DNA from: Sulfuritalea hydrogenivorans sk43H
GTDB taxonomy: Bacteria > Pseudomonadota > Gammaproteobacteria > Burkholderiales > Rhodocyclaceae
Reading direction: 5' to 3'
NCBI RefSeq assembly: GCF_000828635.1
Contig: NZ_AP012547.1
Span: 806,001-870,000 of the forward strand
DNA: 64,000 nt
Position numbers and translations under genes: made by a program. Positions 1 through 64,000 of the stretch are shown one piece after another (position 1 is the stretch's first letter; each line of letters opens with the position of its first letter). Under the pieces are notes generated by a model that worked only from the letters and a program-made list of their open reading frames with translations, was not told the DNA's origin and ran no database searches.

Positions 1-800
1 CTCACGCCCCCTACACGGATGTGCGCAGCGAAGCCGACATCGCGCAGGCCAACGCGGGCTTGTTTCCCGGCATCCTCAAGGTGGCCCGCTTCGGCTACGA
101 CGGCAAGGGGCAGGTGCGGGTACAGAACCGCGAAGAAGCGCTGCTCGCCTTCCGCCAGTTGAAGCACGAGCCCTGCGTGCTCGAACAAATGCTGCCGCTC
201 GATTACGAAGTCTCGGTGGTGCTGACGCGTGATGCGGCCGGCGTGGTGAAGTGTTTCCCCACTGCCGAGAACAGCCACCGCCACGGCATCCTCGATGTGT
301 CGATCGTGCCGGCGCGCACCTCGGGCTGTGTTGCCGGCAATGCACAGGAGATCGCCGAGGGCATCGCACAGAAAATGGATTATGTCGGCACCCTGGCGGT
401 CGAGTTCTTCATCGTGCGCGGCCAGCTCTTCGTCAACGAAATGGCGCCGCGGCCGCACAACTCGGGGCATTACACGATCGATGCCTGCGTCACCAACCAG
501 TTCGAGCAGCAGGTGCGGGCGCTCACCGGCCTGCCGCTGGGCGAGGCGCGCGCGCATTCGGCCGCGGTGATGGTGAATCTGCTCGGCGATCTGTGGTACC
601 TGAAGGACCCCCATCACAGCCACGAACCCGACTGGGCGAAGCTGCTCGCGGTGCCGAATCTGAAGCTGCATCTCTACGGCAAGCACCACGCCAGGCCGGG
701 GCGCAAGATGGGCCATTTCACCGTGATCGGCAGCGATGCGCAGAAAGTGCAGGAGTCGGCGCTGGCGGCACGGCGATTGATCGGCATTCAGGATGACTGA
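1..800 (+). CDS. purK: PurK, 5-(carboxyamino)imidazole ribonucleotide synthase (5' part missing)
   Basis: ATP-grasp enzyme of de novo purine synthesis that makes N5-CAIR from AIR, bicarbonate and ATP. Only the C-terminal part is present: the frame is open back to base 3, so the true start lies left of the window. Family hallmarks seen are the glycine-rich loop YDGKGQ, the strand EQMLPLDYEVSV, the segment ENSHRHGIL, and the metal/ATP-binding stretch VNEMAPRPHNSGH. The C-terminal GHFTVIG of PurK is intact. The last codons contain a copy of the dispersed GTCGGCGCTGGCG repeat. The stop overlaps the tsaC start by 8 nt, so the two are probably co-transcribed. Confidence 0.96.
   Translation, partial: HAPYTDVRSEADIAQANAGLFPGILKVARFGYDGKGQVRVQNREEALLAFRQLKHEPCVLEQMLPLDYEVSVVLTRDAAGVVKCFPTAENSHRHGILDVSIVPARTSGCVAGNAQEIAEGIAQKMDYVGTLAVEFFIVRGQLFVNEMAPRPHNSGHYTIDACVTNQFEQQVRALTGLPLGEARAHSAAVMVNLLGDLWYLKDPHHSHEPDWAKLLAVPNLKLHLYGKHHARPGRKMGHFTVIGSDAQKVQESALAARRLIGIQDD
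755..777 (+). repeat. Dispersed repeat A, copy in purK
   Basis: GTCGGCGCTGGCG, then GC, then ACGGCGAT. It lies near the 3' end of purK and is read as SALAARR. One of about 18 copies of the same nucleotide motif in the window. Confidence 0.6.
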
Positions 801-1764
801 GCTGGCTCGCGCAGTCGCCTTGCTGCGCGCCGGCGAACTGGTCGCCTTTCCCACCGAGACCGTTTATGGCCTTGGCGCCGATGCGAGCAATCCGCAGGCC
901 ATTGCCAAAATATTTGCGGCCAAGGGCCGGCCCGCCGATCATCCGCTGATCGTCCATTTGCCCGACGCCTCGCATCTCGAACGCTGGGCTGTCGACATTC
1001 CCGATACGGCCCGAAAACTCGCCGCCGCATTTTGGCCGGGCCCCCTGACGCTGATCCTCAAGCGCCACCCTTCGGTGTCCGATGCCATCACCGGCGGCCA
1101 GGACACGGTCGGCCTGCGCGTGCCGAACCATCCGCTGGCCCTGCAATTGCTGTGCGAATTCGGTGGCGCGAATGGTGGTGGATTGGCCGCGCCCTCGGCC
1201 AATCGCTTCGGCCATGTCAGCCCGACCACGGCGGCGCATGTGCGCGAGGAGTTCGGCGATGCCGTGGCGATGATCCTCGATGGCGGCCCCTGCGACGTCG
1301 GCATCGAATCCACCATCCTCGATCTCTCCGGCAGCGAACTGCGGATACTGCGCCCCGGCATGATTGATGCGGCCGACATCGGCGCGGTCCTGGGGCGTGC
1401 TCCGGAATTCGGCGGTACGCAGAACGCGCCGCGCGTCTCCGGCAGCCTCGAAGCGCACTATGCGCCGCGCACGCCCTTGCAGCTGGTGGCCGCGGAAGCG
1501 CTTGCGGAAACCGCGCGCCAGGCACTCGACACCGGCCGGCGCGTTGCCGTACTGGCCAACCAGCCGCTCGCCTTCAGCCACGACAAGCTCGTCTGGCGTT
1601 CCGCCAGCGCCGACCCGGCGCAGTTCGCCCACGATCTGTATGCCCGGCTGCGCGAACTCGATGGCATCGGCTGCGATCTGCTCCTGGTTGCCGCCCCGTC
1701 CGCCGAAGAAGCCTGGCGAGCCGTGGCAGACAGATTGCGGCGCGCTGCGGCGGGATCGAAATAG
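793..1764 (+). CDS. tsaC: Sua5-type L-threonylcarbamoyladenylate synthase
   Basis: Makes threonylcarbamoyl-AMP from threonine, bicarbonate and ATP, the first step of the t6A37 modification of ANN-decoding tRNAs. The N-terminal YrdC fold is clear: FPTETVYGLGADA, KIFAAKGRPADHPLIVH, and the PSANRFGHVSPTTA loop. At 323 aa it is the long Sua5 form, with a C-terminal domain after about residue 210 following the linker SGSLEAHYAPRTP. It overlaps the end of purK by 8 nt. The partner tsaE is also in this window, at 25351-25845. Assigned by strong family resemblance. Confidence 0.95.
   Translation: MTELARAVALLRAGELVAFPTETVYGLGADASNPQAIAKIFAAKGRPADHPLIVHLPDASHLERWAVDIPDTARKLAAAFWPGPLTLILKRHPSVSDAITGGQDTVGLRVPNHPLALQLLCEFGGANGGGLAAPSANRFGHVSPTTAAHVREEFGDAVAMILDGGPCDVGIESTILDLSGSELRILRPGMIDAADIGAVLGRAPEFGGTQNAPRVSGSLEAHYAPRTPLQLVAAEALAETARQALDTGRRVAVLANQPLAFSHDKLVWRSASADPAQFAHDLYARLRELDGIGCDLLLVAAPSAEEAWRAVADRLRRAAAGSK
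1597..1613 (-). repeat. Dispersed repeat A, antisense copy in tsaC
   Basis: The minus strand reads GTCGGCGCTGGCGGAAC, identical to the start of the copy at 9044. It is antisense to tsaC and is read there as SASAD. Only the 5' half of the repeat is kept. Confidence 0.4.
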
Positions 1765-1828
1765 GGGTGAAACATTACTGTCATCAGGCCCTAAAGTTTT
1801 TGCGCGGCGGCCGATAATTTTCCTGAAG

Positions 1829-1845
1829 GGGCGGGTTTTCCGCCC
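1829..1845 (+). promoter_or_regulatory. Stem-loop just before the ribosome binding site of the next gene
   Basis: GGGCGG (1829-1834), a five-base loop, then CCGCCC (1840-1845). It ends two bases before the GCAGGAG ribosome binding site of the small gene at 1859. It could limit ribosome access or be the 3' end of the tsaC transcript. There is no T-run, so a terminator is less likely. Confidence 0.25.
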
Positions 1846-1858
1846 GCAGGAGATGACT

Positions 1859-2128
1859 ATGGCTGCCAACGAGCGCAACGGCTCACGTTCGGGAAAGGCT
1901 GGACATGATTCGGCGCGGTCAGGCCGCATGATCGGATCGGCAGTGAATACCGCCATCAATCACGGTTTTGTGGTCGGACGCGAAGTGCTGGTCGGCAGCA
2001 TCCCGGGCATCGTGGTCGGCTACAACATCGCCAGCTTCGGCCAGTTCATCGGCAACATCTATCCCCTGGTGATACGCACTGCCCTGGGTGTCACCAAATG
2101 CAGCATGGACGAGGTGAGTCTGGCCTGA
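1859..2128 (+). CDS. Small glycine-rich, partly hydrophobic protein of unknown function
   Basis: 89 aa. I do not recognise a named family. The first 25 residues are polar and basic (NERNGSRSGK). The rest is glycine-rich and hydrophobic (GREVLVGSIPGIVVGYNIASFG then GQFIGNIYPLVIRTALGV), which could be a re-entrant or single membrane segment. The start was chosen at 1859 because AGGAG lies 6 bases upstream; an ATG two codons earlier (1853) is possible. It lies between tsaC and tRNA-Ala on the same strand, separated from tsaC by 94 bases. Its coding nature is supported by the good ribosome site and ordinary codon use. Confidence 0.6.
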   Translation: MAANERNGSRSGKAGHDSARSGRMIGSAVNTAINHGFVVGREVLVGSIPGIVVGYNIASFGQFIGNIYPLVIRTALGVTKCSMDEVSLA

Positions 2129-2212
2129 CACCAGCCCGCAGAGCTCTGCATGCCGGAGAAAGCGCTTCGCGCGCCGGCAAAGCGGAATTCCCGGCGCACA
2201 AGGCGTGCCCGC

Positions 2213-2241
2213 TTCCCTAGCGCTACCCCGGTTGCTATAAT
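2213..2241 (+). promoter_or_regulatory. Promoter of tRNA-Ala
   Basis: Perfect -10 TATAAT at 2236-2241, with a weak -35 (TTCCCT, 2213-2218) 17 bases upstream. The GC-rich stretch after the -10 (TTGCCCCAC) is typical of stable-RNA promoters under stringent control. The tRNA begins 15 bases after the -10. Confidence 0.7.
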
Positions 2242-2255
2242 TTGCCCCACGCAAT

Positions 2256-2331
2256 GGGGGTGTAGCTCAGTTGGGAGAGCGCGACGTTCGCAACGTCGAG
2301 GCCAGCGGTTCGATCCCGCTCACCTCCACCA
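2256..2331 (+). tRNA. tRNA-Ala (anticodon CGC)
   Basis: 76 nt including an encoded CCA end. Cloverleaf: acceptor GGGGGTG with CACCTCC, giving the G3:U70 alanine identity pair; D stem GCTC/GAGC; anticodon stem CGACG/CGTCG with loop TTCGCAA (anticodon CGC, codon GCG); T arm AGCGG-TTCGATC-CCGCT. All stems pair. Confidence 0.97.
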
Positions 2332-2395
2332 TTTTGCTGCCGTGCATCGCCGGCAGCAGCTGCGCCCGGCGGAATTCCACTTGTTGCATCCGGCG

Positions 2396-2779
2396 TCAGG
2401 TCTTGACGAACAGCGTTACCAGCGGATGCTCGCCCACCTGGCAACTCCAGTGACCGTGTATCTTCGGGTCGAAGGTCGCGCCTGCGGGCAGCAGGTCGGC
2501 CGAGAAGAAGTGATCGCCGGCCCTGAAGTTGCGACTGCTGCCGTCTTGCAGGCCGATTTTCATTTCGCCGCCGAGCACGAACAGCCATTGCGGCTCCGTG
2601 GTGCAATGGAACTGGCTGCGAAAGCCGACGGGGCTTTGGCGCAGTTGGCAACCGGTGGCCGGCAGCACCGCCGACAGCATCGCCTGGGGCGTACCTTCGT
2701 TTAGCGCAAGCTGTTCCTCGCGGAATTTCGCCCGGCCGTCGCTGTCGGTATAGAGGATCACCTTGGTGAAAGTGGACAT
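2396..2779 (-). CDS. Cupin-fold protein
   Basis: 127-aa single-domain small-molecule-binding beta-barrel. Cupin features seen are a histidine-bearing first motif region (SQFHCTTEPQWLFVLGGEMKIGL) and the second motif around FRAGDHFFSADLLPAG. The GxxHxH pattern is incomplete, so the metal ligands are uncertain and the substrate is unknown. The ribosome site GGGAGA lies upstream of the ATG at 2779. The gene stands alone between two tRNA genes on the minus strand. Confidence 0.75.
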   Translation of the reverse strand: MSTFTKVILYTDSDGRAKFREEQLALNEGTPQAMLSAVLPATGCQLRQSPVGFRSQFHCTTEPQWLFVLGGEMKIGLQDGSSRNFRAGDHFFSADLLPAGATFDPKIHGHWSCQVGEHPLVTLFVKT

Positions 2780-2824
2780 GGTCGGTCTCCCATTGTTCTG
2801 CGCAGCCTGGACTCGGCCGCCCTC

Positions 2825-2839
2825 GTGCTGGCGACACGG
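2825..2839 (+). repeat. Dispersed repeat A, partial copy
   Basis: GTGCTGGCGACACGG matches the middle of repeat A (GCGCTGGCGACACGG). It lies in the gap between the cupin gene and tRNA-Arg and lacks the GTCG start. Confidence 0.3.
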
Positions 2840-2845
2840 AAAATG

Positions 2846-2875
2846 AAAAGGGCCTGCATTTCTGCAGACCCTTTT
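2846..2875 (-). terminator. Terminator-like hairpin after tRNA-Arg
   Basis: AAAAGGG-CTGCA facing TGCAG-CCCTTTT around a TTTC loop, with one unpaired base on each arm. It begins 7 bases beyond the CCA end of the minus-strand tRNA-Arg. The A/T ends are symmetrical, so it could work in both directions, also ending any transcript that reaches it on the plus strand. Confidence 0.7.
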
Positions 2876-2882
2876 CTGGTAC

Positions 2883-2959
2883 TGGCGCGCCCGGAGAGAT
2901 TCGAACTCCCTACCCCTTGGTTCGTAGCCAAGTACTCTATCCAGATGAGCTACGGGCGC
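2883..2959 (-). tRNA. tRNA-Arg (anticodon ACG)
   Basis: 77 nt on the minus strand with encoded CCA. Acceptor GCGCCCG/CGGGCGC, anticodon stem CTTGG/CCAAG with loop CTACGAA (anticodon ACG, read as ICG), T arm GGGAG-TTCGAAT-CTCTC. Its own promoter lies just upstream and a hairpin downstream. Confidence 0.97.
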
Positions 2960-2972
2960 TTGAGAGGGCCGG

Positions 2973-3000
2973 ATTATACCGAAGAAAACGGCGAAGACAA
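2973..3000 (-). promoter_or_regulatory. Promoter of tRNA-Arg
   Basis: On the minus strand TTGTCT (3000-2995) is followed after 16 bases by a perfect TATAAT (2978-2973), 13 bases before the first base of the tRNA. Confidence 0.7.
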
Positions 3001-3042
3001 GATGGAAGCGATGCGCAGACGGCCGAGCCGGGCGGCTGGGCC

Positions 3043-3618
3043 TTACTTGTTCTGCGCCGCGCGTACCCGTCGCGCCAGTTCCCTCACCTGCTCTGCCGAG
3101 GCCTCGCCCGGCCCCTTGTCCTTGAACAAGAGCCAGAGCAGGGCGCCATTGATGATGACCAGCGCGACCTCGATATAGAGAATGGGCGCCACCAGTTGTC
3201 GCTGGGAGTTGTCGGCAAGGACGAAATAGAAACCCTCGAAGGTCGGCAGGGCGGCCTTGGTGATCGATCCGAAGAACTCGAAGGGGGGGAACAGGAGCAC
3301 CAGCACCAGATTGATCGCCATCAGCACCAGAACGATTCTTTGCCTGCGATTGCCACCCGGATTCAGGGTTTTCCGCACCGGCGGGTCGCGCAGCAACAAC
3401 AGGGCGATACAGGCATTGATCAGGACGACGATGATCTCGAGCGCGAGGAAGTTCGCGTTGACGATCCGGTTCGGATGGGAGCCGAAAGCAAAGTAGAAGC
3501 CGTCGAAAGTGGGTATGCCGCCGCGCTGCAACGAGGCGTAATCGAAGGGCGGGAACAACAGAAGCAACACGAGGTTGGCGACTGCGACCATCAGTGCGAT
3601 GCGTTGTGCATTGTTCAT
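3043..3618 (-). CDS. Four-helix inner-membrane protein made of two tandem copies of one unit
   Basis: 191 aa, function not recognised. It is an internal duplication: residues about 9-76 and 97-165 each hold a hydrophobic helix ending LLFPPF(D/E), a short loop with PTF(D/E)GFYF, and a second hydrophobic helix (LALEIIVVLINACIALLLL, then LYIEVALVIINGALLWLLF). The LFPPF motifs are at about 21-25 and 109-113, a period of 88. The C-terminus (from residue 167) is charged and soluble. That predicts four membrane segments with two equivalent FPPF/GFYF loops. The gene stands alone with no operon partner. Confidence 0.8.
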   Translation of the reverse strand: MNNAQRIALMVAVANLVLLLLFPPFDYASLQRGGIPTFDGFYFAFGSHPNRIVNANFLALEIIVVLINACIALLLLRDPPVRKTLNPGGNRRQRIVLVLMAINLVLVLLFPPFEFFGSITKAALPTFEGFYFVLADNSQRQLVAPILYIEVALVIINGALLWLLFKDKGPGEASAEQVRELARRVRAAQNK

Positions 3619-3766
3619 GGCGCTTCCACTGCGGGCTCGAACGGCCCTTCTCTCCGTGCTTTGCAGACCGTCATAGGGTAGTCGAGAACAGATGCCGGCG
3701 CAATTGTCTGGAGCGAGGCAGATCGCGTATAAACTTCCGTCTGTTCAGTGAATAAGAGGCGGGGGA

Positions 3767-5038
3767 ATGAAAGGAATTCTGTGGACTTTGCTCGGCTGCG
3801 GTGCGGCGTGCTCGGTTTTCGCGCAGGAGATCAGCCTGCGTCACGATCTCGACGGCAAGGCGCTGGATACACTGGCGACCCTGGTGCTGCGTTTCAACGA
3901 CGAGCTGAAGGGCAAGGGCAAGGTGGTGCTGCAGGACGCCCGGGGGCTGGAAAACAGGCATGTATTGCCGCATCTGGCCCTGCTCGATCCCGACGACAGC
4001 ATGGAGTTGTTCGGCACCCGGCCGCGTTTCCGCGCCCTGCATGAAGTCATGCGTGAAGCCGGGCAGAAACTCGATGCCGGGCAGTTTTATCCGCAGGTGG
4101 CCGATGCGGTAGATGATGCCAGCGGGCGCATCCAGGCGCTGCCGCTGGCCCTTGCGCTGCCGGTGTTGTTCACCAATCGCGACGCCTTGCGCAAGGCCGG
4201 TGTCGATCCCGAGAAGCCGGGCAAGACCTGGTGGGAATTGCAGAAAACCGCAGGCGAGATTTACGACAAGGGCGGCAAGTGTCCGCTGACCACGGCGCGC
4301 TTCGCCTGGGTGCATTCCGAGAACATTTCGTCGCAGGCCGGCGAGGCGGTGATGGGCAAGGCGGGCAAGGTGGACAAGGTGCTGGTCAATGGCATGGTCA
4401 ACGTCAAGCATCTTGCGCTTCTGGCGAGCTGGCAGAAGAGCCGCTACTTCCATTACTCGGGGCCGGGACGCGAAGGCAACCGGCGCTTTCTCAGCGGCGA
4501 GTGCGCGATGCTGACCGGTGAATCATCGCTGTATGCCGAAGCCAAACGTGCCGGCATCGATGTCGGCGTTGCGCCCCTGCCGCACTACGACGATGTGTAT
4601 GCGGCCAAGCCGGCCGACGTGCTGCCCGACGGCGCCGGGCTGTGGGTGCTGGCCGGGCACAAAAAAGATGAATACAAGCTGGCGGCGCGCTTCATGAGCT
4701 TTCTGCTGCGGCCCGATGTGCAAAGGGAGTGGGTACACGCCACCAGCTATTTGCCGATGACGCCGGGAGCGGTGGCGGCACTGCGCGACTCGGGCATTCC
4801 CAACCATCTGCTCGATGCGGCGCAAAAGCGTTTGTCGGTGTCGAAGAAGGGCAGCACGCGGGTCAAGCACGGGCCGATCCGCGATCGCCTGCACGAGTTC
4901 CTCGGCGAAGAAGTGGCCTTTGTCTGGACCACCGATCGGGCGGCCAAGGAGGCCCTCGACAACACGGTACGGCGGGTCAATGAGGCGATAGCCCCCTCGC
5001 CGGCGCCAGCCAGGGCGGTGGCCGCTTCGCGCAAGTGA
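3767..5038 (+). CDS. Extracellular solute-binding protein, UgpB-like
   Basis: Family 1 periplasmic binding protein of 423 aa with a Sec signal peptide (cleavage likely after ...CSVFA). Segments typical of sugar and glycerol-phosphate binders are LPLALALPVLFTNRDALRKAG, KTWWELQKTAGEIYDKGG, FLSGECAMLTGES and GAGLWVLAGHKKDEYKLAARF. The next gene, overlapping by 4 nt, is a glycerophosphodiester phosphodiesterase, which suggests the ligand is sn-glycerol-3-phosphate or a glycerophosphodiester. That is an inference from context. No ABC permease or ATPase genes follow, so the transporter must be encoded elsewhere or the protein has another role. Confidence 0.82.
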   Translation: MKGILWTLLGCGAACSVFAQEISLRHDLDGKALDTLATLVLRFNDELKGKGKVVLQDARGLENRHVLPHLALLDPDDSMELFGTRPRFRALHEVMREAGQKLDAGQFYPQVADAVDDASGRIQALPLALALPVLFTNRDALRKAGVDPEKPGKTWWELQKTAGEIYDKGGKCPLTTARFAWVHSENISSQAGEAVMGKAGKVDKVLVNGMVNVKHLALLASWQKSRYFHYSGPGREGNRRFLSGECAMLTGESSLYAEAKRAGIDVGVAPLPHYDDVYAAKPADVLPDGAGLWVLAGHKKDEYKLAARFMSFLLRPDVQREWVHATSYLPMTPGAVAALRDSGIPNHLLDAAQKRLSVSKKGSTRVKHGPIRDRLHEFLGEEVAFVWTTDRAAKEALDNTVRRVNEAIAPSPAPARAVAASRK

Positions 5039-5757
5039 TGGGCTACCCGCGCATCATCGCGCATCGTTGCGGCGGTGCGCTGGCCCCGGAGAACACCCTG
5101 GCGGGTTTGCGACTCGCGGCGCGTCTGGGATGTCGCGGGGTGGAGTTCGATGCCATGCTGGCGGCCGATGGCGTGCCGGTGCTGATCCATGACGAGACGC
5201 TCGAACGCACCACCTCGGGACAGGGGCGGGTGGCCGACATGGACTCGGCCCGGTTGATCCGGCTCGATGCCGGCATCCGGCACCATGCCGCTTTCGCCGT
5301 GGAGCCGGTGCCGACTCTCGATGCAGCCCTGCAACTGTGCGCCGCGCTGGGTTTGTGGGCCAATGTCGAAATCAAGCCTGCCGTCGGACACGAGGCCGCG
5401 ACCGGCCGCGTGGTGGCCCGCCATGCGGCGGCGGGAGGCGGTCGACTGGTCTTGTCTTCCTTCTCCGAGACGGCCCTGCGGGCGGCGGCGGCGGAAGCGC
5501 CCCAGTTGCCGCGCGCCCTGCTGGTCGAGGTGATTCCGGCCGACTGGCGCGAGCGCTTGGCCGGCCTCGGCGCGATGGCCTTGCATTGTTCGGCGCGAGG
5601 CTTGACCGCCGGGGTCGCCGCAGCGGTTCGCGCCGAGGGGTTTCCGCTGGCCTGTTACACGATCAATCGCCGCGACGAGGCCGAGCGCTTGTTTGCCATG
5701 GGCGTGAGCGCGGTCTTTTCCGACCGCCCCGATCTCTGGGCGCTAGAGGAAATGTAA
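5035..5757 (+). CDS. ugpQ: Glycerophosphodiester phosphodiesterase
   Basis: Cytoplasmic GDPD of 240 aa that hydrolyses glycerophosphodiesters to glycerol-3-phosphate and an alcohol. Catalytic features seen are IIAHRCGGALAPENTLAG (HR and the EN pair), GVEFDAMLAADGVPVLIHDETLERTT (metal ligands E and D, second histidine), and the late substrate strand VEIKP. The length matches UgpQ rather than the longer periplasmic GlpQ, and no signal peptide is present. The start overlaps the end of the UgpB-like gene by 4 nt (translational coupling). Confidence 0.93.
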   Translation: MMGYPRIIAHRCGGALAPENTLAGLRLAARLGCRGVEFDAMLAADGVPVLIHDETLERTTSGQGRVADMDSARLIRLDAGIRHHAAFAVEPVPTLDAALQLCAALGLWANVEIKPAVGHEAATGRVVARHAAAGGGRLVLSSFSETALRAAAAEAPQLPRALLVEVIPADWRERLAGLGAMALHCSARGLTAGVAAAVRAEGFPLACYTINRRDEAERLFAMGVSAVFSDRPDLWALEEM

Positions 5758-5858
5758 GCGCGGCTAACAGTCGCTTACATTTCACGTGTCAACATCGACG
5801 GGTATCTGGCGTTATTCTGCGCATGGGGCTGTCCCATTCCAAACACGAGGAGCAACAC

Positions 5859-6239
5859 ATGAAACGCACATCCAGTCTGCTGGTCGCTGTCCTTGCCGCT
5901 TTTGCCCTGCCGGTTCTGGCGCAAACCGCACCGGCGAAGGACCCGGCCGCCACGCCCGGCATCGACAAACGCCAGGCCAATCAGCAACAGCGCATCGACC
6001 AGGGCGTCAAGTCCGGCGAACTGACCGCCAAGGAAGCCGCCCGTCTGGAAAAAGGCCAGGAACGCGTCCAGAGGATGGAAGACAAGGCCAAGGCCGACGG
6101 CGTCGTCACGAAGCAGGAACGTGCGCGCCTTCAGCAAGCCGAGAATGTCCAAAGCCGGCACATTGCCAAGGAAAAGCACGACCGCCAGCGTGACCGCAAT
6201 CACGACGGCAAGAAGGATCGCCCGGCACGCAACAAGTAA
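5859..6239 (+). CDS. Small secreted charged helical protein
   Basis: 126 aa. Signal peptide MKRTSSLLVAVLAAFALPVLA, then a highly charged, probably coiled-coil helix rich in K, R, Q, E (IDKRQANQQQRIDQGVKSGE, LEKGQERVQRMEDKAKADG). The C-terminus is strongly basic, with an EF-hand-like DRNHDGKKDR near the end. It resembles a periplasmic hypothetical family common in betaproteobacteria; function unknown. The start at 5859 has a GAGGAG ribosome site 6 bases upstream. A clear terminator follows, so it is monocistronic. Confidence 0.8.
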   Translation: MKRTSSLLVAVLAAFALPVLAQTAPAKDPAATPGIDKRQANQQQRIDQGVKSGELTAKEAARLEKGQERVQRMEDKAKADGVVTKQERARLQQAENVQSRHIAKEKHDRQRDRNHDGKKDRPARNK

Positions 6240-6256
6240 GGCCGCCGCGTTCCGTC

Positions 6257-6282
6257 AAGCCCGCCTTCGCGCGGGCTTTTTA
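6257..6282 (+). terminator. Rho-independent terminator
   Basis: AAGCCCGC (6257-6264), loop CTTCGC, GCGGGCTT (6271-6278), then a run of T. It lies 18 bases after the small secreted protein gene. Confidence 0.9.
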
Positions 6283-6283
6283 T

Positions 6284-6306
6284 GTCTGCGGCGCCCAGCC
6301 GCAGAC
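6284..6306 (+). other. Nine-bp hairpin upstream of alaS
   Basis: GTCTGCGGC (6284-6292), loop GCCCA, GCCGCAGAC (6298-6306). A perfect inverted repeat without a T-run, directly followed by a copy of repeat B. It could be part of the repeat element or a regulatory structure of the alaS leader. Confidence 0.4.
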
Positions 6307-6314
6307 GGTGCCTT

Positions 6315-6345
6315 GCACGCCTGGTATTCCGCTTCGCGGGCAGGC
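6315..6345 (+). repeat. Dispersed repeat B, copy upstream of alaS
   Basis: CCTGGTATTCCGC continuing to TTCGCGGGCAGG. It differs by one base from the two copies at 59710-59771 and the copy inside copA (61584). It lies about 75 bases before the alaS start. Confidence 0.7.
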
Positions 6346-6417
6346 GTCCCTTGGTGGGATAAGTCCGTTTGGTTCGCGTAAAATCGCGGTTTCCTGTTCC
6401 AGCCAGCATTTCCCGCC

Positions 6418-9039
<2,622 letters not shown>

Positions 9040-9043
9040 AAAA

Positions 9044-9069
9044 GTCGGCGCTGGCGGAACGGCGAATTT
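9044..9069 (+). repeat. Dispersed repeat A between alaS and res
   Basis: GTCGGCGCTGGCG, then GA, then ACGGCGAATTT. It fills the whole gap between two converging genes and reaches the res stop codon. Confidence 0.6.
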
Positions 9070-11993
9070 CAGACCAGCGACAGCTGCGCGCTGGAATCAC
9101 CGGTCGTCCGCACCCGCGCGTAATCGAGCAGTTCGGCCAGCCGTCCGCCCTTGCTGCGCCAATCGTGAAACATCACTTCGCCGAGCAGCACATAGCGCCA
9201 CTCGCGTTGATCCCGATGCTCGGGCGCCAGTTCGTTGATGCGCTCGCACCATGCGGTGGCGGCCTTCAGCTTGCGTTGCACGTTCGGGTGAGTGGTTTGT
9301 TGCTGGGCCTTGGTCTCCACCAGATAGATTGCCTTTTCCGCCCACACCAGAAAATCCGGTGAGTAGAAAGCCGGCAGGCCGTCTTCCTTGACGTAGCGCA
9401 ACCGGGCGAAATCATGACGGGTTTCGCTGATCTTGCAGAACGCAGCCACGCTGCTGTCCGCCTGGGCCCATTCCATGAATGCCCGCTCCAGCCCGCCGCT
9501 GCGCGTAGGATAGGGCAGACGCTCGTAGATGCACTTGCCGACCGGCAGCGAGGCGCTCTCGCGCATGGTCAGTTTGGCCACATCCGAAAGTCGCCGCGGA
9601 TGCACTTCGGTTTCGCCCTGCCAGTTGCGCTGCTCGGATTCCACCAACGCCAGCGCGAATTTTTCGGTGATGTGATCGACCACTGGCTGCAACAATAGCA
9701 AGCGCCAGTTTTCATCGGCCATCGGATCAAAGGGCTCGCCGAACAGCCGTTCGAGAATGTAGTGTTCCAGCCATCCCGTGAGTTCTGCCGTATTTACCTG
9801 CATGTAGGGATTGGCGTGATGATCCGCGACCTTGCGCCCTCTCGGTAGCGGCTGACTCAGGGCTTGACCGATCCGACGGGTGAGGCGCGCCAGATAGTCG
9901 TTGTAACCGCCGACGTTCATCACCGCCCCCTCGACCCTGTAATCGCCGAACAGGGTGGTGCTCTGCAAGTCCTGGGAGACAAAGGTATCGCCCTTGCCCA
10001 GCATGCGCGAAAGTTCCGCGCGGCCTATCGCGGTAAAGGTCGGCAACGCCATGACATCCAGCCGCTGATGATCGAGTGTCTCCTCGGCTTCGCGCAGGAT
10101 GAAGGGAATGGCGAAATCGAACTCTTCGTAGCCGTCGCGCAGGCCGACCGTGATCATGTCGCCGGCGCTGCTGGCGTTGTCGCTTTCCTCGCTGGTCGTG
10201 CCAGCCAGGCCTTCCTCCATCAACTCTTTGTAGAAAGACTGGAAAGCCGGGTGTTCGACGATGGAGAGGATGTCGATCAGGCTCGCCGGTTCCTTGCCGG
10301 CATTGATGCGCTCCCGGTTTTCGTGCCTGATGTCGGCGTAGTCGTCCTCGCGCCACATCAGGCGCAGGCCGCGGCCGATGGTCTGCTCCAGCAGAATCTG
10401 CGCCTGACTCGAACGCAACGGCACGATGACGCAGATGTTGTTGACGTCGAAGCCTTCGCGCAGCATCAGCACGCTGACGATCACGCGCGGCGTTGCATGG
10501 CGATCCACGTCGAACAACCGCTCGCGAACCGGCGCCCATTCCTTTTCGCCCAGTTCTGCCTTGCGGCCCGAGTCGATGGTCATCACTTCATCATCAGTCA
10601 GGCCTTCGTTACGCATGAATTGCGTCACCAAGGGAGAGACCGACGTGTCCTCGCAGACCACCAGCATCTTCGGATGCCGCGCCGGGTCAAGCGCAGAAAA
10701 ATCTGCTTCCAGCTTCTTAAGCTTTTGCAGGCCGGCGCGCAGCATCACGCGCTGGCCTTCGGCCAAGGTCGGATTACCATCCGCGTCTCGTTCGGCCTTG
10801 AACTCCAAAGGCAAAGCGCCGATCTCCTTGCGCCGGTCGAGCACCAGCGACTTGACCAGTCCGGCGCGCATGGCGGCCTTGAGATCGAAGTCCACCACGA
10901 TGTGCGGGAAATAGACCTTGCGCTTGTTTTTTCCCGCTCCGACATCGTTGTAGGGCGTAGCCGAAAAATCGACCTGCACGAAGCCGCGCCCTTTTTTCTC
11001 GGCGATGCGCGACAGGCTCTTCTGCCACTCGACTTCGCTGGCCTCGCCCTCTTTCTTCACTTCATGGATGTGATGGGCCTCGTCGTTGAAGACCATCAGC
11101 GCCGGTAGCGCGGCCAGGTAGTCGAGAATACCGCCGCGCGCATAGCGCCGATCCAGCATCTCCAGGCTGTTGCCAGCCGACTTGCCCGGCGCCAGCGGCA
11201 GCACTTCGGCGATCACCCGTTGCGGATCGGCCGGCGCGCCCGGTGCATCGACTTCCGGCTCGGGCTCCTCCTCGCCTTCCACCAGCGCATGCCAGTTGGT
11301 GACGGCGATCAGGCCGTTGCCCGTGGCCTTGAGACCGATTTCATCCTTGATGCAGAGATTGCCGCGCACGAAGCCGAACACCAGTTCCCGTTCGCCTTCG
11401 GGAATGAACAGCTCCGCGTAGCGCGCCACGTCGGAACTGGAAAAATCCCGCTCGCCATCCTTCTGCTTGCCGCGCAAGGCATCCAGCAAACGCTCATAGA
11501 CGATCAGGCCCGGCGCCACAATCAGGAAATGGCGCGTGAAGCGCGGATCGTCGATTCCTTCCGCCTGCGCCGCTGTCCTGTTGAGCAGCGACCAGACCAT
11601 CAGTGCCTGCATTACCCAGGTCTTGCCGGTGCCGGTCGCCATTTTCAGGCAGTACTTCGGATGGCCGTGTTTGGCCTGCAATACCTCGGCCAGTCGGCCG
11701 CCGGTCAGGAGCGCATCCGGCGCCGCCGCGCGGTAGAGAGTCGCCAGATCGGCCGCATTCAGCACCTCGTGCGCGACGATGGCGTTCAGAATCGCCTGTC
11801 GCTGCCCAGCGTGAAAATTGAACGGTCGCGTCGCGCAGATGTCGGCCAGAAACCACCAGCGCAGCAGTTCCGCCGTGGTCGGCGTCACCAGGTCGTAAAT
11901 ATCGGCGACGCCGTCTTCAAGACCGATGCAAAGCTGGTTTGTCTTGGCCGTCAGACCGGCGGCAAGGGCCAGCGGATTTTCTGCCTTGCTCAT
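9069..11993 (-). CDS. res: Type III restriction endonuclease subunit Res (DEAD/DEAH helicase-nuclease)
   Basis: 974 aa. ATP-dependent translocating subunit that cuts DNA together with Mod. Superfamily 2 helicase motifs: Walker A MATGTGKTWVM (about residue 118-128), DEAH box MVFNDEAHHIHEV, motif III VDFSATPYND, motif VI QTIGRGLRLMWR. Near the C-terminus a PD-(D/E)XK nuclease site is visible: YSPDFLVW followed by YLVETKAQ. The partner mod gene is upstream on the same strand, but a higBA pair on the opposite strand separates them, so res must use its own promoter near 12000-12040. No frameshift or truncation seen. Confidence 0.9.
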   Translation of the reverse strand: MSKAENPLALAAGLTAKTNQLCIGLEDGVADIYDLVTPTTAELLRWWFLADICATRPFNFHAGQRQAILNAIVAHEVLNAADLATLYRAAAPDALLTGGRLAEVLQAKHGHPKYCLKMATGTGKTWVMQALMVWSLLNRTAAQAEGIDDPRFTRHFLIVAPGLIVYERLLDALRGKQKDGERDFSSSDVARYAELFIPEGERELVFGFVRGNLCIKDEIGLKATGNGLIAVTNWHALVEGEEEPEPEVDAPGAPADPQRVIAEVLPLAPGKSAGNSLEMLDRRYARGGILDYLAALPALMVFNDEAHHIHEVKKEGEASEVEWQKSLSRIAEKKGRGFVQVDFSATPYNDVGAGKNKRKVYFPHIVVDFDLKAAMRAGLVKSLVLDRRKEIGALPLEFKAERDADGNPTLAEGQRVMLRAGLQKLKKLEADFSALDPARHPKMLVVCEDTSVSPLVTQFMRNEGLTDDEVMTIDSGRKAELGEKEWAPVRERLFDVDRHATPRVIVSVLMLREGFDVNNICVIVPLRSSQAQILLEQTIGRGLRLMWREDDYADIRHENRERINAGKEPASLIDILSIVEHPAFQSFYKELMEEGLAGTTSEESDNASSAGDMITVGLRDGYEEFDFAIPFILREAEETLDHQRLDVMALPTFTAIGRAELSRMLGKGDTFVSQDLQSTTLFGDYRVEGAVMNVGGYNDYLARLTRRIGQALSQPLPRGRKVADHHANPYMQVNTAELTGWLEHYILERLFGEPFDPMADENWRLLLLQPVVDHITEKFALALVESEQRNWQGETEVHPRRLSDVAKLTMRESASLPVGKCIYERLPYPTRSGGLERAFMEWAQADSSVAAFCKISETRHDFARLRYVKEDGLPAFYSPDFLVWAEKAIYLVETKAQQQTTHPNVQRKLKAATAWCERINELAPEHRDQREWRYVLLGEVMFHDWRSKGGRLAELLDYARVRTTGDSSAQLSLV

Positions 11994-12016
11994 GCGGATC
12001 GGCCTGCTTGCGCCGC

Positions 12017-12033
12017 ATAAACAAAATGTTTAT
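12017..12033. promoter_or_regulatory. Perfect palindrome between res and higB, likely HigA operator
   Basis: ATAAACA (12017-12023), AAA, TGTTTAT (12027-12033): 7-bp perfect arms. It starts 24 bases from the res start codon and lies 11 bases before the higB start. HigA-type antitoxins bind such AT-rich palindromes over their own promoter. By position it could repress both higBA and res. Confidence 0.7.
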
Positions 12034-12043
12034 ATTGATGGTC

Positions 12044-12325
12044 ATGATCCGCAGCTTCGCCGACAAGGAAACGGAATCGCTGTTTACGACAGGGCGGTCG
12101 CGGCGATTGCCGCAGAGCATCCTGCGTCGGGCGATGACGCGTCTGTATCAGATGCACTTCGCCAAGCGCATCGAGGATTTGCGGGAGCCGCCCTCGAACC
12201 GCCTCGAAGCACTGAAAGGCGATCGCGGCGGGCAATGGAGCATTCGCATCAACGACCAATGGCGTGTGTGTTTCCGCTTTGAAGACGGCGACGCCTTCAA
12301 CGTGGAAATCGCCGACTATCACTGA
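12044..12325 (+). CDS. higB: HigB toxin (RelE/ParE-family mRNA interferase)
   Basis: 93 aa. Ribosome-dependent mRNA endonuclease of a type II toxin-antitoxin pair. Family signature: MIRSFADKETESLF at the start, RRLPQSILRRAMTRLYQM, LREPPSNRLEALKGDRGGQWSIRINDQWRVCFRFEDGDAFNVEIADYH-type C-terminal beta-sheet. An in-frame ATG two codons upstream (12038) is the alternative start. There is no obvious ribosome site, so low translation or an almost leaderless message is possible. The toxin precedes the antitoxin, the usual order for hig loci. It is inverted relative to res and mod. Confidence 0.92.
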   Translation: MIRSFADKETESLFTTGRSRRLPQSILRRAMTRLYQMHFAKRIEDLREPPSNRLEALKGDRGGQWSIRINDQWRVCFRFEDGDAFNVEIADYH

Positions 12326-12337
12326 GGAGTACCGATC

Positions 12338-12652
12338 ATGAGCGATCCAACCGCGAACAATCCGGTCAACGGGATGCCGCCCATTCATCCGGGTGAGCTT
12401 CTGGCGGAAATTTTGGGCGACCGCAAGATGAGCCAGGCCGAGTTCGCCCGTGTCATCGGCGTTTTGCCGATGCGCATTTCGCATGTCGTTCGTGGCGAGC
12501 GTCCGGTGACGGCAGACCTTGCGCTGCGCTTCGGTCGCGCCTTCGGCCAGTCGCCGCAGATGTGGTCGAGCTGGCAGGCGGACTACGACCTCAAAATCGC
12601 GCAAAGCCACCTCGGCAAGGACTTGAAAAAAATTCCCCGGCTGGCTGCCTGA
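12338..12652 (+). CDS. higA: HigA antitoxin (XRE-family helix-turn-helix)
   Basis: 104 aa. Neutralises HigB and autorepresses the operon. Typical HigA/VapI motif: MPPIHPGELLAEILGDRKMSQAEFARVIGV, then the recognition helix MRISHVVRGERPVTADLALRFGRAFGQSPQMW. It starts 12 bases after the higB stop with GAGGAG as ribosome site. It ends 11 bases before the converging stop of mod. Confidence 0.93.
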   Translation: MSDPTANNPVNGMPPIHPGELLAEILGDRKMSQAEFARVIGVLPMRISHVVRGERPVTADLALRFGRAFGQSPQMWSSWQADYDLKIAQSHLGKDLKKIPRLAA

Positions 12653-12663
12653 ACGGGCGGATT

Positions 12664-14643
12664 TCACGCCGCCACCTCTACTATCGCCACCGCTTCCGCC
12701 TCGAAGCCGAACACATCCACCGCCCGCACGCAGACGCGGCGCGGGCCATCCTTCGCCGGCAGATCGAGCACCGCCTGCGTCACCACGCGCAGCGGATCGC
12801 CGTCGTTCTCCGTGTTGCCGCGATAGTCCTGCCACACCGAGCGGAACACCTTGCCGTCGTAGTCCGGGTCGACTGCCCAGTACTCGATCAGCGCCAGCGG
12901 TTCCCGGTTCGCCACCGCCTGCAACTTGGCGCGGTTGGCCTCATCGAGGTTGATCGCCTCGGGCGAGAGCAGCACATAGTTGGCGAGGCGCACGGTCAAT
13001 ATTTCCTGCGCCGTCTCACCAGCGCCGACTTTTGCCCGCTCTACCGGATGCAGCGTCAGGTATTGCAGGCTGGCAAAGCGCACTTGTCCGCGCAGCTTTT
13101 CCAGTCCGCCCTTCTTCTTCAGCCGATCCAGTAGGTCGGGCGGGATCACCAGCACTTCGAGGCGCGCATCGTTCATCGCCGCGATGCTTTCGCCTATGCC
13201 CGGCTCGAAGTTCCAGCCCAGCACCACCACCTTGTCCCAGCCGCCCATCAGTGTATCGCGCAGGGCGGCGGCTTTTTTGAGCGTCGCCGCGCCCGTCAGC
13301 TTGTTCGGCGAATCGGCCAGCACCAGCGTCTTCGAGCCGCCGGCCACGAGCTTACCGAGGTTCCGGTTGGCGTTGTCCTCCGCCGGCAGCGGCAGAGCGC
13401 CGTAGAGCGAGAGCACGATCTGCGACAGGTCGCCGACGCGGAAGCCCCGCCCCAGCGACGCTTTTGCCGCCTCCACCTGATAATCGCCGATGGCCTGATA
13501 GAGGAAGGGCTTGGCGTTCTGGTCGATCAGGCGCTTGCGCATGACCATGCAGGCCGGCTTGCCGAGGTCGCTGGTAATCCAGCGGCGGCCGAGCTTTTCG
13601 GCGACGGCAGCGGTGGTGCCGGAGCCGCCGAAGAAGTCGGCGACGAAGCCATTTTCTGGACAGGATGATTGAATAATGCGATCCAGTAGTTTTTCTGGTT
13701 TCTGCGTCGAATAGTCGACGCGTTCATTGGCTACTGGATTTACCGGCGGCAAATCGTCCCATACCGAGTCGACAATGTCCCCCTCTACCTCATCAAGGTA
13801 GATCTTTCGGCTACCTCCACCAGTCGGATTCACGTCAGATCGGCACAGCCGGCCAGTTTCGTCCGGTTTGAACCGCTTCAGGTATTCGGGATTGTGGGGT
13901 TTGTATTGGGTACGCCAGAAGTAGTTTGGAGATTTGGTGAATGAGAAAAGAACATCATGTTTTTGCGGAAATTTCTTTGCGGTAGATCGCTTGAAGCCGA
14001 AGTAGCTCCAGATGACTTCGTTGCGAAAACACTCCTTCCCAAACACCTCATCCATCACGATCTTCACGTAATGCCCGACGTGCCAGTCGAGATGCACATA
14101 GATCGAGCCGGTGTCGGCCAGCAGTTCGCGCATCAGAATAAGCCGCGGTGTGATCATCGCCAGATAGGAGGCCGTGCCGTCGGACCAAGTGTCGGAATAG
14201 GCGAACTGCTCAATGACGGTCGGCTTCTGTTCCAGTTCGACGCCGGGTAGCGCGACCTTGGTGCGGTAGTCGGCCTTGGAGTCGAAGGGCGGGTCGATGT
14301 AGATCAGGTCGATCTTGCCGCGCAGGCTCGGCGTCTGCTCGTCGCCGGCCAGTAGCGCCGCCATTGCCAGCAAGTTGTCGCCGTAGATCAGGCGGTTGGC
14401 CCAATCGCCCGCACCATTCGCCGTCCCGCCAGCGCCGACTTTCTGGCTGGCTGCGGCGAGATGCCCGGCGCGCTGACTCTGCGCGATCCAGTCTGTTGCC
14501 GCCGTGTCCTTGGCCGGCAGCACCCATTCGCGGGTTTGCAGGCCGACGCGGTGGCGGCCTTCGAGACTTTCGAGAATCTTTTCGGCTTCTTCGCGCCCGC
14601 GCTTGACGATATCGGGAAGCTGTTCCAACAGGCTTTTGGGCAT
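12664..14643 (-). CDS. mod: Type III DNA methyltransferase subunit Mod
   Basis: 659 aa. N6-adenine methyltransferase and DNA-recognition subunit of the type III system. Beta-class order: catalytic motif IV DPPF at residues 117-120 ([16 protein letters not shown]), variable target-recognition region (about 200-310), then AdoMet-binding motif I FFGGSGTT at 337-344. DPPF replaces the more common DPPY. Two copies of dispersed repeat A are in frame (residues 68-77 and near [10 protein letters not shown]). No simple-sequence tract for phase variation is evident. It faces the helix-turn-helix gene at 14726 across an operator region. Confidence 0.92.
13007..13029 (-). repeat. Dispersed repeat A, copy in mod (3' part)
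   Basis: The minus strand reads GTCGGCGCTGGTG, AG, ACGGCGCA. In frame with mod, giving KVGAGETA. Confidence 0.5.
14416..14439 (-). repeat. Dispersed repeat A, copy in mod (5' part)
   Basis: The minus strand reads GTCGGCGCTGGCG, GG, ACGGCGAAT. In frame with mod, giving [10 protein letters not shown], residues 68-77, upstream of the catalytic region. Confidence 0.6.
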
Positions 14644-14657
14644 GAACTTGATTGAAA

Positions 14658-14697
14658 GTTACGTTAATGACGTAACAATCATACAGGTTACGTAACC
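14658..14697. promoter_or_regulatory. Two palindromic operators between mod and the HTH regulator
   Basis: Site 1: GTTACGT (14658-14664), 5-base spacer, ACGTAAC (14670-14676). Site 2: GGTTACGTAACC (14686-14697), a perfect 12-bp palindrome. Both share the half-site GTTACGT. They occupy the 82-base gap between the divergent starts of mod (14643) and the regulator (14726), so one protein could control both genes. Confidence 0.8.
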
Positions 14698-14725
14698 AGT
14701 TTGATTCTGGCCGTAATTTGGACGC

Positions 14726-15133
14726 ATGGACAAAGCCAAAGCCAAATTCGCCCAACGCTTACGTCGGGCCATGGAGGAAGCGGGTTACGAGGGAAAGCCC
14801 GCCGTGCTGGAACGTGAGTTCAATCAGCGTTACTGGGGCAAGCCGGTTACGTTGCACGGTGTGCGCCGCTGGCTTGTGGGCGAGACCTTTCCAGCCAACG
14901 ACAAACTGCTTGCGTTGGCGAAATGGCTGAACGTAACGCCGCAGGAATTGCGGGATGGGGTGGAGATCGCGCGGCAGGTGAGCGAGCGACGCAAGCGCTG
15001 GGACGAGGGCATCGGCTACCAGGAACGCGAGATGTTCGAGGCTTTCATGAGTCTGCCCGTGCCGCAGCGCAAGGCGGTGCGGGAAGTCATCCTCGGCCTT
15101 GTCCTGGCAGGCAAGACCGAGCCAAAGAAATAG
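14726..15133 (+). CDS. Helix-turn-helix regulator next to the type III R-M locus
   Basis: 135 aa, no exact family recognised. The N-terminal part has a phage-repressor/XRE-like arrangement: FAQRLRRAMEEAG, LEREFNQRYWGKPVTLHGVR (probable recognition helix) and ANDKLLALAKWLNVTPQELRDG. The C-terminal half is a charged helix (QVSERRKRWDE, QREMFEAFMSL-like). Gene position and the two GTTACGT palindromes at its 5' side suggest it autoregulates and represses mod, like a control protein. The ATG at 14726 has only a weak TTGGA upstream. It is the first plus-strand gene after the R-M block. Confidence 0.75.
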   Translation: MDKAKAKFAQRLRRAMEEAGYEGKPAVLEREFNQRYWGKPVTLHGVRRWLVGETFPANDKLLALAKWLNVTPQELRDGVEIARQVSERRKRWDEGIGYQEREMFEAFMSLPVPQRKAVREVILGLVLAGKTEPKK

Positions 15134-15167
15134 CGCCGGCGAGCGTCAGGCCAGAAGCCGGTGCAGT

Positions 15168-15381
15168 TCAGCCGGGGCTGAGTACAGTCGTTTGCGTTCG
15201 CCGTAACAGCTTCTTGAAATCGGCGTTGAACGTGATCAATCGCAGGAAGCTGGCCAAAATCGTCGGTATCAGCCTCAGGCTTGCATCATCGGCGCATGCT
15301 TCAAGGGCATGGCCGCAGACTGCGAATGTTTGTGTGGTGGGGATGGTCGCGTCCGTGACGCGGCAATCAACACAATTGACG
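15168..15381 (-). pseudogene. Decayed VapC-type PIN toxin
   Basis: Directly downstream of the vapB-like antitoxin, where vapC would lie, the minus strand keeps two PIN-like pieces in different frames. Near the start is VLIAASR with an H-rich tail (PPHKHSQSAA), resembling a PIN N-terminus (DxNVLIAAxR). Ending at the TGA of 15168-15170 is LRLITFNADFKKLLRR followed by TTVLSPG, which resembles the VapC C-terminus (LVTxNxxDF). About 210 bp remain against roughly 400 bp in an intact gene, so it would be frameshifted and internally deleted. This rests on short motif matches only. Confidence 0.4.
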
Positions 15382-15627
15382 TCAGGCGTTATTGTCGGCG
15401 GCGTCCAGCACTGCCTTGTTACTGGTCGGGTTCAGGTCGGCAACCAAACCGCCGCGTCCCTTGAAGACGGGAATATTCCGTTTGCCGGTCTTGGTTGCGA
15501 CATGTGGTGAGTGAAGGCGAAGCTGCAATCCTTCCTCGACCAGTCGCGTCAAACTGATTCGCTGCCGCGCCGCCAGCGCCTTGACGTTGGCCAGCAGCGA
15601 ATCGTTGATGTCGAGCGTGATCTTCAT
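15382..15627 (-). CDS. VapB-like antitoxin (ribbon-helix-helix type)
   Basis: 81 aa. Begins MKITLDINDSLLANVKALAA, then RQRISLTRLVEEGLQLRL: a short beta-strand followed by two helices, as in VapB antitoxins. The basic, disordered tail (KTGKRNIPVFKGRGGL) is the expected toxin-binding part. The expected toxin gene downstream appears decayed, so this is probably an orphan antitoxin. It lies between the HTH regulator (converging) and algC (same strand), 67 bases after the end of algC. Confidence 0.75.
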   Translation of the reverse strand: MKITLDINDSLLANVKALAARQRISLTRLVEEGLQLRLHSPHVATKTGKRNIPVFKGRGGLVADLNPTSNKAVLDAADNNA

Positions 15628-15693
15628 GGGCCAACGATGCAGATTTCTGTGTAGTCGCTCAAGTTGCTGTTGTCGGCAGACGGCACAGCGGCG

Positions 15694-17115
15694 TCAGAAG
15701 CCGGTGCGGATTCCCGGCCACAAGGTTTCCAGCGCGCTCCTGAACTCGGCCTGGATGCGCGTCAGCGCGGCCTGCGTGTCGGCCTCGAAGCGCAGCACCA
15801 CGACCGGCGTGGTATTCGAGGCGCGCGCCAGACCGAAGCCGTCGGCATACTCGGCGCGCACGCCGTCGATGGTGATCAGTTCGCGCGCGCCGGGCAGCAG
15901 TTTCTTGCCGCCGGCCCGCAGCTTCGCCACCAGCGCATGCGGCTCGCCCTCGTTCATCTTGATGTTGAGTTCCGGCGTCGAGATGGCGTTGGGCAGATTC
16001 TTCAGCGGCCAGTTGGAGTCTTCCCAGCGCGAGACGATTTCGAGGAGGCGCGCGCCGGTGTACAGCGCGTCGTCGAAGCCGAACCAGCGTTCCTTGAAGA
16101 ACATGTGGCCGCTCATCTCGCCGGCCAGCGGTGCGCCGGTTTCCTTGAGCTTGGTCTTGATCAGGGCGTGGCCGGTGTTCCACATCAGCGGCCGGCCGCC
16201 CTGATGGCGAATCGACTCCGCCAGCCAGCGCGAGCATTTCACGTCGTAGATGATCTGGGCGCCGGGATTGCGGACGAGCACGTCGGCGGCGAAGAGCATC
16301 AACTGGCGGTCGGGGAAGATGATTTCGCCATCCCGGGTGACCACGCCGAGCCGGTCGCCGTCGCCGTCGAAGGCCAGGCCCAGTTCTGCACCGGTCTCGC
16401 GCAGGGCGCGCTGCAGGTCGACCAGGTTTTCTGGCTTGGATGGATCGGGGTGGTGGTTGGGAAAGTTGCCATCGACCTCGCAAAACAACTCGGTCACCTC
16501 GCAGCCCATGCGGCGGAACAGCTCCGGCGCGACACCGCCGGCCACGCCGTTGCCGCAGTCGATGACGATCTTCATCGGCCGCGACAGCTTGACGTCGCCG
16601 ACGATGCGATCGAGATAGGCCTGGTGCACGCTGGCGTGGCGTACCACACCGCGACCCTGGCAAAAGTTATGCGAAGCGGTATCCCCTGGCGGGACGGCGC
16701 TGGCCGCATTTTTCTCTATGCGGCGACGCAGGTCCTGGATCATCTCGCCATACAGCGTCTGGCCGCCCAGCACCATTTTCAGGCCGTTGTATTCCGGGGG
16801 ATTGTGGCTGCCGGTGACGGAGACACAGCTCTCGGTGCCGAGTTCGTGCGCGGCGAAGTAGGTCATCGGCGTCGGCACGCAGCCGATGTCGATCACGTCC
16901 ACGCCGGTTCGGGTAATGCCGTCGGCCAGCGCACTCGCCAGCGCGGGTCCGGAGAGGCGGCCGTCGCGACCGATGACGATCGCCTTGATGTCGCGCGCTA
17001 CGGCTTCGCTGCCCAGCGCCTGGCCGATCCTGCGCACGGTGTCCGCCGTCAGCGTGGTGCGGACGATGCCGCGAATGTCGTAGGCCTTGAAGATCTCGGG
17101 TGCGAGTGTGCGCAT
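15694..17115 (-). CDS. algC: Phosphomannomutase/phosphoglucomutase
   Basis: 473 aa. Interconverts hexose-1-phosphates and hexose-6-phosphates for LPS and exopolysaccharide sugars. All four active-site loops of the alpha-D-phosphohexomutase family are visible: phosphoserine loop VTGSHNPPEYNG, metal loop AFDGDGDRLGVV, sugar loop GGRPLMWNTGHALIK with GEMSGHMFFKERW, and the C-terminal phosphate loop ARASNTTPVVVLRFE. The N-terminus FKAYDIRGIV is standard. Full length; stands 31 bases before the yheT-like gene on the same strand. Could be named manB. Confidence 0.95.
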   Translation of the reverse strand: MRTLAPEIFKAYDIRGIVRTTLTADTVRRIGQALGSEAVARDIKAIVIGRDGRLSGPALASALADGITRTGVDVIDIGCVPTPMTYFAAHELGTESCVSVTGSHNPPEYNGLKMVLGGQTLYGEMIQDLRRRIEKNAASAVPPGDTASHNFCQGRGVVRHASVHQAYLDRIVGDVKLSRPMKIVIDCGNGVAGGVAPELFRRMGCEVTELFCEVDGNFPNHHPDPSKPENLVDLQRALRETGAELGLAFDGDGDRLGVVTRDGEIIFPDRQLMLFAADVLVRNPGAQIIYDVKCSRWLAESIRHQGGRPLMWNTGHALIKTKLKETGAPLAGEMSGHMFFKERWFGFDDALYTGARLLEIVSRWEDSNWPLKNLPNAISTPELNIKMNEGEPHALVAKLRAGGKKLLPGARELITIDGVRAEYADGFGLARASNTTPVVVLRFEADTQAALTRIQAEFRSALETLWPGIRTGF

Positions 17116-17146
17116 GTCTGCCGCCGGATGAGTTGGATGGCGGAAA

Positions 17147-18124
17147 TTATCGCACGCGCAAGTTCGCCGGCGGATGGGCGTCGAAGTGCGCCAGCAGGCG
17201 CTGCGGCAGCCAGTCGAGGCGGCCGGGCAGGGTGCCGTGCACGAAGCCGACGTGGCCGCCGTGAGCCGTCACTTCGAAGCTCACGGCCGCGGACAAGGCA
17301 TCGCGCCGCGGCAGCGCGGCTTGCGGCAGGAAGGGATCGTTGGCGGCATGCAGCAGCAGCGTCGGCGCTTGCACGGTGCCCAGCAGCGGACCGGCGCTGC
17401 TTTTCGCGTAATAGTCGTCGGCGCCGGCAAAGCCATGCAGTGGTGCGGTCGCCGCATCGTCGAAGTCGCGCAGGGTGCGCGCCGCCCTGGCGCGATCAAT
17501 GTCGATGCGACCGGGGAAGCGGCGCTCCTTGGCCAGTGCCGCTGGAATCAGCGTGCGCAGGAAATGCCGCGCATAGACCCGGTTGAAGCCGGATGAAAGT
17601 GCGGTGTTGGCGGCGGCAAGGTCAAGCGGCGCGCTCACTGCCGCCGCCGCGTCGATCACGCTGGCCGCCTGGCTGCCTTGCTCGGCCAGCCACTTCAGCA
17701 GCGCGTTGCCACCGAGCGAAACACCGGCAACGAACAGCGCCGGATCACCGCGCGCCCGCAGGCGGCGCAGCACCCAGTCGATCTCCTGCGAGTCGCCCGA
17801 GTGATAGGCGCGCGGCAGGCGATTCGGCTCGCCCGAGCAACCACGGAAATGCACCACCACGCCGTGCCAGCCACGCTGCTCCACTGCGTGCATCAGCCGC
17901 CGCGCATAGTGGCTGCGCGAACTGCCTTCGAGGCCGTGGAACAGCGCCACGCAGGGTGTGCCGGCGCGACCGGAAATCCAGTCGAGGTCGATGAAGTCGC
18001 CATCCGGGGTGTCCCAGCGCTCGCGCCGGTAGTGCGGTAGCGGCCCCTTGATCAGCAACGGCCAGATGGTCTGCGCGTGGCCGCCGGGCAGCCACTCCGG
18101 CGCCAGATAGCGAGGTGTTTCCAC
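17147..18124 (-). CDS. YheT-family alpha/beta hydrolase
   Basis: 325 aa. Family features: N-terminal APEWLPGGHAQTIWP, oxyanion region LFHGLEGSSRSHYARRLM, NRLPRAYHSGDSQEIDWVL, nucleophile elbow GVSLGGNALLKWL (Ser), acid region LLLHAANDPFLP (Asp), and the histidine loop THGGHVGFVHG. The YheT/Emb8 group has esterase activity but unknown physiological substrates. In a minus-strand run with the SnoaL-like gene (8 bases upstream) and waaF. Confidence 0.92.
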   Translation of the reverse strand: METPRYLAPEWLPGGHAQTIWPLLIKGPLPHYRRERWDTPDGDFIDLDWISGRAGTPCVALFHGLEGSSRSHYARRLMHAVEQRGWHGVVVHFRGCSGEPNRLPRAYHSGDSQEIDWVLRRLRARGDPALFVAGVSLGGNALLKWLAEQGSQAASVIDAAAAVSAPLDLAAANTALSSGFNRVYARHFLRTLIPAALAKERRFPGRIDIDRARAARTLRDFDDAATAPLHGFAGADDYYAKSSAGPLLGTVQAPTLLLHAANDPFLPQAALPRRDALSAAVSFEVTAHGGHVGFVHGTLPGRLDWLPQRLLAHFDAHPPANLRVR

Positions 18125-18132
18125 AGCGGCGT

Positions 18133-18558
18133 TCAGTGAAGGACTCGTGGCGCTTCGCCGAGGCTGTCGGGCGGTACCGGCGAAGCATGGTGGGCGACCA
18201 TGCGCCAGCCGAGGGCCCCGCGTACGTAGATGTTGGTGGCCGCCACCGGCGCGCTCATGCTCTCGTTGTCAACGGTGGCGATATGCTCGAGCAGGGTGCT
18301 GACCATCGCGAAGGGTGTCGTTACGGAGGTCTGCTGCGACAGACGCACCCTGAGCTTGCGGCCGTTGGCGAAGACATGCTGCCAGGCTTCGCGGATCATC
18401 GTGTAGCCGACCAGGCGCGGCCCGCCGGGATGCACGCAGACGACTTCCTCGTCTTCGGCCCAGACCGCCATCATGGCTTCGATGTCGCAGCGCTCCAGCG
18501 CTTCGTAGAAAGCCGCTTCGACATCCTGCGGCGTGGCGAAAAGTTTCTGCCCGGGCAT
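18133..18558 (-). CDS. SnoaL/NTF2-like domain protein
   Basis: 141 aa, single cone-shaped alpha+beta fold of the ketosteroid isomerase-like superfamily. Seen: ATPQDVEAAFYEALERCDIEAMMAVWAEDEEVVCVHPGGPRLVG-type start, then a beta-sheet part ending LGWRMVAHHASPV. The HPGGPRLVG and AHHAS elements are usual in this subfamily. No enzymatic function can be assigned. Only 2 bases separate it from the waaF stop and 8 from yheT-like, so it is probably co-transcribed with both. Confidence 0.85.
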   Translation of the reverse strand: MPGQKLFATPQDVEAAFYEALERCDIEAMMAVWAEDEEVVCVHPGGPRLVGYTMIREAWQHVFANGRKLRVRLSQQTSVTTPFAMVSTLLEHIATVDNESMSAPVAATNIYVRGALGWRMVAHHASPVPPDSLGEAPRVLH

Positions 18559-18560
18559 GG

Positions 18561-19559
18561 TCAGCTCCGCAACTTCGCGGTGACGTTCGCCGCGATCTGT
18601 TCAGGAGTGATTCCGTTCATGCAGTCGAAATGTCCCAGCGGACATTCGCGCTTGAAACAGGGGCTGCACGGCAGGTTTCGTGAAATGATTTCCGCCTCCG
18701 CCGACAACGGTGGCGTGTAGGCCGGCGACGACGAACCGTAGAGCGCGACGAGCGGCCGCCCCAGCGCCGCGGCCACGTGCATCAGGCCGGAGTCGTTGCT
18801 GACCACGCAGCGTGCGGAAGCAATCAGGTCGATGGCCTGTTCCAGCGAACTGCGGCCGCACAGGTTGAGCGCCGCGCCTTCCGCCGCCGCGCTGATTTCA
18901 TCGCCCACCGCGGCATCCTTGGCCGAACCGACCAGCCAGACCGGGTTTTGCGGGCTCGCGACGAGCCGCGCCAGCGCGGCAAAGTGCTGCGACGGCCAGC
19001 GTTTGGCCGGGCCGTATTCGGCGCCGGGGCAGAAGATCACCGGTGCGGCATCGAGAGGCAGGCCCAGTTCCCGGCGTACTGCTTGCTGCTGTTCCACCGT
19101 GGAACTCAGATGCGGTTGCGGCAAGGTCGCGGGCGGCGGCCCGGCCAGCGCGGCATAGCGCTGCACCAGTTGCGGATGCGCGCTTGCATCGAGCCGATGG
19201 CGTTCGTTGAGCAGCAGGTAGCGGGCTTCGCCCTGATAGCCGATGCGGCGGGGAATTCCGGCGAAGAAGGGCACCAGTGCCGACTTCCAGGAGTTCGGCA
19301 AGACGTAGGCTTTTGAAAAGTCGGCGCTGGCGAGACGGCGGCCCAAAGCGCGGCGCGCACCGAAATTGAATTCGCCATGGCCGAAGGGATTGACGATGAC
19401 CGCATCGACCTCGCCCATGCGCCCCAGCAGCGGCGCCGACCAGTTCGGCGCCAGCACCTCGATGCGGGCGTCGGGATGTTTGCGCTTGAGCAGCGCGAGC
19501 AGCGGCTGGGCGAGAATCGTGTCGCCGATCCAGGACGGAGCGACGACAAGAATCTTCAT
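18561..19559 (-). CDS. waaF: Lipopolysaccharide heptosyltransferase II
   Basis: 332 aa, GT-B glycosyltransferase family 9 that adds the second L-glycero-D-manno-heptose to the LPS inner core. Signature segments: MKILVVAPSWIGDTILAQPLL, LPNSWKSALVPFFAGIPRRIGY, CPGAEYGPAKRWPSQHFA, CVVSNDSGLMHVAAALGRPLVALYGSSSP and the C-terminal PCFKRECPLGHFDCMNGI. Full length. It carries an antisense copy of repeat A (read RRLASADF). First gene of a likely minus-strand operon waaF, SnoaL-like, yheT-like, algC. Confidence 0.95.
   Translation of the reverse strand: MKILVVAPSWIGDTILAQPLLALLKRKHPDARIEVLAPNWSAPLLGRMGEVDAVIVNPFGHGEFNFGARRALGRRLASADFSKAYVLPNSWKSALVPFFAGIPRRIGYQGEARYLLLNERHRLDASAHPQLVQRYAALAGPPPATLPQPHLSSTVEQQQAVRRELGLPLDAAPVIFCPGAEYGPAKRWPSQHFAALARLVASPQNPVWLVGSAKDAAVGDEISAAAEGAALNLCGRSSLEQAIDLIASARCVVSNDSGLMHVAAALGRPLVALYGSSSPAYTPPLSAEAEIISRNLPCSPCFKRECPLGHFDCMNGITPEQIAANVTAKLRS
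19320..19340 (+). repeat. Dispersed repeat A, antisense copy in waaF
   Basis: GTCGGCGCTGGCG, AG, ACGGCG preceded by AAAA. Antisense to waaF, read as RRLASADFSK in that protein. Confidence 0.5.
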
Positions 19560-19592
19560 ACCGGAAGTGGAGCGCGAATCTGGCGACGAAGC

Positions 19593-19799
19593 TTAATGGT
19601 GGCCCTTGGGGCGCTCGCCTTCGAAGCGGTATTGCGTGCCGCAATAGGGGCAGGCGGCCTCGCCGGACTCGCTTTTCAGCACGTCGATGAAGACGCGCGG
19701 ATGGCGGGCCCACAGCGGCGCGCCAGGACGCGGGCAGGCCAGCGGCAGATCGTGGGCGGTAACGGCAACCTGGCGTTGCGATTCGTCGAGTGTGGTCAT
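19593..19799 (-). CDS. Zinc-finger (CHCC-type) domain protein
   Basis: 68 aa. Zinc-ligand pattern: LACPRPGAPLWARHPRVF with C and H, then AACPYCGTQYRFEG (CxxC), ending GHH. This is the CHCC zinc-finger family found as a small gene near ilvE and waaF in betaproteobacteria; bacterial members resemble the 13-kDa accessory subunit of mitochondrial complex I. Bacterial role unknown. The start is preceded by CCGAGG. 33 bases separate it from waaF on the same strand. Confidence 0.88.
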   Translation of the reverse strand: MTTLDESQRQVAVTAHDLPLACPRPGAPLWARHPRVFIDVLKSESGEAACPYCGTQYRFEGERPKGHH

Positions 19800-19875
19800 G
19801 GCTTACCTCGGTTAAATGTGAGGAAACTCGCTCGGAGGCACGAGTGACATTCGAGCGCAGCGAGCCGATCAGTCA

Positions 19876-19893
19876 CCCCGCCTCGGGGCGGGG
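19876..19893 (-). other. GC-rich hairpin in the ilvE to zinc-finger gap
   Basis: CCCCGCC, loop TCGG, GGCGGGG. It lies in the 166-base gap between ilvE and the zinc-finger gene. The surrounding bases also hold a looser inverted repeat (CTCGCTCG with CGAGCGCAGCGAG). No T-run, so termination is uncertain. Nothing coding is seen in this gap. Confidence 0.3.
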
Positions 19894-19965
19894 CCGGGGT
19901 GGGGGCGACCAATTCGCCCTTGCGTTGTTTCATGCTCAGAGATGTGTCGTACTCGACCGTGAGCG

Positions 19966-20886
19966 TTAAATATAGCTCAGCCAGTCCTTGTGGGCCGGCA
20001 CCTTGCCGTTCACCACGTCGAAGAACAGGCTCTGGATCTTCTGGGTGATCGGCCCGCGGCTGCCGGCACCGATGGTGCGGTTGTCGAGCTCGCGGATCGG
20101 CGTGACTTCCGCCGCCGTGCCGGTGAAGAAGGCTTCGTCGGCGATGTAGATGTCGTCGCGCGTCAGGCGCTTGGCAATCACCTGGTAGCCGAGTTCCGCG
20201 GCCAGCGTGATGACGGTGTTGCGGGTGATGCCCATCAAGGCGGAGGCGATCTCGGGTTCGTAGATCACGCCGTCCTTGATCACGAACAGGTTTTCCCCGG
20301 CGCCTTCGGCAACGAAGCCATCGACGTCGAGCAGCAGGGCCTCGTCGTAGCCGTCCTCGGTGGCTTCCATGTTGGCCAGGATCGAGTTGGCATAAGTGCC
20401 GGCGAACTTGGCGCGCGCCATGTTGACGTTGACGTGGTGCCGCGAGTAGCTGGAGGTCTTGACCCGGATGCCCTTCTCCATGCCTTCCTCGCCGAGGTAG
20501 GCGCCCCAGGGCCAGGCCGCGATCGAAACATGCGTCGCCGCGCCGCGCGGGCTGACGCCCATCTTTTCCGAACCGTAGAAGGCGATCGGGCGCAGGTAGC
20601 AGGATTCGAGCTTGTTGCTGCGCACGACTTCCTTGTGCGCCTCGATCAGCGTCGCCTTGTCGTAAGGCATCGGCATGCGGTAGATGTGCGCCGAATTGAA
20701 CAGCCGGTCGGTGTGCTCCTTGAGGCGGAAAATCGCGGTGCCGGAGACGGTCTTGTAGGCGCGCACACCCTCGAACACGGCGAGGCCATAGTGCAGCGAG
20801 TGCGTCAGCACGTGGGTGGTGGCATCGCGCCAGGGCACGAGCTTGCCGTCGTACCAGATGAAGCCGTCACGGTCGGCCATGGACAT
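19966..20886 (-). CDS. ilvE: Branched-chain amino acid aminotransferase
   Basis: 306 aa, fold-type IV PLP enzyme catalysing the last step of Val, Leu and Ile synthesis. Motifs: ADRDGFIWYDGKLVPWRDA, THSLHYGLAVFEGVRAY, RLKEHTDRLFNSAHIY, the lysine region NVNMARAKFAGTYANSILA, and GFVAEGAGENLFVIKDG plus TRDDIYIADEAFFTGTAAEV for the cofactor phosphate. The start was set at 20886 because GGAGACCCACC precedes this ATG; the frame is open upstream but that stretch is not IlvE. Faces nudJ divergently across 63 bases. Confidence 0.96.
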   Translation of the reverse strand: MSMADRDGFIWYDGKLVPWRDATTHVLTHSLHYGLAVFEGVRAYKTVSGTAIFRLKEHTDRLFNSAHIYRMPMPYDKATLIEAHKEVVRSNKLESCYLRPIAFYGSEKMGVSPRGAATHVSIAAWPWGAYLGEEGMEKGIRVKTSSYSRHHVNVNMARAKFAGTYANSILANMEATEDGYDEALLLDVDGFVAEGAGENLFVIKDGVIYEPEIASALMGITRNTVITLAAELGYQVIAKRLTRDDIYIADEAFFTGTAAEVTPIRELDNRTIGAGSRGPITQKIQSLFFDVVNGKVPAHKDWLSYI

Positions 20887-20949
20887 GGTGGGTCTCCAGC
20901 ATTGCGGTGAATGAAGTAGTGATTTTAGCAGGGGCGCTAAAATACGCGG

Positions 20950-21402
20950 ATGAATCGTGTCTGGAAACCCAATGTCACCGTGGCTGCGCTGATCGAGCGC
21001 GAGGGGCGCTTCCTGCTGGTCGAGGAGGAAACCGAAGACGGCCTGCGCTTCAACCAGCCCGCCGGTCACCTCGACGAGGGCGAGTCGCTGGTTGCGGCCT
21101 GCACCCGCGAAGCTGCCGAGGAGACTGCGTGGAGTTTCAATCCGACGGCGCTGGTCGGCATTTACCAGTGGCCGCGGCCGCAGGGCGACATTACCTATTT
21201 GCGCTTTGCCTTTTCCGGCGAGTTGGGTGCGCATGAGGAAGGCCGTACACTCGATGCCGGCATCCTGCGCGCCGTCTGGATGACGCCGGACGAAATTCGC
21301 GCCAGCGCCGATCGCCATCGCAGCCCGCTGGTCTGGCAGTGCGTGAGCGACTACCTCGCCGGGCGGCGCTTCCCGCTTGAACTTTTGAGGCACTACGACT
21401 GA
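20950..21402 (+). CDS. nudJ: Nudix hydrolase NudJ
   Basis: 150 aa. NudJ acts on HMP-PP and nucleoside di/triphosphates. The Nudix box is complete: [23 protein letters not shown]-type GX5EX7REUXEEXGU, with W in the last position. [22 protein letters not shown] precedes it. It lies directly upstream of mnmA (5-base gap), the same nudJ-mnmA order as in enterobacteria. Confidence 0.92.
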
Positions 21403-21407
21403 CCACC

Positions 21408-22508
21408 ATGTCCAAGGGAAAAATAATCGTCGGGCTTTCCGGCGGCGTCGATTCGTCGGTTGCGGCGCTGCTGCTCAAGCGCGAAGGCTACGAAGTCATC
21501 GGCCTGTTCATGAAAAACTGGGAGGGTGACGATACCGATGAGTATTGTTCCTCGCGCCAGGACCTGGTCGACGCCGCTGCCGCGGCAGACGTCCTCGGCA
21601 TCGAGTTCGAGGCCGTCAATTTCGCCGAGGAATACCGGGAACGGGTGTTCGCCGATTTCCTGCGCGAATACCAGGCCGGGCGCACGCCGAATCCCGACGT
21701 GTTGTGCAATTCGGAAATCAAGTTCAAGGCCTTTCTCGACCATGCCATCGCGCTCGGCGCCGACAAGATCGCCACCGGCCACTATGCGCAGGTGAGGGAG
21801 TTCCTCGGCGAATGGCAATTGCTCAAGGCCGAGGACGGCACCAAGGACCAGAGCTATTTCCTGCATCGCCTGAACCAGGCGCAGCTGGCGAAGACACTGT
21901 TTCCCGTCGGCCACTTGTACAAGCGCGATGTGCGCAAGATTGCCGAGGAGGCCGGCCTGCCCAACCATGCGCGCAAGGATTCGACCGGCATCTGCTTCAT
22001 CGGCGAACGACCCTTCCGCGAATTCCTGGCGCGCTACCTGCCGAAACAGCCGGGCGAGATTCGCGTGTTCGGCACCGATCGCGTGATCGGCCGTCACGAG
22101 GGCCTGATGTACTACACCCTCGGCCAGCGCGAAGGCCTCGGCATCGGCGGCGTCAAGGGCGCGCCGGAGGAACCCTGGTTCGTCGCCGGCAAGGACATGG
22201 ACAAGAATGTCCTGTGGGTGGTGCAGGGCCACGAACATCCCGCCCTGCTTTCCGGCAGCCTGGTGGCCCGGGATCTCTCCTGGATTTCAGGACGCGCACC
22301 GCACACGCATTGGGTTTATGCGGCGAAAACACGCTACCGCCAGCCGGATGCGGCCTGCGATGTCGAGCGCGTTTCGGAGACGGAATGCGAGGTCGTCTTT
22401 GCTGCTCCGCAATGGGCAGTGACCCCCGGACAGTCGCTCGTACTCTACGAATCGAAGGTTTGCCTGGGCGGCGGCGTGATTGCAACATCGCAGGCGCAAC
22501 GTGAATAA
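21408..22508 (+). CDS. mnmA: tRNA-specific 2-thiouridylase MnmA
   Basis: 366 aa. Adenylates and thiolates U34 of tRNA-Lys, Glu and Gln with sulfur from the IscS/Tus relay. ATP PP-loop [27 protein letters not shown], first catalytic cysteine in [13 protein letters not shown], second in [13 protein letters not shown], and the tRNA-binding [10 protein letters not shown]. Full length. The predicted protein ends QAQRE, followed by the HU promoter. Confidence 0.97.
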
Positions 22509-22513
22509 ATACC

Positions 22514-22544
22514 TTGCACAAGCCCGGTAGAACGGGTTTAGAAT
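22514..22544 (+). promoter_or_regulatory. Probable sigma-70 promoter of the HU gene
   Basis: TTGCAC (22514-22519) and TAGAAT (22539-22544) with a 19-base spacer; TTTAGA two bases earlier gives 17. An imperfect inverted repeat (AAGCCCG/CGGGTTT) lies in the spacer. The HU start follows 46 bases later behind a strong AGGAGG. Confidence 0.5.
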
Positions 22545-22589
22545 ATTTTTTGGGCGGGATGCCCTCAAAACTCAGGAGGAATTTAAGGT

Positions 22590-22880
22590 ATGAATAAGGC
22601 AGAGCTGATTGAAATCGCCGCCAAGGAAGCCGACATTAGCAAGGCTGCCGCTGGCAAGGCGCTGGATGGAATCATGGCAGCAGTGGTGAAAGCGGTTTCG
22701 AAAGGGGATACCGTTACTCTCGTAGGCTTCGGCACCTTCAAGTCGGCCAAGCGCGCAGCGCGCACCGGCAAGAATCCGAAGACCGGCGCCACCATCAAGA
22801 TTCCCGCGACCACCGTGCCGAAGTTCAGCGCGGGTTCCGGTTTCAAGTTGGCGGTTTCCGGCAAAAAAGCCAAGAAGTAA
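22590..22880 (+). CDS. hup: DNA-binding protein HU
   Basis: 96 aa nucleoid protein. Start MNKAELIEIAAKEADISKAA, core GDTVTLVGFGTFKSAKRAARTGKNPKTGATIKIPA with the DNA-intercalating P of the arm (KNPKTG), then PKFSAGSGFKLAV. The tail is lysine-rich (SGKKAKK). Strong ribosome site AGGAGG 11 bases upstream. Single gene with its own promoter and terminator. Confidence 0.97.
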   Translation: MNKAELIEIAAKEADISKAAAGKALDGIMAAVVKAVSKGDTVTLVGFGTFKSAKRAARTGKNPKTGATIKIPATTVPKFSAGSGFKLAVSGKKAKK

Positions 22881-22895
22881 GGTCACAGGATTCCA

Positions 22896-22927
22896 GAAAA
22901 AGGGCCCGCACTGCGGGCCCTTTTTTT
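22896..22927 (+). terminator. Rho-independent terminator of the HU gene
   Basis: AAAAA GGGCCCGC, loop ACT, GCGGGCCC followed by seven T. Textbook intrinsic terminator. Confidence 0.97.
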
Positions 22928-23075
22928 GTCCGCGCGAGGCGTGCGGATGGCATCCAGGCGACATGCCTTCGGTGGCATCCCGGTGGCCGCAAGAAAATTC
23001 CCGCCGGATTTCCATTGTCTTTTCAGCCCCCGCTGATTATTCTCTCCATTGAAACGGAATTTTGGGAGGCCCATC

Positions 23076-23507
23076 ATGATCAACACACAACATCAGGACC
23101 ATCTGGTCGAGTTCGCCGTGTTCGGCGAATTCACCCTGGCCGACTTCAAGGAATTCGAGGAACTGGTTGTTCACGAGATCAATTTCTCGGGAACGGTAAA
23201 CCTGCTGGTCGATCTGCGCGACATGGCGGATTTCACGCTGGATGTGGTCTGGGAGGAAATCCGCTTTTCCCAGCAGCACGCCGGCGACTTCAATCGCATT
23301 GCGGTGATCACCGAAAGCCAGTGGGTGGCATGGAGCGCTTGGCTGGAGCAACTGTTCGTCAATGCCGACGTGACGGTGTTCGAGGATGAGGCCGAGGCTC
23401 GCGCCTGGCTCGCCGAAAAAGCGAATGACTGCACTGAAGGAGTCGCCGGCCGCGTTGCTGGTCAGCGCGGAACAACTTGCCGCTCATCCCGAGTGGCGGG
23501 TCTTTGA
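23076..23507 (+). CDS. SpoIIAA/STAS-like protein with a read-through tail
   Basis: 143 aa. STAS-like (SpoIIAA-like) cytoplasmic protein: LVEFAVFGEFTLADFKEFEE, NLLVDLRDMADFTLDVVWEE, FNRIAVITESQWVAWSAW, and the C-terminal FEDEAEARAWLAEKAND expected at the end of the domain. The last about 25 residues (CTEGVAGRVAGQRGTT and on) are out-of-frame sseA sequence, not family sequence. The ATG at 23076 has GGGAGG 6 bases upstream. Overlaps sseA by 83 nt. The biochemical role of this subfamily is unknown. Confidence 0.82.
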   Translation: MINTQHQDHLVEFAVFGEFTLADFKEFEELVVHEINFSGTVNLLVDLRDMADFTLDVVWEEIRFSQQHAGDFNRIAVITESQWVAWSAWLEQLFVNADVTVFEDEAEARAWLAEKANDCTEGVAGRVAGQRGTTCRSSRVAGL

Positions 23508-24279
23508 CTGCCGCCATGATCTGAAGAATACGGAATACGGCCGCCAGGCCTATGCCCGCGGCCACATTCCCGGCGCGCTGTTCCTGCATCTCGACGACGA
23601 CCTGTCGGGTGCAAAGGATGGAAGCAATGGCCGTCATCCGCTGCCCGATGTGGCCAGTTTCGCAGCACGCATGTCGGCCTGTGGCGTCGATGCGTCGACG
23701 CAGGTAGTGGCCTACGACAACGAAGGCGGAATCTTTGCGTCGCGCCTGTGGTGGATGCTGCGCTGGCTTGGCCATGACAAGGTGGCGCTGCTCGACGGCG
23801 GCTTGCCCGGCTGGCGGCGCGGCAAGCGGGCGCTGGAAGAAACGGTGCCCGTGGTGGCGCCGCGCGTATTCACGCCGCAACCACGGAACATGACGGTCGA
23901 CGCGGGACAGGTGCTGTCCAGCCTGCAGTCGGAAGATATGCTGATCGTCGATGCGCGCAGCCCGGAACGGTTTCGCGGCGAGAACGAGACGCTAGATCCG
24001 GTGGGCGGCCACATTCCCGGCGCGGTGAATCGCTTCTACTTCGACAATCTCGATGACGACGGCTGCTTCTTCAAACCGGTGGCGGAACTGCGCGCGGAAT
24101 TCGACGCGCTGCTTGCCGGTCGACCGGCAACGGATGTCGTGCAGCAGTGCGGCTCGGGCGTCACCGCCTGCCACAACCTGCTGGCGATGGAACTGGCCGG
24201 GCTCAGCGGCTCGAAGCTGTATCCCGGATCGTGGAGCGAGTGGTGCGCCGATGCTTCGCGGCCGGTGGCGACGGGCTAG
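23425..24279 (+). CDS. sseA: 3-mercaptopyruvate sulfurtransferase (tandem rhodanese)
   Basis: 284 aa with two rhodanese domains. The N-terminal inactive domain starts LLVSAEQLAAHPEWRVFDCRHDL; the C-terminal domain has DMLIVDARSPERFRGE and the active loop QQCGSGVTACHNLLAMELAG. The CGSGVTA loop fits mercaptopyruvate rather than thiosulfate (CRKGVT) specificity. The start at 23425 (MTALKESP) lies inside the preceding STAS-like gene. Transfers sulfur from mercaptopyruvate to thiol acceptors. Confidence 0.92.
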   Translation: MTALKESPAALLVSAEQLAAHPEWRVFDCRHDLKNTEYGRQAYARGHIPGALFLHLDDDLSGAKDGSNGRHPLPDVASFAARMSACGVDASTQVVAYDNEGGIFASRLWWMLRWLGHDKVALLDGGLPGWRRGKRALEETVPVVAPRVFTPQPRNMTVDAGQVLSSLQSEDMLIVDARSPERFRGENETLDPVGGHIPGAVNRFYFDNLDDDGCFFKPVAELRAEFDALLAGRPATDVVQQCGSGVTACHNLLAMELAGLSGSKLYPGSWSEWCADASRPVATG

Positions 24280-24282
24280 TAG

Positions 24283-25365
24283 TCAGTCGGTGGCGTGGCG
24301 TGCCAGTGCCCACGCCACATGTTCGCGCACCAGCGGCAACGGATGATCGGCGCGTGAGCGCAGGGCGCCGAGCACCGCTTCGCTCGGCGGTGCATTGCCC
24401 AGCGCCACGGCGATATTGCGCAGCCAGCGCTCGAAGCCGATGCGGCGGATCGGCGACCCGGCCAGCCTTTCGTTGAAATCGTTTTCGTCCCAGGCGAAGA
24501 GTTCGACCAGTGTCGCCCGGTCGAGATCGTGGCGTGGCGTGAAGTCGGTCTCGCGCGCCAGGGGCGCGAAGCGGTTCCACGGACAGGCCAGCTGGCAATC
24601 GTCGCAGCCGTAGATGCGGTTTCCCAGCAGGGGCCGCAGCGCTTCGGGAATGCTGCCCTTGAGTTCGATCGTGAGGTAGGAAATGCATAGCCGCGCATCG
24701 ACCTGGTAGGGCGCGACGATGGCCTGCGTCGGGCAGGCGTCGATGCAGGCGGTGCAGTTGCCGCAGTGATCGGTGACCGGCGTATCCGGCGCCAGCGGCA
24801 GGTCGGTGAATATCTCGCCGAGGAAGAAATACGATCCCGCCTCGCGGTCGAGCAGCAGCGTGTGCTTGCCGCGCCAGCCCAGTCCGCTGTTCTGCGCCAG
24901 GCCGACTTCCATCACCGGCGCGGAGTCGGTGAATACCCGGTAGGCGAACTCGCCGATCTCGTCGGTGATCCGGTCGGCCAGTTTTTGCAGGCGGGCGCGC
25001 AACAGCTTGTGGTAGTCGCGGCCCAGCGCGTAGCGCGAAACGAAAGCCCGCTCGCCGTCGGCCAGCGCTTCCTGGGAGTCGGCGCTCGCGGGACGGTAAT
25101 TGATGCGTGCCGTGATGATGCTGCGCGTGCCCGGCACCAGTTCGGTCGGCAGCGCGCGCTTGTTTCCCGCTGGCGTCACGTGGGCCGCCATATAATCCAT
25201 CTCGCCATGGAAGCCGGCGACCAGCCATGCGTCCAGAGCTTCTGCGGCGCCGTCGACCCGGGTGCCGGAAAAGCCGATCGCATCAAAGCCCAGTTCGCGG
25301 CCCCAGCGCCGTATGCCGTCCTTCAACGCCGTCGAGTTTTTTTCATCGCCATGCATGCCGACCAT
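24283..25365 (-). CDS. queG: Epoxyqueuosine reductase QueG
   Basis: 360 aa, cobalamin- and Fe-S-dependent enzyme for the last step of queuosine synthesis in tRNA. Two [4Fe-4S] motifs: TDHCGNCTACIDACPTQAI and GCDDCQLACPWNRF. N-terminal GFDAIGFSGTRVDG, cobalamin region FVSRYALGRDYHKLLRARLQ, WRGKHTLLLDREAGSYFFLGEI, C-terminal HEAT-like repeats (RWLRNIAVALGNAP). The start is at 25365 or 25356; either overlaps the tsaE start on the other strand. Ends 3 bases from the converging sseA. Confidence 0.95.
   Translation of the reverse strand: MVGMHGDEKNSTALKDGIRRWGRELGFDAIGFSGTRVDGAAEALDAWLVAGFHGEMDYMAAHVTPAGNKRALPTELVPGTRSIITARINYRPASADSQEALADGERAFVSRYALGRDYHKLLRARLQKLADRITDEIGEFAYRVFTDSAPVMEVGLAQNSGLGWRGKHTLLLDREAGSYFFLGEIFTDLPLAPDTPVTDHCGNCTACIDACPTQAIVAPYQVDARLCISYLTIELKGSIPEALRPLLGNRIYGCDDCQLACPWNRFAPLARETDFTPRHDLDRATLVELFAWDENDFNERLAGSPIRRIGFERWLRNIAVALGNAPPSEAVLGALRSRADHPLPLVREHVAWALARHATD
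25078..25101 (+). repeat. Dispersed repeat A, antisense copy in queG
   Basis: GTCGGCGCTCGCG, GG, ACGGTAATT. One core mismatch (CTCGCG for CTGGCG). Read RPASADS in QueG. Confidence 0.4.
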
Positions 25366-25845
25366 CTTACTTTAGCGTTGCCGAACGAAGCCGATACCCT
25401 GGCGCTGGGTGCTGCCGTGGTCGGCAATCTGGTGCCGGGCATGGTGGTCTGGCTCGATGGCGACCTCGGCGCGGGCAAGACCACGTTGGTGCGCGGCCTG
25501 TTGCGCGCGGCCGGCGACAGCGGCCCGGTAAAAAGCCCCACTTACACACTGGTTGAAGTTCACGTGGTTTCTGGATTAAACTTCTATCACTTTGATTTTT
25601 ATAGATTCAATCAGGCGGAAGAATATCTCGATGCGGGGCTCGATGAGTATTTTTCAGGAAGCGGAATTTGTCTGGTCGAATGGCCCGACAAGGCCGCGCC
25701 ATACCTGCCGCCCGCCGATATGCGAATCGAGTTGCGCGTGGATCCGAGCGGCGAGGGGCGCATCGCGTCCATCACCGCAGCAAGTGACAAGGGACGCACA
25801 TGCCTCGCCGGCGTGATGTCCTCAAGTTCGCCGCGGCCAGCCTGA
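25351..25845 (+). CDS. tsaE: tRNA threonylcarbamoyladenosine biosynthesis ATPase TsaE
   Basis: 164 aa P-loop ATPase of the TsaBDE complex for t6A37. Walker A WLDGDLGAGKTTLVRGLL, switch region SPTYTLVEVH, YHFDFYRFNQAEEYLDAGLDEY, CLVEWPDKA. The start at 25351 (MHADHLTL) overlaps the divergent queG start by 6-15 bases and no other good start exists. The 3' end overlaps amiC by 46 nt; tsaE-amiC is a classical pair. Confidence 0.93.
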   Translation: MHADHLTLALPNEADTLALGAAVVGNLVPGMVVWLDGDLGAGKTTLVRGLLRAAGDSGPVKSPTYTLVEVHVVSGLNFYHFDFYRFNQAEEYLDAGLDEYFSGSGICLVEWPDKAAPYLPPADMRIELRVDPSGEGRIASITAASDKGRTCLAGVMSSSSPRPA

Positions 25846-27056
25846 CGCTGCTGGTATCGAGAGTCGGCGCTGGCGCCACGGCGGGAACCAGCATTCTTGC
25901 CGTACGCGTCTGGCCGGCACGCGACTACACGCGGGTGACGCTGGAGCACGACCAGCCCATCAAGTATTCCCATCTGCTGGTGAAGGACCCCGAGCGGCTG
26001 GTGCTCGACCTCGAAGGCGTCGAGTTCAACTCCGTGCTGCAAACGCTGCCCTCGAAGATCCTCGACTCCGACCCCTACATCAAGCTGATCCGCGCCGGAC
26101 GCAACAAGCCGGGCGTGGTGCGCCTGGTGATCGAACTCAAGGGGGAAGTGAAGCCGCAAGTGTTTTCGCTGAAGCCGGTCGGCGAGTATGGCCATCGGCT
26201 GGTGCTCGACCTGTATCCGGTGGAGCCGATCGACCCCTTGATGGCGCTGCTGGAAAAAACCGGCGAGGCGCCGCCGAAGGCCGAGCTGAAGCCCGCCGAG
26301 CGACCCGCCGAAAAGCCGGCCGAGAAGCCCGAGATCGCGCGCCTCGTCACCATCGTGCTCGACCCCGGCCATGGCGGCGAAGACCCCGGCGCGATCGGGC
26401 GCGGCGGCAGCCACGAGAAGAACGTCACCTTGTCGGTGGCGCGGCGCCTCAAGGAAAAGATCGATGCCACGCCGAACATGCGCTCGGTGCTGACGCGCGA
26501 CGGCGACTATTTCATCCCGCTGCAGCAGCGCGTCGGCAAGGCACGCCGGGTGCAGGCCGACCTGTTTGTTTCGGTGCATGCCGACGCATTCATCAAGAGC
26601 ACCGCGCGCGGTTCCAGCGTATTTGTCTTGTCCGAAACCGGGGCGTCGAGCTCGGCGGCGCGCTGGCTGGCGAACAAGGAAAACTCCGCCGACCTGGTCG
26701 GCGGCGTGAACCTCGGCGCCAAGGACCCGTATCTGGCGCGCACCCTGCTCGACCTGTCGCAGACGGCGACCATCAACGACAGCCTCAAGCTGGGCAAGGA
26801 TGTGCTGGGCGAACTCGGCCGCATCAATACGCTGCACAAGGGGCAGGTGGAGCAGGCCGGCTTCGCCGTGCTCAAGGCGCCGGACATTCCCTCGATCCTG
26901 ATCGAGACCGCCTTCATTTCCAATCCCGAAGAAGAGGCGCGCCTCAACGACGAGGCCTACCAGGACCGCATGGCCGACGCGATCCTCAAGGGCATCCGCC
27001 GCTATTTCGCGAAAAATCCGCCGCTGGCCAAATCCAAGCTGGCACGGCTGGATTGA
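25800..27056 (+). CDS. amiC: N-acetylmuramoyl-L-alanine amidase AmiC (Tat-exported)
   Basis: 418 aa periplasmic zinc amidase that splits septal peptidoglycan. N-terminal twin-arginine signal RRRDVLKFAAASLTLLV, AMIN domain (about residues 35-140, VWPARDYTRVTLEHD), a proline/lysine/glutamate-rich linker (PPKAELKPAERPAEKPAEKP), then the Amidase_3 catalytic domain: VLDPGHGGEDPGAIG (Zn His), HEKNVTLSVARRL (Glu), SVHADAF (His), VLKAPDIPSILIETAFISNPEEE (catalytic Glu). Repeat A lies in the signal-peptide region (VGAGATAG). Overlaps tsaE by 46 nt. Confidence 0.95.
   Translation: MPRRRDVLKFAAASLTLLVSRVGAGATAGTSILAVRVWPARDYTRVTLEHDQPIKYSHLLVKDPERLVLDLEGVEFNSVLQTLPSKILDSDPYIKLIRAGRNKPGVVRLVIELKGEVKPQVFSLKPVGEYGHRLVLDLYPVEPIDPLMALLEKTGEAPPKAELKPAERPAEKPAEKPEIARLVTIVLDPGHGGEDPGAIGRGGSHEKNVTLSVARRLKEKIDATPNMRSVLTRDGDYFIPLQQRVGKARRVQADLFVSVHADAFIKSTARGSSVFVLSETGASSSAARWLANKENSADLVGGVNLGAKDPYLARTLLDLSQTATINDSLKLGKDVLGELGRINTLHKGQVEQAGFAVLKAPDIPSILIETAFISNPEEEARLNDEAYQDRMADAILKGIRRYFAKNPPLAKSKLARLD
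25863..25885 (+). repeat. Dispersed repeat A, copy in amiC
   Basis: GTCGGCGCTGGCG, CC, ACGGCGGG. In frame, encodes VGAGATAG at the end of the Tat signal peptide. Confidence 0.55.
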
Positions 27057-27071
27057 TTCTGGCGGAAAATC

Positions 27072-27180
27072 TTACCGCAGAGGCGCAGAGGATTCGCAGA
27101 GAAAACCAGATGCGAACAATTTGCCGTAGTTGCTTCCCTCTGCGCTGCCTTTCTCTGCGTCTCTGCGCCTCCGCGGTGAA
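27072..27180. repeat. Empty inverted-repeat element (ACCGCAGAGGCGCAGAG family)
   Basis: Left arm 27072-27101 begins TTACCGCAGAGGCGCAGAGG; right arm 27138-27180 ends TCTCTGCGCCTCCGCGGTGAA, the reverse complement with small differences. Only about 36 unrelated bases lie between. The same arms flank the GxxExxY gene at 28171-28650. It occupies most of the 200-base gap between amiC and ribF. Confidence 0.85.
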
Positions 27181-27256
27181 GCCTTCATGCCTTGTGGTTC
27201 AGGTCGCACCGGCCTAGCTTGATATAATCGCCCGCTTTCCCTGCTGCCTCAACCCC

Positions 27257-28201
27257 ATGCTGGTTTTTCGCGGTGTTCCCGAGCGGGCGACGACGTCCAC
27301 GGTACTGACCATCGGCAATTTCGATGGCGTGCATCGTGGCCATCGCGCGCTGCTCGCTGAATTGACAGCCAAGGCACGCGAACTCGCGCTGCCGGCGACG
27401 GTGCTCACCTTCGAACCGCATCCGCGCGAACTGTTCGCGCCGGACCAGGCGCCGGCGCGCCTGGCCAGTCTGCGCGACAAGTTCGAACTGCTGGCCGAAT
27501 GCGGCGTCGATCGGGTTCATGTCTGCCGCTTCACGCGCCAACTGGCGGCGCTCACCGCCACGGAGTTCATCGAGAACATCCTGGTGCGGGGCTTGTCGGT
27601 GCGGCATCTGATCATCGGCGACGACTTTCGTTTCGGCAAGGGACGCGGCGGCGACTTCGCCATGCTGCAGCAGGCCGGTCACGAGCATCGCTTTGCGGTC
27701 GAGGCCATGCATACGGTGGATTTCGGCGGTGTCCGCGTCTCCAGCTCCGCCGTGCGCGAAGCCCTGGCGGCGGGCGACATCGAGCGTGCCGAGCAACTGC
27801 TGGGCCGAGCTTTCGTCATTGCCGGGCGCGTCATGGATGGCAGGAAGCTCGGTCGCACCATCGGCTTCCCCACTGCCAACATCCAGGTGCGGCGCAAGCG
27901 CCTGCCCTTGTCCGGCGTGTTCGCCGTCACTGTCTCCGGCGTCGATTCGAAGCCGCTGCCCGGCGCGGCCAACATCGGCGTGCGCCCGACGGTGGACGAA
28001 GGCCTCAAGCCGGTGCTGGAAGTCCATCTGCTGGATTTCGATCGCGACATCTATGGCACGCACGTCGATGTGAACTTCCTCCACAAGCTGCGCGACGAAG
28101 CGAAATTCGATTCCCTCGACGCGCTCAAGGCGCAGATCGCCCGCGATGTAGCCGACGTGAAGGGATTTTTTTACCGCAGAGGCGCAGAGGCGCAGAGATG
28201 A
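27257..28201 (+). CDS. ribF: Bifunctional riboflavin kinase/FAD synthetase
   Basis: 314 aa. Converts riboflavin to FMN and then FAD. FAD synthetase domain: VLTIGNFDGVHRGHRALL (nucleotidyltransferase HxGH-like), LTFEPHPRELF, IIGDDFRFGKGRGGD, SSSAVREALAAGD. Kinase domain: RVMDGRKLGRTIGFPTANI, GAANIGVRPTVDEG, EVHLLDFDRDIYG. The last nine residues (YRRGAEAQR) are encoded by the left arm of the adjoining inverted repeat, which also supplies the stop codon; the TGA overlaps the ATG of the next gene. Confidence 0.96.
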   Translation: MLVFRGVPERATTSTVLTIGNFDGVHRGHRALLAELTAKARELALPATVLTFEPHPRELFAPDQAPARLASLRDKFELLAECGVDRVHVCRFTRQLAALTATEFIENILVRGLSVRHLIIGDDFRFGKGRGGDFAMLQQAGHEHRFAVEAMHTVDFGGVRVSSSAVREALAAGDIERAEQLLGRAFVIAGRVMDGRKLGRTIGFPTANIQVRRKRLPLSGVFAVTVSGVDSKPLPGAANIGVRPTVDEGLKPVLEVHLLDFDRDIYGTHVDVNFLHKLRDEAKFDSLDALKAQIARDVADVKGFFYRRGAEAQR

Positions 28202-28650
28202 CGCAGAGAAAGGCCATTGCGGAGACTGATTTCAACGATCTGAGTGGACGCGTCATTGGGGCAGCCATCGAGGTGCATCGTCAGGTGGGGCCGGGTTTAC
28301 TCGAATCGGCGTATGTGGAGTGCCTTGGATGGGAGCTTGAGCAGTCCGGACTCAGTGTCAAACGCGAGGTGATTGTGCCCTTGCGCTACAAGAAGTTGAC
28401 ACTTGCGCAATCCTATCGACTGGACTTGCTGATTGATGATTGTTTGATTGTTGAAGTGAAGGCGGTTGAAAAGTTGATGCCGATCCATGACGCCCAGTTA
28501 CTGACCTATCTCAGGCTGATGGACAAACGACTTGGCCTGCTTATGAATTTCAATGTTGATGCGATGCGCAACGGCATCAAAAGGCTGGCAAATGGACTTT
28601 GACCTGTATTCCTCTGCGTTTCCTCTGCGCCTCTGCGCCTCTGCGGTGAG
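28171..28650 (+). mobile_element. Inverted-repeat cassette carrying a GxxExxY gene
   Basis: Left arm 28171-28210 (TTACCGCAGAGGCGCAGAGG, then CGCAGAG units) and right arm 28611-28650 (CCTCTGCG units, ending CCTCTGCGGTGAG) are inverted copies built from CGCAGAG repeats. Between them lies one gene, 28198-28602, whose start codon lies inside the left arm. No transposase and no clear target-site duplication. Its mobility is inferred from the symmetrical ends, the empty relative at 27072-27180 and its intrusion into a conserved ribF-ileS pair. Confidence 0.65.
28198..28602 (+). CDS. GxxExxY protein (PD-(D/E)XK-like fold)
   Basis: 134 aa. Contains GPGLLESAYVECL, the GxxExxY signature, preceded by GRVIGAAIEVHRQVG. 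Nuclease-like core: KREVIVPLRYKKLTLAQSYRLD, LLIDDCLIVEVKAVEKLMPIH (D and ExK), then QLLTYLRLMDKRLGLLMNFN. The family is related to PD-(D/E)XK nucleases; activity is not established to my knowledge. Its ATG overlaps the ribF TGA and its first codons (TQRK) come from the repeat. AT content is higher than in the neighbours and codon use is atypical, consistent with transfer. Confidence 0.88.
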   Translation: MTQRKAIAETDFNDLSGRVIGAAIEVHRQVGPGLLESAYVECLGWELEQSGLSVKREVIVPLRYKKLTLAQSYRLDLLIDDCLIVEVKAVEKLMPIHDAQLLTYLRLMDKRLGLLMNFNVDAMRNGIKRLANGL

Positions 28651-28659
28651 ATTTTAGAC

Positions 28660-31458
28660 ATGGCTGACTATCGCAAGACCCTCAACATGCCCGACACGCC
28701 CTTCCCGATGCGCGGCGATCTCGCCAAGCGCGAGCCGGGATGGATCGCCGCGTGGCAGCAGCAGCGGCTCTACTGGAAAATCCGCGACGCGGCCAAGGGG
28801 CGTCCGCGCTTCGTGCTGCACGACGGCCCGCCTTATGCCAACGGCGACATCCACATCGGCCATGCGGTGAACAAGATCCTCAAGGACATCATCGTCCGTT
28901 CCAAGACCCTGGCCGGCTTCGACGCGCCCTACGTGCCGGGCTGGGACTGCCATGGCCTGCCGATCGAGCACCAGATCGAAAAGACCCACGGCAAGCACCT
29001 GCCGGCCGACCAGGCGCGCGAGCTGTGCCGCAGTTTTGCCGCAGAGCAGGTGGAGCGGCAGAAGAAGGATTTCATTCGCCTCGGCGTGCTCGGCGACTGG
29101 GACAATCCCTACCTGACCATGGCCTTCCGCAATGAAGCGGACGAGATTCGCGCGGTCGGCGACCTGTACAAGACCGGCTACCTGTTCAAGGGCCTGAAGC
29201 CGGTGAATTGGTGCTTCGATTGCGGCTCGGCATTGGCCGAAGCCGAGGTCGAATACCAGGACAAGAAGTCGCCGGCGATCGACGTCGGTTTCAAGCTCGA
29301 CGCCGCCGAACGCGGCCGCGTCGCCCATGCCTTCGGTATCGCCGCGCTGCCTGACGGGGATTGTTGGACGGTGATCTGGACCACCACGCCATGGACCATC
29401 CCGTCCAACCAGGCGCTCAACATGCACCCGGAATTCACCTACGAACTGGTGAAGACGGCGCGCGGCTGCCTGATCCTCGCCGCCGAGTTGCGCGGCGCCG
29501 CACTGCAGCGCTTCGGCCTCGAAGGCGAGGTGCTCGGCGCCTGCCAGGGCGCGGCGCTGGCCCAGGTGGTGTTCCGCCACCCCTTCTACGACCGCGCCTC
29601 GCCGGTATACCTGGGCGACTACGTCACGCTCGACACCGGCACCGGCATCGTCCATAGCGCGCCGGCCTATGGCCTGGAGGACTACGATTCCTGCAAGAAG
29701 CACGGCATGCAGAACGACGAGATCCTGACCCCGGTGCAAGGCGACGGCGTGTTCGCCGCCAGCCTGCCCTTCTTCGGCGGCATGTTCGTCTGGAAGGCCA
29801 ACGCGGCCATCATCGAAAAGCTGGCCGAGGTCGGCAGCCTGTTCGGCAGCGCGGAGATCACCCACAGCTACATGCACTGCTGGCGGCACAAGACGCCGAT
29901 TATTTATCGAGCGACCACCCAGTGGTTTGTGGGAATGAATCGCATCCCGGCGGAAGGCGGCGGCACGCTGCGCGATAAGGCGCTGGCGGCTGTCGAAGCC
30001 ACTACCTTCTATCCCGACTGGGGCAAGGCACGGCTGCACGCGATGATCGCCAACCGGCCCGACTGGTGCGTCTCGCGCCAGCGCAACTGGGGTGTGCCGA
30101 TCCCCTTCTTCCTGCACAAGGAAACGGGCGAGCCGCACCCGCGCACGCTGGAGCTGCTCGAAGCCGTCGCGCGGAAGATCGAGCAGGAGGGCATTGACGC
30201 CTGGTTCAAGCTCGATGCCGCCGAACTGCTCGGCGCCGATGCCGCGAACTACGACAAGATGAAGGACACGCTCGACGTCTGGTTCGATTCCGGCACCACG
30301 CACCGCACCGTGCTGCGCGGCTCGCACGCGGCGGAGTCGACCTACCCGGCCGATCTCTACCTCGAAGGCTCGGACCAGCATCGCGGCTGGTTCCATTCCA
30401 GCCTGCTCACCGGTGCCGCCATCGACGGCCGCGCGCCCTACAAGGCGCTGCTGACCCACGGCTTCGTGGTCGACGGCAAGGGCATGAAGATGTCCAAGTC
30501 GAAGGGCAACGTCGTCGCGCCGCAGAAAATCTCCGACACGCTGGGCGCCGAAATCCTGCGTCTCTGGGTGGCCAGCACCGACTACTCGGGCGAACTGTCG
30601 ATCGACGAGAAGACCATCCTGCCGCGCGTGGTCGAGGTCTATCGCCGGCTGCGCAACACGCTGCGCTTCCTGCTCGCCAACACCGCGGACTTCGACGCGA
30701 AGAATCAAATGCTGCCGCCCGCCGAATGGCTCGAAGTGGATCGCTACGCGCTGGCGCTGACGCGCCGCCTGCAGACGCAATGCGCTGCCGACTACGAGCG
30801 CTTCGAGTTCCACAAGGTGGTACAGGCACTGATGAACTTCTGCTCCGAGGATCTCGGTGCCTTCTACCTCGACATCCTCAAGGACCGGCTGTACACCGCG
30901 GCGGAGAATTCCCGCGCGCGCCGTTCGGCGCAAAGCGCGCTGTGGCACATCCTGCAAACCGTGACGCGGCTGATGGCGCCGGTGCTGTCCTTCACCGCCG
31001 AGGAAATCTGGACCACGCTGAAGCAGGGCGACAGCGTCATGCTGGCGACGTGGCACGAGCTGCCCGCTCAAGCTGAAGAGTCGGCGCTGGCGACACGGTG
31101 GCAAACCCTGCGCAGCGTTCGCGCCGAGGTTTCACGGGTGCTGGAAGACGTGCGCAGCACCGGCGGCATCGGTTCCTCGCTGCAGGCCGAGGTGAGTTTG
31201 CGCGTCGACGCCGAAACCCATGAGCTGCTGGCTTCGCTGGGAGAGGACCTCAAGTTCGTTCTCATTTGCTCGAAAGTGGACCTGCAAAAAGTCGGCGCCG
31301 GCGACACGGTGATCGAAGCCGTTCCCAGCCCCCACGCCAAGTGCGGCCGCTGCTGGCACTGGCGCGAGGATGTCGGTAGCAACGCCGAGCACCCCGAACT
31401 CTGCGGACGCTGCGTGAGCAATCTCCACGGCGCCGGCGAGGCGCGCGAGTTTGCCTAA
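28660..31458 (+). CDS. ileS: Isoleucyl-tRNA synthetase
   Basis: 932 aa class I synthetase. HIGH motif [21 protein letters not shown] motif [10 protein letters not shown], editing domain with [14 protein letters not shown] and [21 protein letters not shown]1 [15 protein letters not shown], anticodon-binding domain, and a C-terminal zinc finger (AKCGRCWHW, later LCGRCVSNL). Two copies of repeat A occur in the C-terminal region (EESALATRW and [10 protein letters not shown]). Starts 9 bases after the right arm of the GxxExxY cassette; overlaps lspA by 8 nt. Confidence 0.98.
31080..31103 (+). repeat. Dispersed repeat A, first copy in ileS
   Basis: GTCGGCGCTGGCG, AC, ACGGTGGCA; in frame as ESALATRW. 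Confidence 0.5.
31291..31315 (+). repeat. Dispersed repeat A, second copy in ileS
   Basis: GTCGGCGCCGGCG, AC, ACGGTGATC; in frame as VGAGDTVIE, a different frame from the copy 211 bases upstream. Confidence 0.45.
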
Positions 31459-31936
31459 GTCGGCGTCGTCCCTCGCGCGCTGGCTGGCACTGGCGCTGCT
31501 GGTACTGGTGCTCGACCAGGTCAGCAAGGCCTGGGTGCTGGCGAACTTCCGGCTGATGGACCGGCAGGTCGTGACCTCCTTCTTCAACCTCGTCCTGGTC
31601 TTCAATCCAGGCGCCTCGTTCAGCTTCCTGGCCGACGCCGGTGGCTGGCAGAAATGGTTTTTCGTTACGCTTGCGCTCGGCATTTCGGCGTGGCTGCTGG
31701 TCATGCTGCGCAAGCACGCCGGGGAGCGCCTGCTGTCGGCGGCGCTGGCGCTGATTTTGGGCGGCGCGCTGGGCAATGTGATCGACCGCCTGCGCTTCGA
31801 CGCCGTGGTCGATTTTCTCGATTTCCATCTGGCGGGCTATCATTGGCCGGCCTTCAACGTCGCCGACTCCTCGATATTCGTCGGCGTCGCGCTGATGCTG
31901 CTGCACCAGTTTCTCCAGCCCAAGGAAGCTCCATGA
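31451..31936 (+). CDS. lspA: Lipoprotein signal peptidase
   Basis: 161 aa, inner-membrane aspartyl peptidase that removes prolipoprotein signals. Four membrane helices. Family motifs: [49 protein letters not shown] with one catalytic Asp (NVIDR), and [15 protein letters not shown] with the other (NVADS). The start is TTG at 31451, overlapping the last codons of ileS. Ends ATGA with fkpB. Confidence 0.94.
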
Positions 31937-32364
31937 GTGACACCGTCCAGCCCGACAGCTACATCGCCCTGCACTATCGCGTCGCCAACGGCGACGATGT
32001 CGAACTGGTCAGCACCTTCGGCGGTGGTCCGGCCACGATGCTGCTCGGCACCGGCGAACTGGCGCCGCCGCTGGAACAATGCCTGATCGGCATCACCCCC
32101 GGCGAACGCCATGTGTTCCTGCTCGAACCCGGCCAGGCCTTCGGCGCACACAATCCCGGTCTCGTGCAGCGCATCGGGCGCGCCGATCTGCCCCCCAACA
32201 TCACGCCCGAACTGCATGGCATGATCGAGTTTTCCTCGCCGGCCGGCGACAAGTTCACCGGCGTGGTGCGCGAACTGGACAGCGAGACGGTGCTGGTCGA
32301 TTTCAACCATCCGCTGGCCGGAAAATCGATCCGCTTCGAAGTCGAAGTGCTGGGGATCATGTGA
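31933..32364 (+). CDS. fkpB: FKBP-type peptidyl-prolyl isomerase (SlpA/FkpB)
   Basis: 143 aa. FKBP domain with an inserted IF flap as in SlyD/Slp[56 protein letters not shown], then [19 protein letters not shown]. Cytoplasmic folding factor. The ATG overlaps the lspA stop (ATGA) and its TGA overlaps the ispH ATG by one base, so all three are translationally coupled. Confidence 0.93.
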
Positions 32365-33302
32365 TGAACATCCTGCTCGCCAACCCAAGAGGTTTCTGCG
32401 CCGGCGTCGAGCGCGCGATCGCCATCGTCGAGCGCGCGCTGGAAAAATTCGGCGCGCCGATCTACGTGCGGCACGAGGTGGTGCACAACCGCTACGTGGT
32501 CGACGGCCTCAAGGCCAAGGGTGCGGTGTTCGTCGAAGAGCTTTCCGAAGTGCCCGACGGCGCGACGGTGATTTTCAGCGCCCACGGCGTGCCGCTGTCG
32601 GTACGGATCGAAGCCGACAAGCGTGGCCTCAAGGTATTCGACGCCACCTGCCCGCTGGTGACCAAGGTGCATCTCGAAGTCTCGCGCCTGCACAAGCAGG
32701 GCTACGAGATCGTCATGATCGGGCACAAGGGCCACCCCGAAGTCGAAGGCACCATGGGCCAGGCCACCGGCCGCATGTATCTGGTGGAAAACGTCGAGGA
32801 TGTGGTTCAGCTAAAGCCGACAGTCGGCGCTGACGGTACGGTGGCGCTGGCCTACGTGACGCAGACCACGCTCTCGGTGGACGACGCACAGGCCATCGTC
32901 GCGGCGCTGCGCGCGCGCTTTCCGCACATCGTCGGGCCGAAGAAGGACGACATCTGCTACGCCACGCAAAATCGCCAGGACGCCGTCAAGGCGATGGCCG
33001 GCAAGGTCGACGTGGTGATCGTGGTCGGCTCGAAGAACAGTTCGAATTCCAACCGTCTGCGCGAAGTCGCGGCGATCGGCGGCATCCCGGCCTACCTGGT
33101 GGATGGCGCCGATCAGATCGACGCCGGGTGGCTGCAAGGCGATGCGCGGGTGGGCGTCACCGCTGGCGCGTCGGCGCCCGAGGTGCTGGTCAATGGCGTC
33201 GTGGAACGACTCAAGGAATTCGGCGCCGGTAGCATCGAAACCCTGGACGGCGCGGCGGAGAACATCAATTTCGCCTTGCCGAGGGAATTGCTGGGCAAGT
33301 AG
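32364..33302 (+). CDS. ispH: 4-Hydroxy-3-methylbut-2-enyl diphosphate reductase
   Basis: 312 aa [4Fe-4S] enzyme, last step of the MEP isoprenoid pathway. Cluster cysteines in [11 protein letters not shown] (C12), FDATCPLV, and [10 protein letters not shown]. Other signatures: [54 protein letters not shown]. Repeat A is read [10 protein letters not shown] in the middle. Last gene of the ribF-ileS-lspA-fkpB-ispH series. Confidence 0.97.
32823..32845 (+). repeat. Dispersed repeat A, copy in ispH
   Basis: GTCGGCGCTGACG, GT, ACGGTGGC; in frame as VGADGTVA. One core mismatch. Confidence 0.4.
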
Positions 33303-33453
33303 GGCGCGGGGCGCCTGCCGCCGTTTGTCGGAATTTCCTGAACCCACCGGCGTGCTGCCTCCTCCGCGGACTGGCGACGGACTACAATTGAATGGTGTGC
33401 ACTCCGGTTCGAGTTTCAAACAACTCACTCCCCGACACCAAATCAGATTGGTC

Positions 33454-33894
33454 ATGACTATCCCGCATAAGCAGATTCAGCGCGGCTTCACCATCATAGA
33501 ACTGGTCGTGGTTATCGTGATTCTCGGCATCATGGCGGTGGTAGTACTGCCGCGGATGGATTCGCTGGGAGGCTTTGAAGCGGCAGGATTTCGCGACCAG
33601 ACTGTTGCGATTCTGCGCTTCGCTCAGAAGTCGGCTCTGGCGCAACGGCGGGCGGTATGCGTTTCAGTGGGAGCGACAGGCGTGACTCTCACCATCGATA
33701 CCACGACACCGCCGAATGATTCCTGCGATGCCGCTTTGGTTCCGCCCTTCACGCCGCGAGCAGGCAGCGGGCTGGCGGGAAGTGGTTTCAGCTTTCTGCG
33801 CATGGGCCAGACCAATCAGGGCAGTGACATTACCCTCACCATTGCAGGAGCCGATCCCGTCAGGATCGATGCGGTGACCGGCTATGTACGCTAG
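33454..33894 (+). CDS. Prepilin-like protein, GspH/FimT/MshC type
   Basis: 146 aa. Type IV prepilin N-terminus: basic leader MTIPHKQIQRG, cleavage before FTIIELVVVIVILGIMAVVVLP (E5 present). Then FAQKSALAQRRAVCVSVGATG, typical of the GspH/FimT/MshC minor pilins that sit at the pilus tip. It begins 152 bases after ispH. First of four prepilin genes, with 11-base overlap to the next. Membrane-anchored before assembly. Confidence 0.88.
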   Translation: MTIPHKQIQRGFTIIELVVVIVILGIMAVVVLPRMDSLGGFEAAGFRDQTVAILRFAQKSALAQRRAVCVSVGATGVTLTIDTTTPPNDSCDAALVPPFTPRAGSGLAGSGFSFLRMGQTNQGSDITLTIAGADPVRIDAVTGYVR

Positions 33895-34360
33895 CCGGTT
33901 CGGGCGTAAATTGCACCGAGGATTCACCCTGATCGAGCTGATCGTGTTCATCGTCATCGTCAGTGTCGGATTGGCCGGTATATTGATGTCGCTGAATGTG
34001 TCGGTGAGGAGTAGTGCCGATCCGCTGCAGCCAAAGCAGGCTCTGGCGATTGCCGAAGCGATGCTGGAGGAGGTTCTTCTGAAACCCTATGTTCCGGTGA
34101 GCGGTTACGTCGCATCCTGTCCGACAACCTGCGATCGCCCTCAATTCGACGATATAGACGACTATGCAAATTATGGCCCCGTGACCGCGACGTCGATTGA
34201 CGGTTTGATAACTCTGGCGGGTTACACCGTGCAGGTGCGAGTTCCCGTTGCAACGGTCGCTATTGGTACCGTTCCAATGAAGCAGATCACGGTTACGGTG
34301 GTCCCGCCGAGCGGCGCCGGACATGCCATCTCGCTGACCGGCTATCGGGCGGACTACTGA
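33884..34360 (+). CDS. mshD: Prepilin-like protein, MshD type
   Basis: 158 aa. Leader MYASRFGRKLHRG, then FTLIELIVFIVIVSVGLAGILMSLNVSVRSS; this IVFIVIVSVGLAGIL helix and the following SADPLQPKQALAIAEAMLEE are characteristic of MshD-like minor pilins. A C-rich loop (SCPTTC) may form a disulfide. Overlaps its neighbours by 11 and 1 nt. Confidence 0.85.
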   Translation: MYASRFGRKLHRGFTLIELIVFIVIVSVGLAGILMSLNVSVRSSADPLQPKQALAIAEAMLEEVLLKPYVPVSGYVASCPTTCDRPQFDDIDDYANYGPVTATSIDGLITLAGYTVQVRVPVATVAIGTVPMKQITVTVVPPSGAGHAISLTGYRADY

Positions 34361-35160
34361 TGACAAGGCAGGGTGGCTTCACGCTGGTCGAGATGGTCAT
34401 GGCCATCGTCATCACCGGGATTGTCGCCGGGATTGTCGCGGTATTCATTGCCAAACCGGTTGAGGGCTACGTTTCCACTGCGCGCCGGGCCGGCATGACC
34501 GATGTTGCCGACCTTGCCTTGAAGCGCATGGCGCTGGACATTCGCACCGCGGTGCCCAACACCGTGCGCATAGCCGGTGCGGGAAGATTTCTGGAGTTCA
34601 TCCCCGCTCGCACGGGAGGGCGCTATTGCACCGATAGCGACAGCGGCTGCAATCCGCTCGATTTTGCCACCGCCGATCTCAGCTTTGACGTTCTGGGCGA
34701 GGCGCACGACGCCGCGGAAAACGAGTTTCTTGTGATTTACAACACCGGCCAGACCGGCCTCAACGCCTATCTCGCCACGGACAACAGACGAACCATCGCA
34801 GCGGGAACCACCACCACCGCGATCACTTTCGCGGGCACGTCGTTTCCATTCGCCTCGCCCTCCAGTCGCTTCCAAGTGGTGCCGGTGACAGGCCCGGTTA
34901 CCTACGCATGCGAGGGCGTCGGCGGCGCGGCGACGGGTACCGGAAGCCTGCGACGCTATACCGGCTACGGATTCAACGGCACGCAGCCTACAACGGGCTT
35001 GGGAACCGGGGCGCTGCTGGCTGACAATCTGACCGGCTGTATCTTCACCTATGGCGCGGTATCGGCAACCAACGGCATGGTCAGCTTGCAACTTACAGTC
35101 ACTCGTGAAAACGAGTCGATATCCCTTTTCCATCAGATCCATGTCGACAACGCGCCCTGA
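34360..35160 (+). CDS. mshO: Prepilin-like protein, MshO type
   Basis: 266 aa. Short leader MTRQGG, FTLVEMVMAIVITGIVAGIVAVFI helix, then VEGYVSTARRAGMTDVADLALKRMALDIRTAVPNTVRI, as in MshO/PilW-like minor pilins. Long beta-rich C-terminal domain with two cysteine pairs likely in disulfides (YCTDSDSGC, TYACEGV with TGCIF). Ends 20 bases inside mshP. Confidence 0.85.
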   Translation: MTRQGGFTLVEMVMAIVITGIVAGIVAVFIAKPVEGYVSTARRAGMTDVADLALKRMALDIRTAVPNTVRIAGAGRFLEFIPARTGGRYCTDSDSGCNPLDFATADLSFDVLGEAHDAAENEFLVIYNTGQTGLNAYLATDNRRTIAAGTTTTAITFAGTSFPFASPSSRFQVVPVTGPVTYACEGVGGAATGTGSLRRYTGYGFNGTQPTTGLGTGALLADNLTGCIFTYGAVSATNGMVSLQLTVTRENESISLFHQIHVDNAP

Positions 35161-35560
35161 TCGCCGCTCCGGCGGCTTCGCCATTGTCTCGGCCATTTTC
35201 ATTCTGGTCGTGCTGGCCGGGCTGGCGGCGTTCGTGGTTTCCGTGACCTCGACGCAGCATGTGACCTTCGCCCAGGATGTACAAAGTGCGCGCGCCTATC
35301 AGGCGGCGCGTGCCGGCACGGAATGGGGAATCCAACGCTGGCTGGCGGCGACGCCGTCCGTGACATGTTCGGGCGCCACCCTGAGCTTTGCCGATCCCGA
35401 TCTGTCCGGCTTCCAGACCGTGGTGACGGCCAGCACGACGACGGGGGGCGGGGTCAATTTTTGCGTCATCACCGCCACGGCGACGCCCACGGGCGCCAGC
35501 CCCGGCGCTCTCGGCTACGTCGAGCGCCAACTCAGAGTCGTGGTCGAGGGCAATCCCTGA
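35141..35560 (+). CDS. mshP: MshP-like protein (PilX-type)
   Basis: 139 aa. Starts MSTTRPDRRSGGFAIVSAIFILVVLAGLAAFVVSVTST with a prepilin-like hydrophobic segment lacking the classical E5, then ARAYQAARAGTEWGIQRWLA, as in MshP/PilX proteins. Last of the prepilin genes. The convergent mshQ-like adhesin gene ends 41 bases downstream, with a copy of repeat A in the gap. Confidence 0.85.
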   Translation: MSTTRPDRRSGGFAIVSAIFILVVLAGLAAFVVSVTSTQHVTFAQDVQSARAYQAARAGTEWGIQRWLAATPSVTCSGATLSFADPDLSGFQTVVTASTTTGGGVNFCVITATATPTGASPGALGYVERQLRVVVEGNP

Positions 35561-35565
35561 CGTTT

Positions 35566-35585
35566 GCCGTACCGCCAGCGCCGAC
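35566..35585 (-). repeat. Dispersed repeat A between mshP and mshQ
   Basis: The minus strand reads GTCGGCGCTGGCG, GT, ACGGC, preceded by AAAA. It lies in the 41-base gap between converging genes, like the copy at 9044. Confidence 0.6.
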
Positions 35586-35601
35586 TTTTCCCGCCGTCTG
35601 C

Positions 35602-38600
35602 TTAGCGGGTTTCCCTGCGGTAGATGATTCGCTTTGAGTTGCCGCCCTGGCTGTAGATGCCGAAGCTGGCGCGTGCCGAGGGCGTGGTCACCGCGTTGAA
35701 CTGCAGGTAGGCGGGAATCGGGCCGAAGGGGACATCGGTGAAGCCCTTGGCGGAAGGTGCCGTCAGGCAGAGGCCAAGGTTTCCGTTGGCAACCGGGTTT
35801 GCCGAATTGCAGGCGAATCCGCTGGCTGCGGTGCAGGTGCTGGTCAGCACTCCGCAACGCGGCGTGGTGCTGCCCGACGGGGTTAGCGTCAGGGCCGCCG
35901 ACGGTCCGACCAGGGCGGCAAAGGTCGTGCAGTTGTCGGTCGCACTGGGAAGCCATTTGCTTCCGTCATAGTATTCGAGCAGCGCCGGCATGTTCAGCGA
36001 CAGTTGTTCGGCGCCGAAGGCGTTGGACAGGCGCAGGCGGCCGAAGCGTGCGCTGACGGGTGCCCCCACCTTCACGGCGGTGCAGGGCGGCGTAGTCGTG
36101 CAGTCGCTGCTGGTGGCGGCATCCATGTCCAGCCCGCCAAGCACCGGGCCGTCGGGATCGGTGAGCGCGATGCCGAGTTGCAGGCTGTCATAGGGGCCAT
36201 CCGGCGTGGTTGCTGCCACACGGTTGAAGGTGGCGGTGCTCGAATTCACCGTGTAGCTGCCTTTGTTCCAGGTGCTGCTGGCGTTGACCAGGCGTGCGGT
36301 GAGATTGGTGCCACTGTTGGCATTTTCGGCTTGCCACGCGACTGTCGCCGGTGCATAGCCCCCTCCCGAAGGATGATAGTTCTCGGTGGTACCGCCGGCA
36401 AAATTCTGCGCCAGCAGGGTTGCCGCCAAGGCGAACGGCTGGCCCATGTAGCTCAGCACTGCGCCGCTGGCTGTACAGGCTGGCATCCGCGAGCCGCTCG
36501 ACAGCGAAAAGTGGTCCGGCACGAAGCGCCCGACATCCACCGTGCCGGATGTAATGTAGCGCTCGCTGTTGGTGGAATCCAATGCGTCGACGGCCGCAAA
36601 CGTGGTGTCGATAAGTTGCATTTTGAAGGCGCCGACCTCGGCGTAGCTTGCTGTCGTCGAGGTGACTATGCCATCGCCGGCGGTGCCATCTTCGAAAGTA
36701 CCGCCGTTCAGGGTGCAGGCCGTGCCATTGAGGCAGGTACTGGGGATGATGTGCGATGCGATGCTTGCGGTCGGCGAGCCGGCGTAGTTGGTGGCAATTG
36801 CCGGGGTGCCGGCGCCGTTCCAGGCGGTGGCGGTGATGGTGAACGGTCTTCCGGCCTTGTGCTTTGTTCCGCCGGGGGTCGAGACATTATTCAGCGTGCG
36901 GGTGGTGCCGGCCGTTTCCCAGTCGCCGTCGGTTACCGTGAAGCTAAGCGAGTTGGGCCGGATGGCGTACTTGTCCGTGGAGCACTTGACGACGGTGGGT
37001 GAGGTCGTCGGATAACTGATGCGGACGCTGACGTCCATATAGGCGTTTGCCACGGCGCTGAAGGTGAGGCTGGCGCGACCGGTGGCCAGCGCCACCGGCG
37101 ACATGGTGGCGAGCACCGTCGGGGTGGTAAGGCAATTGAGGGTGGGAACCACCTCTACCTTAACGTTGCCGGTGAAAGTTGTCATGATTTGCGGTGTCGG
37201 GGAGCTGTTCAGTGCGACCACGCACAACGGATAGGTGGTTCCGGCGATTTTGGTCTTGATCGGCCCGGAATTGGTGGCTACCGGCAGCGTTGCGCAGGTG
37301 GTTGGCGATACGGGCGGCTCGAAGGCGTTGAAGCCGCCGGGAGTAATGCAGCTATGCAACACCTGAGCCGGCGTGGTCGAGGTCAGCGTGTAATCGGTGG
37401 GGCAGGTCGAGGTCAGTACCACCGTGCCGGTCAGGGTGTTCACTACGACATTGGTTGCCAGCGTGATGTTTGGATTCGTCGCATTGGTCACATCCAGGGT
37501 GCGCAGAGTGACCGGACTGGTTCCGCTGATCGTCTGCGCGGCGGTGCCGTTCAGCGTCACCGTCGAGGTGCCCGGCGTGAGCGTGCCGTTGCTGGTGAAG
37601 TTGCCGCCGACGATGACATTCCCTGAACCTAATGTCATGGTTTCGCCCGCCGCGTTGTTCAAGTGACCGACGATGGACAACGTGCCGGACGAAATGGTGG
37701 TGGTTGCCAGGATGGCGCCGTTGCTGTTGTTCAGCGCGGCACCTCCATTGGTGATGGTCAGGATGCCGGCGCCGATGCTCAGGGTGTCGCCGTTGTTGAT
37801 GCCCCCGGTACCGGTGAGTGTGACCCGGCTTCCCGTGCCGAGCGATACCGTGGAAGACCCTGCGACTGTCGACGCAATGTTCAACGTGCCGCCGATATTG
37901 ATGCCGTTGCCGAGAGCGGTGGCGCCGGTGACGGTCAGCAAGGCATCGCGGTTGGCGTTGCTGCCGCCGGTCAGGTCGACGTTCCCGGTTACGGTGATGC
38001 GTCCGGTGGTGACGCTGACGGTGGCGTCCCCGGTATTGGCGGTCGCCGCAGCCGCCGTCACGCTCAAAGTGCCGCCGACGGTGATGACGCCGGTGGTGAG
38101 CGTCATTTGCTTGAGCCCGTTGGTGCCGGAATCCACCACGGCATTGCCGGCGATGGCCAGCGTTCCCGAGGTCACGCTGGTGGTCGCGGCAAGTCCGGTC
38201 GTGTTGGTGGTGGTCAGCGTGGCGGCGGCGTTGGTGACACTGACAAGGCCGATACCGACCGTCAGGGTATCGCCATTGTTTATCCCGCCCGCGCCGCTGA
38301 CCGTGATGCGGCCGGTGGCGTTGGTGGACGACACCGTCGCCGATCCGGCGATAGTCGGCGCAACGATATTCAGCGTGCCGCCGATGTTGATTCCCTGACC
38401 GGCGGCGCCCGCGCCGGTGACGGTCAGCAGGGCGTCGCGGTTGGCTGTCGTGCCTCCGGTCACGGTGGTGTTGCCGGCCACGGTGAGGCGTCCGGTGGTG
38501 ACGCTGACGGTGGCATCGCCGGCATCGGCGGTCGCCGCTGCCGCGGTCACGCTCAGAGTGCCGCCGACGGTGATGACACCGGTGGTGAGCGACATAGTCT

Positions 38601-39420
38601 TGAGTCCGGTCGTGCCGGAATCCACCACGGCGTTGCCGGCGATGGCCAGCGTTCCGGAGGTCACCCGGGTGGTCACGGCGATTCCGGTTGCAAGAGTATG
38701 GGTTGTAGTCAGCGTGGCGGCAGGATTTGTGACATTGAATGTCCCGGCATCAACGTACAGGGCATCCCCGTTGGCAACGCCTGCGGCCCCGGCCACGTTG
38801 ATTCTTCCGGCCGCGTTGGTAATGGAAACCGTGGACGAGGTGGCCACGGTGGCATTGATGGTCAGTCCGCCGTTGATGGTGACGAGTCCTGTGCTGACCG
38901 TGAGCAGTGCATCCCGGGCCGCGGCGGAACCGCCGGTAAGTGTCACGTTGCCGCCGACAGTGAGCGTGCCGGCGCCGACGTTGATCTGTTTGGTTACCGC
39001 ACCGGTCGGAATGCTGATGGTGACGTTGTTGGTGACGTTGAGGCTGGAGGTGGCAGCGGCAAACGTCAGCCCTGTAGCGTTGGCACCGGTATCGATCGTG
39101 ACCGAGTTGGCTGTCCGGGCGGCGCCGGACTCAACGGCGATGGAGATGCCGTTGCAAATCGTGACGTCATCGCCCGCGGTCGGGAACGTGGTCGCGCCGG
39201 CGGCGGCGCAACTCGTCGAACTCCAGTTGCCATTGACTCCCCAGTTGCCGCTCGTCCTCGCATATTTGGCTGCGGCCATTGCGTCCCCGCTCCATGTTCC
39301 CAGGGCGGACAGCGACAGCGCTAAAACGACAATTCTGGCGAATCCGTTGAGGAGTCGTACCGATGTCGGTGATGGCTGGCGGGGGGCCGCTTTACTATGG
39401 CGCAAGGCAAATAATTTCAA
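35602..39420 (-). CDS. mshQ: MshQ-like repetitive surface/pilus-associated protein
   Basis: About 1272 aa from the proposed TTG start at 39420 (GGACGA upstream); the frame stays open to 39645 but would run into tRNA-Thr. Signal peptide (FARIVVLALSLSALGTWSGDAMA). The N-terminal half is a Gly/Thr/Val-rich beta-repeat region with three about 160-aa units. The C-terminal half matches the MshQ/DUF6701 type (YAIRPNSLSFTVTDGDWET, GRFVPDHFSLSSG, RFGRLRLSNAFGAEQL, ending FGIYSQGGNSKRIIYRRE). In Vibrio and Shewanella mshQ follows mshP on the same strand; here it is inverted. Probably an exported pilus-tip or surface adhesin. Confidence 0.82.
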   Translation of the reverse strand: MKLFALRHSKAAPRQPSPTSVRLLNGFARIVVLALSLSALGTWSGDAMAAAKYARTSGNWGVNGNWSSTSCAAAGATTFPTAGDDVTICNGISIAVESGAARTANSVTIDTGANATGLTFAAATSSLNVTNNVTISIPTGAVTKQINVGAGTLTVGGNVTLTGGSAAARDALLTVSTGLVTINGGLTINATVATSSTVSITNAAGRINVAGAAGVANGDALYVDAGTFNVTNPAATLTTTHTLATGIAVTTRVTSGTLAIAGNAVVDSGTTGLKTMSLTTGVITVGGTLSVTAAAATADAGDATVSVTTGRLTVAGNTTVTGGTTANRDALLTVTGAGAAGQGINIGGTLNIVAPTIAGSATVSSTNATGRITVSGAGGINNGDTLTVGIGLVSVTNAAATLTTTNTTGLAATTSVTSGTLAIAGNAVVDSGTNGLKQMTLTTGVITVGGTLSVTAAAATANTGDATVSVTTGRITVTGNVDLTGGSNANRDALLTVTGATALGNGINIGGTLNIASTVAGSSTVSLGTGSRVTLTGTGGINNGDTLSIGAGILTITNGGAALNNSNGAILATTTISSGTLSIVGHLNNAAGETMTLGSGNVIVGGNFTSNGTLTPGTSTVTLNGTAAQTISGTSPVTLRTLDVTNATNPNITLATNVVVNTLTGTVVLTSTCPTDYTLTSTTPAQVLHSCITPGGFNAFEPPVSPTTCATLPVATNSGPIKTKIAGTTYPLCVVALNSSPTPQIMTTFTGNVKVEVVPTLNCLTTPTVLATMSPVALATGRASLTFSAVANAYMDVSVRISYPTTSPTVVKCSTDKYAIRPNSLSFTVTDGDWETAGTTRTLNNVSTPGGTKHKAGRPFTITATAWNGAGTPAIATNYAGSPTASIASHIIPSTCLNGTACTLNGGTFEDGTAGDGIVTSTTASYAEVGAFKMQLIDTTFAAVDALDSTNSERYITSGTVDVGRFVPDHFSLSSGSRMPACTASGAVLSYMGQPFALAATLLAQNFAGGTTENYHPSGGGYAPATVAWQAENANSGTNLTARLVNASSTWNKGSYTVNSSTATFNRVAATTPDGPYDSLQLGIALTDPDGPVLGGLDMDAATSSDCTTTPPCTAVKVGAPVSARFGRLRLSNAFGAEQLSLNMPALLEYYDGSKWLPSATDNCTTFAALVGPSAALTLTPSGSTTPRCGVLTSTCTAASGFACNSANPVANGNLGLCLTAPSAKGFTDVPFGPIPAYLQFNAVTTPSARASFGIYSQGGNSKRIIYRRETR
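37640..38990 (-). repeat. Three tandem units of about 480-490 bp inside mshQ
   Basis: Each unit encodes a TVxGN...TGG...RDALLTV start, a GINIGGTLNI or GGLTINATV strand, GINNGDTL or GVANGDAL, and a GTLAIAGNAVVDSG / GVITVGGTLSVTAAAATA end. Matching bases recur at 37671, 38151 and 38640, so the period is 480-489 bp. The third (C-terminal) unit is the most diverged. Confidence 0.8.
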
Positions 39421-39453
39421 CGCACGATTCGTCCACTGTTGGCGGATGCAATA

Positions 39454-39478
39454 GTCGGTGCTGGCGATACGGCGATTT
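39454..39478 (+). repeat. Dispersed repeat A upstream of mshQ
   Basis: GTCGGTGCTGGCG, AT, ACGGCGATTT. It lies in the 198-base gap between the mshQ start and tRNA-Thr. The rest of the gap holds the tRNA promoter and, presumably, the mshQ promoter. Confidence 0.5.
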
Positions 39479-39571
39479 GCGGGCGGGGCGGCAATGTGTT
39501 CATTGGCGCAGTCTATCAAGTGCCCGCAAAATGGGGCAAGGCAATCCGTCGGCAGACGGGCGGCAGCCGCG

Positions 39572-39601
39572 TTGCCATGCAACGCGGCCAGCAGGTATAA
39601 T
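39572..39601 (+). promoter_or_regulatory. Promoter of tRNA-Thr
   Basis: TTGCCA (39572-39577), 18-base spacer, TATAAT (39596-39601), 17 bases before the tRNA. Confidence 0.75.
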
Positions 39602-39618
39602 CTGCCGCCTTTCAGGAC

Positions 39619-39694
<76 letters not shown>

Positions 39695-39699
39695 AATCT

Positions 39700-39743
39700 C
39701 TGGGCCTGCCTCCTTTCCGGTCGGCAGGCCCAGTTTCTTTTTT
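39700..39743 (+). terminator. Terminator after tRNA-Thr
   Basis: CTGGGCCTGCC (39700-39710), 12-base loop, GGCAGGCCCAG (39723-39733), then TTTCTTTTTT. An 11-bp perfect stem. Confidence 0.95.
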
Positions 39744-39795
39744 ATGTCCCCGGCCTTCTGGTCAGGGACGGTATCCAGACGGACGGGGTGCGCTC

Positions 39796-40562
39796 ATGCA
39801 GATCAAGGACAGTGTTTTCATCGTCACCGGCGGGGCTTCCGGCCTCGGCGCGGGTACCGCGCGGATGTTGGTGGCGCAGGGCGGCAAGGTGGTCATGGCC
39901 GACCTCAACGAGGCCGCCGGCAAGGCGCTGGAGGCCGAGCTGGGCGGCAATGCGCGCTTCGTCGCCACCAACGTCGCCGACGAGGCCAGCGCCAGGGCCT
40001 GTGTGGCGGCGGCACAGGCGGCCTTTGGCGGCCTGCACGGGCTGGTCAATTGCGCCGGCATCGCCACGGCGGAAAAGGTGCTGGGCAAGAACGGCCCGCA
40101 CGCGCTGGATACGTTTGCGAAGACCATCACGGTGAATCTGGTCGGTTCGTTCAACATGATCCGCCTGGCGTCCGAAGTCATGAGCCAGGGCGCGCCGAAC
40201 GCGGCCGGCGAACGCGGCGTGATCGTCAGCACCGCGTCGGTGGCGGCCTACGACGGCCAGATCGGGCAGGCGGCCTATGCGGCGTCGAAGGGCGGCGTGG
40301 TCGGCATGACCCTGCCGATCGCCCGGGAACTGGCGCGCTTCGGCATTCGCGTGATGACCATTGCCCCGGGAATCTTCGAGACGCCGATGCTGCTGGGCAT
40401 GCCGCAGGAAGTGCAGGACGCGCTGGGCAAGATGGTGCCCTTCCCCTCGCGCCTGGGCAAGCCGGCCGAGTACGCGGCGCTGGTGCGGCATATCGTCGAG
40501 AACGAAATGCTCAATGGCGAGGTGATTCGCCTCGACGGCGCGTTCGGATGGCTCCGAAGTAA
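39796..40562 (+). CDS. Short-chain dehydrogenase, 3-hydroxyacyl-CoA dehydrogenase type-2-like, with 3' frameshift
   Basis: NAD-binding [17 protein letters not shown], catalytic Ser in [10 protein letters not shown] and YAASK tetrad. It matches HSD10-like 3-hydroxyacyl-CoA dehydrogenases used in beta-oxidation of branched or aromatic-derived acyl-CoAs. Homologues end near [15 protein letters not shown]. Here the frame reads [17 protein letters not shown] and continues into ccoI; the expected ending RMAPK-stop is present in the neighbouring frame, ending at 40562. A one-base deletion near 40543-40545 explains this. The core enzyme (about 250 residues) is intact. Confidence 0.85.
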
Positions 40563-40590
40563 GCCCGGTTGTGACCATTCCGGCCTGAGC

Positions 40591-43035
40591 ATGGCCGACT
40601 GTTACCACTGCGGCCTGCCGATTCCGGCGGACGCGGATTTCCCGGTCGAGATCGAGCGGGTCCGCCGCGAGATGTGCTGCGCCGGCTGCCAGGCGGTGGC
40701 GCAGGCCATCGTCGACAACGGCCTCGCCGATTACTACCGCCATCGCGATGCGATGCCGGAGTCCCCGCGCGAGGCCTTGCCGCAGGCCCTGGCCGAGTTC
40801 GGCCTGTTCGATCATCCCGATGTGCAGAAGAACTTCGTGCGGCGGGTCGAGGGACCGGCGGGTGAGCACGAGCAGGAAGCCGCGCTGATCCTCGAAGGCA
40901 TCACCTGCGCCGCTTGCGTCTGGCTCAACGAGTCGCATGTGCGCCGCCAGCCCGGCGTGACCTCCATTGACATCAACTACACGACGCGACGCGCGCGGGT
41001 GCGCTGGGACGAGCGCGTCACCAGGCTGTCGGCCATCCTCGAAGCCATCGCCGCGATCGGCTACCGCGCCCATCCCTACGACGTCGGGCGTTCCGAGGAA
41101 CTGGCGCAGAAAGAACGCAAGGCCGCGCTGTGGCGGCTGTTCGTCGCCGGCTTCGGCATGATGCAGGTGATGATGTACGCCGTGCCGGTGTACCTCGCCG
41201 ATGGCGACATGACGCCCGACATCGAGCAGCTGATGCGCTGGGCCAGCCTGATCCTGACCGTGCCCGTGATCGGCTATTCGGCGGCACCATTTTTCGTCAG
41301 CGCCTGGCGGGACCTGAAGCTCGCGCGCGTCGGCATGGACGTGCCGGTGGCGCTGGGCGTCGGCGCGGCCTTCGCGGCGAGCGTATGGGCCACGCTGATT
41401 GCCGCCGGCGAGGTGTATTTCGATTCGGTCACCATGTTCGTCTTCTTCCTGCTCTCCGGCCGCTATCTGGAAATGATGGCACGGCAAAAGGCGGCGCGCA
41501 GTGTGGAAACGCTGGCGCGTGCGATTCCGGCGTTCGCCATGCGTCTCGCGGGCTGGCCCGGCAGCACCGAGGGCCAGCATGTCGCGGTGGCCGAGTTGCG
41601 CGTTGGCGACGCGGTGCAGATCAAGCCCGGCGAGACGGTGCCGGCCGACGGCTGCGTGCTCGATGGCGAGAGCGCGGCGGACGAATCCCTGCTGACCGGC
41701 GAGAGCCGTCCGGTACCGAAAGTGGCGGGCGATGCCCTGATCGGCGGCAGCGTGAATACCGCGAGCCCCCTGGTGATGCGCGTCGAGCGCGTCGGCGAGG
41801 CGACCCGCGTGGCCGCCATCCAGCGCCTGATGGAGCGCGCCGCGGCGGAAAAGCCGCGCCTGGTGGAAATGGCCGACCGCGTCGCGGGACGCTTCATCAT
41901 TGCCCTGCTGGTGCTGGCGGTGGCGACGGCGCTCGCCTGGTGGTGGATCGATGCCTCGCGCGCCCTGTGGGTGTTTGTCGCCGTGCTGGTGGTCAGTTGC
42001 CCGTGCGCCTTGTCGCTGGCGACCCCGGCGGCGTTAACGGTGGCGACCGGCGCGCTGGCCGCGCGCGGCGTGCTGGTGACGCGCGGCCATGCGATCGAGG
42101 CGCTGGCGCGCGCCGACCGTTTCATTTTCGACAAGACCGGGACGCTGACGCTGGGCCGCATGACGCTGGTCGAGGTGATGCCGGTGCGCGACGATGCAGC
42201 ACGCGCGCTGGCGCTGGCCGCCGCGCTCGAACGCGGCTCCGAGCATCCCATCGCGCGGGCCTTGGCCGCCGGCGCCGCAGATGCCGGAACGAGTACCGCA
42301 ATCGGCGTTGACGGCTTGCGCGCCACCACCGGGGCGGGTGTCGAGGGCGCGATCGAGGGCCGGATCTGGCGGCTTGGCCGTCCCGAATTCGCCGCCGCGC
42401 TGCATGCCATGCCGGTGCCGCCGGAGGTGCAGTCAACAGTCGGCGCTGGCGACACGGTGATTGCATTGGGCAGCGCGGACGGCTGGCAGGCATTTTTCCG
42501 TTTGAGCGACGGCTTGCGTCCGGAGGCCGCTGCGATGGCCGCGAATCTCTCGAAGGCAGGCATCAAGCTGTCGATCTTCAGCGGCGACGCGCCGGCCGCC
42601 GCCGGGCATGTCGGCGCGGCACTGGGCATTGCCGATGCGCGCGGCGGATTGTCGCCTGAGGACAAGCATGCTGCGCTGCGCGTGCTGCAAGACGCCGGCG
42701 AAACGGTGGCGATGGTCGGCGACGGCGTCAATGACGCGCCGGTGCTGGCCCAGGCCCAGGTGTCGATCGCCATGGGCGGCGGCGCCGATCTGGCAAGGGC
42801 CAACGCCGACGTGGTGCTGCTCGGCAACGACCTGCGGGCGTTGCCAGAGGGCCTTGCATTGGCGCGGCGCACGGTGCGCATCGTGAAGCAGAACCTGGCC
42901 TGGGCTTTCGCCTACAATTTCCTCGCGATCCCGCTGGCCATGGCCGGCTGGGTGACCCCCTGGATGGCCGGTATCGGCATGTCGGCCAGTTCGCTTCTGG
43001 TCGTGCTCAACGCCTTGCGGTTGCAGAGGAAATAG
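40591..43035 (+). CDS. ccoI: CcoI/FixI, copper-transporting P1B-ATPase for cbb3 oxidase assembly
   Basis: 814 aa from the ATG at 40591. N-terminal cysteine domain ([35 protein letters not shown]), heavy-metal domain [12 protein letters not shown], membrane metal site [13 protein letters not shown], phosphorylation site [16 protein letters not shown] motif, eight membrane helices. Supplies Cu to the CcoN heme-copper centre. Because the upstream SDR stop is missing, this frame is open from 39796, so a 1079-aa fusion is formally readable. The ribosome site before 40591 is weak. Followed directly by ccoS. Confidence 0.94.
42439..42463 (+). repeat. Dispersed repeat A, copy in ccoI
   Basis: GTCGGCGCTGGCG, AC, ACGGTGATT; in frame as [11 protein letters not shown], in the nucleotide-binding domain. 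Confidence 0.5.
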
Positions 43036-43239
43036 ATGGACATCCTTTATTTGCTGATTCCTCTGTCACTGGCGCTGGTCTTCGTGATTGCCGCGCTGTT
43101 CTGGTGGTCGTTGAGGAGCGGGCAGTACGAGGACCTCGAAGGTCCCGGCCACCGCATCCTGATGGACGACGACCAGACGGATATTCGCCGGAATCGCAGC
43201 GCAATTGACCCAGATCAAGGAGCGGCGGGTGATAAATAA
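43036..43239 (+). CDS. ccoS: CcoS, cbb3 oxidase maturation protein
   Basis: 67 aa. One membrane helix (LLIPLSLALVFVIAALFWWSL) followed by RSGQYEDLEGPGHRILMDDD, the conserved CcoS/FixS tail. Required for cofactor insertion into CcoN. Starts immediately after the ccoI stop. Confidence 0.93.
   Translation: MDILYLLIPLSLALVFVIAALFWWSLRSGQYEDLEGPGHRILMDDDQTDIRRNRSAIDPDQGAAGDK
43205..43218 (+). promoter_or_regulatory. FNR-site match inside the ccoS 3' end
   Basis: TTGACCCAGATCAA fits TTGAY-N4-RTCAA exactly but lies in coding sequence (IDPDQ) and upstream of a terminator, 377 bases before ccoN. The same 14 bases occur before dps (63436). Function uncertain. Confidence 0.3.
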
Positions 43240-43307
43240 CCATACTCCACACGGGTTTTATGGTGATGGCTTCGCGTCGTCACCCAAAGGCTCTCTGTTG
43301 GGGTTAG

Positions 43308-43335
43308 GGGTGCGCGCTGCGCACCCTTTTTTTTT
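43308..43335 (+). terminator. Terminator after ccoS
   Basis: GGGTGCGC, loop GCT, GCGCACCC, then nine T. It separates ccoIS from ccoNOQP, which therefore need their own promoter. The 355-base gap 43240-43594 holds this terminator and the FNR-site promoter; no gene is seen in it. Confidence 0.93.
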
Positions 43336-43473
43336 GCCTGTTCGGCAGAGATGCTGATCTATCCCGGTAGTTCCGCAACTGGCGTTCTGCCTCACGGCGG
43401 TTGGACAAACCACGCGAATCCACCTATAACCCACACTAATAGTATTGTTATTTTTGTTGAAGTCCGATATATT

Positions 43474-43487
43474 TTGACCTGCATCAA
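43474..43487 (+). promoter_or_regulatory. FNR-type site of the ccoN promoter
   Basis: TTGAC CTGC ATCAA, exact consensus. A -10-like TGTAAT is at 43507-43512, so the site would sit near -40, the class II activating position. ccoN starts at 43595, leaving an about 75-base leader. Confidence 0.85.
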
Positions 43488-43594
43488 TGAACGCTAATTC
43501 ATTGCGTGTAATCTCCCCCAAAATTCCCATACTGCACCGCATCAAATGCAGTATTGCCAATGGTTTCTTTTTGTTCAAGTGAGGTGAATCCATC

Positions 43595-45034
43595 ATGCAA
43601 TCGCAAGCGACTTACAACTACAAAGTCGTGCGCCAGTTCGCTGTGATGACCGTAATCTGGGGCATCGTCGGCATGCTGGTCGGCGTCATCATCGCCGCCC
43701 AGCTGGTCTGGCCGGAACTCAACGTACACGAGTGGCTGAGCTATGGGCGCCTGCGTCCGTTGCACACCAACGCCGTGATTTTTGCGTTTGGCGGCTGCGC
43801 GCTGTTTGCCACCTCCTACTACGCGGTGCAACGCACCAGCCATGCGCCGCTATTCGCGCCAGGGCTGGCCGCCTTTACCTTCTGGGGCTGGCAACTGATC
43901 ATCGTGCTCGCCGCGCTGTCGCTGCCGCTGGGCTTCACTTCCGGCAAGGAGTATGCGGAACTCGAGTGGCCGATCGACATCCTGATCACGGTGGTCTGGG
44001 TGTCCTATGCCGTGGTGTTCTTTGGCACCATCGTCAAGCGCACCGTGTCGCACATCTACGTGGCGAACTGGTTCTTCGGCGGCTTCATCCTGACGGTGGC
44101 CGTGCTGCACCTGGTCAACAGCGCGGCGGTTCCGGTCCTTGCCGCCGGTGTCCTGACGCCCAAGTCCTACTCGGCCTACGCTGGCGTGCAGGATGCAATG
44201 ATCCAGTGGTGGTATGGCCACAATGCGGTGGGTTTCTTCCTTACCGCCGGCTTCCTCGGCATGATGTACTACTTCGTGCCGAAGCAGGCCGGGCGGCCGG
44301 TGTATTCCTATCGCCTCTCGGTGGTGCACTTCTGGGCCCTGATCTTCACCTACATGTGGGCCGGCCCGCACCACCTGCACTACACCGCGCTGCCTGACTG
44401 GACGCAGAGTGTCGGCATGATCTTCTCGCTGATCCTGCTGGCGCCGTCGTGGGGCGGCATGATCAACGGCATCATGACGCTGTCGGGCGCCTGGCACAAA
44501 CTGCGCGACGATCCGATCCTGAAGTTCATGATCACCTCGCTGTCCTTTTACGGCATGTCGACCTTCGAAGGTCCGATGATGTCGATCAAGACGGTCAATG
44601 CGCTGTCGCATTACACCGACTGGACCGTGGGCCACGTGCATTCCGGCGCCCTGGGCTGGGTGGCGATGATTTCCATCGGCTCGATCTACTACCTGCTGCC
44701 GCGCTTGTTCGGCAAGCCGGAAATGGCCTCGAAGAAGCTGGTCGAGGCGCATTTCTGGATCGCGACGATCGGCATCGTGCTTTACATCGCCTCGATGTGG
44801 ATTGCCGGCGTGATGCAGGGCCTGATGTGGCGCGCAACCAATCCTGATGGCACGCTGACCTACTCCTTCGTCGAGTCGGTGAAGGCAACCTATCCGTTCT
44901 GGACCATACGTCTGCTCGGCGGGCTGATGTTCCTCTCCGGCATGCTGATCATGGCCTGGAACATGTTCCTGACCATGGCGGGCGGCAAGGCGGTCAACGA
45001 CGCGCCGGTACTCGCACCCGCGGCGGCTCACTAA
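43595..45034 (+). CDS. ccoN: cbb3-type cytochrome c oxidase subunit I
   Basis: 479 aa, 12 membrane helices; binds heme b, high-spin heme b3 and CuB, reduces O2 to water at high affinity. Conserved histidines are visible in [52 protein letters not shown] and [16 protein letters not shown] (the last holds heme ligands). First gene of ccoNOQP with an FNR site upstream. Confidence 0.98.
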
Positions 45035-45067
45035 GCCCCGATTGCAAAGAATAAGGAGCCATACATC

Positions 45068-45679
45068 ATGTTGACGCATGACAAAATCGAACGGAACGTG
45101 GGACTGCTGATCGTCCTCACCATCCTCACCATCAGTGTGGGTGGTTTGCTGGAAATCGTCCCGCTGTTCTTCCAGAAATCCACCACCACGCCGGTCAATG
45201 AACTGGTCAAGCCTTACGACCCCTTGCGCCTGGCTGGGCGCGACATCTACATTCGCGAAGGCTGCTACAACTGCCACTCGCAGATGATTCGTCCGTTCCG
45301 CGCCGAAACCGAGCGCTACGGTCACTATTCGGTCGCCGGCGAGTTTGTCTATGACCATCCGTTCCAGTGGGGCTCCAAGCGCACCGGCCCGGATCTGGCG
45401 CGCGTTGGCGGTCGCTATTCGGACCAGTGGCATCGCACTCACCTGCTGAATCCGCGTGATGTGGTGCCGGAGTCGAACATGCCCGCCTATTACTGGCTGG
45501 ATCGTCCGCTCAAGGACGATGCCATCGACGCCAAGATGAAGGCGCTGCGCGCCGTTGGCGTGCCCTATACCGATGCCGAAATCGCCGGAGCGAAAAAGGC
45601 CATCGAGGGTACCAGCGAACTCGACGCATTGATCGCTTATCTCCAGGGCATGGGCACTGCGCTCAAGCAAACGAGGTAA
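45068..45679 (+). CDS. ccoO: cbb3-type cytochrome c oxidase subunit II
   Basis: 203 aa, monoheme c-type. N-terminal membrane anchor ([23 protein letters not shown]), heme-binding [20 protein letters not shown] (CxxCH), distal methionine in [11 protein letters not shown]. Anchored in the inner membrane facing the periplasm. Passes electrons from CcoP to CcoN. Confidence 0.97.
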
Positions 45680-45683
45680 TCGA

Positions 45684-45878
45684 GTGGACATCAACGACCT
45701 GCGTTCGCTTGTCACGGTGCTGGCGTTCATCGCCTTCATGGGCATCGTCTGGTGGGCGTATTCGGACCGGCGCAAGAAGACCTACGACGAGGCGGCGATG
45801 ATGCCGCTCGACGACGACAGTCCCTTTGTGCCATCGGCGCCGCAGGTTACGGAGAATCAGGAAAGGAAATCATCATGA
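45684..45878 (+). CDS. ccoQ: cbb3 oxidase subunit CcoQ
   Basis: 64 aa with one membrane helix (LVTVLAFIAFMGIVWWAYSDRRKKTYDEAA). The start is GTG at 45684 behind ACGAGG. Small stabilising subunit of the oxidase. Stop overlaps the ccoP ATG (ATGA). Confidence 0.9.
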   Translation: MDINDLRSLVTVLAFIAFMGIVWWAYSDRRKKTYDEAAMMPLDDDSPFVPSAPQVTENQERKSS

Positions 45879-46837
45879 GTGATTTTGTCAGCGGCTTCTG
45901 GAACGTTTATGTGGTGGGCATCGTGCTCGCCAGTGTGCTGGGTTGCGGTGTCTTTCTGTGGTCGCAGAGTATTGCGCGACACGTGGAGGGGGAGACCACG
46001 GGCCATGTCTGGGACGAGGATCTGCAGGAGTTCAGCAATCCGCTGCCCAGCTGGTGGCGCTGGTTGTTCTACATCACGATCATCTTTTCGTTGTTCTACC
46101 TGGCGATGTATCCGGGTCTGGGAACCTACCAGGGCCAGTTCAACTGGTCTTCCACCGGTCAGTATGACGGCGAGATCAAGAAGGCAGATGAGCAGTACGG
46201 GCCGATCTTCAAGAAGTTCCAGTCCCAGGACATCTTGGCCGTGGCGGCCAACAGCGAGGCGAAGGAAATGGGCCAGCGCCTGTTCCTTACTTACTGTGCG
46301 CAGTGCCACGGTTCGGATGCCAAGGGCGCGCGCGGCTTTCCCAACCTGACCGACAACGACTGGCTGTTCGGCGGCACGCCGGATCAGATCAAGGAGTCGA
46401 TCCTCAAGGGGCGCGATGCCATGATGCCGGCCAAGGGTGTCAAGCCCGACCTGAATGGCGACCAGATCAAGGATCTCGCCCACTATGTGCGTTCCCTGTC
46501 CGGACTGGCTGCCGATTCGATTCGCGCCCAGCGCGGCAAGGAGCTCTTTGCCCCGGCTTGTGCCGCCTGTCACGGCCCGGACGGCAAGGGCGTCCTCGGA
46601 CTGGCACCGAACCTGACGGACAAGGTCTGGCTCTACGGCAGTTCGGAGGAAACCATTACCGAGACGATCACCAAGGGACGCACCAACCGCATGCCAGCCT
46701 TCGGTGAGTTCCTCGGCGATGCCAAGGTACACCTGCTGACAGCCTACGTGTATGGCCTCGGCGGTGGCGTCAAGGATGCTGCTCCGGCCGCGCCTGCCGC
46801 AGACCCCGCCGCAGCGGCTCCTGCCGAAAAGAAGTAG
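45875..46837 (+). CDS. ccoP: cbb3-type cytochrome c oxidase subunit III
   Basis: 320 aa diheme c-type. Two N-terminal helices (VYVVGIVLASVLGCGVFLW, WLFYITIIFSLFYLAMYPG) and the sequence DEDLQEFSNPLPSWWRWLF, typical of CcoP. Heme sites TYCAQCHGSDAKG and PACAACHGPDGKG. Ala/Pro-rich tail. Entry point for electrons from soluble cytochrome c. Confidence 0.97.
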   Translation: MSDFVSGFWNVYVVGIVLASVLGCGVFLWSQSIARHVEGETTGHVWDEDLQEFSNPLPSWWRWLFYITIIFSLFYLAMYPGLGTYQGQFNWSSTGQYDGEIKKADEQYGPIFKKFQSQDILAVAANSEAKEMGQRLFLTYCAQCHGSDAKGARGFPNLTDNDWLFGGTPDQIKESILKGRDAMMPAKGVKPDLNGDQIKDLAHYVRSLSGLAADSIRAQRGKELFAPACAACHGPDGKGVLGLAPNLTDKVWLYGSSEETITETITKGRTNRMPAFGEFLGDAKVHLLTAYVYGLGGGVKDAAPAAPAADPAAAAPAEKK

Positions 46838-46849
46838 ACTGATTACTGG

Positions 46850-46885
46850 TCCCCGGCACCACGACTTGTGGCGCCGGGGAATTTT
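46850..46885 (+). terminator. Likely terminator after ccoP
   Basis: TCCCCGGC, long loop, GCCGGGGA followed by ATTTT. 8-bp stem with a short T-run, 12 bases after ccoP. Confidence 0.7.
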
Positions 46886-46921
46886 CAGTCTGCTTTATAA
46901 GAATATAGTAATACGATTATC

Positions 46922-48343
46922 ATGACATCAGCCTCTCCCGGGCCGTCGCAGGAAACCAGACCCAGCTTTGTCGAGGAAAGCCTTTACGAGGTGCACCAGA
47001 AAGTGCATCCGCGTGCCGTCAGTGGAATTTTCGCTACCTGGCGCTGGTCCCTGGTCTGGTTCACCCAACTGGTGTATTACGGTATTTGCTGGCTGCCCTG
47101 GAACGGGCGGCAGGCCGTGCTGTTCGACCTGGTCGAACGCAAGTTCTACATCTTCGGTCTGGTGTTCTGGCCGCAGGACGTAATATTCCTCGCCATCCTG
47201 CTGATCATTTCAGCGTACTCGCTGTTCCTGTTCACCGCGGTGGGAGGGCGACTCTGGTGCGGCTATGCCTGCCCGCAAACCGTGTATACCGAAATATTCA
47301 CCTGGATCGAGCAGAAGATCGAGGGCGAGCGCAACGCCCGAATCAAGCTGGATGCCGCGCCGATGAGTCCGCGCAAGTTCTGGCTGCGGACCGCGAAGTA
47401 TGGTTTGTGGACCCTCTTGGCATTGTGGACCGGCTTCACCTTTGTCGGCTATTTCACACCGATCAAGACACTGTGGAGTTCGATCTGGAGCTTCTCGCTG
47501 GGGCCCTGGGAAACCTTCTGGATGCTGTTCTACGGCGCCTTCACGTACTTGTTTGCCGGGCACATGCGCGAACAGGTATGCAAGCACATGTGCCCGTATG
47601 CCCGCTTCCAGGGCGTCATGTTCGACCCCGATACGCTGACCATTACTTACGATACCGAGCGCGGCGAACCGCGCGGGGCAAGGAAGAAGGGCGTAGCACC
47701 GCAGGCGGTCGGCAAGGGAGATTGCGTTGATTGCGGCATTTGCGTCCAGGTCTGTCCGACCGGAATCGACATCCGCAATGGCCTGCAATACGAATGCATC
47801 GGTTGCGCTGCGTGCATCGATGCCTGCGATCAGGTGATGGAGAAGATGAGTTATCCGAAGGGCCTGATCCGCTATTCGACCGAGCACGCGATCGAGGCGC
47901 ACTGGGGCTGGAAGGAAATCCTCGGGCATGTCGTGCGGCCTCGGGTGGTCATCTATTCGGCAATTCTCGCCGCGATCTGCGTGGCCTTTGTCTGGGGCAT
48001 CGCCACCAAGCCGAGCCTGCGCGTGGATGTCATCCGCGACCGCGCAACCCTGGCACGCGAGGTCGAGGGCGGGCTGATCGAAAACGTCTATCGGCTGCAC
48101 GTGATCAATGTTTCCGAAGTGCCGCACCGTTATGCCATAAGCGTTTCCGGCCTGCCGGGAATCGACATGGTGGGCGAGCGCATCCTTGAAGTGCCGGCGG
48201 CAGCGGCCAGGAGTTTCTCGATTCAGGTGCGGGTGCCCCCCGAGTCGGGCAAGAAAGGCTCGAACCAGATATTTTTCGACGTCAAGTCGATTGCCAACGA
48301 GAAGGTAGCGGTGCACGAAAAGGCCACCTTCCTGCAACCATGA
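46922..48343 (+). CDS. ccoG: CcoG/FixG (RdxA) ferredoxin-like cbb3 assembly protein
   Basis: 473 aa membrane protein with polyferredoxin domain. Two [4Fe-4S] motifs: CVDCGICVQVCPTGIDI and CIGCAACIDACDQVM, plus earlier GYACPQTVYTEIF. About five helices, C-terminal Ig-like domain (VINVSEVPHRYAISVSGLPG). Reduces copper for delivery to the oxidase in studied homologues. No FNR site seen in front; the AT-rich leader TTTATAAGAATATAGTAAT may hold a promoter. Overlaps fixH by 4 nt. Confidence 0.96.
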   Translation: MTSASPGPSQETRPSFVEESLYEVHQKVHPRAVSGIFATWRWSLVWFTQLVYYGICWLPWNGRQAVLFDLVERKFYIFGLVFWPQDVIFLAILLIISAYSLFLFTAVGGRLWCGYACPQTVYTEIFTWIEQKIEGERNARIKLDAAPMSPRKFWLRTAKYGLWTLLALWTGFTFVGYFTPIKTLWSSIWSFSLGPWETFWMLFYGAFTYLFAGHMREQVCKHMCPYARFQGVMFDPDTLTITYDTERGEPRGARKKGVAPQAVGKGDCVDCGICVQVCPTGIDIRNGLQYECIGCAACIDACDQVMEKMSYPKGLIRYSTEHAIEAHWGWKEILGHVVRPRVVIYSAILAAICVAFVWGIATKPSLRVDVIRDRATLAREVEGGLIENVYRLHVINVSEVPHRYAISVSGLPGIDMVGERILEVPAAAARSFSIQVRVPPESGKKGSNQIFFDVKSIANEKVAVHEKATFLQP

Positions 48344-48900
48344 AGGAAACCCGAATGAACGCTACTGACGTTCGCCCCTGGTACCGTGAACCCTGGCCGT
48401 GGATTCTCGCCGCGGGGCCGTTCATTGTCGTGATTGCCGCGTTCTACACGGCGTGGCTTGCCATCAAGAGCAACGATGGACTGGTTACCGACGACTACTA
48501 CCGGAAGGGGCTTTCCGCCAACCAGACCATTGCCCGCAGCGAACAGGCGAGCAAAATGGGTCTGGTAGCGGGTGTGCGGATCACCAGCGACGCAATGTCG
48601 GTGCGCCTTCAGGCGAGCGACAAGGGCTTTGCGATGCCGCCGACGCTGGTAGTGACAATTTCGCATCCGACTCGCGCCGGTCTCGACCAGTCACGCGTAC
48701 TGTCGAGATCGGGTGACGCGTTTGTCGGCGAGGTGCGGTTGCCGGCCGCGGGACATTGGCTGGTGTTGCTGGAAGACGAACGCAAGACCTGGCGCCTGAT
48801 GGGCAATGTGATTCTTCCCGCGAATGGGGAAACCCTCATTGGCGGCTCATCGCAGCTGGAGACCCCTCCAGCTCCCGCAGACATCCGGAACGCCAGGTAA
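48340..48900 (+). CDS. fixH: FixH-family (CcoH) protein
   Basis: 186 aa with one N-terminal helix (PWPWILAAGPFIVVIAAFYTAWLAIKSNDGLVTDDYYRKGL is the family signature in two parts) and a periplasmic beta-domain. Interacts with cbb3 subunits during assembly. Translationally coupled to ccoG. Confidence 0.92.
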   Translation: MKETRMNATDVRPWYREPWPWILAAGPFIVVIAAFYTAWLAIKSNDGLVTDDYYRKGLSANQTIARSEQASKMGLVAGVRITSDAMSVRLQASDKGFAMPPTLVVTISHPTRAGLDQSRVLSRSGDAFVGEVRLPAAGHWLVLLEDERKTWRLMGNVILPANGETLIGGSSQLETPPAPADIRNAR

Positions 48901-48931
48901 GCGTTTCCTCGCAGCCTGCAAAGGAGAGAAA

Positions 48932-49207
48932 ATGCAAAAAATCTTCTGGGTGTTGTGGCCTTCGTTTCTGGTTGCCGGGATTGCCGAGGGCATTTTCTTC
49001 ACCGTGATCGATCCCCAGGAACTCTATCTCTTCGGTGAGCCGGTGCATTTTTCAAAGATCGCCACCTACTCGATAGGCTTCTTCGGCTTCTGGTTGATCT
49101 GTGCCGCATCCAGTTTGATGACCTGGTTCCTGCAACTAAGCGCCATCGAGGTAAACAAGGGTGTTGGTGCCGTATCGGGGAATGGCGGAGACAGTGTCCG
49201 CAACTGA
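48932..49207 (+). CDS. Small two-helix membrane protein downstream of fixH
   Basis: 91 aa. Helix 1 FWVLWPSFLVAGIAEGIFFTVIDP, helix 2 ATYSIGFFGFWLICAASSLMTWFLQ. I recognise it only as a small conserved protein near cbb3 assembly genes. The ATG follows AGGAGAG by 4 bases, and it sits 31 bases after fixH, so probably the same operon. Function unknown. Confidence 0.78.
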   Translation: MQKIFWVLWPSFLVAGIAEGIFFTVIDPQELYLFGEPVHFSKIATYSIGFFGFWLICAASSLMTWFLQLSAIEVNKGVGAVSGNGGDSVRN

Positions 49208-49232
49208 GTTGAACCGGCGCTGAATCGGCGGG

Positions 49233-49820
49233 TTACTTGCGGGCGGGCCCGACGCCGATCGGGGGCGGCGCCAGATTGACGATCCGCGTGAACAGGTCGC
49301 GACATTCCTGATCGGCTTCGGTATCGAAACGCGGGTCGCCGTTTTCGCTGAAGGCGGTACCAATTTCAACCCAGTCCTCCGGCGTCAGATGCTTCTTCGC
49401 CAACGGCAGCACGGTGCCTTCCTCAAGCGCCATGTGTTTGACGGTGTCATCCGCAAACTTCTCCACGGCTGCAGAAAACCTGTCCAGTCCATCCGGCATC
49501 CCCGCCTCGTAGTAACCGAGTGCAAGTTCCAGATCGCGTATGCGTTCGGCACCGGCAAGATGCTGGCGTTCGAGTTCCGCCACCACCGCGTCGGCCTCGT
49601 GGGTCCGCAGGCGCAACCTGGCAAACAGATAAGTGTTTTCCTTCGGGTGATGCAGCTTTTCGGGAAACTCGTCGAGATAGAAGATCATCGCCCACAGCAA
49701 CCGAAAATCAGGCTTCGAGTTCCTTTCGCGAATCTCACGCACGAGGTATCTCAAGCCATGGACGACGGCGGCAAGCGAGCGATGCTCGTCATGGATGATG
49801 GCGAGAGCCGAGTTCAACAC
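49233..49820 (-). CDS. Hemerythrin-like domain protein (195 aa)
   Basis: Four-helix bundle with the expected iron ligands: IIHDEHRSL (H), FHHPKENTYLF-type segment LHHPKENTYLF (HxxxE), LERQHLAG (H), HMALEEGTVLP (HxxxE). Likely binds O2 or NO or protects iron centres; role unproven. It extends beyond the bundle by about 50 residues (KKHLTPEDWVEIGTAFSENGDPRF). Next to uspA on the same strand, 24 bases apart. Confidence 0.88.
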   Translation of the reverse strand: MLNSALAIIHDEHRSLAAVVHGLRYLVREIRERNSKPDFRLLWAMIFYLDEFPEKLHHPKENTYLFARLRLRTHEADAVVAELERQHLAGAERIRDLELALGYYEAGMPDGLDRFSAAVEKFADDTVKHMALEEGTVLPLAKKHLTPEDWVEIGTAFSENGDPRFDTEADQECRDLFTRIVNLAPPPIGVGPARK

Positions 49821-49844
49821 GGTTGGCTCCAGGCCCGACGCGGT

Positions 49845-50288
49845 TCAGCGATAGACCAGCACCGGTATTTTCGAGTGCGTCAGCACTTTTTGCGTTTCCG
49901 AACCGAGCAGGAGTCCGCTGATGCCGCGGCGGCCGTGAGAAGCCATGAAAATCAGATCGGCACCCGCTTGTTCGGCCGCGGCAATGATTGCCTCGTAGGG
50001 AATATCGCTGACCGCGCTTGTTCCCGCACATGCGACGCCTGCCGCCTTGGCTTCCGCTTCATGCGCGGAAAGAATCTCCTTGGCTTGCTGCTCGGCCATT
50101 TCCGCGAATTTCTCGGGAGTGGTCGGATCAATCAGCGCGCCCTCGCCATAAAAGGCCACCGGATAGTCGGGTTTGGCGAAGAAGAACGTTACTTTTGCTC
50201 CGGTTTCCTTGGCAAACGCTATCGCACGTCTTGATGTGTCGGACGAAAGTTGCGAGCCGTCGGTGGGAACAAGTATGTGCTTGAACAT
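49845..50288 (-). CDS. Universal stress protein, UspA family
   Basis: 147 aa. ATP-binding Usp signature MFKHILVPTDGSQLSSDTSRRAIAFAKETGA at the start and ADLIFMASHGRRGISGLLLGSETQKVLTHSKIPVLVYR-type end with G-2X-G-9X-G(S/T). An FNR-type site is at 50343-50356, at about -40 of a plausible minus-strand promoter. Cytoplasmic. Probably co-transcribed with the hemerythrin gene. Confidence 0.93.
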   Translation of the reverse strand: MFKHILVPTDGSQLSSDTSRRAIAFAKETGAKVTFFFAKPDYPVAFYGEGALIDPTTPEKFAEMAEQQAKEILSAHEAEAKAAGVACAGTSAVSDIPYEAIIAAAEQAGADLIFMASHGRRGISGLLLGSETQKVLTHSKIPVLVYR

Positions 50289-50342
50289 GGGATTCAGCCC
50301 TCCATATGATGATTAAGCTTAACGTACTAATGAGCAGCAGCG

Positions 50343-50356
50343 TTGATCAAGATCAA
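50343..50356. promoter_or_regulatory. FNR-type site between uspA and phaC
   Basis: TTGAT CAAG ATCAA, exact FNR consensus. It lies 55 bases from the uspA start (minus strand) and 96 bases from phaC (plus strand). The position fits uspA best; control of phaC is possible. Confidence 0.82.
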
Positions 50357-50451
50357 TAGCAGCCTGAACTATACCCGACCGGCATCGGGCACAATTGCAT
50401 TGTGGCGGCTGAACGATTGCACGCCGCCCTTGTGAAGTGGAGAGACCCGCC

Positions 50452-52185
50452 ATGAGCACGACCAAACAGACCAAATTGCCCCCAACCCCCCAGGCCGCAT
50501 GGCGCGCAGTAAATCAGGCGGTCGAAGCCAGGATTGATCCGATTGGCATGGCGACCCCGCTGATGCACGCGCAGCTGGCCTGGTTGTCCCATCCGCAGGA
50601 GATGTCGGAAACGCTTACGCAGTTTGCGACCACGCTGTGGGAGTTGCAGACGCACTCATGGCACCGCGCACTGGGGATGCCAAGCAAGGATGTGGTGTCG
50701 CCGAACCCTGACGACACACGGTTCTCCGATCCGGTCTGGAGCGACTCGGCGAGTTGGGATATTGTCAAGGAGTGGTACCTGATGATGACCCACCAGGTAC
50801 AGGACATGCTCTACGACACGCCGGGGTTGTCGAATCGTGACCGACGTCGTGCCGCATTCTGGTGGCGTAAGTGGCTGAATGCCGTTGCGCCGACCAACTT
50901 CCTGCTGACCAATCCGTCGGCGATGCAGAAGGCCATGGAAACTCGCGGCGAGAGCCTGCTCAAGGGCTTCAACAACTTCGTGACCGATTTTCAGGCGGGC
51001 GATGTGCAGATGGCGCGCCCGACCGATTTTGTCGTTGGCAAGGACCTGGGAACCACGCCGGGCAAAGTGGTGTTTCGCAACAGGCTGCTGGAGGTCATTC
51101 ACTACACGCCGACCAGGGAAAAGGTTTTTGAAACCCCCATGGTCATCGTCACGCCATGGATCAACAAGTTCTACATTCTCGATCTGAACGCCAGGAAGAG
51201 CATGGTGAAGTTTCTGGTCGATCAGGGCCACGACGTCTATATCACCAGCTGGAAGAACCCGACGGCAGACATGCGGGATGTGACCTTCGATGACTACCTG
51301 ATGGAAGGCATCGGCCAGATCATTGAAACAGCCCGCGGCATTTCCGGTTCGGCGAAGGTGCATGCGGTTGGCTACTGCATAGGCGGCGCGGCGCTGGCAA
51401 CCTGGATGGCATGGGCTAACGCCCGCTATTCCAAAAAGAATGTGCCGGTGGAAACGATCACGCTGCTGACCACATTGGTGGATTATCACAAGCCGGGCGA
51501 CATCGAAGTGTTTCTCGACGAGAGCAGCATCAAATGGCTGGAAAAGTCGATGGCGGAAAAGGGTTATCTCGATGGCAAGGAGATGGCGTCGGCATTCCGT
51601 CTGCTGCGCTCGAACAGCCTGGTCTGGCATTACGTGGTGCGCGGCTACCTGTTTGGCGAGGCGCCGCCGCCGTTCGATGTGCTGTTCTGGAACATGGATG
51701 CGACGCGGATGCCGGCGGCGATGCACAGTTGGTACTTGCGCAACTTGTATCTGGAGAACTCCTTGATCAAGAAGGATGTGCTGAATCTGGCGGGCGAGAA
51801 CATAGATCTCGGGCGGATTTCCCAGCCGCTCTATGCCGTGTCCGCGGAGGACGATCACATCGCGCCTTGGCGCCAGACTTTTCGCATCAACAACTTCGTC
51901 GCCGGTTCACGCCGCTATGTGCTGTCAAGCTCGGGTCACATTCTGGGTATAGTGAATCCGGTCGTGAATCCGCCCAAGCGCGATTACCGAGTGGGCAATG
52001 TTGAACGGCACGATACGTCGGAAGACTGGCACGAACGGGCCGAACTTCACCATGGCAGCTGGTGGGAGGACTGGATGGCCTGGCTCAAGCCGCAGTCGGG
52101 AAAACTGGTTGCGGCCCCACCCGTCGCCACGGAGAAATTCCCTGCATTGACCGACGCACCCGGCACCTATGTGCTTGAACCGTGA
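50452..52185 (+). CDS. phaC: Poly(3-hydroxyalkanoate) synthase, class I
   Basis: 577 aa. Polymerises (R)-3-hydroxyacyl-CoA to PHA at granules. N-terminal domain (AFWWRKWLNAVAPTNFLLTNP), alpha/beta core with VTPWINKFYILDL, the lipase-like box GYCIGG holding the catalytic Cys, catalytic Asp in the YAVSAEDDHIAPW region (D of DDHIAPW) and His in SSSGHILGIVNP. The start at 50452 has GGAGAGA 7 bases before. Single gene; no phaA, phaB or phasin gene nearby. Confidence 0.97.
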   Translation: MSTTKQTKLPPTPQAAWRAVNQAVEARIDPIGMATPLMHAQLAWLSHPQEMSETLTQFATTLWELQTHSWHRALGMPSKDVVSPNPDDTRFSDPVWSDSASWDIVKEWYLMMTHQVQDMLYDTPGLSNRDRRRAAFWWRKWLNAVAPTNFLLTNPSAMQKAMETRGESLLKGFNNFVTDFQAGDVQMARPTDFVVGKDLGTTPGKVVFRNRLLEVIHYTPTREKVFETPMVIVTPWINKFYILDLNARKSMVKFLVDQGHDVYITSWKNPTADMRDVTFDDYLMEGIGQIIETARGISGSAKVHAVGYCIGGAALATWMAWANARYSKKNVPVETITLLTTLVDYHKPGDIEVFLDESSIKWLEKSMAEKGYLDGKEMASAFRLLRSNSLVWHYVVRGYLFGEAPPPFDVLFWNMDATRMPAAMHSWYLRNLYLENSLIKKDVLNLAGENIDLGRISQPLYAVSAEDDHIAPWRQTFRINNFVAGSRRYVLSSSGHILGIVNPVVNPPKRDYRVGNVERHDTSEDWHERAELHHGSWWEDWMAWLKPQSGKLVAAPPVATEKFPALTDAPGTYVLEP

Positions 52186-52286
52186 TTCCTTGCTGACCGT
52201 GCTCGTCGCGCGGATTCTTCAGCGCGGCGATATCCGGATGCCCGGATAACTCATAGGGGTATTTGATCCCTGAATAAGCGGCACTC

Positions 52287-52300
52287 TTGACGGCGGTCAA
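52287..52300 (+). promoter_or_regulatory. FNR-type site before the second hemerythrin gene
   Basis: TTGAC GGCG GTCAA, exact consensus, 58-71 bases before the start at 52358. It lies in the 172-base gap after phaC, where no gene is seen. Confidence 0.8.
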
Positions 52301-52357
52301 TGTTATCGGATGGGTCAATGTCCAGAATTGACTGCTGTTCAGATGGAGTTTGCCGTC

Positions 52358-52795
52358 ATGTCGATTACTTCCCCGCTTTTCCAGCACCACAAGCACTGCG
52401 ACGAGATATTCGCCAGTGCCGAGGATGCGTGTGCCAACGGCGACTGGGAGGCTGGCGCGAAGGCCTTCACGCTTCTGGTCGAACAGCTCGAAACCCATTT
52501 TGGAACCGAGGAGGAAGTTCTCTTCCCCGCCTTCGAGACGGCGACCGGAATGACTTCGGGCCCCACCGAGGTCATGCGCGGCGAACATCGCCAGATGCGC
52601 GATCTGCTGGCGCAGATGAAAGATGCCCTGACGTCCCGTGACGCAGATGCTTTCAGCGGCGCCGCCGAGACCCTGCTGATCCTGATGCAGCAGCACAACA
52701 TGAAGGAGGAGAACATCCTTTATCCCATGTGCGACAACACATTGGGTTCGTCGGATGTCGGCCCCACCCTGGTCGAGCGATTGAAGACGTCATGA
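52358..52795 (+). CDS. Hemerythrin-like domain protein (145 aa)
   Basis: Iron-ligand pattern: LFQHHKHCDEIF (H), LETHFGTEEEVLFP (HxxxE), MRGEHRQMRD (H), LMQQHNMKEENILYP (HxxxE). This arrangement is also that of the di-iron repair (ScdA/YtfE) type domain; the N-terminal ScdA part is absent. Start at 52358 with GGAG 9 bases upstream. Stop overlaps the DUF2249 gene. FNR site upstream supports a role under low oxygen or NO. Confidence 0.87.
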   Translation: MSITSPLFQHHKHCDEIFASAEDACANGDWEAGAKAFTLLVEQLETHFGTEEEVLFPAFETATGMTSGPTEVMRGEHRQMRDLLAQMKDALTSRDADAFSGAAETLLILMQQHNMKEENILYPMCDNTLGSSDVGPTLVERLKTS

Positions 52796-53016
52796 CCGAG
52801 CACGTAATCGATGGCCGCGAACTGCAGCCGCCGGAGCCGATGGAATTGACTCTGGAGGCGCTGGATCGCCTCGGCGAGGGGGACAATATATTGCTGCTGT
52901 TGTATTGCCAGCCGCATCCGCTGTTCAGTATTCTGAAAAAGAACGGCTACGCCTGGAGCGAAGACCTTTGCTCCGACGGCACGCGCGAGATCCGGATTCG
53001 CAAGCAGTCCGCCTGA
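52792..53016 (+). CDS. DUF2249 (SirA/TusA-like fold) protein
   Basis: 74 aa. VIDGRELQPPEPMELTLEAL, then GDNILLLLYCQPHPLFSILKKNGY, IRIRKQSA. The DUF2249 family is often next to hemerythrin, NnrS and nitrite/NO genes, as here. Has the Cys-Gln-Pro loop instead of TusA CPxP, so a sulfur relay is not supported. Start coupled to the previous gene (ATGA). Confidence 0.87.
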   Translation: MTEHVIDGRELQPPEPMELTLEALDRLGEGDNILLLLYCQPHPLFSILKKNGYAWSEDLCSDGTREIRIRKQSA

Positions 53017-53029
53017 AGACGCCGATCGG

Positions 53030-54325
53030 ATGCACCCCAGCCTTTCCTTCGATCAGGCGCCTCCCATTTCGGTGCCCTACCGCTTTTTTTTCGCGGCCCC
53101 CTGGTTTGGCGCGCTGGCCGGAATTCTCCTGGCCTGGTCGGGCGGCGATGTGCTGGTTTCAAGATGGACGCCGGAGGCCCTGGCGCTGACCCACCTGGTC
53201 GCCCTGGGCTTCATGCTTCAGGCCATGTGCGGGGCAATGTTCCAGTTCATACCCGTTGCAGTGGGCGGCAATGTCTGGCGCCCGAAGCTGGTCGCGAATA
53301 CGGTGCAACCCCTGCTGCTGCTGGCCACCATACTGCTGGTTGCGGGTTTGCTGTTCAGCCGCCCGAGCTTGTTCACCGTGGCTGTTCCATTGTTCTTGCT
53401 GGCGCTGGGCGGTTTCGTGGTGGTGGTCGCGCTGGCGCTGTGGCAGACGCCGGCTACCGGCATGACCTTGTGGGCGATGCGCATTGCGATCGGGGGATTG
53501 ACGGTCACCGTGCTGCTCGGTTCGCTTCTGGCGGAGGCGTTGGCGCATGGCCTCGCCGTGCCGATCATCGAATTGACCAACATCCATCTGGCATGGGGCC
53601 TGGGCGGCTGGGCGCTGATGCTGCTGGCTGGGGTGTCCTACCATGTCGTTCCGATGTTCCAGCTGACGCGGCCCTATCCAATGTCGTTCACTCGCTGGTT
53701 CGGGCCTTTGCTGCTGTTGTTGCTGCTGGGCTGGTCATCCCGGCTGTTTATCGAGGATGTGCGCTGGTCGATGGCGATTGTGCTGCCCTTGCTGTTGCTT
53801 CTGGCCTCCTATGCGGGGATCACCCTGTGGCTGCAGTACACGCGGCGCCGGAAAATCCATGATGCAACTTCGCTCTACTTTCGCGTTGCGATGCTGTCGA
53901 TGCTGGCATTCTCGATTTCCGGCGCGATCATTTTCGTGCGCCCTGAACTGGGGGCCGATCCGAGATTCGTGGTCTGGCTGGGCATGCTCGCATTCGCCGG
54001 CGTTTTTGTGTCGGCCATCACCGGCATGATGTACAAGATCGTGCCTTTTCTGAACTGGCTGCATCTGCAGCGGCTGGGCGCCCCGATATCGGCGGTCCCC
54101 AACATGAAAAAGATGATCCCGGCCGAGGCGATGACCGGTCAGTTGCGTTTGCATGTGCTCGCGCTCGTACTGTTGCTGGCCGCAGTCTGGCTGCCCGGGT
54201 TGACCCGGCTGGCCGGAGTGGCCTTTGCCGCTTCGTTTGCCTGGCTGGGCTGGAACCTGTTGGGAGCGATCAGGCGTTACCGGACCTTCAGAGATCAAAT
54301 TCGCGCAACCGCTTTACATCGTTGA
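53030..54325 (+). CDS. Multi-helix membrane protein related to NnrS/heme-copper-type proteins
   Basis: 431 aa with about 12 predicted helices. Conserved-looking histidines lie in ALTHLVALGFMLQAMCGAMF, NIHLAWGLGGWALMLLAGVSYHVVPMFQLT and MMYKIVPFLNWLHL. This resembles the NnrS and CcoN-like family of NO-associated heme/copper membrane proteins, but the classic NnrS signature SPLF(L)LGFR is absent. Follows the DUF2249 gene by 13 bases, likely one operon. Its 3' end overlaps the converging regulator by 38 nt. Confidence 0.75.
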   Translation: MHPSLSFDQAPPISVPYRFFFAAPWFGALAGILLAWSGGDVLVSRWTPEALALTHLVALGFMLQAMCGAMFQFIPVAVGGNVWRPKLVANTVQPLLLLATILLVAGLLFSRPSLFTVAVPLFLLALGGFVVVVALALWQTPATGMTLWAMRIAIGGLTVTVLLGSLLAEALAHGLAVPIIELTNIHLAWGLGGWALMLLAGVSYHVVPMFQLTRPYPMSFTRWFGPLLLLLLLGWSSRLFIEDVRWSMAIVLPLLLLLASYAGITLWLQYTRRRKIHDATSLYFRVAMLSMLAFSISGAIIFVRPELGADPRFVVWLGMLAFAGVFVSAITGMMYKIVPFLNWLHLQRLGAPISAVPNMKKMIPAEAMTGQLRLHVLALVLLLAAVWLPGLTRLAGVAFAASFAWLGWNLLGAIRRYRTFRDQIRATALHR

Positions 54326-54995
54326 TCGTGATTTGCTTCCCGCTCACATTGATCAGCCCGTCGGTTGATAGATCGTGAAAAATCCGCGACAGGGTTTCGG
54401 GCGTCAGATTCAGGCGCGAGGCGATCACCTGTTTCGAGGTAGGCAGCGAAATATTGAAGCTGCCCTCGCAGGGCCCGTCCTGCTGCGGGCAATGTTGCAG
54501 CAGGTAGCCGACCACGCGCTGCGCGGAGGAGCGCAGGGAATAGGTTTCGACGTCATGCACCAGGGAATGCAGGCGCATCGAGAGGCCTGCCAGCATGCGC
54601 CGGGCAAACAGCGGGTCCCGTTCCAGGAGTTCGAACACGGTAGTGCTGCCGATATGCAGCAACAGGCTGTCTACCAGGCCTTCGGCAAACAGCGGGTAGG
54701 GGCGGTCCATGAACATGACGGCCTCGCCGAAGCTTTGCCGCGGTCCGAGAATCTGCACCACTTTTTCATTCCCTTGCGAGGAAGGAAAAGCGAGTTTGAT
54801 CTGGCCGAACACAACGACGAAAAACCCCTTGGGAGGGTCACCTTTCTGGAACAGCATCTCGCCCTTTGCGAGTCGGCGCTCGCGACACGCCGCTTCAAGC
54901 ACGGCAATCTGCTCCGGAACCAGTTCCTGGAACAGCGGAAGACGGGAAAGAATCTGGGGAATATCGAGCTTGGTTTCGTGCATGGTCTCTTGCAT
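54288..54995 (-). CDS. CRP/FNR-family regulator, Dnr/Nnr-like (no Fe-S cysteines)
   Basis: 235 aa. N-terminal cyclic-nucleotide-like sensor domain (FQELVPEQIAVLEAACRERRLAKGEMLFQKGD), dimer helix (LLERDPLFARRMLAGLSMRLHSLVHDVE), C-terminal HTH with recognition helix TPETLSRIFHDLSTDG. The ExxSR motif predicts binding to TTGAT-type half sites. Only isolated cysteines, so not an O2-sensing FNR; NO/heme-type Dnr is the best guess given NnrS next door. Confidence 0.86.
   Translation of the reverse strand: MQETMHETKLDIPQILSRLPLFQELVPEQIAVLEAACRERRLAKGEMLFQKGDPPKGFFVVVFGQIKLAFPSSQGNEKVVQILGPRQSFGEAVMFMDRPYPLFAEGLVDSLLLHIGSTTVFELLERDPLFARRMLAGLSMRLHSLVHDVETYSLRSSAQRVVGYLLQHCPQQDGPCEGSFNISLPTSKQVIASRLNLTPETLSRIFHDLSTDGLINVSGKQITINDVKRLREFDL
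54872..54893 (+). repeat. Dispersed repeat A, antisense copy in the Dnr-like gene
   Basis: GTCGGCGCTCGCG, AC, ACGCCGC. Diverged copy antisense to the regulator; read CRERRLA in another antisense frame than in waaF and queG. Confidence 0.3.
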
Positions 54996-55057
54996 CGGGG
55001 TACTCTAGGTTTATCAATGGAACCTTACCATGCCTCGCCCCGGTGGCGGCAATCCTG

Positions 55058-56272
55058 ATGAATCTTCCCGTATTTTTTGCGGCTCCGCATCGTGTCATGT
55101 TCCTGTCGGGTACCGTTCAGGCGCTGGCGGTCATGGCGTTCTGGTCGATCGAAGTGGGCGGGCGCTACGCAGGCCTTTGGGCCGTTCCGGCCTGGCCTTT
55201 GCTGATGCTGTTTCCGCCATTCGCGCTGCATGCCTTGCTGGTTTCCTGTGGGGTGTTTCCGTTTTTCATCTTCGGCTTCATCCTTACCGCCGGACCGCGC
55301 TGGCAAGGGGCGGGCGAGTTGTCGCAGCGCGATTTCCTGCCCGCTTTTTCCTTGCTGGCCGGCGGCTGGCTGCTGGTCTGGGTGGCCTTGATGTTGCCCC
55401 AGGTGCTGGTCGCGGGCCTCTCGGTGGCGCTGGCCGGGTGGATTGCCGTGGCTCTGACCTTGACCCGAATTGCCCGGCATCGAGCGACCGATCGCGAGCA
55501 CATTGCTTTCGTGGCACTGGCAGCCTGGCTTGGCGCCGCCGGGCTGGGCGCCTTTGCGGTCTTCGCCGCGGGCGGGACGCTGCTGTGGGTGCGTCTGGGA
55601 AGCTCACTGGCAGTGTGGGGCTTCCTGCTGCCGGTATTTTTGACCGTGGCGCATCGCATGCTGCCCTTCTTCACCTCGTCGGCGGTACGCGGCTATGTGG
55701 TGCACCGACCCGCGTGGGCATTGCGGGCCCTGCTGGCGTTCAGCGTGGCGCACGGCACGCTGGCGGTGCTCGAACAGGGGCGCTGGCTCTGGCTGGTCGA
55801 TGCGCCGGCCATGCTGGTGGCGGGACGCCTGACATGGCTGTGGTGGAGCCGTGCGGCGATGCAGAACCGGATGCTGGCGGTCCTGCATCTGGCGTTCGCC
55901 TGGCTGGCTCCGGCCTTTGCCCTGTCGGCCTTGCAGAGCCTGGCGAAAGATCTGGCCCCGGGTTTTCTTGGCCAGGCGCCGCTGCATGCGCTGACCCTCG
56001 GCTTTTTCGCCTCGATGCTGCTGGGCATGGCGTCGCGCGTTACCCTGGGCCATTCCGGCCGGCCGGTGGCGGCGGACAATGCAATGTGGCGGGCGTTCTG
56101 CATGATGCAGGCGGCAGCGGTCGTACGCGTGCTCAGTGAATTGCCGGATCTGCCCGGTGCGTACTCGCTGATGTGGCTGTCGTCACTGTTGTGGCTGGGC
56201 GCCTTCGCCCTGTGGGCCGCTCGCTATGCGCCGGCCTTCTGGCGACCGCGTGAGGACGGGAAAGGGGGCTAG
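55058..56272 (+). CDS. nnrS: NnrS family protein
   Basis: 404 aa, 12 membrane helices. Start segment MNLPVFFAAPHRVMFLSGTVQALAVMAFW, then ALHALLVSCGVFPFFIFGFILTAGPRW, LPVFLTVAHRMLPFFTSSAVRGY, and LHALTLGFFASMLLGMASRVTLGHSGRP: histidine-rich motifs typical of heme/copper-binding NnrS. Homologues relieve nitrosative stress. Start taken at 55058; no strong ribosome site. Divergent from the Dnr-like gene, which probably controls it. Confidence 0.88.
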   Translation: MNLPVFFAAPHRVMFLSGTVQALAVMAFWSIEVGGRYAGLWAVPAWPLLMLFPPFALHALLVSCGVFPFFIFGFILTAGPRWQGAGELSQRDFLPAFSLLAGGWLLVWVALMLPQVLVAGLSVALAGWIAVALTLTRIARHRATDREHIAFVALAAWLGAAGLGAFAVFAAGGTLLWVRLGSSLAVWGFLLPVFLTVAHRMLPFFTSSAVRGYVVHRPAWALRALLAFSVAHGTLAVLEQGRWLWLVDAPAMLVAGRLTWLWWSRAAMQNRMLAVLHLAFAWLAPAFALSALQSLAKDLAPGFLGQAPLHALTLGFFASMLLGMASRVTLGHSGRPVAADNAMWRAFCMMQAAAVVRVLSELPDLPGAYSLMWLSSLLWLGAFALWAARYAPAFWRPREDGKGG

Positions 56273-56277
56273 CGGCG

Positions 56278-56667
56278 ATGTACGTCGTGGTCAAATACAT
56301 CCATCTCATCAGCGTGAGCCTGAGCCTGGCGGGGTTCTTCCTGCGCGGCCTGCTGATGGTGCGCGCTTCGCCGTTGTTGAACGCGCGCTGGATCAAGGTG
56401 CTGCCCCACGTCAATGACACCGTCCTGCTTGCGGCGGCGCTGTCGCTGGCGTTCATGTCGGAGCAGTACCCGTTTGTCGCCGGCTGGGTGACGGCGAAGG
56501 TGCTGGGCGTGTTTGCCTACATCATCCTTGGCGCCCTGGCGCTGCGGGATGCCAGTACGCTGAGGATGCGCATCGTTTGCTGGCTGGCGGCGATGGCGGT
56601 ATTCGGCTGGATCGTCTCGGTAGCCCTGACGCGCAATCCGGCGGGCTTCCTGGCAGTGCTGTTCTGA
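56278..56667 (+). CDS. SirB-family membrane protein
   Basis: 129 aa, four helices. KYIHLISVSLSLAGFFLRGLLM, LNARWIKVLPHVNDTVLLAAAL, WVTAKVLGVFAYIILGALAL, RIVCWLAAMAVFGWIVSVALT. SirB/COG3094 family, function unknown. Starts 5 bases after nnrS; probably one operon. Stops 1 base before the converging fnr gene. Confidence 0.88.
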   Translation: MYVVVKYIHLISVSLSLAGFFLRGLLMVRASPLLNARWIKVLPHVNDTVLLAAALSLAFMSEQYPFVAGWVTAKVLGVFAYIILGALALRDASTLRMRIVCWLAAMAVFGWIVSVALTRNPAGFLAVLF

Positions 56668-56668
56668 A

Positions 56669-57427
56669 TCAGCCGATACGTCCGTCGGGCGGCGCCAGCA
56701 GGGCCTTGAGCCGCGGGATGTCGAGAATCCGGATGTGCTTTTGCTGCACCGAGATCAGGCCCTCGTCCTGGAAGCGCGAGAAGGCTCGGCTCACGGTTTC
56801 CAGCTTGAGGCCGAGATAGGAACCGATTTCCTCGCGCGTCATGCGCAGGTGAAACTCGGCCGGGGAGTAGCCGCGCGCGGTGAAGCGCTGTGACAGGTTG
56901 AGCAGGAAGGCGGCCAGCCGCTCTTCGGCGCGCATCGTGCCGAGCAGCATCATGACGCCATGGTCGCGCACGATTTCGCGGCTCATGACCTTGTGCAGGT
57001 GATGCTGCAGGGAATGGATCTCGCTGGAAAGCATTTCCAGTTCGGTGAACGGGATCAGGCAGACTTCGCTGTCTTCCAGCGCCACGGCGTTGCAGGTGTG
57101 TACCTCGGTGCTGATGCCGTCCATGCCGAGGATTTCGCCGGCCATCTGGAAGCCGGTCACCTGATCGCGCCCGTCTTCGGTCAGCACGTCGGTCTTGAAG
57201 AATCCGGCCTTGACGGCGAAGATCGATTCGAAGTGGTCGCCGGCGCGATACAGGTGTTGACCGCGCTTCAACTTGCGTCCGCCGCCGATCAGGTTGTCGA
57301 GGCGGCCCATGTCGTTTTCCGAAAGACCGAAGGGCAGGCACAGCTCGCGCAGGTTGCACTGCGAGCAGGCAACCTTGAGGCCTGGAGCGGTGATCGGGAT
57401 CACATTCTGTTTGACGTTTGCATGCAC
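56669..57427 (-). CDS. fnr: Fnr, oxygen-sensing [4Fe-4S] regulator
   Basis: 252 aa. N-terminal cysteines C21, C24 and C30 (ACSQCNLRELC) and C112 (HTCNAVALEDS) match the FNR cluster ligands. Sensor barrel, dimer helix, and HTH with recognition segment GLKLETVSRAFSRFQ (ETVSR). Activates or represses genes at TTGAT-N4-ATCAA under low oxygen. Divergent from hemN across a gap that carries an FNR site; the site is 33-46 bases from this start, so autoregulation is likely. Confidence 0.95.
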   Translation of the reverse strand: MHANVKQNVIPITAPGLKVACSQCNLRELCLPFGLSENDMGRLDNLIGGGRKLKRGQHLYRAGDHFESIFAVKAGFFKTDVLTEDGRDQVTGFQMAGEILGMDGISTEVHTCNAVALEDSEVCLIPFTELEMLSSEIHSLQHHLHKVMSREIVRDHGVMMLLGTMRAEERLAAFLLNLSQRFTARGYSPAEFHLRMTREEIGSYLGLKLETVSRAFSRFQDEGLISVQQKHIRILDIPRLKALLAPPDGRIG

Positions 57428-57459
57428 GCTGCTTGCATTACCCGGCGAGGGGTACCCCT

Positions 57460-57473
57460 TTGATCTGTGTCAA
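57460..57473. promoter_or_regulatory. FNR-type site between fnr and hemN
   Basis: TTGAT CTGT GTCAA. It lies 81 bases before hemN and 33 bases before fnr. Known hemN genes are FNR-activated. Confidence 0.85.
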
Positions 57474-57553
57474 CCCGAGTTCCGGGCGATTGCGGCATTC
57501 TGCATGCTCGCGCAAATGTATCGCGCCTGCCGTATTTCCCACACTTTCCGCCA

Positions 57554-58942
57554 ATGAACTATCAGGAACTGATTTTCGACCCGCAGGTCATCCGTCGCTT
57601 CGACGTCAATGGACCACGATACACGTCCTATCCGACTGCCGACCGTTTCGTCGAGGCATTTGGCGCGGATGACTACGTGCGCTGGCTCGGACAGAGAACA
57701 GTGGGAGGTATAGGCAAACCGCTCTCATTATACGTCCACATCCCCTTCTGCAATACCATCTGCTACTACTGCGCCTGCAACAAGATCATCACCAAGGACC
57801 ATGGGCGCTCCGCCAAGTACATCAAGTACCTGGGCAAGGAAATCGCCATGCAGGAAGCGGCGCTGGACGGCAGCCGCGATGTGGTCCAGCTGCACTTCGG
57901 CGGCGGCACGCCGACCTTCCTTTCCAACGACGAAATGCGGCGCTTGATGGACATCATCCGCAAGCATTTCCGTTTGCTGCCCGGCGGCGAGTATTCGATC
58001 GAAGTCGATCCGCGCAAGGTCGATCGCGAAACCGTGAAGCTGCTCGGCGAGCTGGGCTTCAACCGCATGAGTGTCGGCGTGCAGGATTTTTCGCCCGAGG
58101 TGCAGGTGGCCGTGAATCGCGTGCAGAGCCTCGAAGAGACCAAACTGGTCATCGATTCGGCGCGCGAGTTCGGTTTCAAGGGCATCTCGGTGGATCTGAT
58201 CTACGGTCTGCCCAAGCAGAACGTGATCAGCTTCAACCACACGCTGGACGAGGTTCTCAAGCTCGATCCGGATCGCCTGTCGATCTACAACTACGCGCAC
58301 CTGCCTGCCCTGGCCAAGCCGCAGCGACGCATCAACGAAGCCGATCTGCCCTCGCCCGATGCGCGCCTGCAGATACTGCAACTGGCAATCCGCCGGCTGA
58401 CCGAGGCGGGTTACGTGTTCATCGGCATGGACCATTTCGCCAAGCCGGACGATGAGCTCGCCGTGGCGCAGCGTCAGGGCCGCCTGCATCGCAACTTCCA
58501 GGGTTATTCGACGCATGCCGAAGCCGACCTGATGGCCTTCGGCGTGTCCGCCATCGGCAAGGTGGGGCCGAGCTACTGCCAGAATGTGCGTACGCTGGAT
58601 GAGTACTACGACCGCCTCGACCAGGGCGTGCTGCCGGTTTTCCGCGGCATCGAGCTGAACGCCGACGACCTCCTGCGCCGCAGCATCATCCAGGCCCTGA
58701 TGTGCCACTTCGAACTTTCCATCGAATCCATCGAAATCGCCCACCTGATCGATTTCAAGTCCTATTTCGCCGACGAACTGGCGGACCTGAAGGAAATGGA
58801 AGCCGGCGGCCTGCTGTCCATCGACGACCAGTGGATCAGCGTCCTGCCGCGCGGCCGCCTGCTGGTGCGCGGCATCGCCATGGCCTTCGACCGCTATCTG
58901 CGCACCGACCGCGAGCGTGTCCGTTATTCCAAAGTCATCTGA
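57554..58942 (+). CDS. hemN: Oxygen-independent coproporphyrinogen III dehydrogenase
   Basis: 462 aa radical SAM enzyme making protoporphyrinogen IX without O2. Start MNYQELIFDPQVIRRFDVNGPRYTSYPTADRF, cluster motif HIPFCNTICYYCACNK (CxxxCxxC), HFGGGTPTFLSN (SAM-binding), VDLIYGLPKQ, MDHFAKPDDELA and the C-terminal HemN domain. Start at 57554 chosen by homology, since the frame is open to 57467. Followed by a TauE/SafE-family gene. Confidence 0.97.
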   Translation: MNYQELIFDPQVIRRFDVNGPRYTSYPTADRFVEAFGADDYVRWLGQRTVGGIGKPLSLYVHIPFCNTICYYCACNKIITKDHGRSAKYIKYLGKEIAMQEAALDGSRDVVQLHFGGGTPTFLSNDEMRRLMDIIRKHFRLLPGGEYSIEVDPRKVDRETVKLLGELGFNRMSVGVQDFSPEVQVAVNRVQSLEETKLVIDSAREFGFKGISVDLIYGLPKQNVISFNHTLDEVLKLDPDRLSIYNYAHLPALAKPQRRINEADLPSPDARLQILQLAIRRLTEAGYVFIGMDHFAKPDDELAVAQRQGRLHRNFQGYSTHAEADLMAFGVSAIGKVGPSYCQNVRTLDEYYDRLDQGVLPVFRGIELNADDLLRRSIIQALMCHFELSIESIEIAHLIDFKSYFADELADLKEMEAGGLLSIDDQWISVLPRGRLLVRGIAMAFDRYLRTDRERVRYSKVI

Positions 58943-58951
58943 CGAGCCGCG

Positions 58952-59659
58952 GTGCCTGACGGCGGTTTCCTCGCGGTATTCCTGATCGGCCTGCTCGGCG
59001 GCGTGCATTGCGCCGGCATGTGCGGCGGCATCGTGTCGGCGCTGAGCCTGCAGATGCCGCGCTCCGCAGCAAAGCCGGTCTCGACCTTGCCGCTTCACCT
59101 GGCCTACAACCTCGGCCGCATCTCCAGCTATGCAGTCGCCGGCGCCTTGATGGGCGCAGTCGGCAGCCTCGGGTTGCTGCTCGACAACTGGCTGCCGGTC
59201 CAGATGATCCTGTATGTCGGCGCCAATATGATGATGGTGGCGCTCGGCCTCTACCTCACCGGATTGACGCAGACCCTGGCCTTTGTCGAGCGTGCCGGCC
59301 AACGGCTATGGCGGCGGGTGCAACCTTCGACCAGGCGCTTCCTTCCGGTGCGCGGCGTGGCCCAGGCTTTTCCGCTCGGCATGCTGTGGGGCTGGCTGCC
59401 TTGCGGATTGGTGTATAGCGTCCTGACGATGACGCTGCTGTCGGGCAGTGCCGCAAAGGGCGCCACCATCATGCTGGTGTTCGGACTCGGCACGCTGCCC
59501 AATCTGCTGCTTGCCGGCCTGCTGCTGGTGCGCTTTCGCAGCGCCATTCAGGGACGTGCGCTGCGTCTGGTTTCGGGCTTGATCGTTCTTTCTTTCGGCG
59601 TGTGGGGCCTGTTCAATGCCGCGGCGCTGGGTGGCAGGTTGTGGCAGGGAGTGGTCTGA
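58952..59659 (+). CDS. TauE/SafE-family (COG2836-like) membrane protein
   Basis: 235 aa with about six helices. FLIGLLGGVHCAGMCGGIVSAL carries a CxxxC-type HCAGMCGG metal motif; AYNLGRISSYAVAGALMGAVG, PLGMLWGWLPCGLVYSVL, LVFGLGTLPNLLLAG. The family is annotated as sulfite exporter but members beside cbb3/ccoI and hemN genes are suspected metal or heme-related assembly factors. GTG start at 58952. Ten bases after hemN, so co-transcribed. Confidence 0.85.
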   Translation: MPDGGFLAVFLIGLLGGVHCAGMCGGIVSALSLQMPRSAAKPVSTLPLHLAYNLGRISSYAVAGALMGAVGSLGLLLDNWLPVQMILYVGANMMMVALGLYLTGLTQTLAFVERAGQRLWRRVQPSTRRFLPVRGVAQAFPLGMLWGWLPCGLVYSVLTMTLLSGSAAKGATIMLVFGLGTLPNLLLAGLLLVRFRSAIQGRALRLVSGLIVLSFGVWGLFNAAALGGRLWQGVV

Positions 59660-59681
59660 GTCGGCGCTGGCGCTACGGCGA
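59660..59681 (+). repeat. Dispersed repeat A after the SafE-family gene
   Basis: GTCGGCGCTGGCG, CT, ACGGCGA. Begins at the last base of the SafE-family stop codon and is followed 20-30 bases later by two copies of repeat B. Confidence 0.6.
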
Positions 59682-59700
59682 CGGGCGGTATCGGCGCGGT

Positions 59701-59772
59701 GCTTTGCATGCCTGGGATTCCGCTTCGCGGGCAGGTGCTTTGCATGCCTGGGATTCCGCTTCGCGGGCAGGC
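59701..59772 (+). repeat. Dispersed repeat B, two tandem 36-bp copies
   Basis: The unit GCTTTGCATGCCTGGGATT continuing to TTCGCGGGCAGG is repeated directly, 59701-59736 and 59737-59772, with almost no difference. Related single copies lie at 6315-6345 and 61583-61609. Confidence 0.85.
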
Positions 59773-59802
59773 AACTTGCGACGCGCCGCTCGCCGCCGCA
59801 TA

Positions 59803-59818
59803 ATTAGCACTTTCTAAT
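59803..59818. promoter_or_regulatory. Inverted repeat before the rhodanese gene
   Basis: ATTAG, CACTTT, CTAAT. It lies 18 bases before the rhodanese start, in an otherwise GC-rich gap. Resembles AT-rich palindromes bound by ArsR/BigR-type sulfide sensors near rhodanese genes; that link is only an inference. Confidence 0.35.
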
Positions 59819-59835
59819 GTTTAGTGGAGAGATTC

Positions 59836-60216
59836 ATGGCCGTCACCCCGCACGACCTCGTGGTCGAAGCCAAGTCCCAGATCAAGGAAGTATCGACCGC
59901 CGAGGCACAGGCGCTGATGACCAAGCGCACCATCATTGACGTGCGTGAGTACGACGAATATGCCGCCGGCCATCTGCCGGGTGCGATCAACATTCCGCGC
60001 GGCGTGCTCGAGTTCAAGATCGGCACCGTCGGCGAATGTGCCGACAAGGGCAAGCCCTACCTGATCTATTGCCGCACCAGCGGCCGCGCCGCGCTGTCGA
60101 CCGTGCAGTTGCAGAAGATCGGCTACAGCGACCTGATTTCGATGGCCGGTGGCTTCGAGGTCTGGAACACCGAGGGTCGTCCGACCGAGAAGCCCGAGCC
60201 GATCAATTTCGAGTAA
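59836..60216 (+). CDS. Rhodanese-like sulfurtransferase
   Basis: 126 aa, single domain. [23 protein letters not shown], then the active-site loop [17 protein letters not shown] (Cys), [25 protein letters not shown] is a common single-domain active loop. Start at 59836 with GGAGAG upstream. 2 bases separate it from copA. Confidence 0.92.
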
Positions 60217-60218
60217 CG

Positions 60219-62456
<2,238 letters not shown>

Positions 62457-62460
62457 TGAC

Positions 62461-62667
62461 ATGGAAACGACGACAATCAAGGTGGACGGCATGTCCTGCG
62501 GCGGCTGCGTGAAAAGCGTGACTGGTGTGTTGACCGCGCTCGACGGCGTGGCGAAAGCCGAGGTTTCGCTGGAGCAGAAACAGGCGGTGGTCGAGTTCGA
62601 CGCGGCGAAAGTGACGCGCGACCAGCTCAAGGCCGTGATCGAAGACGCGGGTTTCGACGCCGCCTGA
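62461..62667 (+). CDS. copZ: Copper chaperone, heavy-metal-associated domain
   Basis: 68 aa. IKVDGMSCGGCVKSVTGVLTAL (CxxC metal site), VAKAEVSLEQKQAVVEFD, LKAVIEDAGFDAA. A single HMA domain, cytoplasmic, likely delivers Cu(I) to CopA. Starts 4 bases after copA. Confidence 0.94.
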   Translation: METTTIKVDGMSCGGCVKSVTGVLTALDGVAKAEVSLEQKQAVVEFDAAKVTRDQLKAVIEDAGFDAA

Positions 62668-62687
62668 GACGATCGGGAATATCAAGA

Positions 62688-62726
62688 GTCGGCGCTGGCG
62701 ATACGGCGATTGCCGTATCGCCAGCG
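62688..62726 (+). repeat. Repeat A hairpin after copZ
   Basis: Repeat A (62688-62711) followed at once by its inverse: CGCTGGCGATACGGC (62693-62707), loop GATT, then the exact reverse complement (62712-62726). A perfect 15-bp stem, 20 bases after copZ; it could act as a terminator although no T-run follows. Confidence 0.8.
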
Positions 62727-62733
62727 GCCCGCG

Positions 62734-62775
62734 TCACTCTTCGAGCAGGCTGCGCAACATCCACGCGGTCTTGTA
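62734..62775 (-). pseudogene. Remnant of the 3' end of a second dps
   Basis: The minus strand encodes KTAWMLRSLLEE and a stop, identical in protein to the end of dps at 62865-62900. The nucleotide differences within these 12 codons are synonymous, which points to an old paralogue that has been lost. The stretch 62776-62864 holds only short GC-rich hairpins (GACCTGC with GCAGGTC). Confidence 0.65.
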
Positions 62776-62864
62776 GTTTCGGCCGCCGCTTCGCGGCTTG
62801 ACCTGCAGACTGCGCAGGTCAGCCTTCACTGAAAGACCGCCGCGCCGTAGATGCTTCCACGCGG

Positions 62865-63362
62865 TCATTCTTCCAACAGGCTGCGCAGCATCCAGGCGGT
62901 CTTTTCATGCACCTCGATGCGCTGCGTCAGCAAATCGGCCGAGGGCTGGTCGTTGGCCTTTTCCACCAGCGGGAACAGCTTGCGCGCGGTGCGCGCCGTG
63001 GCTTCCTGCGCGGCGACGAGGTGGCGCACCATGTCCAGCGCCTTCGGTTGGCCGTCGACTTCCTTGATGGTGGCCAGCTTGACGAACTCCTTGTAGGTGC
63101 CGGGCGCGGGGTGGCCCAAGGCGCGGATGCGTTCGGCGATCAGGTCGAGCGCGTTCCACTGCTCGGTGTATTGGCCCATGAACATCAGGTGCAGGGTGTT
63201 GAACATCGGTCCGGTGACGTTCCAGTGGAAGTTGTGCGTCATCTGGTAGAGCGTGTAGCTGTCGGCCAGCAGGCCGGAGAGGCCTTGCGCGATGGCGGCG
63301 CGGTCCTTGTCGGCAATGCCGATGTCGAGTTTGGCGACTTTGACGGGCTTCTTCGTTTTCAT
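62865..63362 (-). CDS. dps: Dps-like ferritin (DNA-binding protein from starved cells)
   Basis: 165 aa. Ferroxidase-site pattern at the dimer interface: LADSYTLYQMTHNFHWNVTGPMF (two H, W), LHLMFMGQYTEQWNALDLIAERIRALGH (D, E). Lysine-rich N-terminus (KTKKPVKVAKLD) for DNA binding. Stores iron and protects DNA from peroxide. Start at 63362 has GGAGGA upstream. An FNR-type site lies about 74 bases before the start. Next to ahpF, another peroxide-defence gene. Confidence 0.94.
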   Translation of the reverse strand: MKTKKPVKVAKLDIGIADKDRAAIAQGLSGLLADSYTLYQMTHNFHWNVTGPMFNTLHLMFMGQYTEQWNALDLIAERIRALGHPAPGTYKEFVKLATIKEVDGQPKALDMVRHLVAAQEATARTARKLFPLVEKANDQPSADLLTQRIEVHEKTAWMLRSLLEE

Positions 63363-63426
63363 GATGTTTCCTCCGGTCATTGGGTCAAGTGGATCAGTCG
63401 AAACAGGCAGCGTAATCCCGTTTGCA

Positions 63427-64000
63427 TCAGGCAGGTTGACCCAGATCAACGCCAGATTTCGTCGCGGCCGGCGCGGGCGCCGGACTGCGGATCAGGTGAT
63501 CGAACGCGGAGAGCGATGCCTTGGCGCCTTCACCCATGGCGATGATGATCTGCTTGTAGGGCGTGGTCGTCGCGTCGCCGGCGGCGAAGACGCCGGGCAG
63601 CGAAGTCTGGCCGCGCGCATCGATCTCGATCTCGCCGCGCGGTGAGAGGTTCACGGTGCCCTTCAGCCAATCCGTGTTGGGCAGCAGGCCGATCTGGACG
63701 AAGATGCCTTCGAGCTCGACCCGCTTGGTCTGTCCGCCGATGCGATCCTGAAACACGATGCCATTCACCTTCTCGCCGTCGCCGGTGACCTCGGTGGTCA
63801 GCGCACTGGTGACGATGGTGACATTGGGCAGGCTGCCGAGCTTGGCCTGCAACACGGCGTCGGCGCGCAGCTTGCTGTCGAATTCGAGCAGCGTGACATG
63901 GCTGACGATGCCGGCGAGGTCAATCGCCGCCTCGACTCCCGAGTTGCCGCCGCCGATCACCGCCACGCGCTTGCCCTTGAACAGCGGGCCGTCGCAGTGC
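63427..64000 (-). CDS. ahpF: Alkyl hydroperoxide reductase subunit F (5' part beyond the window)
   Basis: C-terminal 190 codons of a thioredoxin-reductase-like flavoprotein. Dinucleotide fold [76 protein letters not shown] (FAD-binding). The window edge reads [10 protein letters not shown], the AhpF sequence following the CPHC disulfide. Transfers electrons from NADH to AhpC. The gene runs off the right end. Confidence 0.94.
63436..63449 (-). promoter_or_regulatory. FNR-type site before dps, inside the ahpF 3' end
   Basis: On the minus strand TTGAT CTGG GTCAA, exact consensus. It codes VDLGQ at the end of AhpF, 74 bases upstream of the dps start, so it may control dps. Confidence 0.55.

Follow-up and report, generated by a model that had tools for sequence, protein, structure and literature searches.

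A candidate DNA-uptake-type repeat of Sulfuritalea and related Rhodocyclaceae, and the hairpin that one copy forms between copZ and dps

Introduction

A perfect hairpin lies between a copZ-like and a dps-like gene of Sulfuritalea hydrogenivorans sk43H, and one of its arms belongs to a short repeat, here called Repeat A, that recurs throughout the chromosome. What kind of repeat is this, and is the hairpin a working part of the two gene ends? REP/BIME elements are dispersed and extragenic and form hairpins at gene ends, and the initial annotation of this DNA called the repeat 'uptake-type or REP'. For sequence-specific DNA uptake, passages of the reports cited here name two families, Pasteurellaceae and Neisseriaceae (PMC7811141, PMC5031613). 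We analyzed the window, the whole 64,000-nucleotide stretch that contains the hairpin, together with the complete genome (G000) and those of its relatives.

Results

The copZ/dps gap contains a perfect 15-bp hairpin

A perfect 15-bp hairpin with a GATT loop had been annotated downstream of copZ, and a stem search bears this out: the arms at 62693–62707 and 62712–62726 enclose GATT, as read from the sequence and found again by script. The parts of the locus are as follows.

62461..62667, + strand: copZ-like ORF of 68 aa, upstream, named by sequence motif and position
62687..62708, + strand: complete copy of Repeat A, AGTCGGCGCTGGCGATACGGCG, with 0 mismatches to the 22-nt core
62693..62707, + strand: left arm of the stem, 15 bp, inside the complete copy
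62708..62711, + strand: loop GATT, read from the sequence
62712..62726, − strand: right arm of the stem, a partial inverse copy of Repeat A by sequence match
62865..63362, − strand: convergent dps-like ORF, named from its sequence

The copZ stop lies ~20 bp before the full copy and the hairpin, and the next gene, which we take from its sequence to be dps-like, is convergent. Transcribed from either side, the hairpin would form the same strong stem-loop. There is no U tract after it on the copZ strand, and a terminator scan of the window did not call it.

The initial annotation saw here one copy joined with its inverse. The left arm does lie within a complete copy, but the inverse arm matches only the right-hand ~17 nt of Repeat A, lacks the AGTCGG end and differs from the full 22-nt core at 6 positions. 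The annotated end (62726) is the end of the stem, but the annotated start (62688) is not where the stem begins (62693) and falls one base inside the full copy (62687–62708). Intergenic copies near 9044, 35566 and 59660 had also been placed at gene ends, and their ORF context agrees, with positions relative to ORF calls as listed.

9043..9064, + strand: Repeat A copy between convergent ORFs
35565..35586, − strand: Repeat A copy between convergent ORFs
59659..59680, + strand: Repeat A copy overlapping the end of the upstream ORF

Just past the hairpin, 62733–62772 is a partial duplicate of the dps 3′ end at 62864–62903 (88% over 40 nt). In the relatives G027, G004 and G019 the dps stop directly follows the hairpin, so a segment of ~130 bp was gained or displaced at the copZ/dps gap of G000.

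Repeat A is abundant in one clade and has lineage-specific dialects

The core of Repeat A, AGTCGGCGCTGGCGNNACGGCG, occurs 683 times at ≤2 mismatches in the single contig of 3,802,648 bases that makes up the genome, 343 times forward and 340 times reverse, which amounts to about 180 copies per Mb over 3.80 Mb; the reversed pattern, our control, has 0 matches in the whole 3.80-Mb genome. A position table of 96 copies gives the consensus RARAGTCGGCGCTGGCGRYACGGCGAYY. The extended motif spans ~26 bp, opens with R-A-R-A and leaves a centre of two bases free.

Among 150 genomes searched (our own and relatives), all 31 of the same genus carry Repeat A, with 46–732 copies each. Other genera of the family also have it (G037, 725 copies; G067, 705; G075, 244; G048, 200; G052, 40; G074, 31); beyond the genus and the first five of these, the counts among the 150 genomes are 0–31. 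Within the family most of the other genera have 0–8, and in the 60 genomes of the order that belong to different families the count never exceeds 5. Database records that are named and contain the exact motif come mostly from Sulfuritalea, Rhodocyclaceae and Rhodocyclales. At least 120 viral-contig stretches also contain an exact copy; further copies number 0.047 per kb in viral contigs (among the matches listed) vs. 0.122 per kb in chromosomal contigs, and, since every contig in either set was picked for containing a copy, the lower viral density counts as a weak indication.

Small samples reveal dialects that share a skeleton: AGTCGACGCTGG in G074, AGTCAGTCC in G039, AGTTGG in G043 and an ending in ACGGCA in G048. 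A de novo word scan of 40–60 kb each found no comparable repeat in the non-carriers G063, G071, G073, G086 and G089. The non-carrier genus G034 (stretches L241–L243) has a dense repeat of its own, with CTCCCACAGCAAGCTCCCACAGCAAG words in 10–11 copies in 60 kb. We found no published description of Repeat A in the open-licence literature on uptake sequences in Rhodocyclales or Betaproteobacteria.

Copies lie mostly in genes, and intergenic copies crowd at gene ends

Placement was studied in a sample made up of the window and 40 further 20-kb stretches (864 kb of 3,802,648 bases, 22.7%), which contains 172 copies at ≤3 mismatches; its ORFs come from a simple home-made caller that overlooked at least one L209 pilin ORF. 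ORFs contain 116 of the 172 copies (68 sense, 48 antisense), and 51 of the 68 sense copies share one reading frame. The 56 intergenic copies compare with about 13% non-coding bases in the sample, and 27 of them lie ≤25 bp from a gene 3′ end (10% of random intergenic placements) and 35 lie ≤60 bp away (20% of random placements). Convergent gaps, which make up 10.6% of intergenic bases, hold 19 of the 56.

Gene-end copies favour neither strand (24 same, 22 opposite), intragenic copies in the 864-kb sample have no clear bias to gene ends, and the number of copies per 20 kb is near Poisson (mean 3.80, variance 4.16). A strand-polar (KOPS/Chi-like) motif was considered and rejected: genome totals are 343/340, and there is no evident regional strand excess in the 864-kb sample.

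The origin of a copy could be followed at a site in ileS.

31079..31100, + strand: Repeat A copy in ileS, site 1 of the substitution test

No gap interrupts the protein alignment at this site in 28 of 30 genomes. A Repeat A copy is present here in nine genomes (≤3 mismatches) and its dialect in G039 (4 mismatches); in the rest, ordinary codons differ from Repeat A at 7–12 positions. Thus, the motif was made here by substitution, codon for codon, a mode of origin demonstrated at this one site. A wider comparison was mixed: in 21 cases just one side had a copy, and of these 5 were ungapped and 16 had gaps nearby, of which several are insertions of a second element, Repeat B, into the copy or poor alignments. 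In ileS of G075 (L300), a palindromic insert, TCCCCAAAGGGGACTTCCTTTGGGG, splits the site-1 copy in frame; it behaves like Repeat B but is a different element in another genus.

Repeat B is often flanked by halves of Repeat A

Repeat B is a 36-nt hairpin element (core CTGGGATTCCGCTTCGCGGGCAGG) with 32 copies in G000; it is present in 29 of the 31 genus genomes and in none of the 60 others that were searched. Of 41 copies examined in the genus, 21 are preceded by the left half of Repeat A and followed by ACGGCG, which places them in the exact centre of a Repeat A copy; 43 of 20,000 random positions also pass this test. At around 61584 in copA, Repeat B splits a Repeat A copy at its centre, in frame, in G000, and three relatives have the intact Repeat A. 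Copies of Repeat B were noted at the following places in the window.

61570–61610: Repeat B copy in copA
2134, 6301, 59692 and 59728: further Repeat B copies

Some Repeat B copies are in tandem. Separately, 27066–28655 of the window holds several copies of a third repeat, with CGCAGAGGCGCAGAGG units in both orientations.

Paired copies are rare and recur at conserved places

The initial annotation also held that such repeats often form paired hairpins. In the 864-kb sample pairing is instead the exception: stems of ≥12 bp between a copy and its 3′ flank involve 5 of the 172 copies at 3 loci, namely copZ/dps, L144 19149–19197 and L148 1777–1826, all of them intergenic, +− and convergent. No stem of ≥12 bp was found on the 5′ side of the 172 copies, and shuffled 3′ flanks gave 0.0 stems on average (20 rounds). 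The sample thus holds 2 complete inverted pairs and the copZ half pair. Across the genus, an exact-core hairpin pattern matches 18 places in 16 of the 31 genomes, vs. 7 places for the reversed control; many of the places are a full copy with a degenerate half, and the tails after paired-copy hairpins are weak.

The annotation had counted an absence of other inverted pairs against its reading; others do exist, and at conserved places. The copZ/dps hairpin recurs at the same place in G027, G004, G019 and G030, the L144 hairpin in G004 and G010, and the L148 hairpin in G008, G003 and G019. Across five species, 93% of the cells of the copZ stem are paired (5 of 75 unpaired), and 3 of its 15 pairs have changed on both sides, a value reached in 13 of 500 shuffles. 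With moderate confidence, this alignment suggests that the copZ stem itself has been kept, although template-switch correction could yield the same pattern.

Discussion

Repeat A has close parallels, by analogy, with the known uptake sequences. As described in the relevant sections of PMC3630211, the DUS of Neisseriaceae resembles it in being abundant, both intra- and intergenic, divided into lineage dialects and, at a few places in the case of Repeat A, present as inverted pairs at gene ends. The DUS differs in being a 10–12-bp motif of another sequence, where Repeat A has ~26 bp and a free two-base centre, and in forming inverted pairs 'in high numbers', where pairs of Repeat A are rare. The USS of Pasteurellaceae, in excerpts of three reports (PMC12616744, PMC1852404, PMC7811141), occurs at 31–913 copies per Mb, a range similar to the density of Repeat A (about 180 per Mb), and shares with it an A-rich start of the extended motif and the placing of +− pairs between convergent genes. 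According to part of another report (PMC2346458), both also prefer one reading frame. However, USS and Repeat A have no common core sequence, and the 17% of H. influenzae USS that one of these excerpts places ≤30 bp from another (PMC7811141) contrasts with 4 of 172 copies of Repeat A. Pyrimidines follow the stem of USS hairpins, and about 55% of high-confidence terminators in Neisseria contain the uptake motif, as stated in a section of PMC1852404. Since the extended motif of Repeat A opens with R-A-R-A, its +− pairs likewise place pyrimidines after the stem, the A-rich opening of the motif falling outside it.

On balance, we think it probable that Repeat A is a DNA-uptake-type sequence that evolved in a clade of Rhodocyclaceae, and that the hairpin is a copy with an inverse partner that has been kept as a 3′-end element. 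The competence machinery would prefer the ~26-bp motif, and copies arising by point mutation would be spread and kept through recombination with self DNA. Its evolution would have been separate from that of the uptake sequences in Neisseriaceae (DUS) and Pasteurellaceae (USS). The hairpin at 62693–62726 would be one of a small number of sites, at convergent gene ends, at which a copy acquired an inverse partner, and its transcribed stem-loop may have been kept as a bidirectional 3′-end element, either an RNA-stabilizing or a pausing stem; complete pairs perhaps act as a weak terminator.

Could Repeat A instead be the binding site of an intracellular protein, serving nucleoid organization, segregation or global regulation and having nothing to do with uptake? 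The motif is long and highly conserved, its two conserved blocks are about one helical turn apart, and its copies cover the whole chromosome on both strands, as such a site might. Chromosomal sites of intracellular proteins are, however, usually far fewer or strand-polar, and Repeat A lies mostly in ORFs, where 51 of 68 sense copies keep to one frame, has no evident regional strand excess and is patchily present among genera; we consider this explanation unlikely. A mobile palindromic or REP/MITE-type element would also be dispersed, and some copies of Repeat A do pair as hairpins at gene ends, as REP/BIME elements do. Unlike those elements, Repeat A is mostly in ORFs (116 of 172 copies) and is not itself palindromic. 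Because most copies are intragenic and the one in ileS stands in place of ordinary codons, with no gap in 28 of 30 genomes, we reject this reading as largely refuted and scarcely credible. Of the annotated pair 'uptake-type or REP', then, copy number, intragenic positions, use of both strands, dialects, substitution and gene-end crowding speak for the uptake-type half, and the REP half is dropped.

The hairpin raises alternatives of its own. It may be a neutral by-product, in which template switching or quasi-palindrome correction made the half copy and selection played no part. In complete pairs the two arms agree even at the free centre and, in L148, share a mismatch, which is what template switching would produce; the copZ right arm is only partial, and exact-core hairpins are found at only 18 places genus-wide against 7 for the control. 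Yet the three loci keep their hairpins in several species with changed centres, and all three hairpins of G000 are in convergent gaps, which leaves neutral origin a possible but somewhat doubtful account. An ordinary Rho-independent terminator with an incidental likeness to the repeat would suit a site where two convergent genes end. That is very improbable, given that the copZ strand has no U tract, that the terminator scan made no call and that the left arm belongs, without mismatch, to a family of 683 copies. For a hairpin kept as a 3′-end element, the missing U tract on the copZ side favours stabilizing of the 3′ end or pausing, perhaps following Rho-dependent termination, over intrinsic termination of the classical kind.

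A bolder proposal, on which we are evenly divided, is that a Sulfuritalea-centred clade of Rhodocyclaceae has a third independent sequence-specific uptake system, with a long bipartite tag whose dialects differ between genera, co-option of the tag as conserved hairpins at a few convergent gene ends, and parasitism by the genus-specific Repeat B, which inserts at the exact centre of the tag. If true, a third case in free-living Rhodocyclaceae would offer an independent test of how tag and receptor evolve outside mucosal pathogens. The hairpins would then represent first steps in the co-option of uptake tags at gene ends, at a lower frequency than in the DUS and USS systems, and a family with carrier, dialect and motif-free genera would be a natural experiment for finding the receptor.

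Two gene markers for carriers were tried and rejected. Matches to ComP_DUS (PF16732) do not discriminate, occurring in 135 of 150 genomes with or without the repeat and missing from the dialect carrier G074. G000 has a match to ComEC (PF03772), as do 91 of the 101 genomes in that search, carriers and non-carriers alike. Because both families occur irrespective of the repeat, gene content neither proves nor excludes uptake. Listing and reading the pilin-like loci of G000 singled out no receptor among them. One such locus is in the window, where a cluster of pilin-like ORFs with the N-methylation motif (33454–35560) is followed by a large convergent repeat-containing ORF (35602–39279). The cluster presumably resembles an MSHA-type minor pilin operon, and two copies of Repeat A lie in or beside it.
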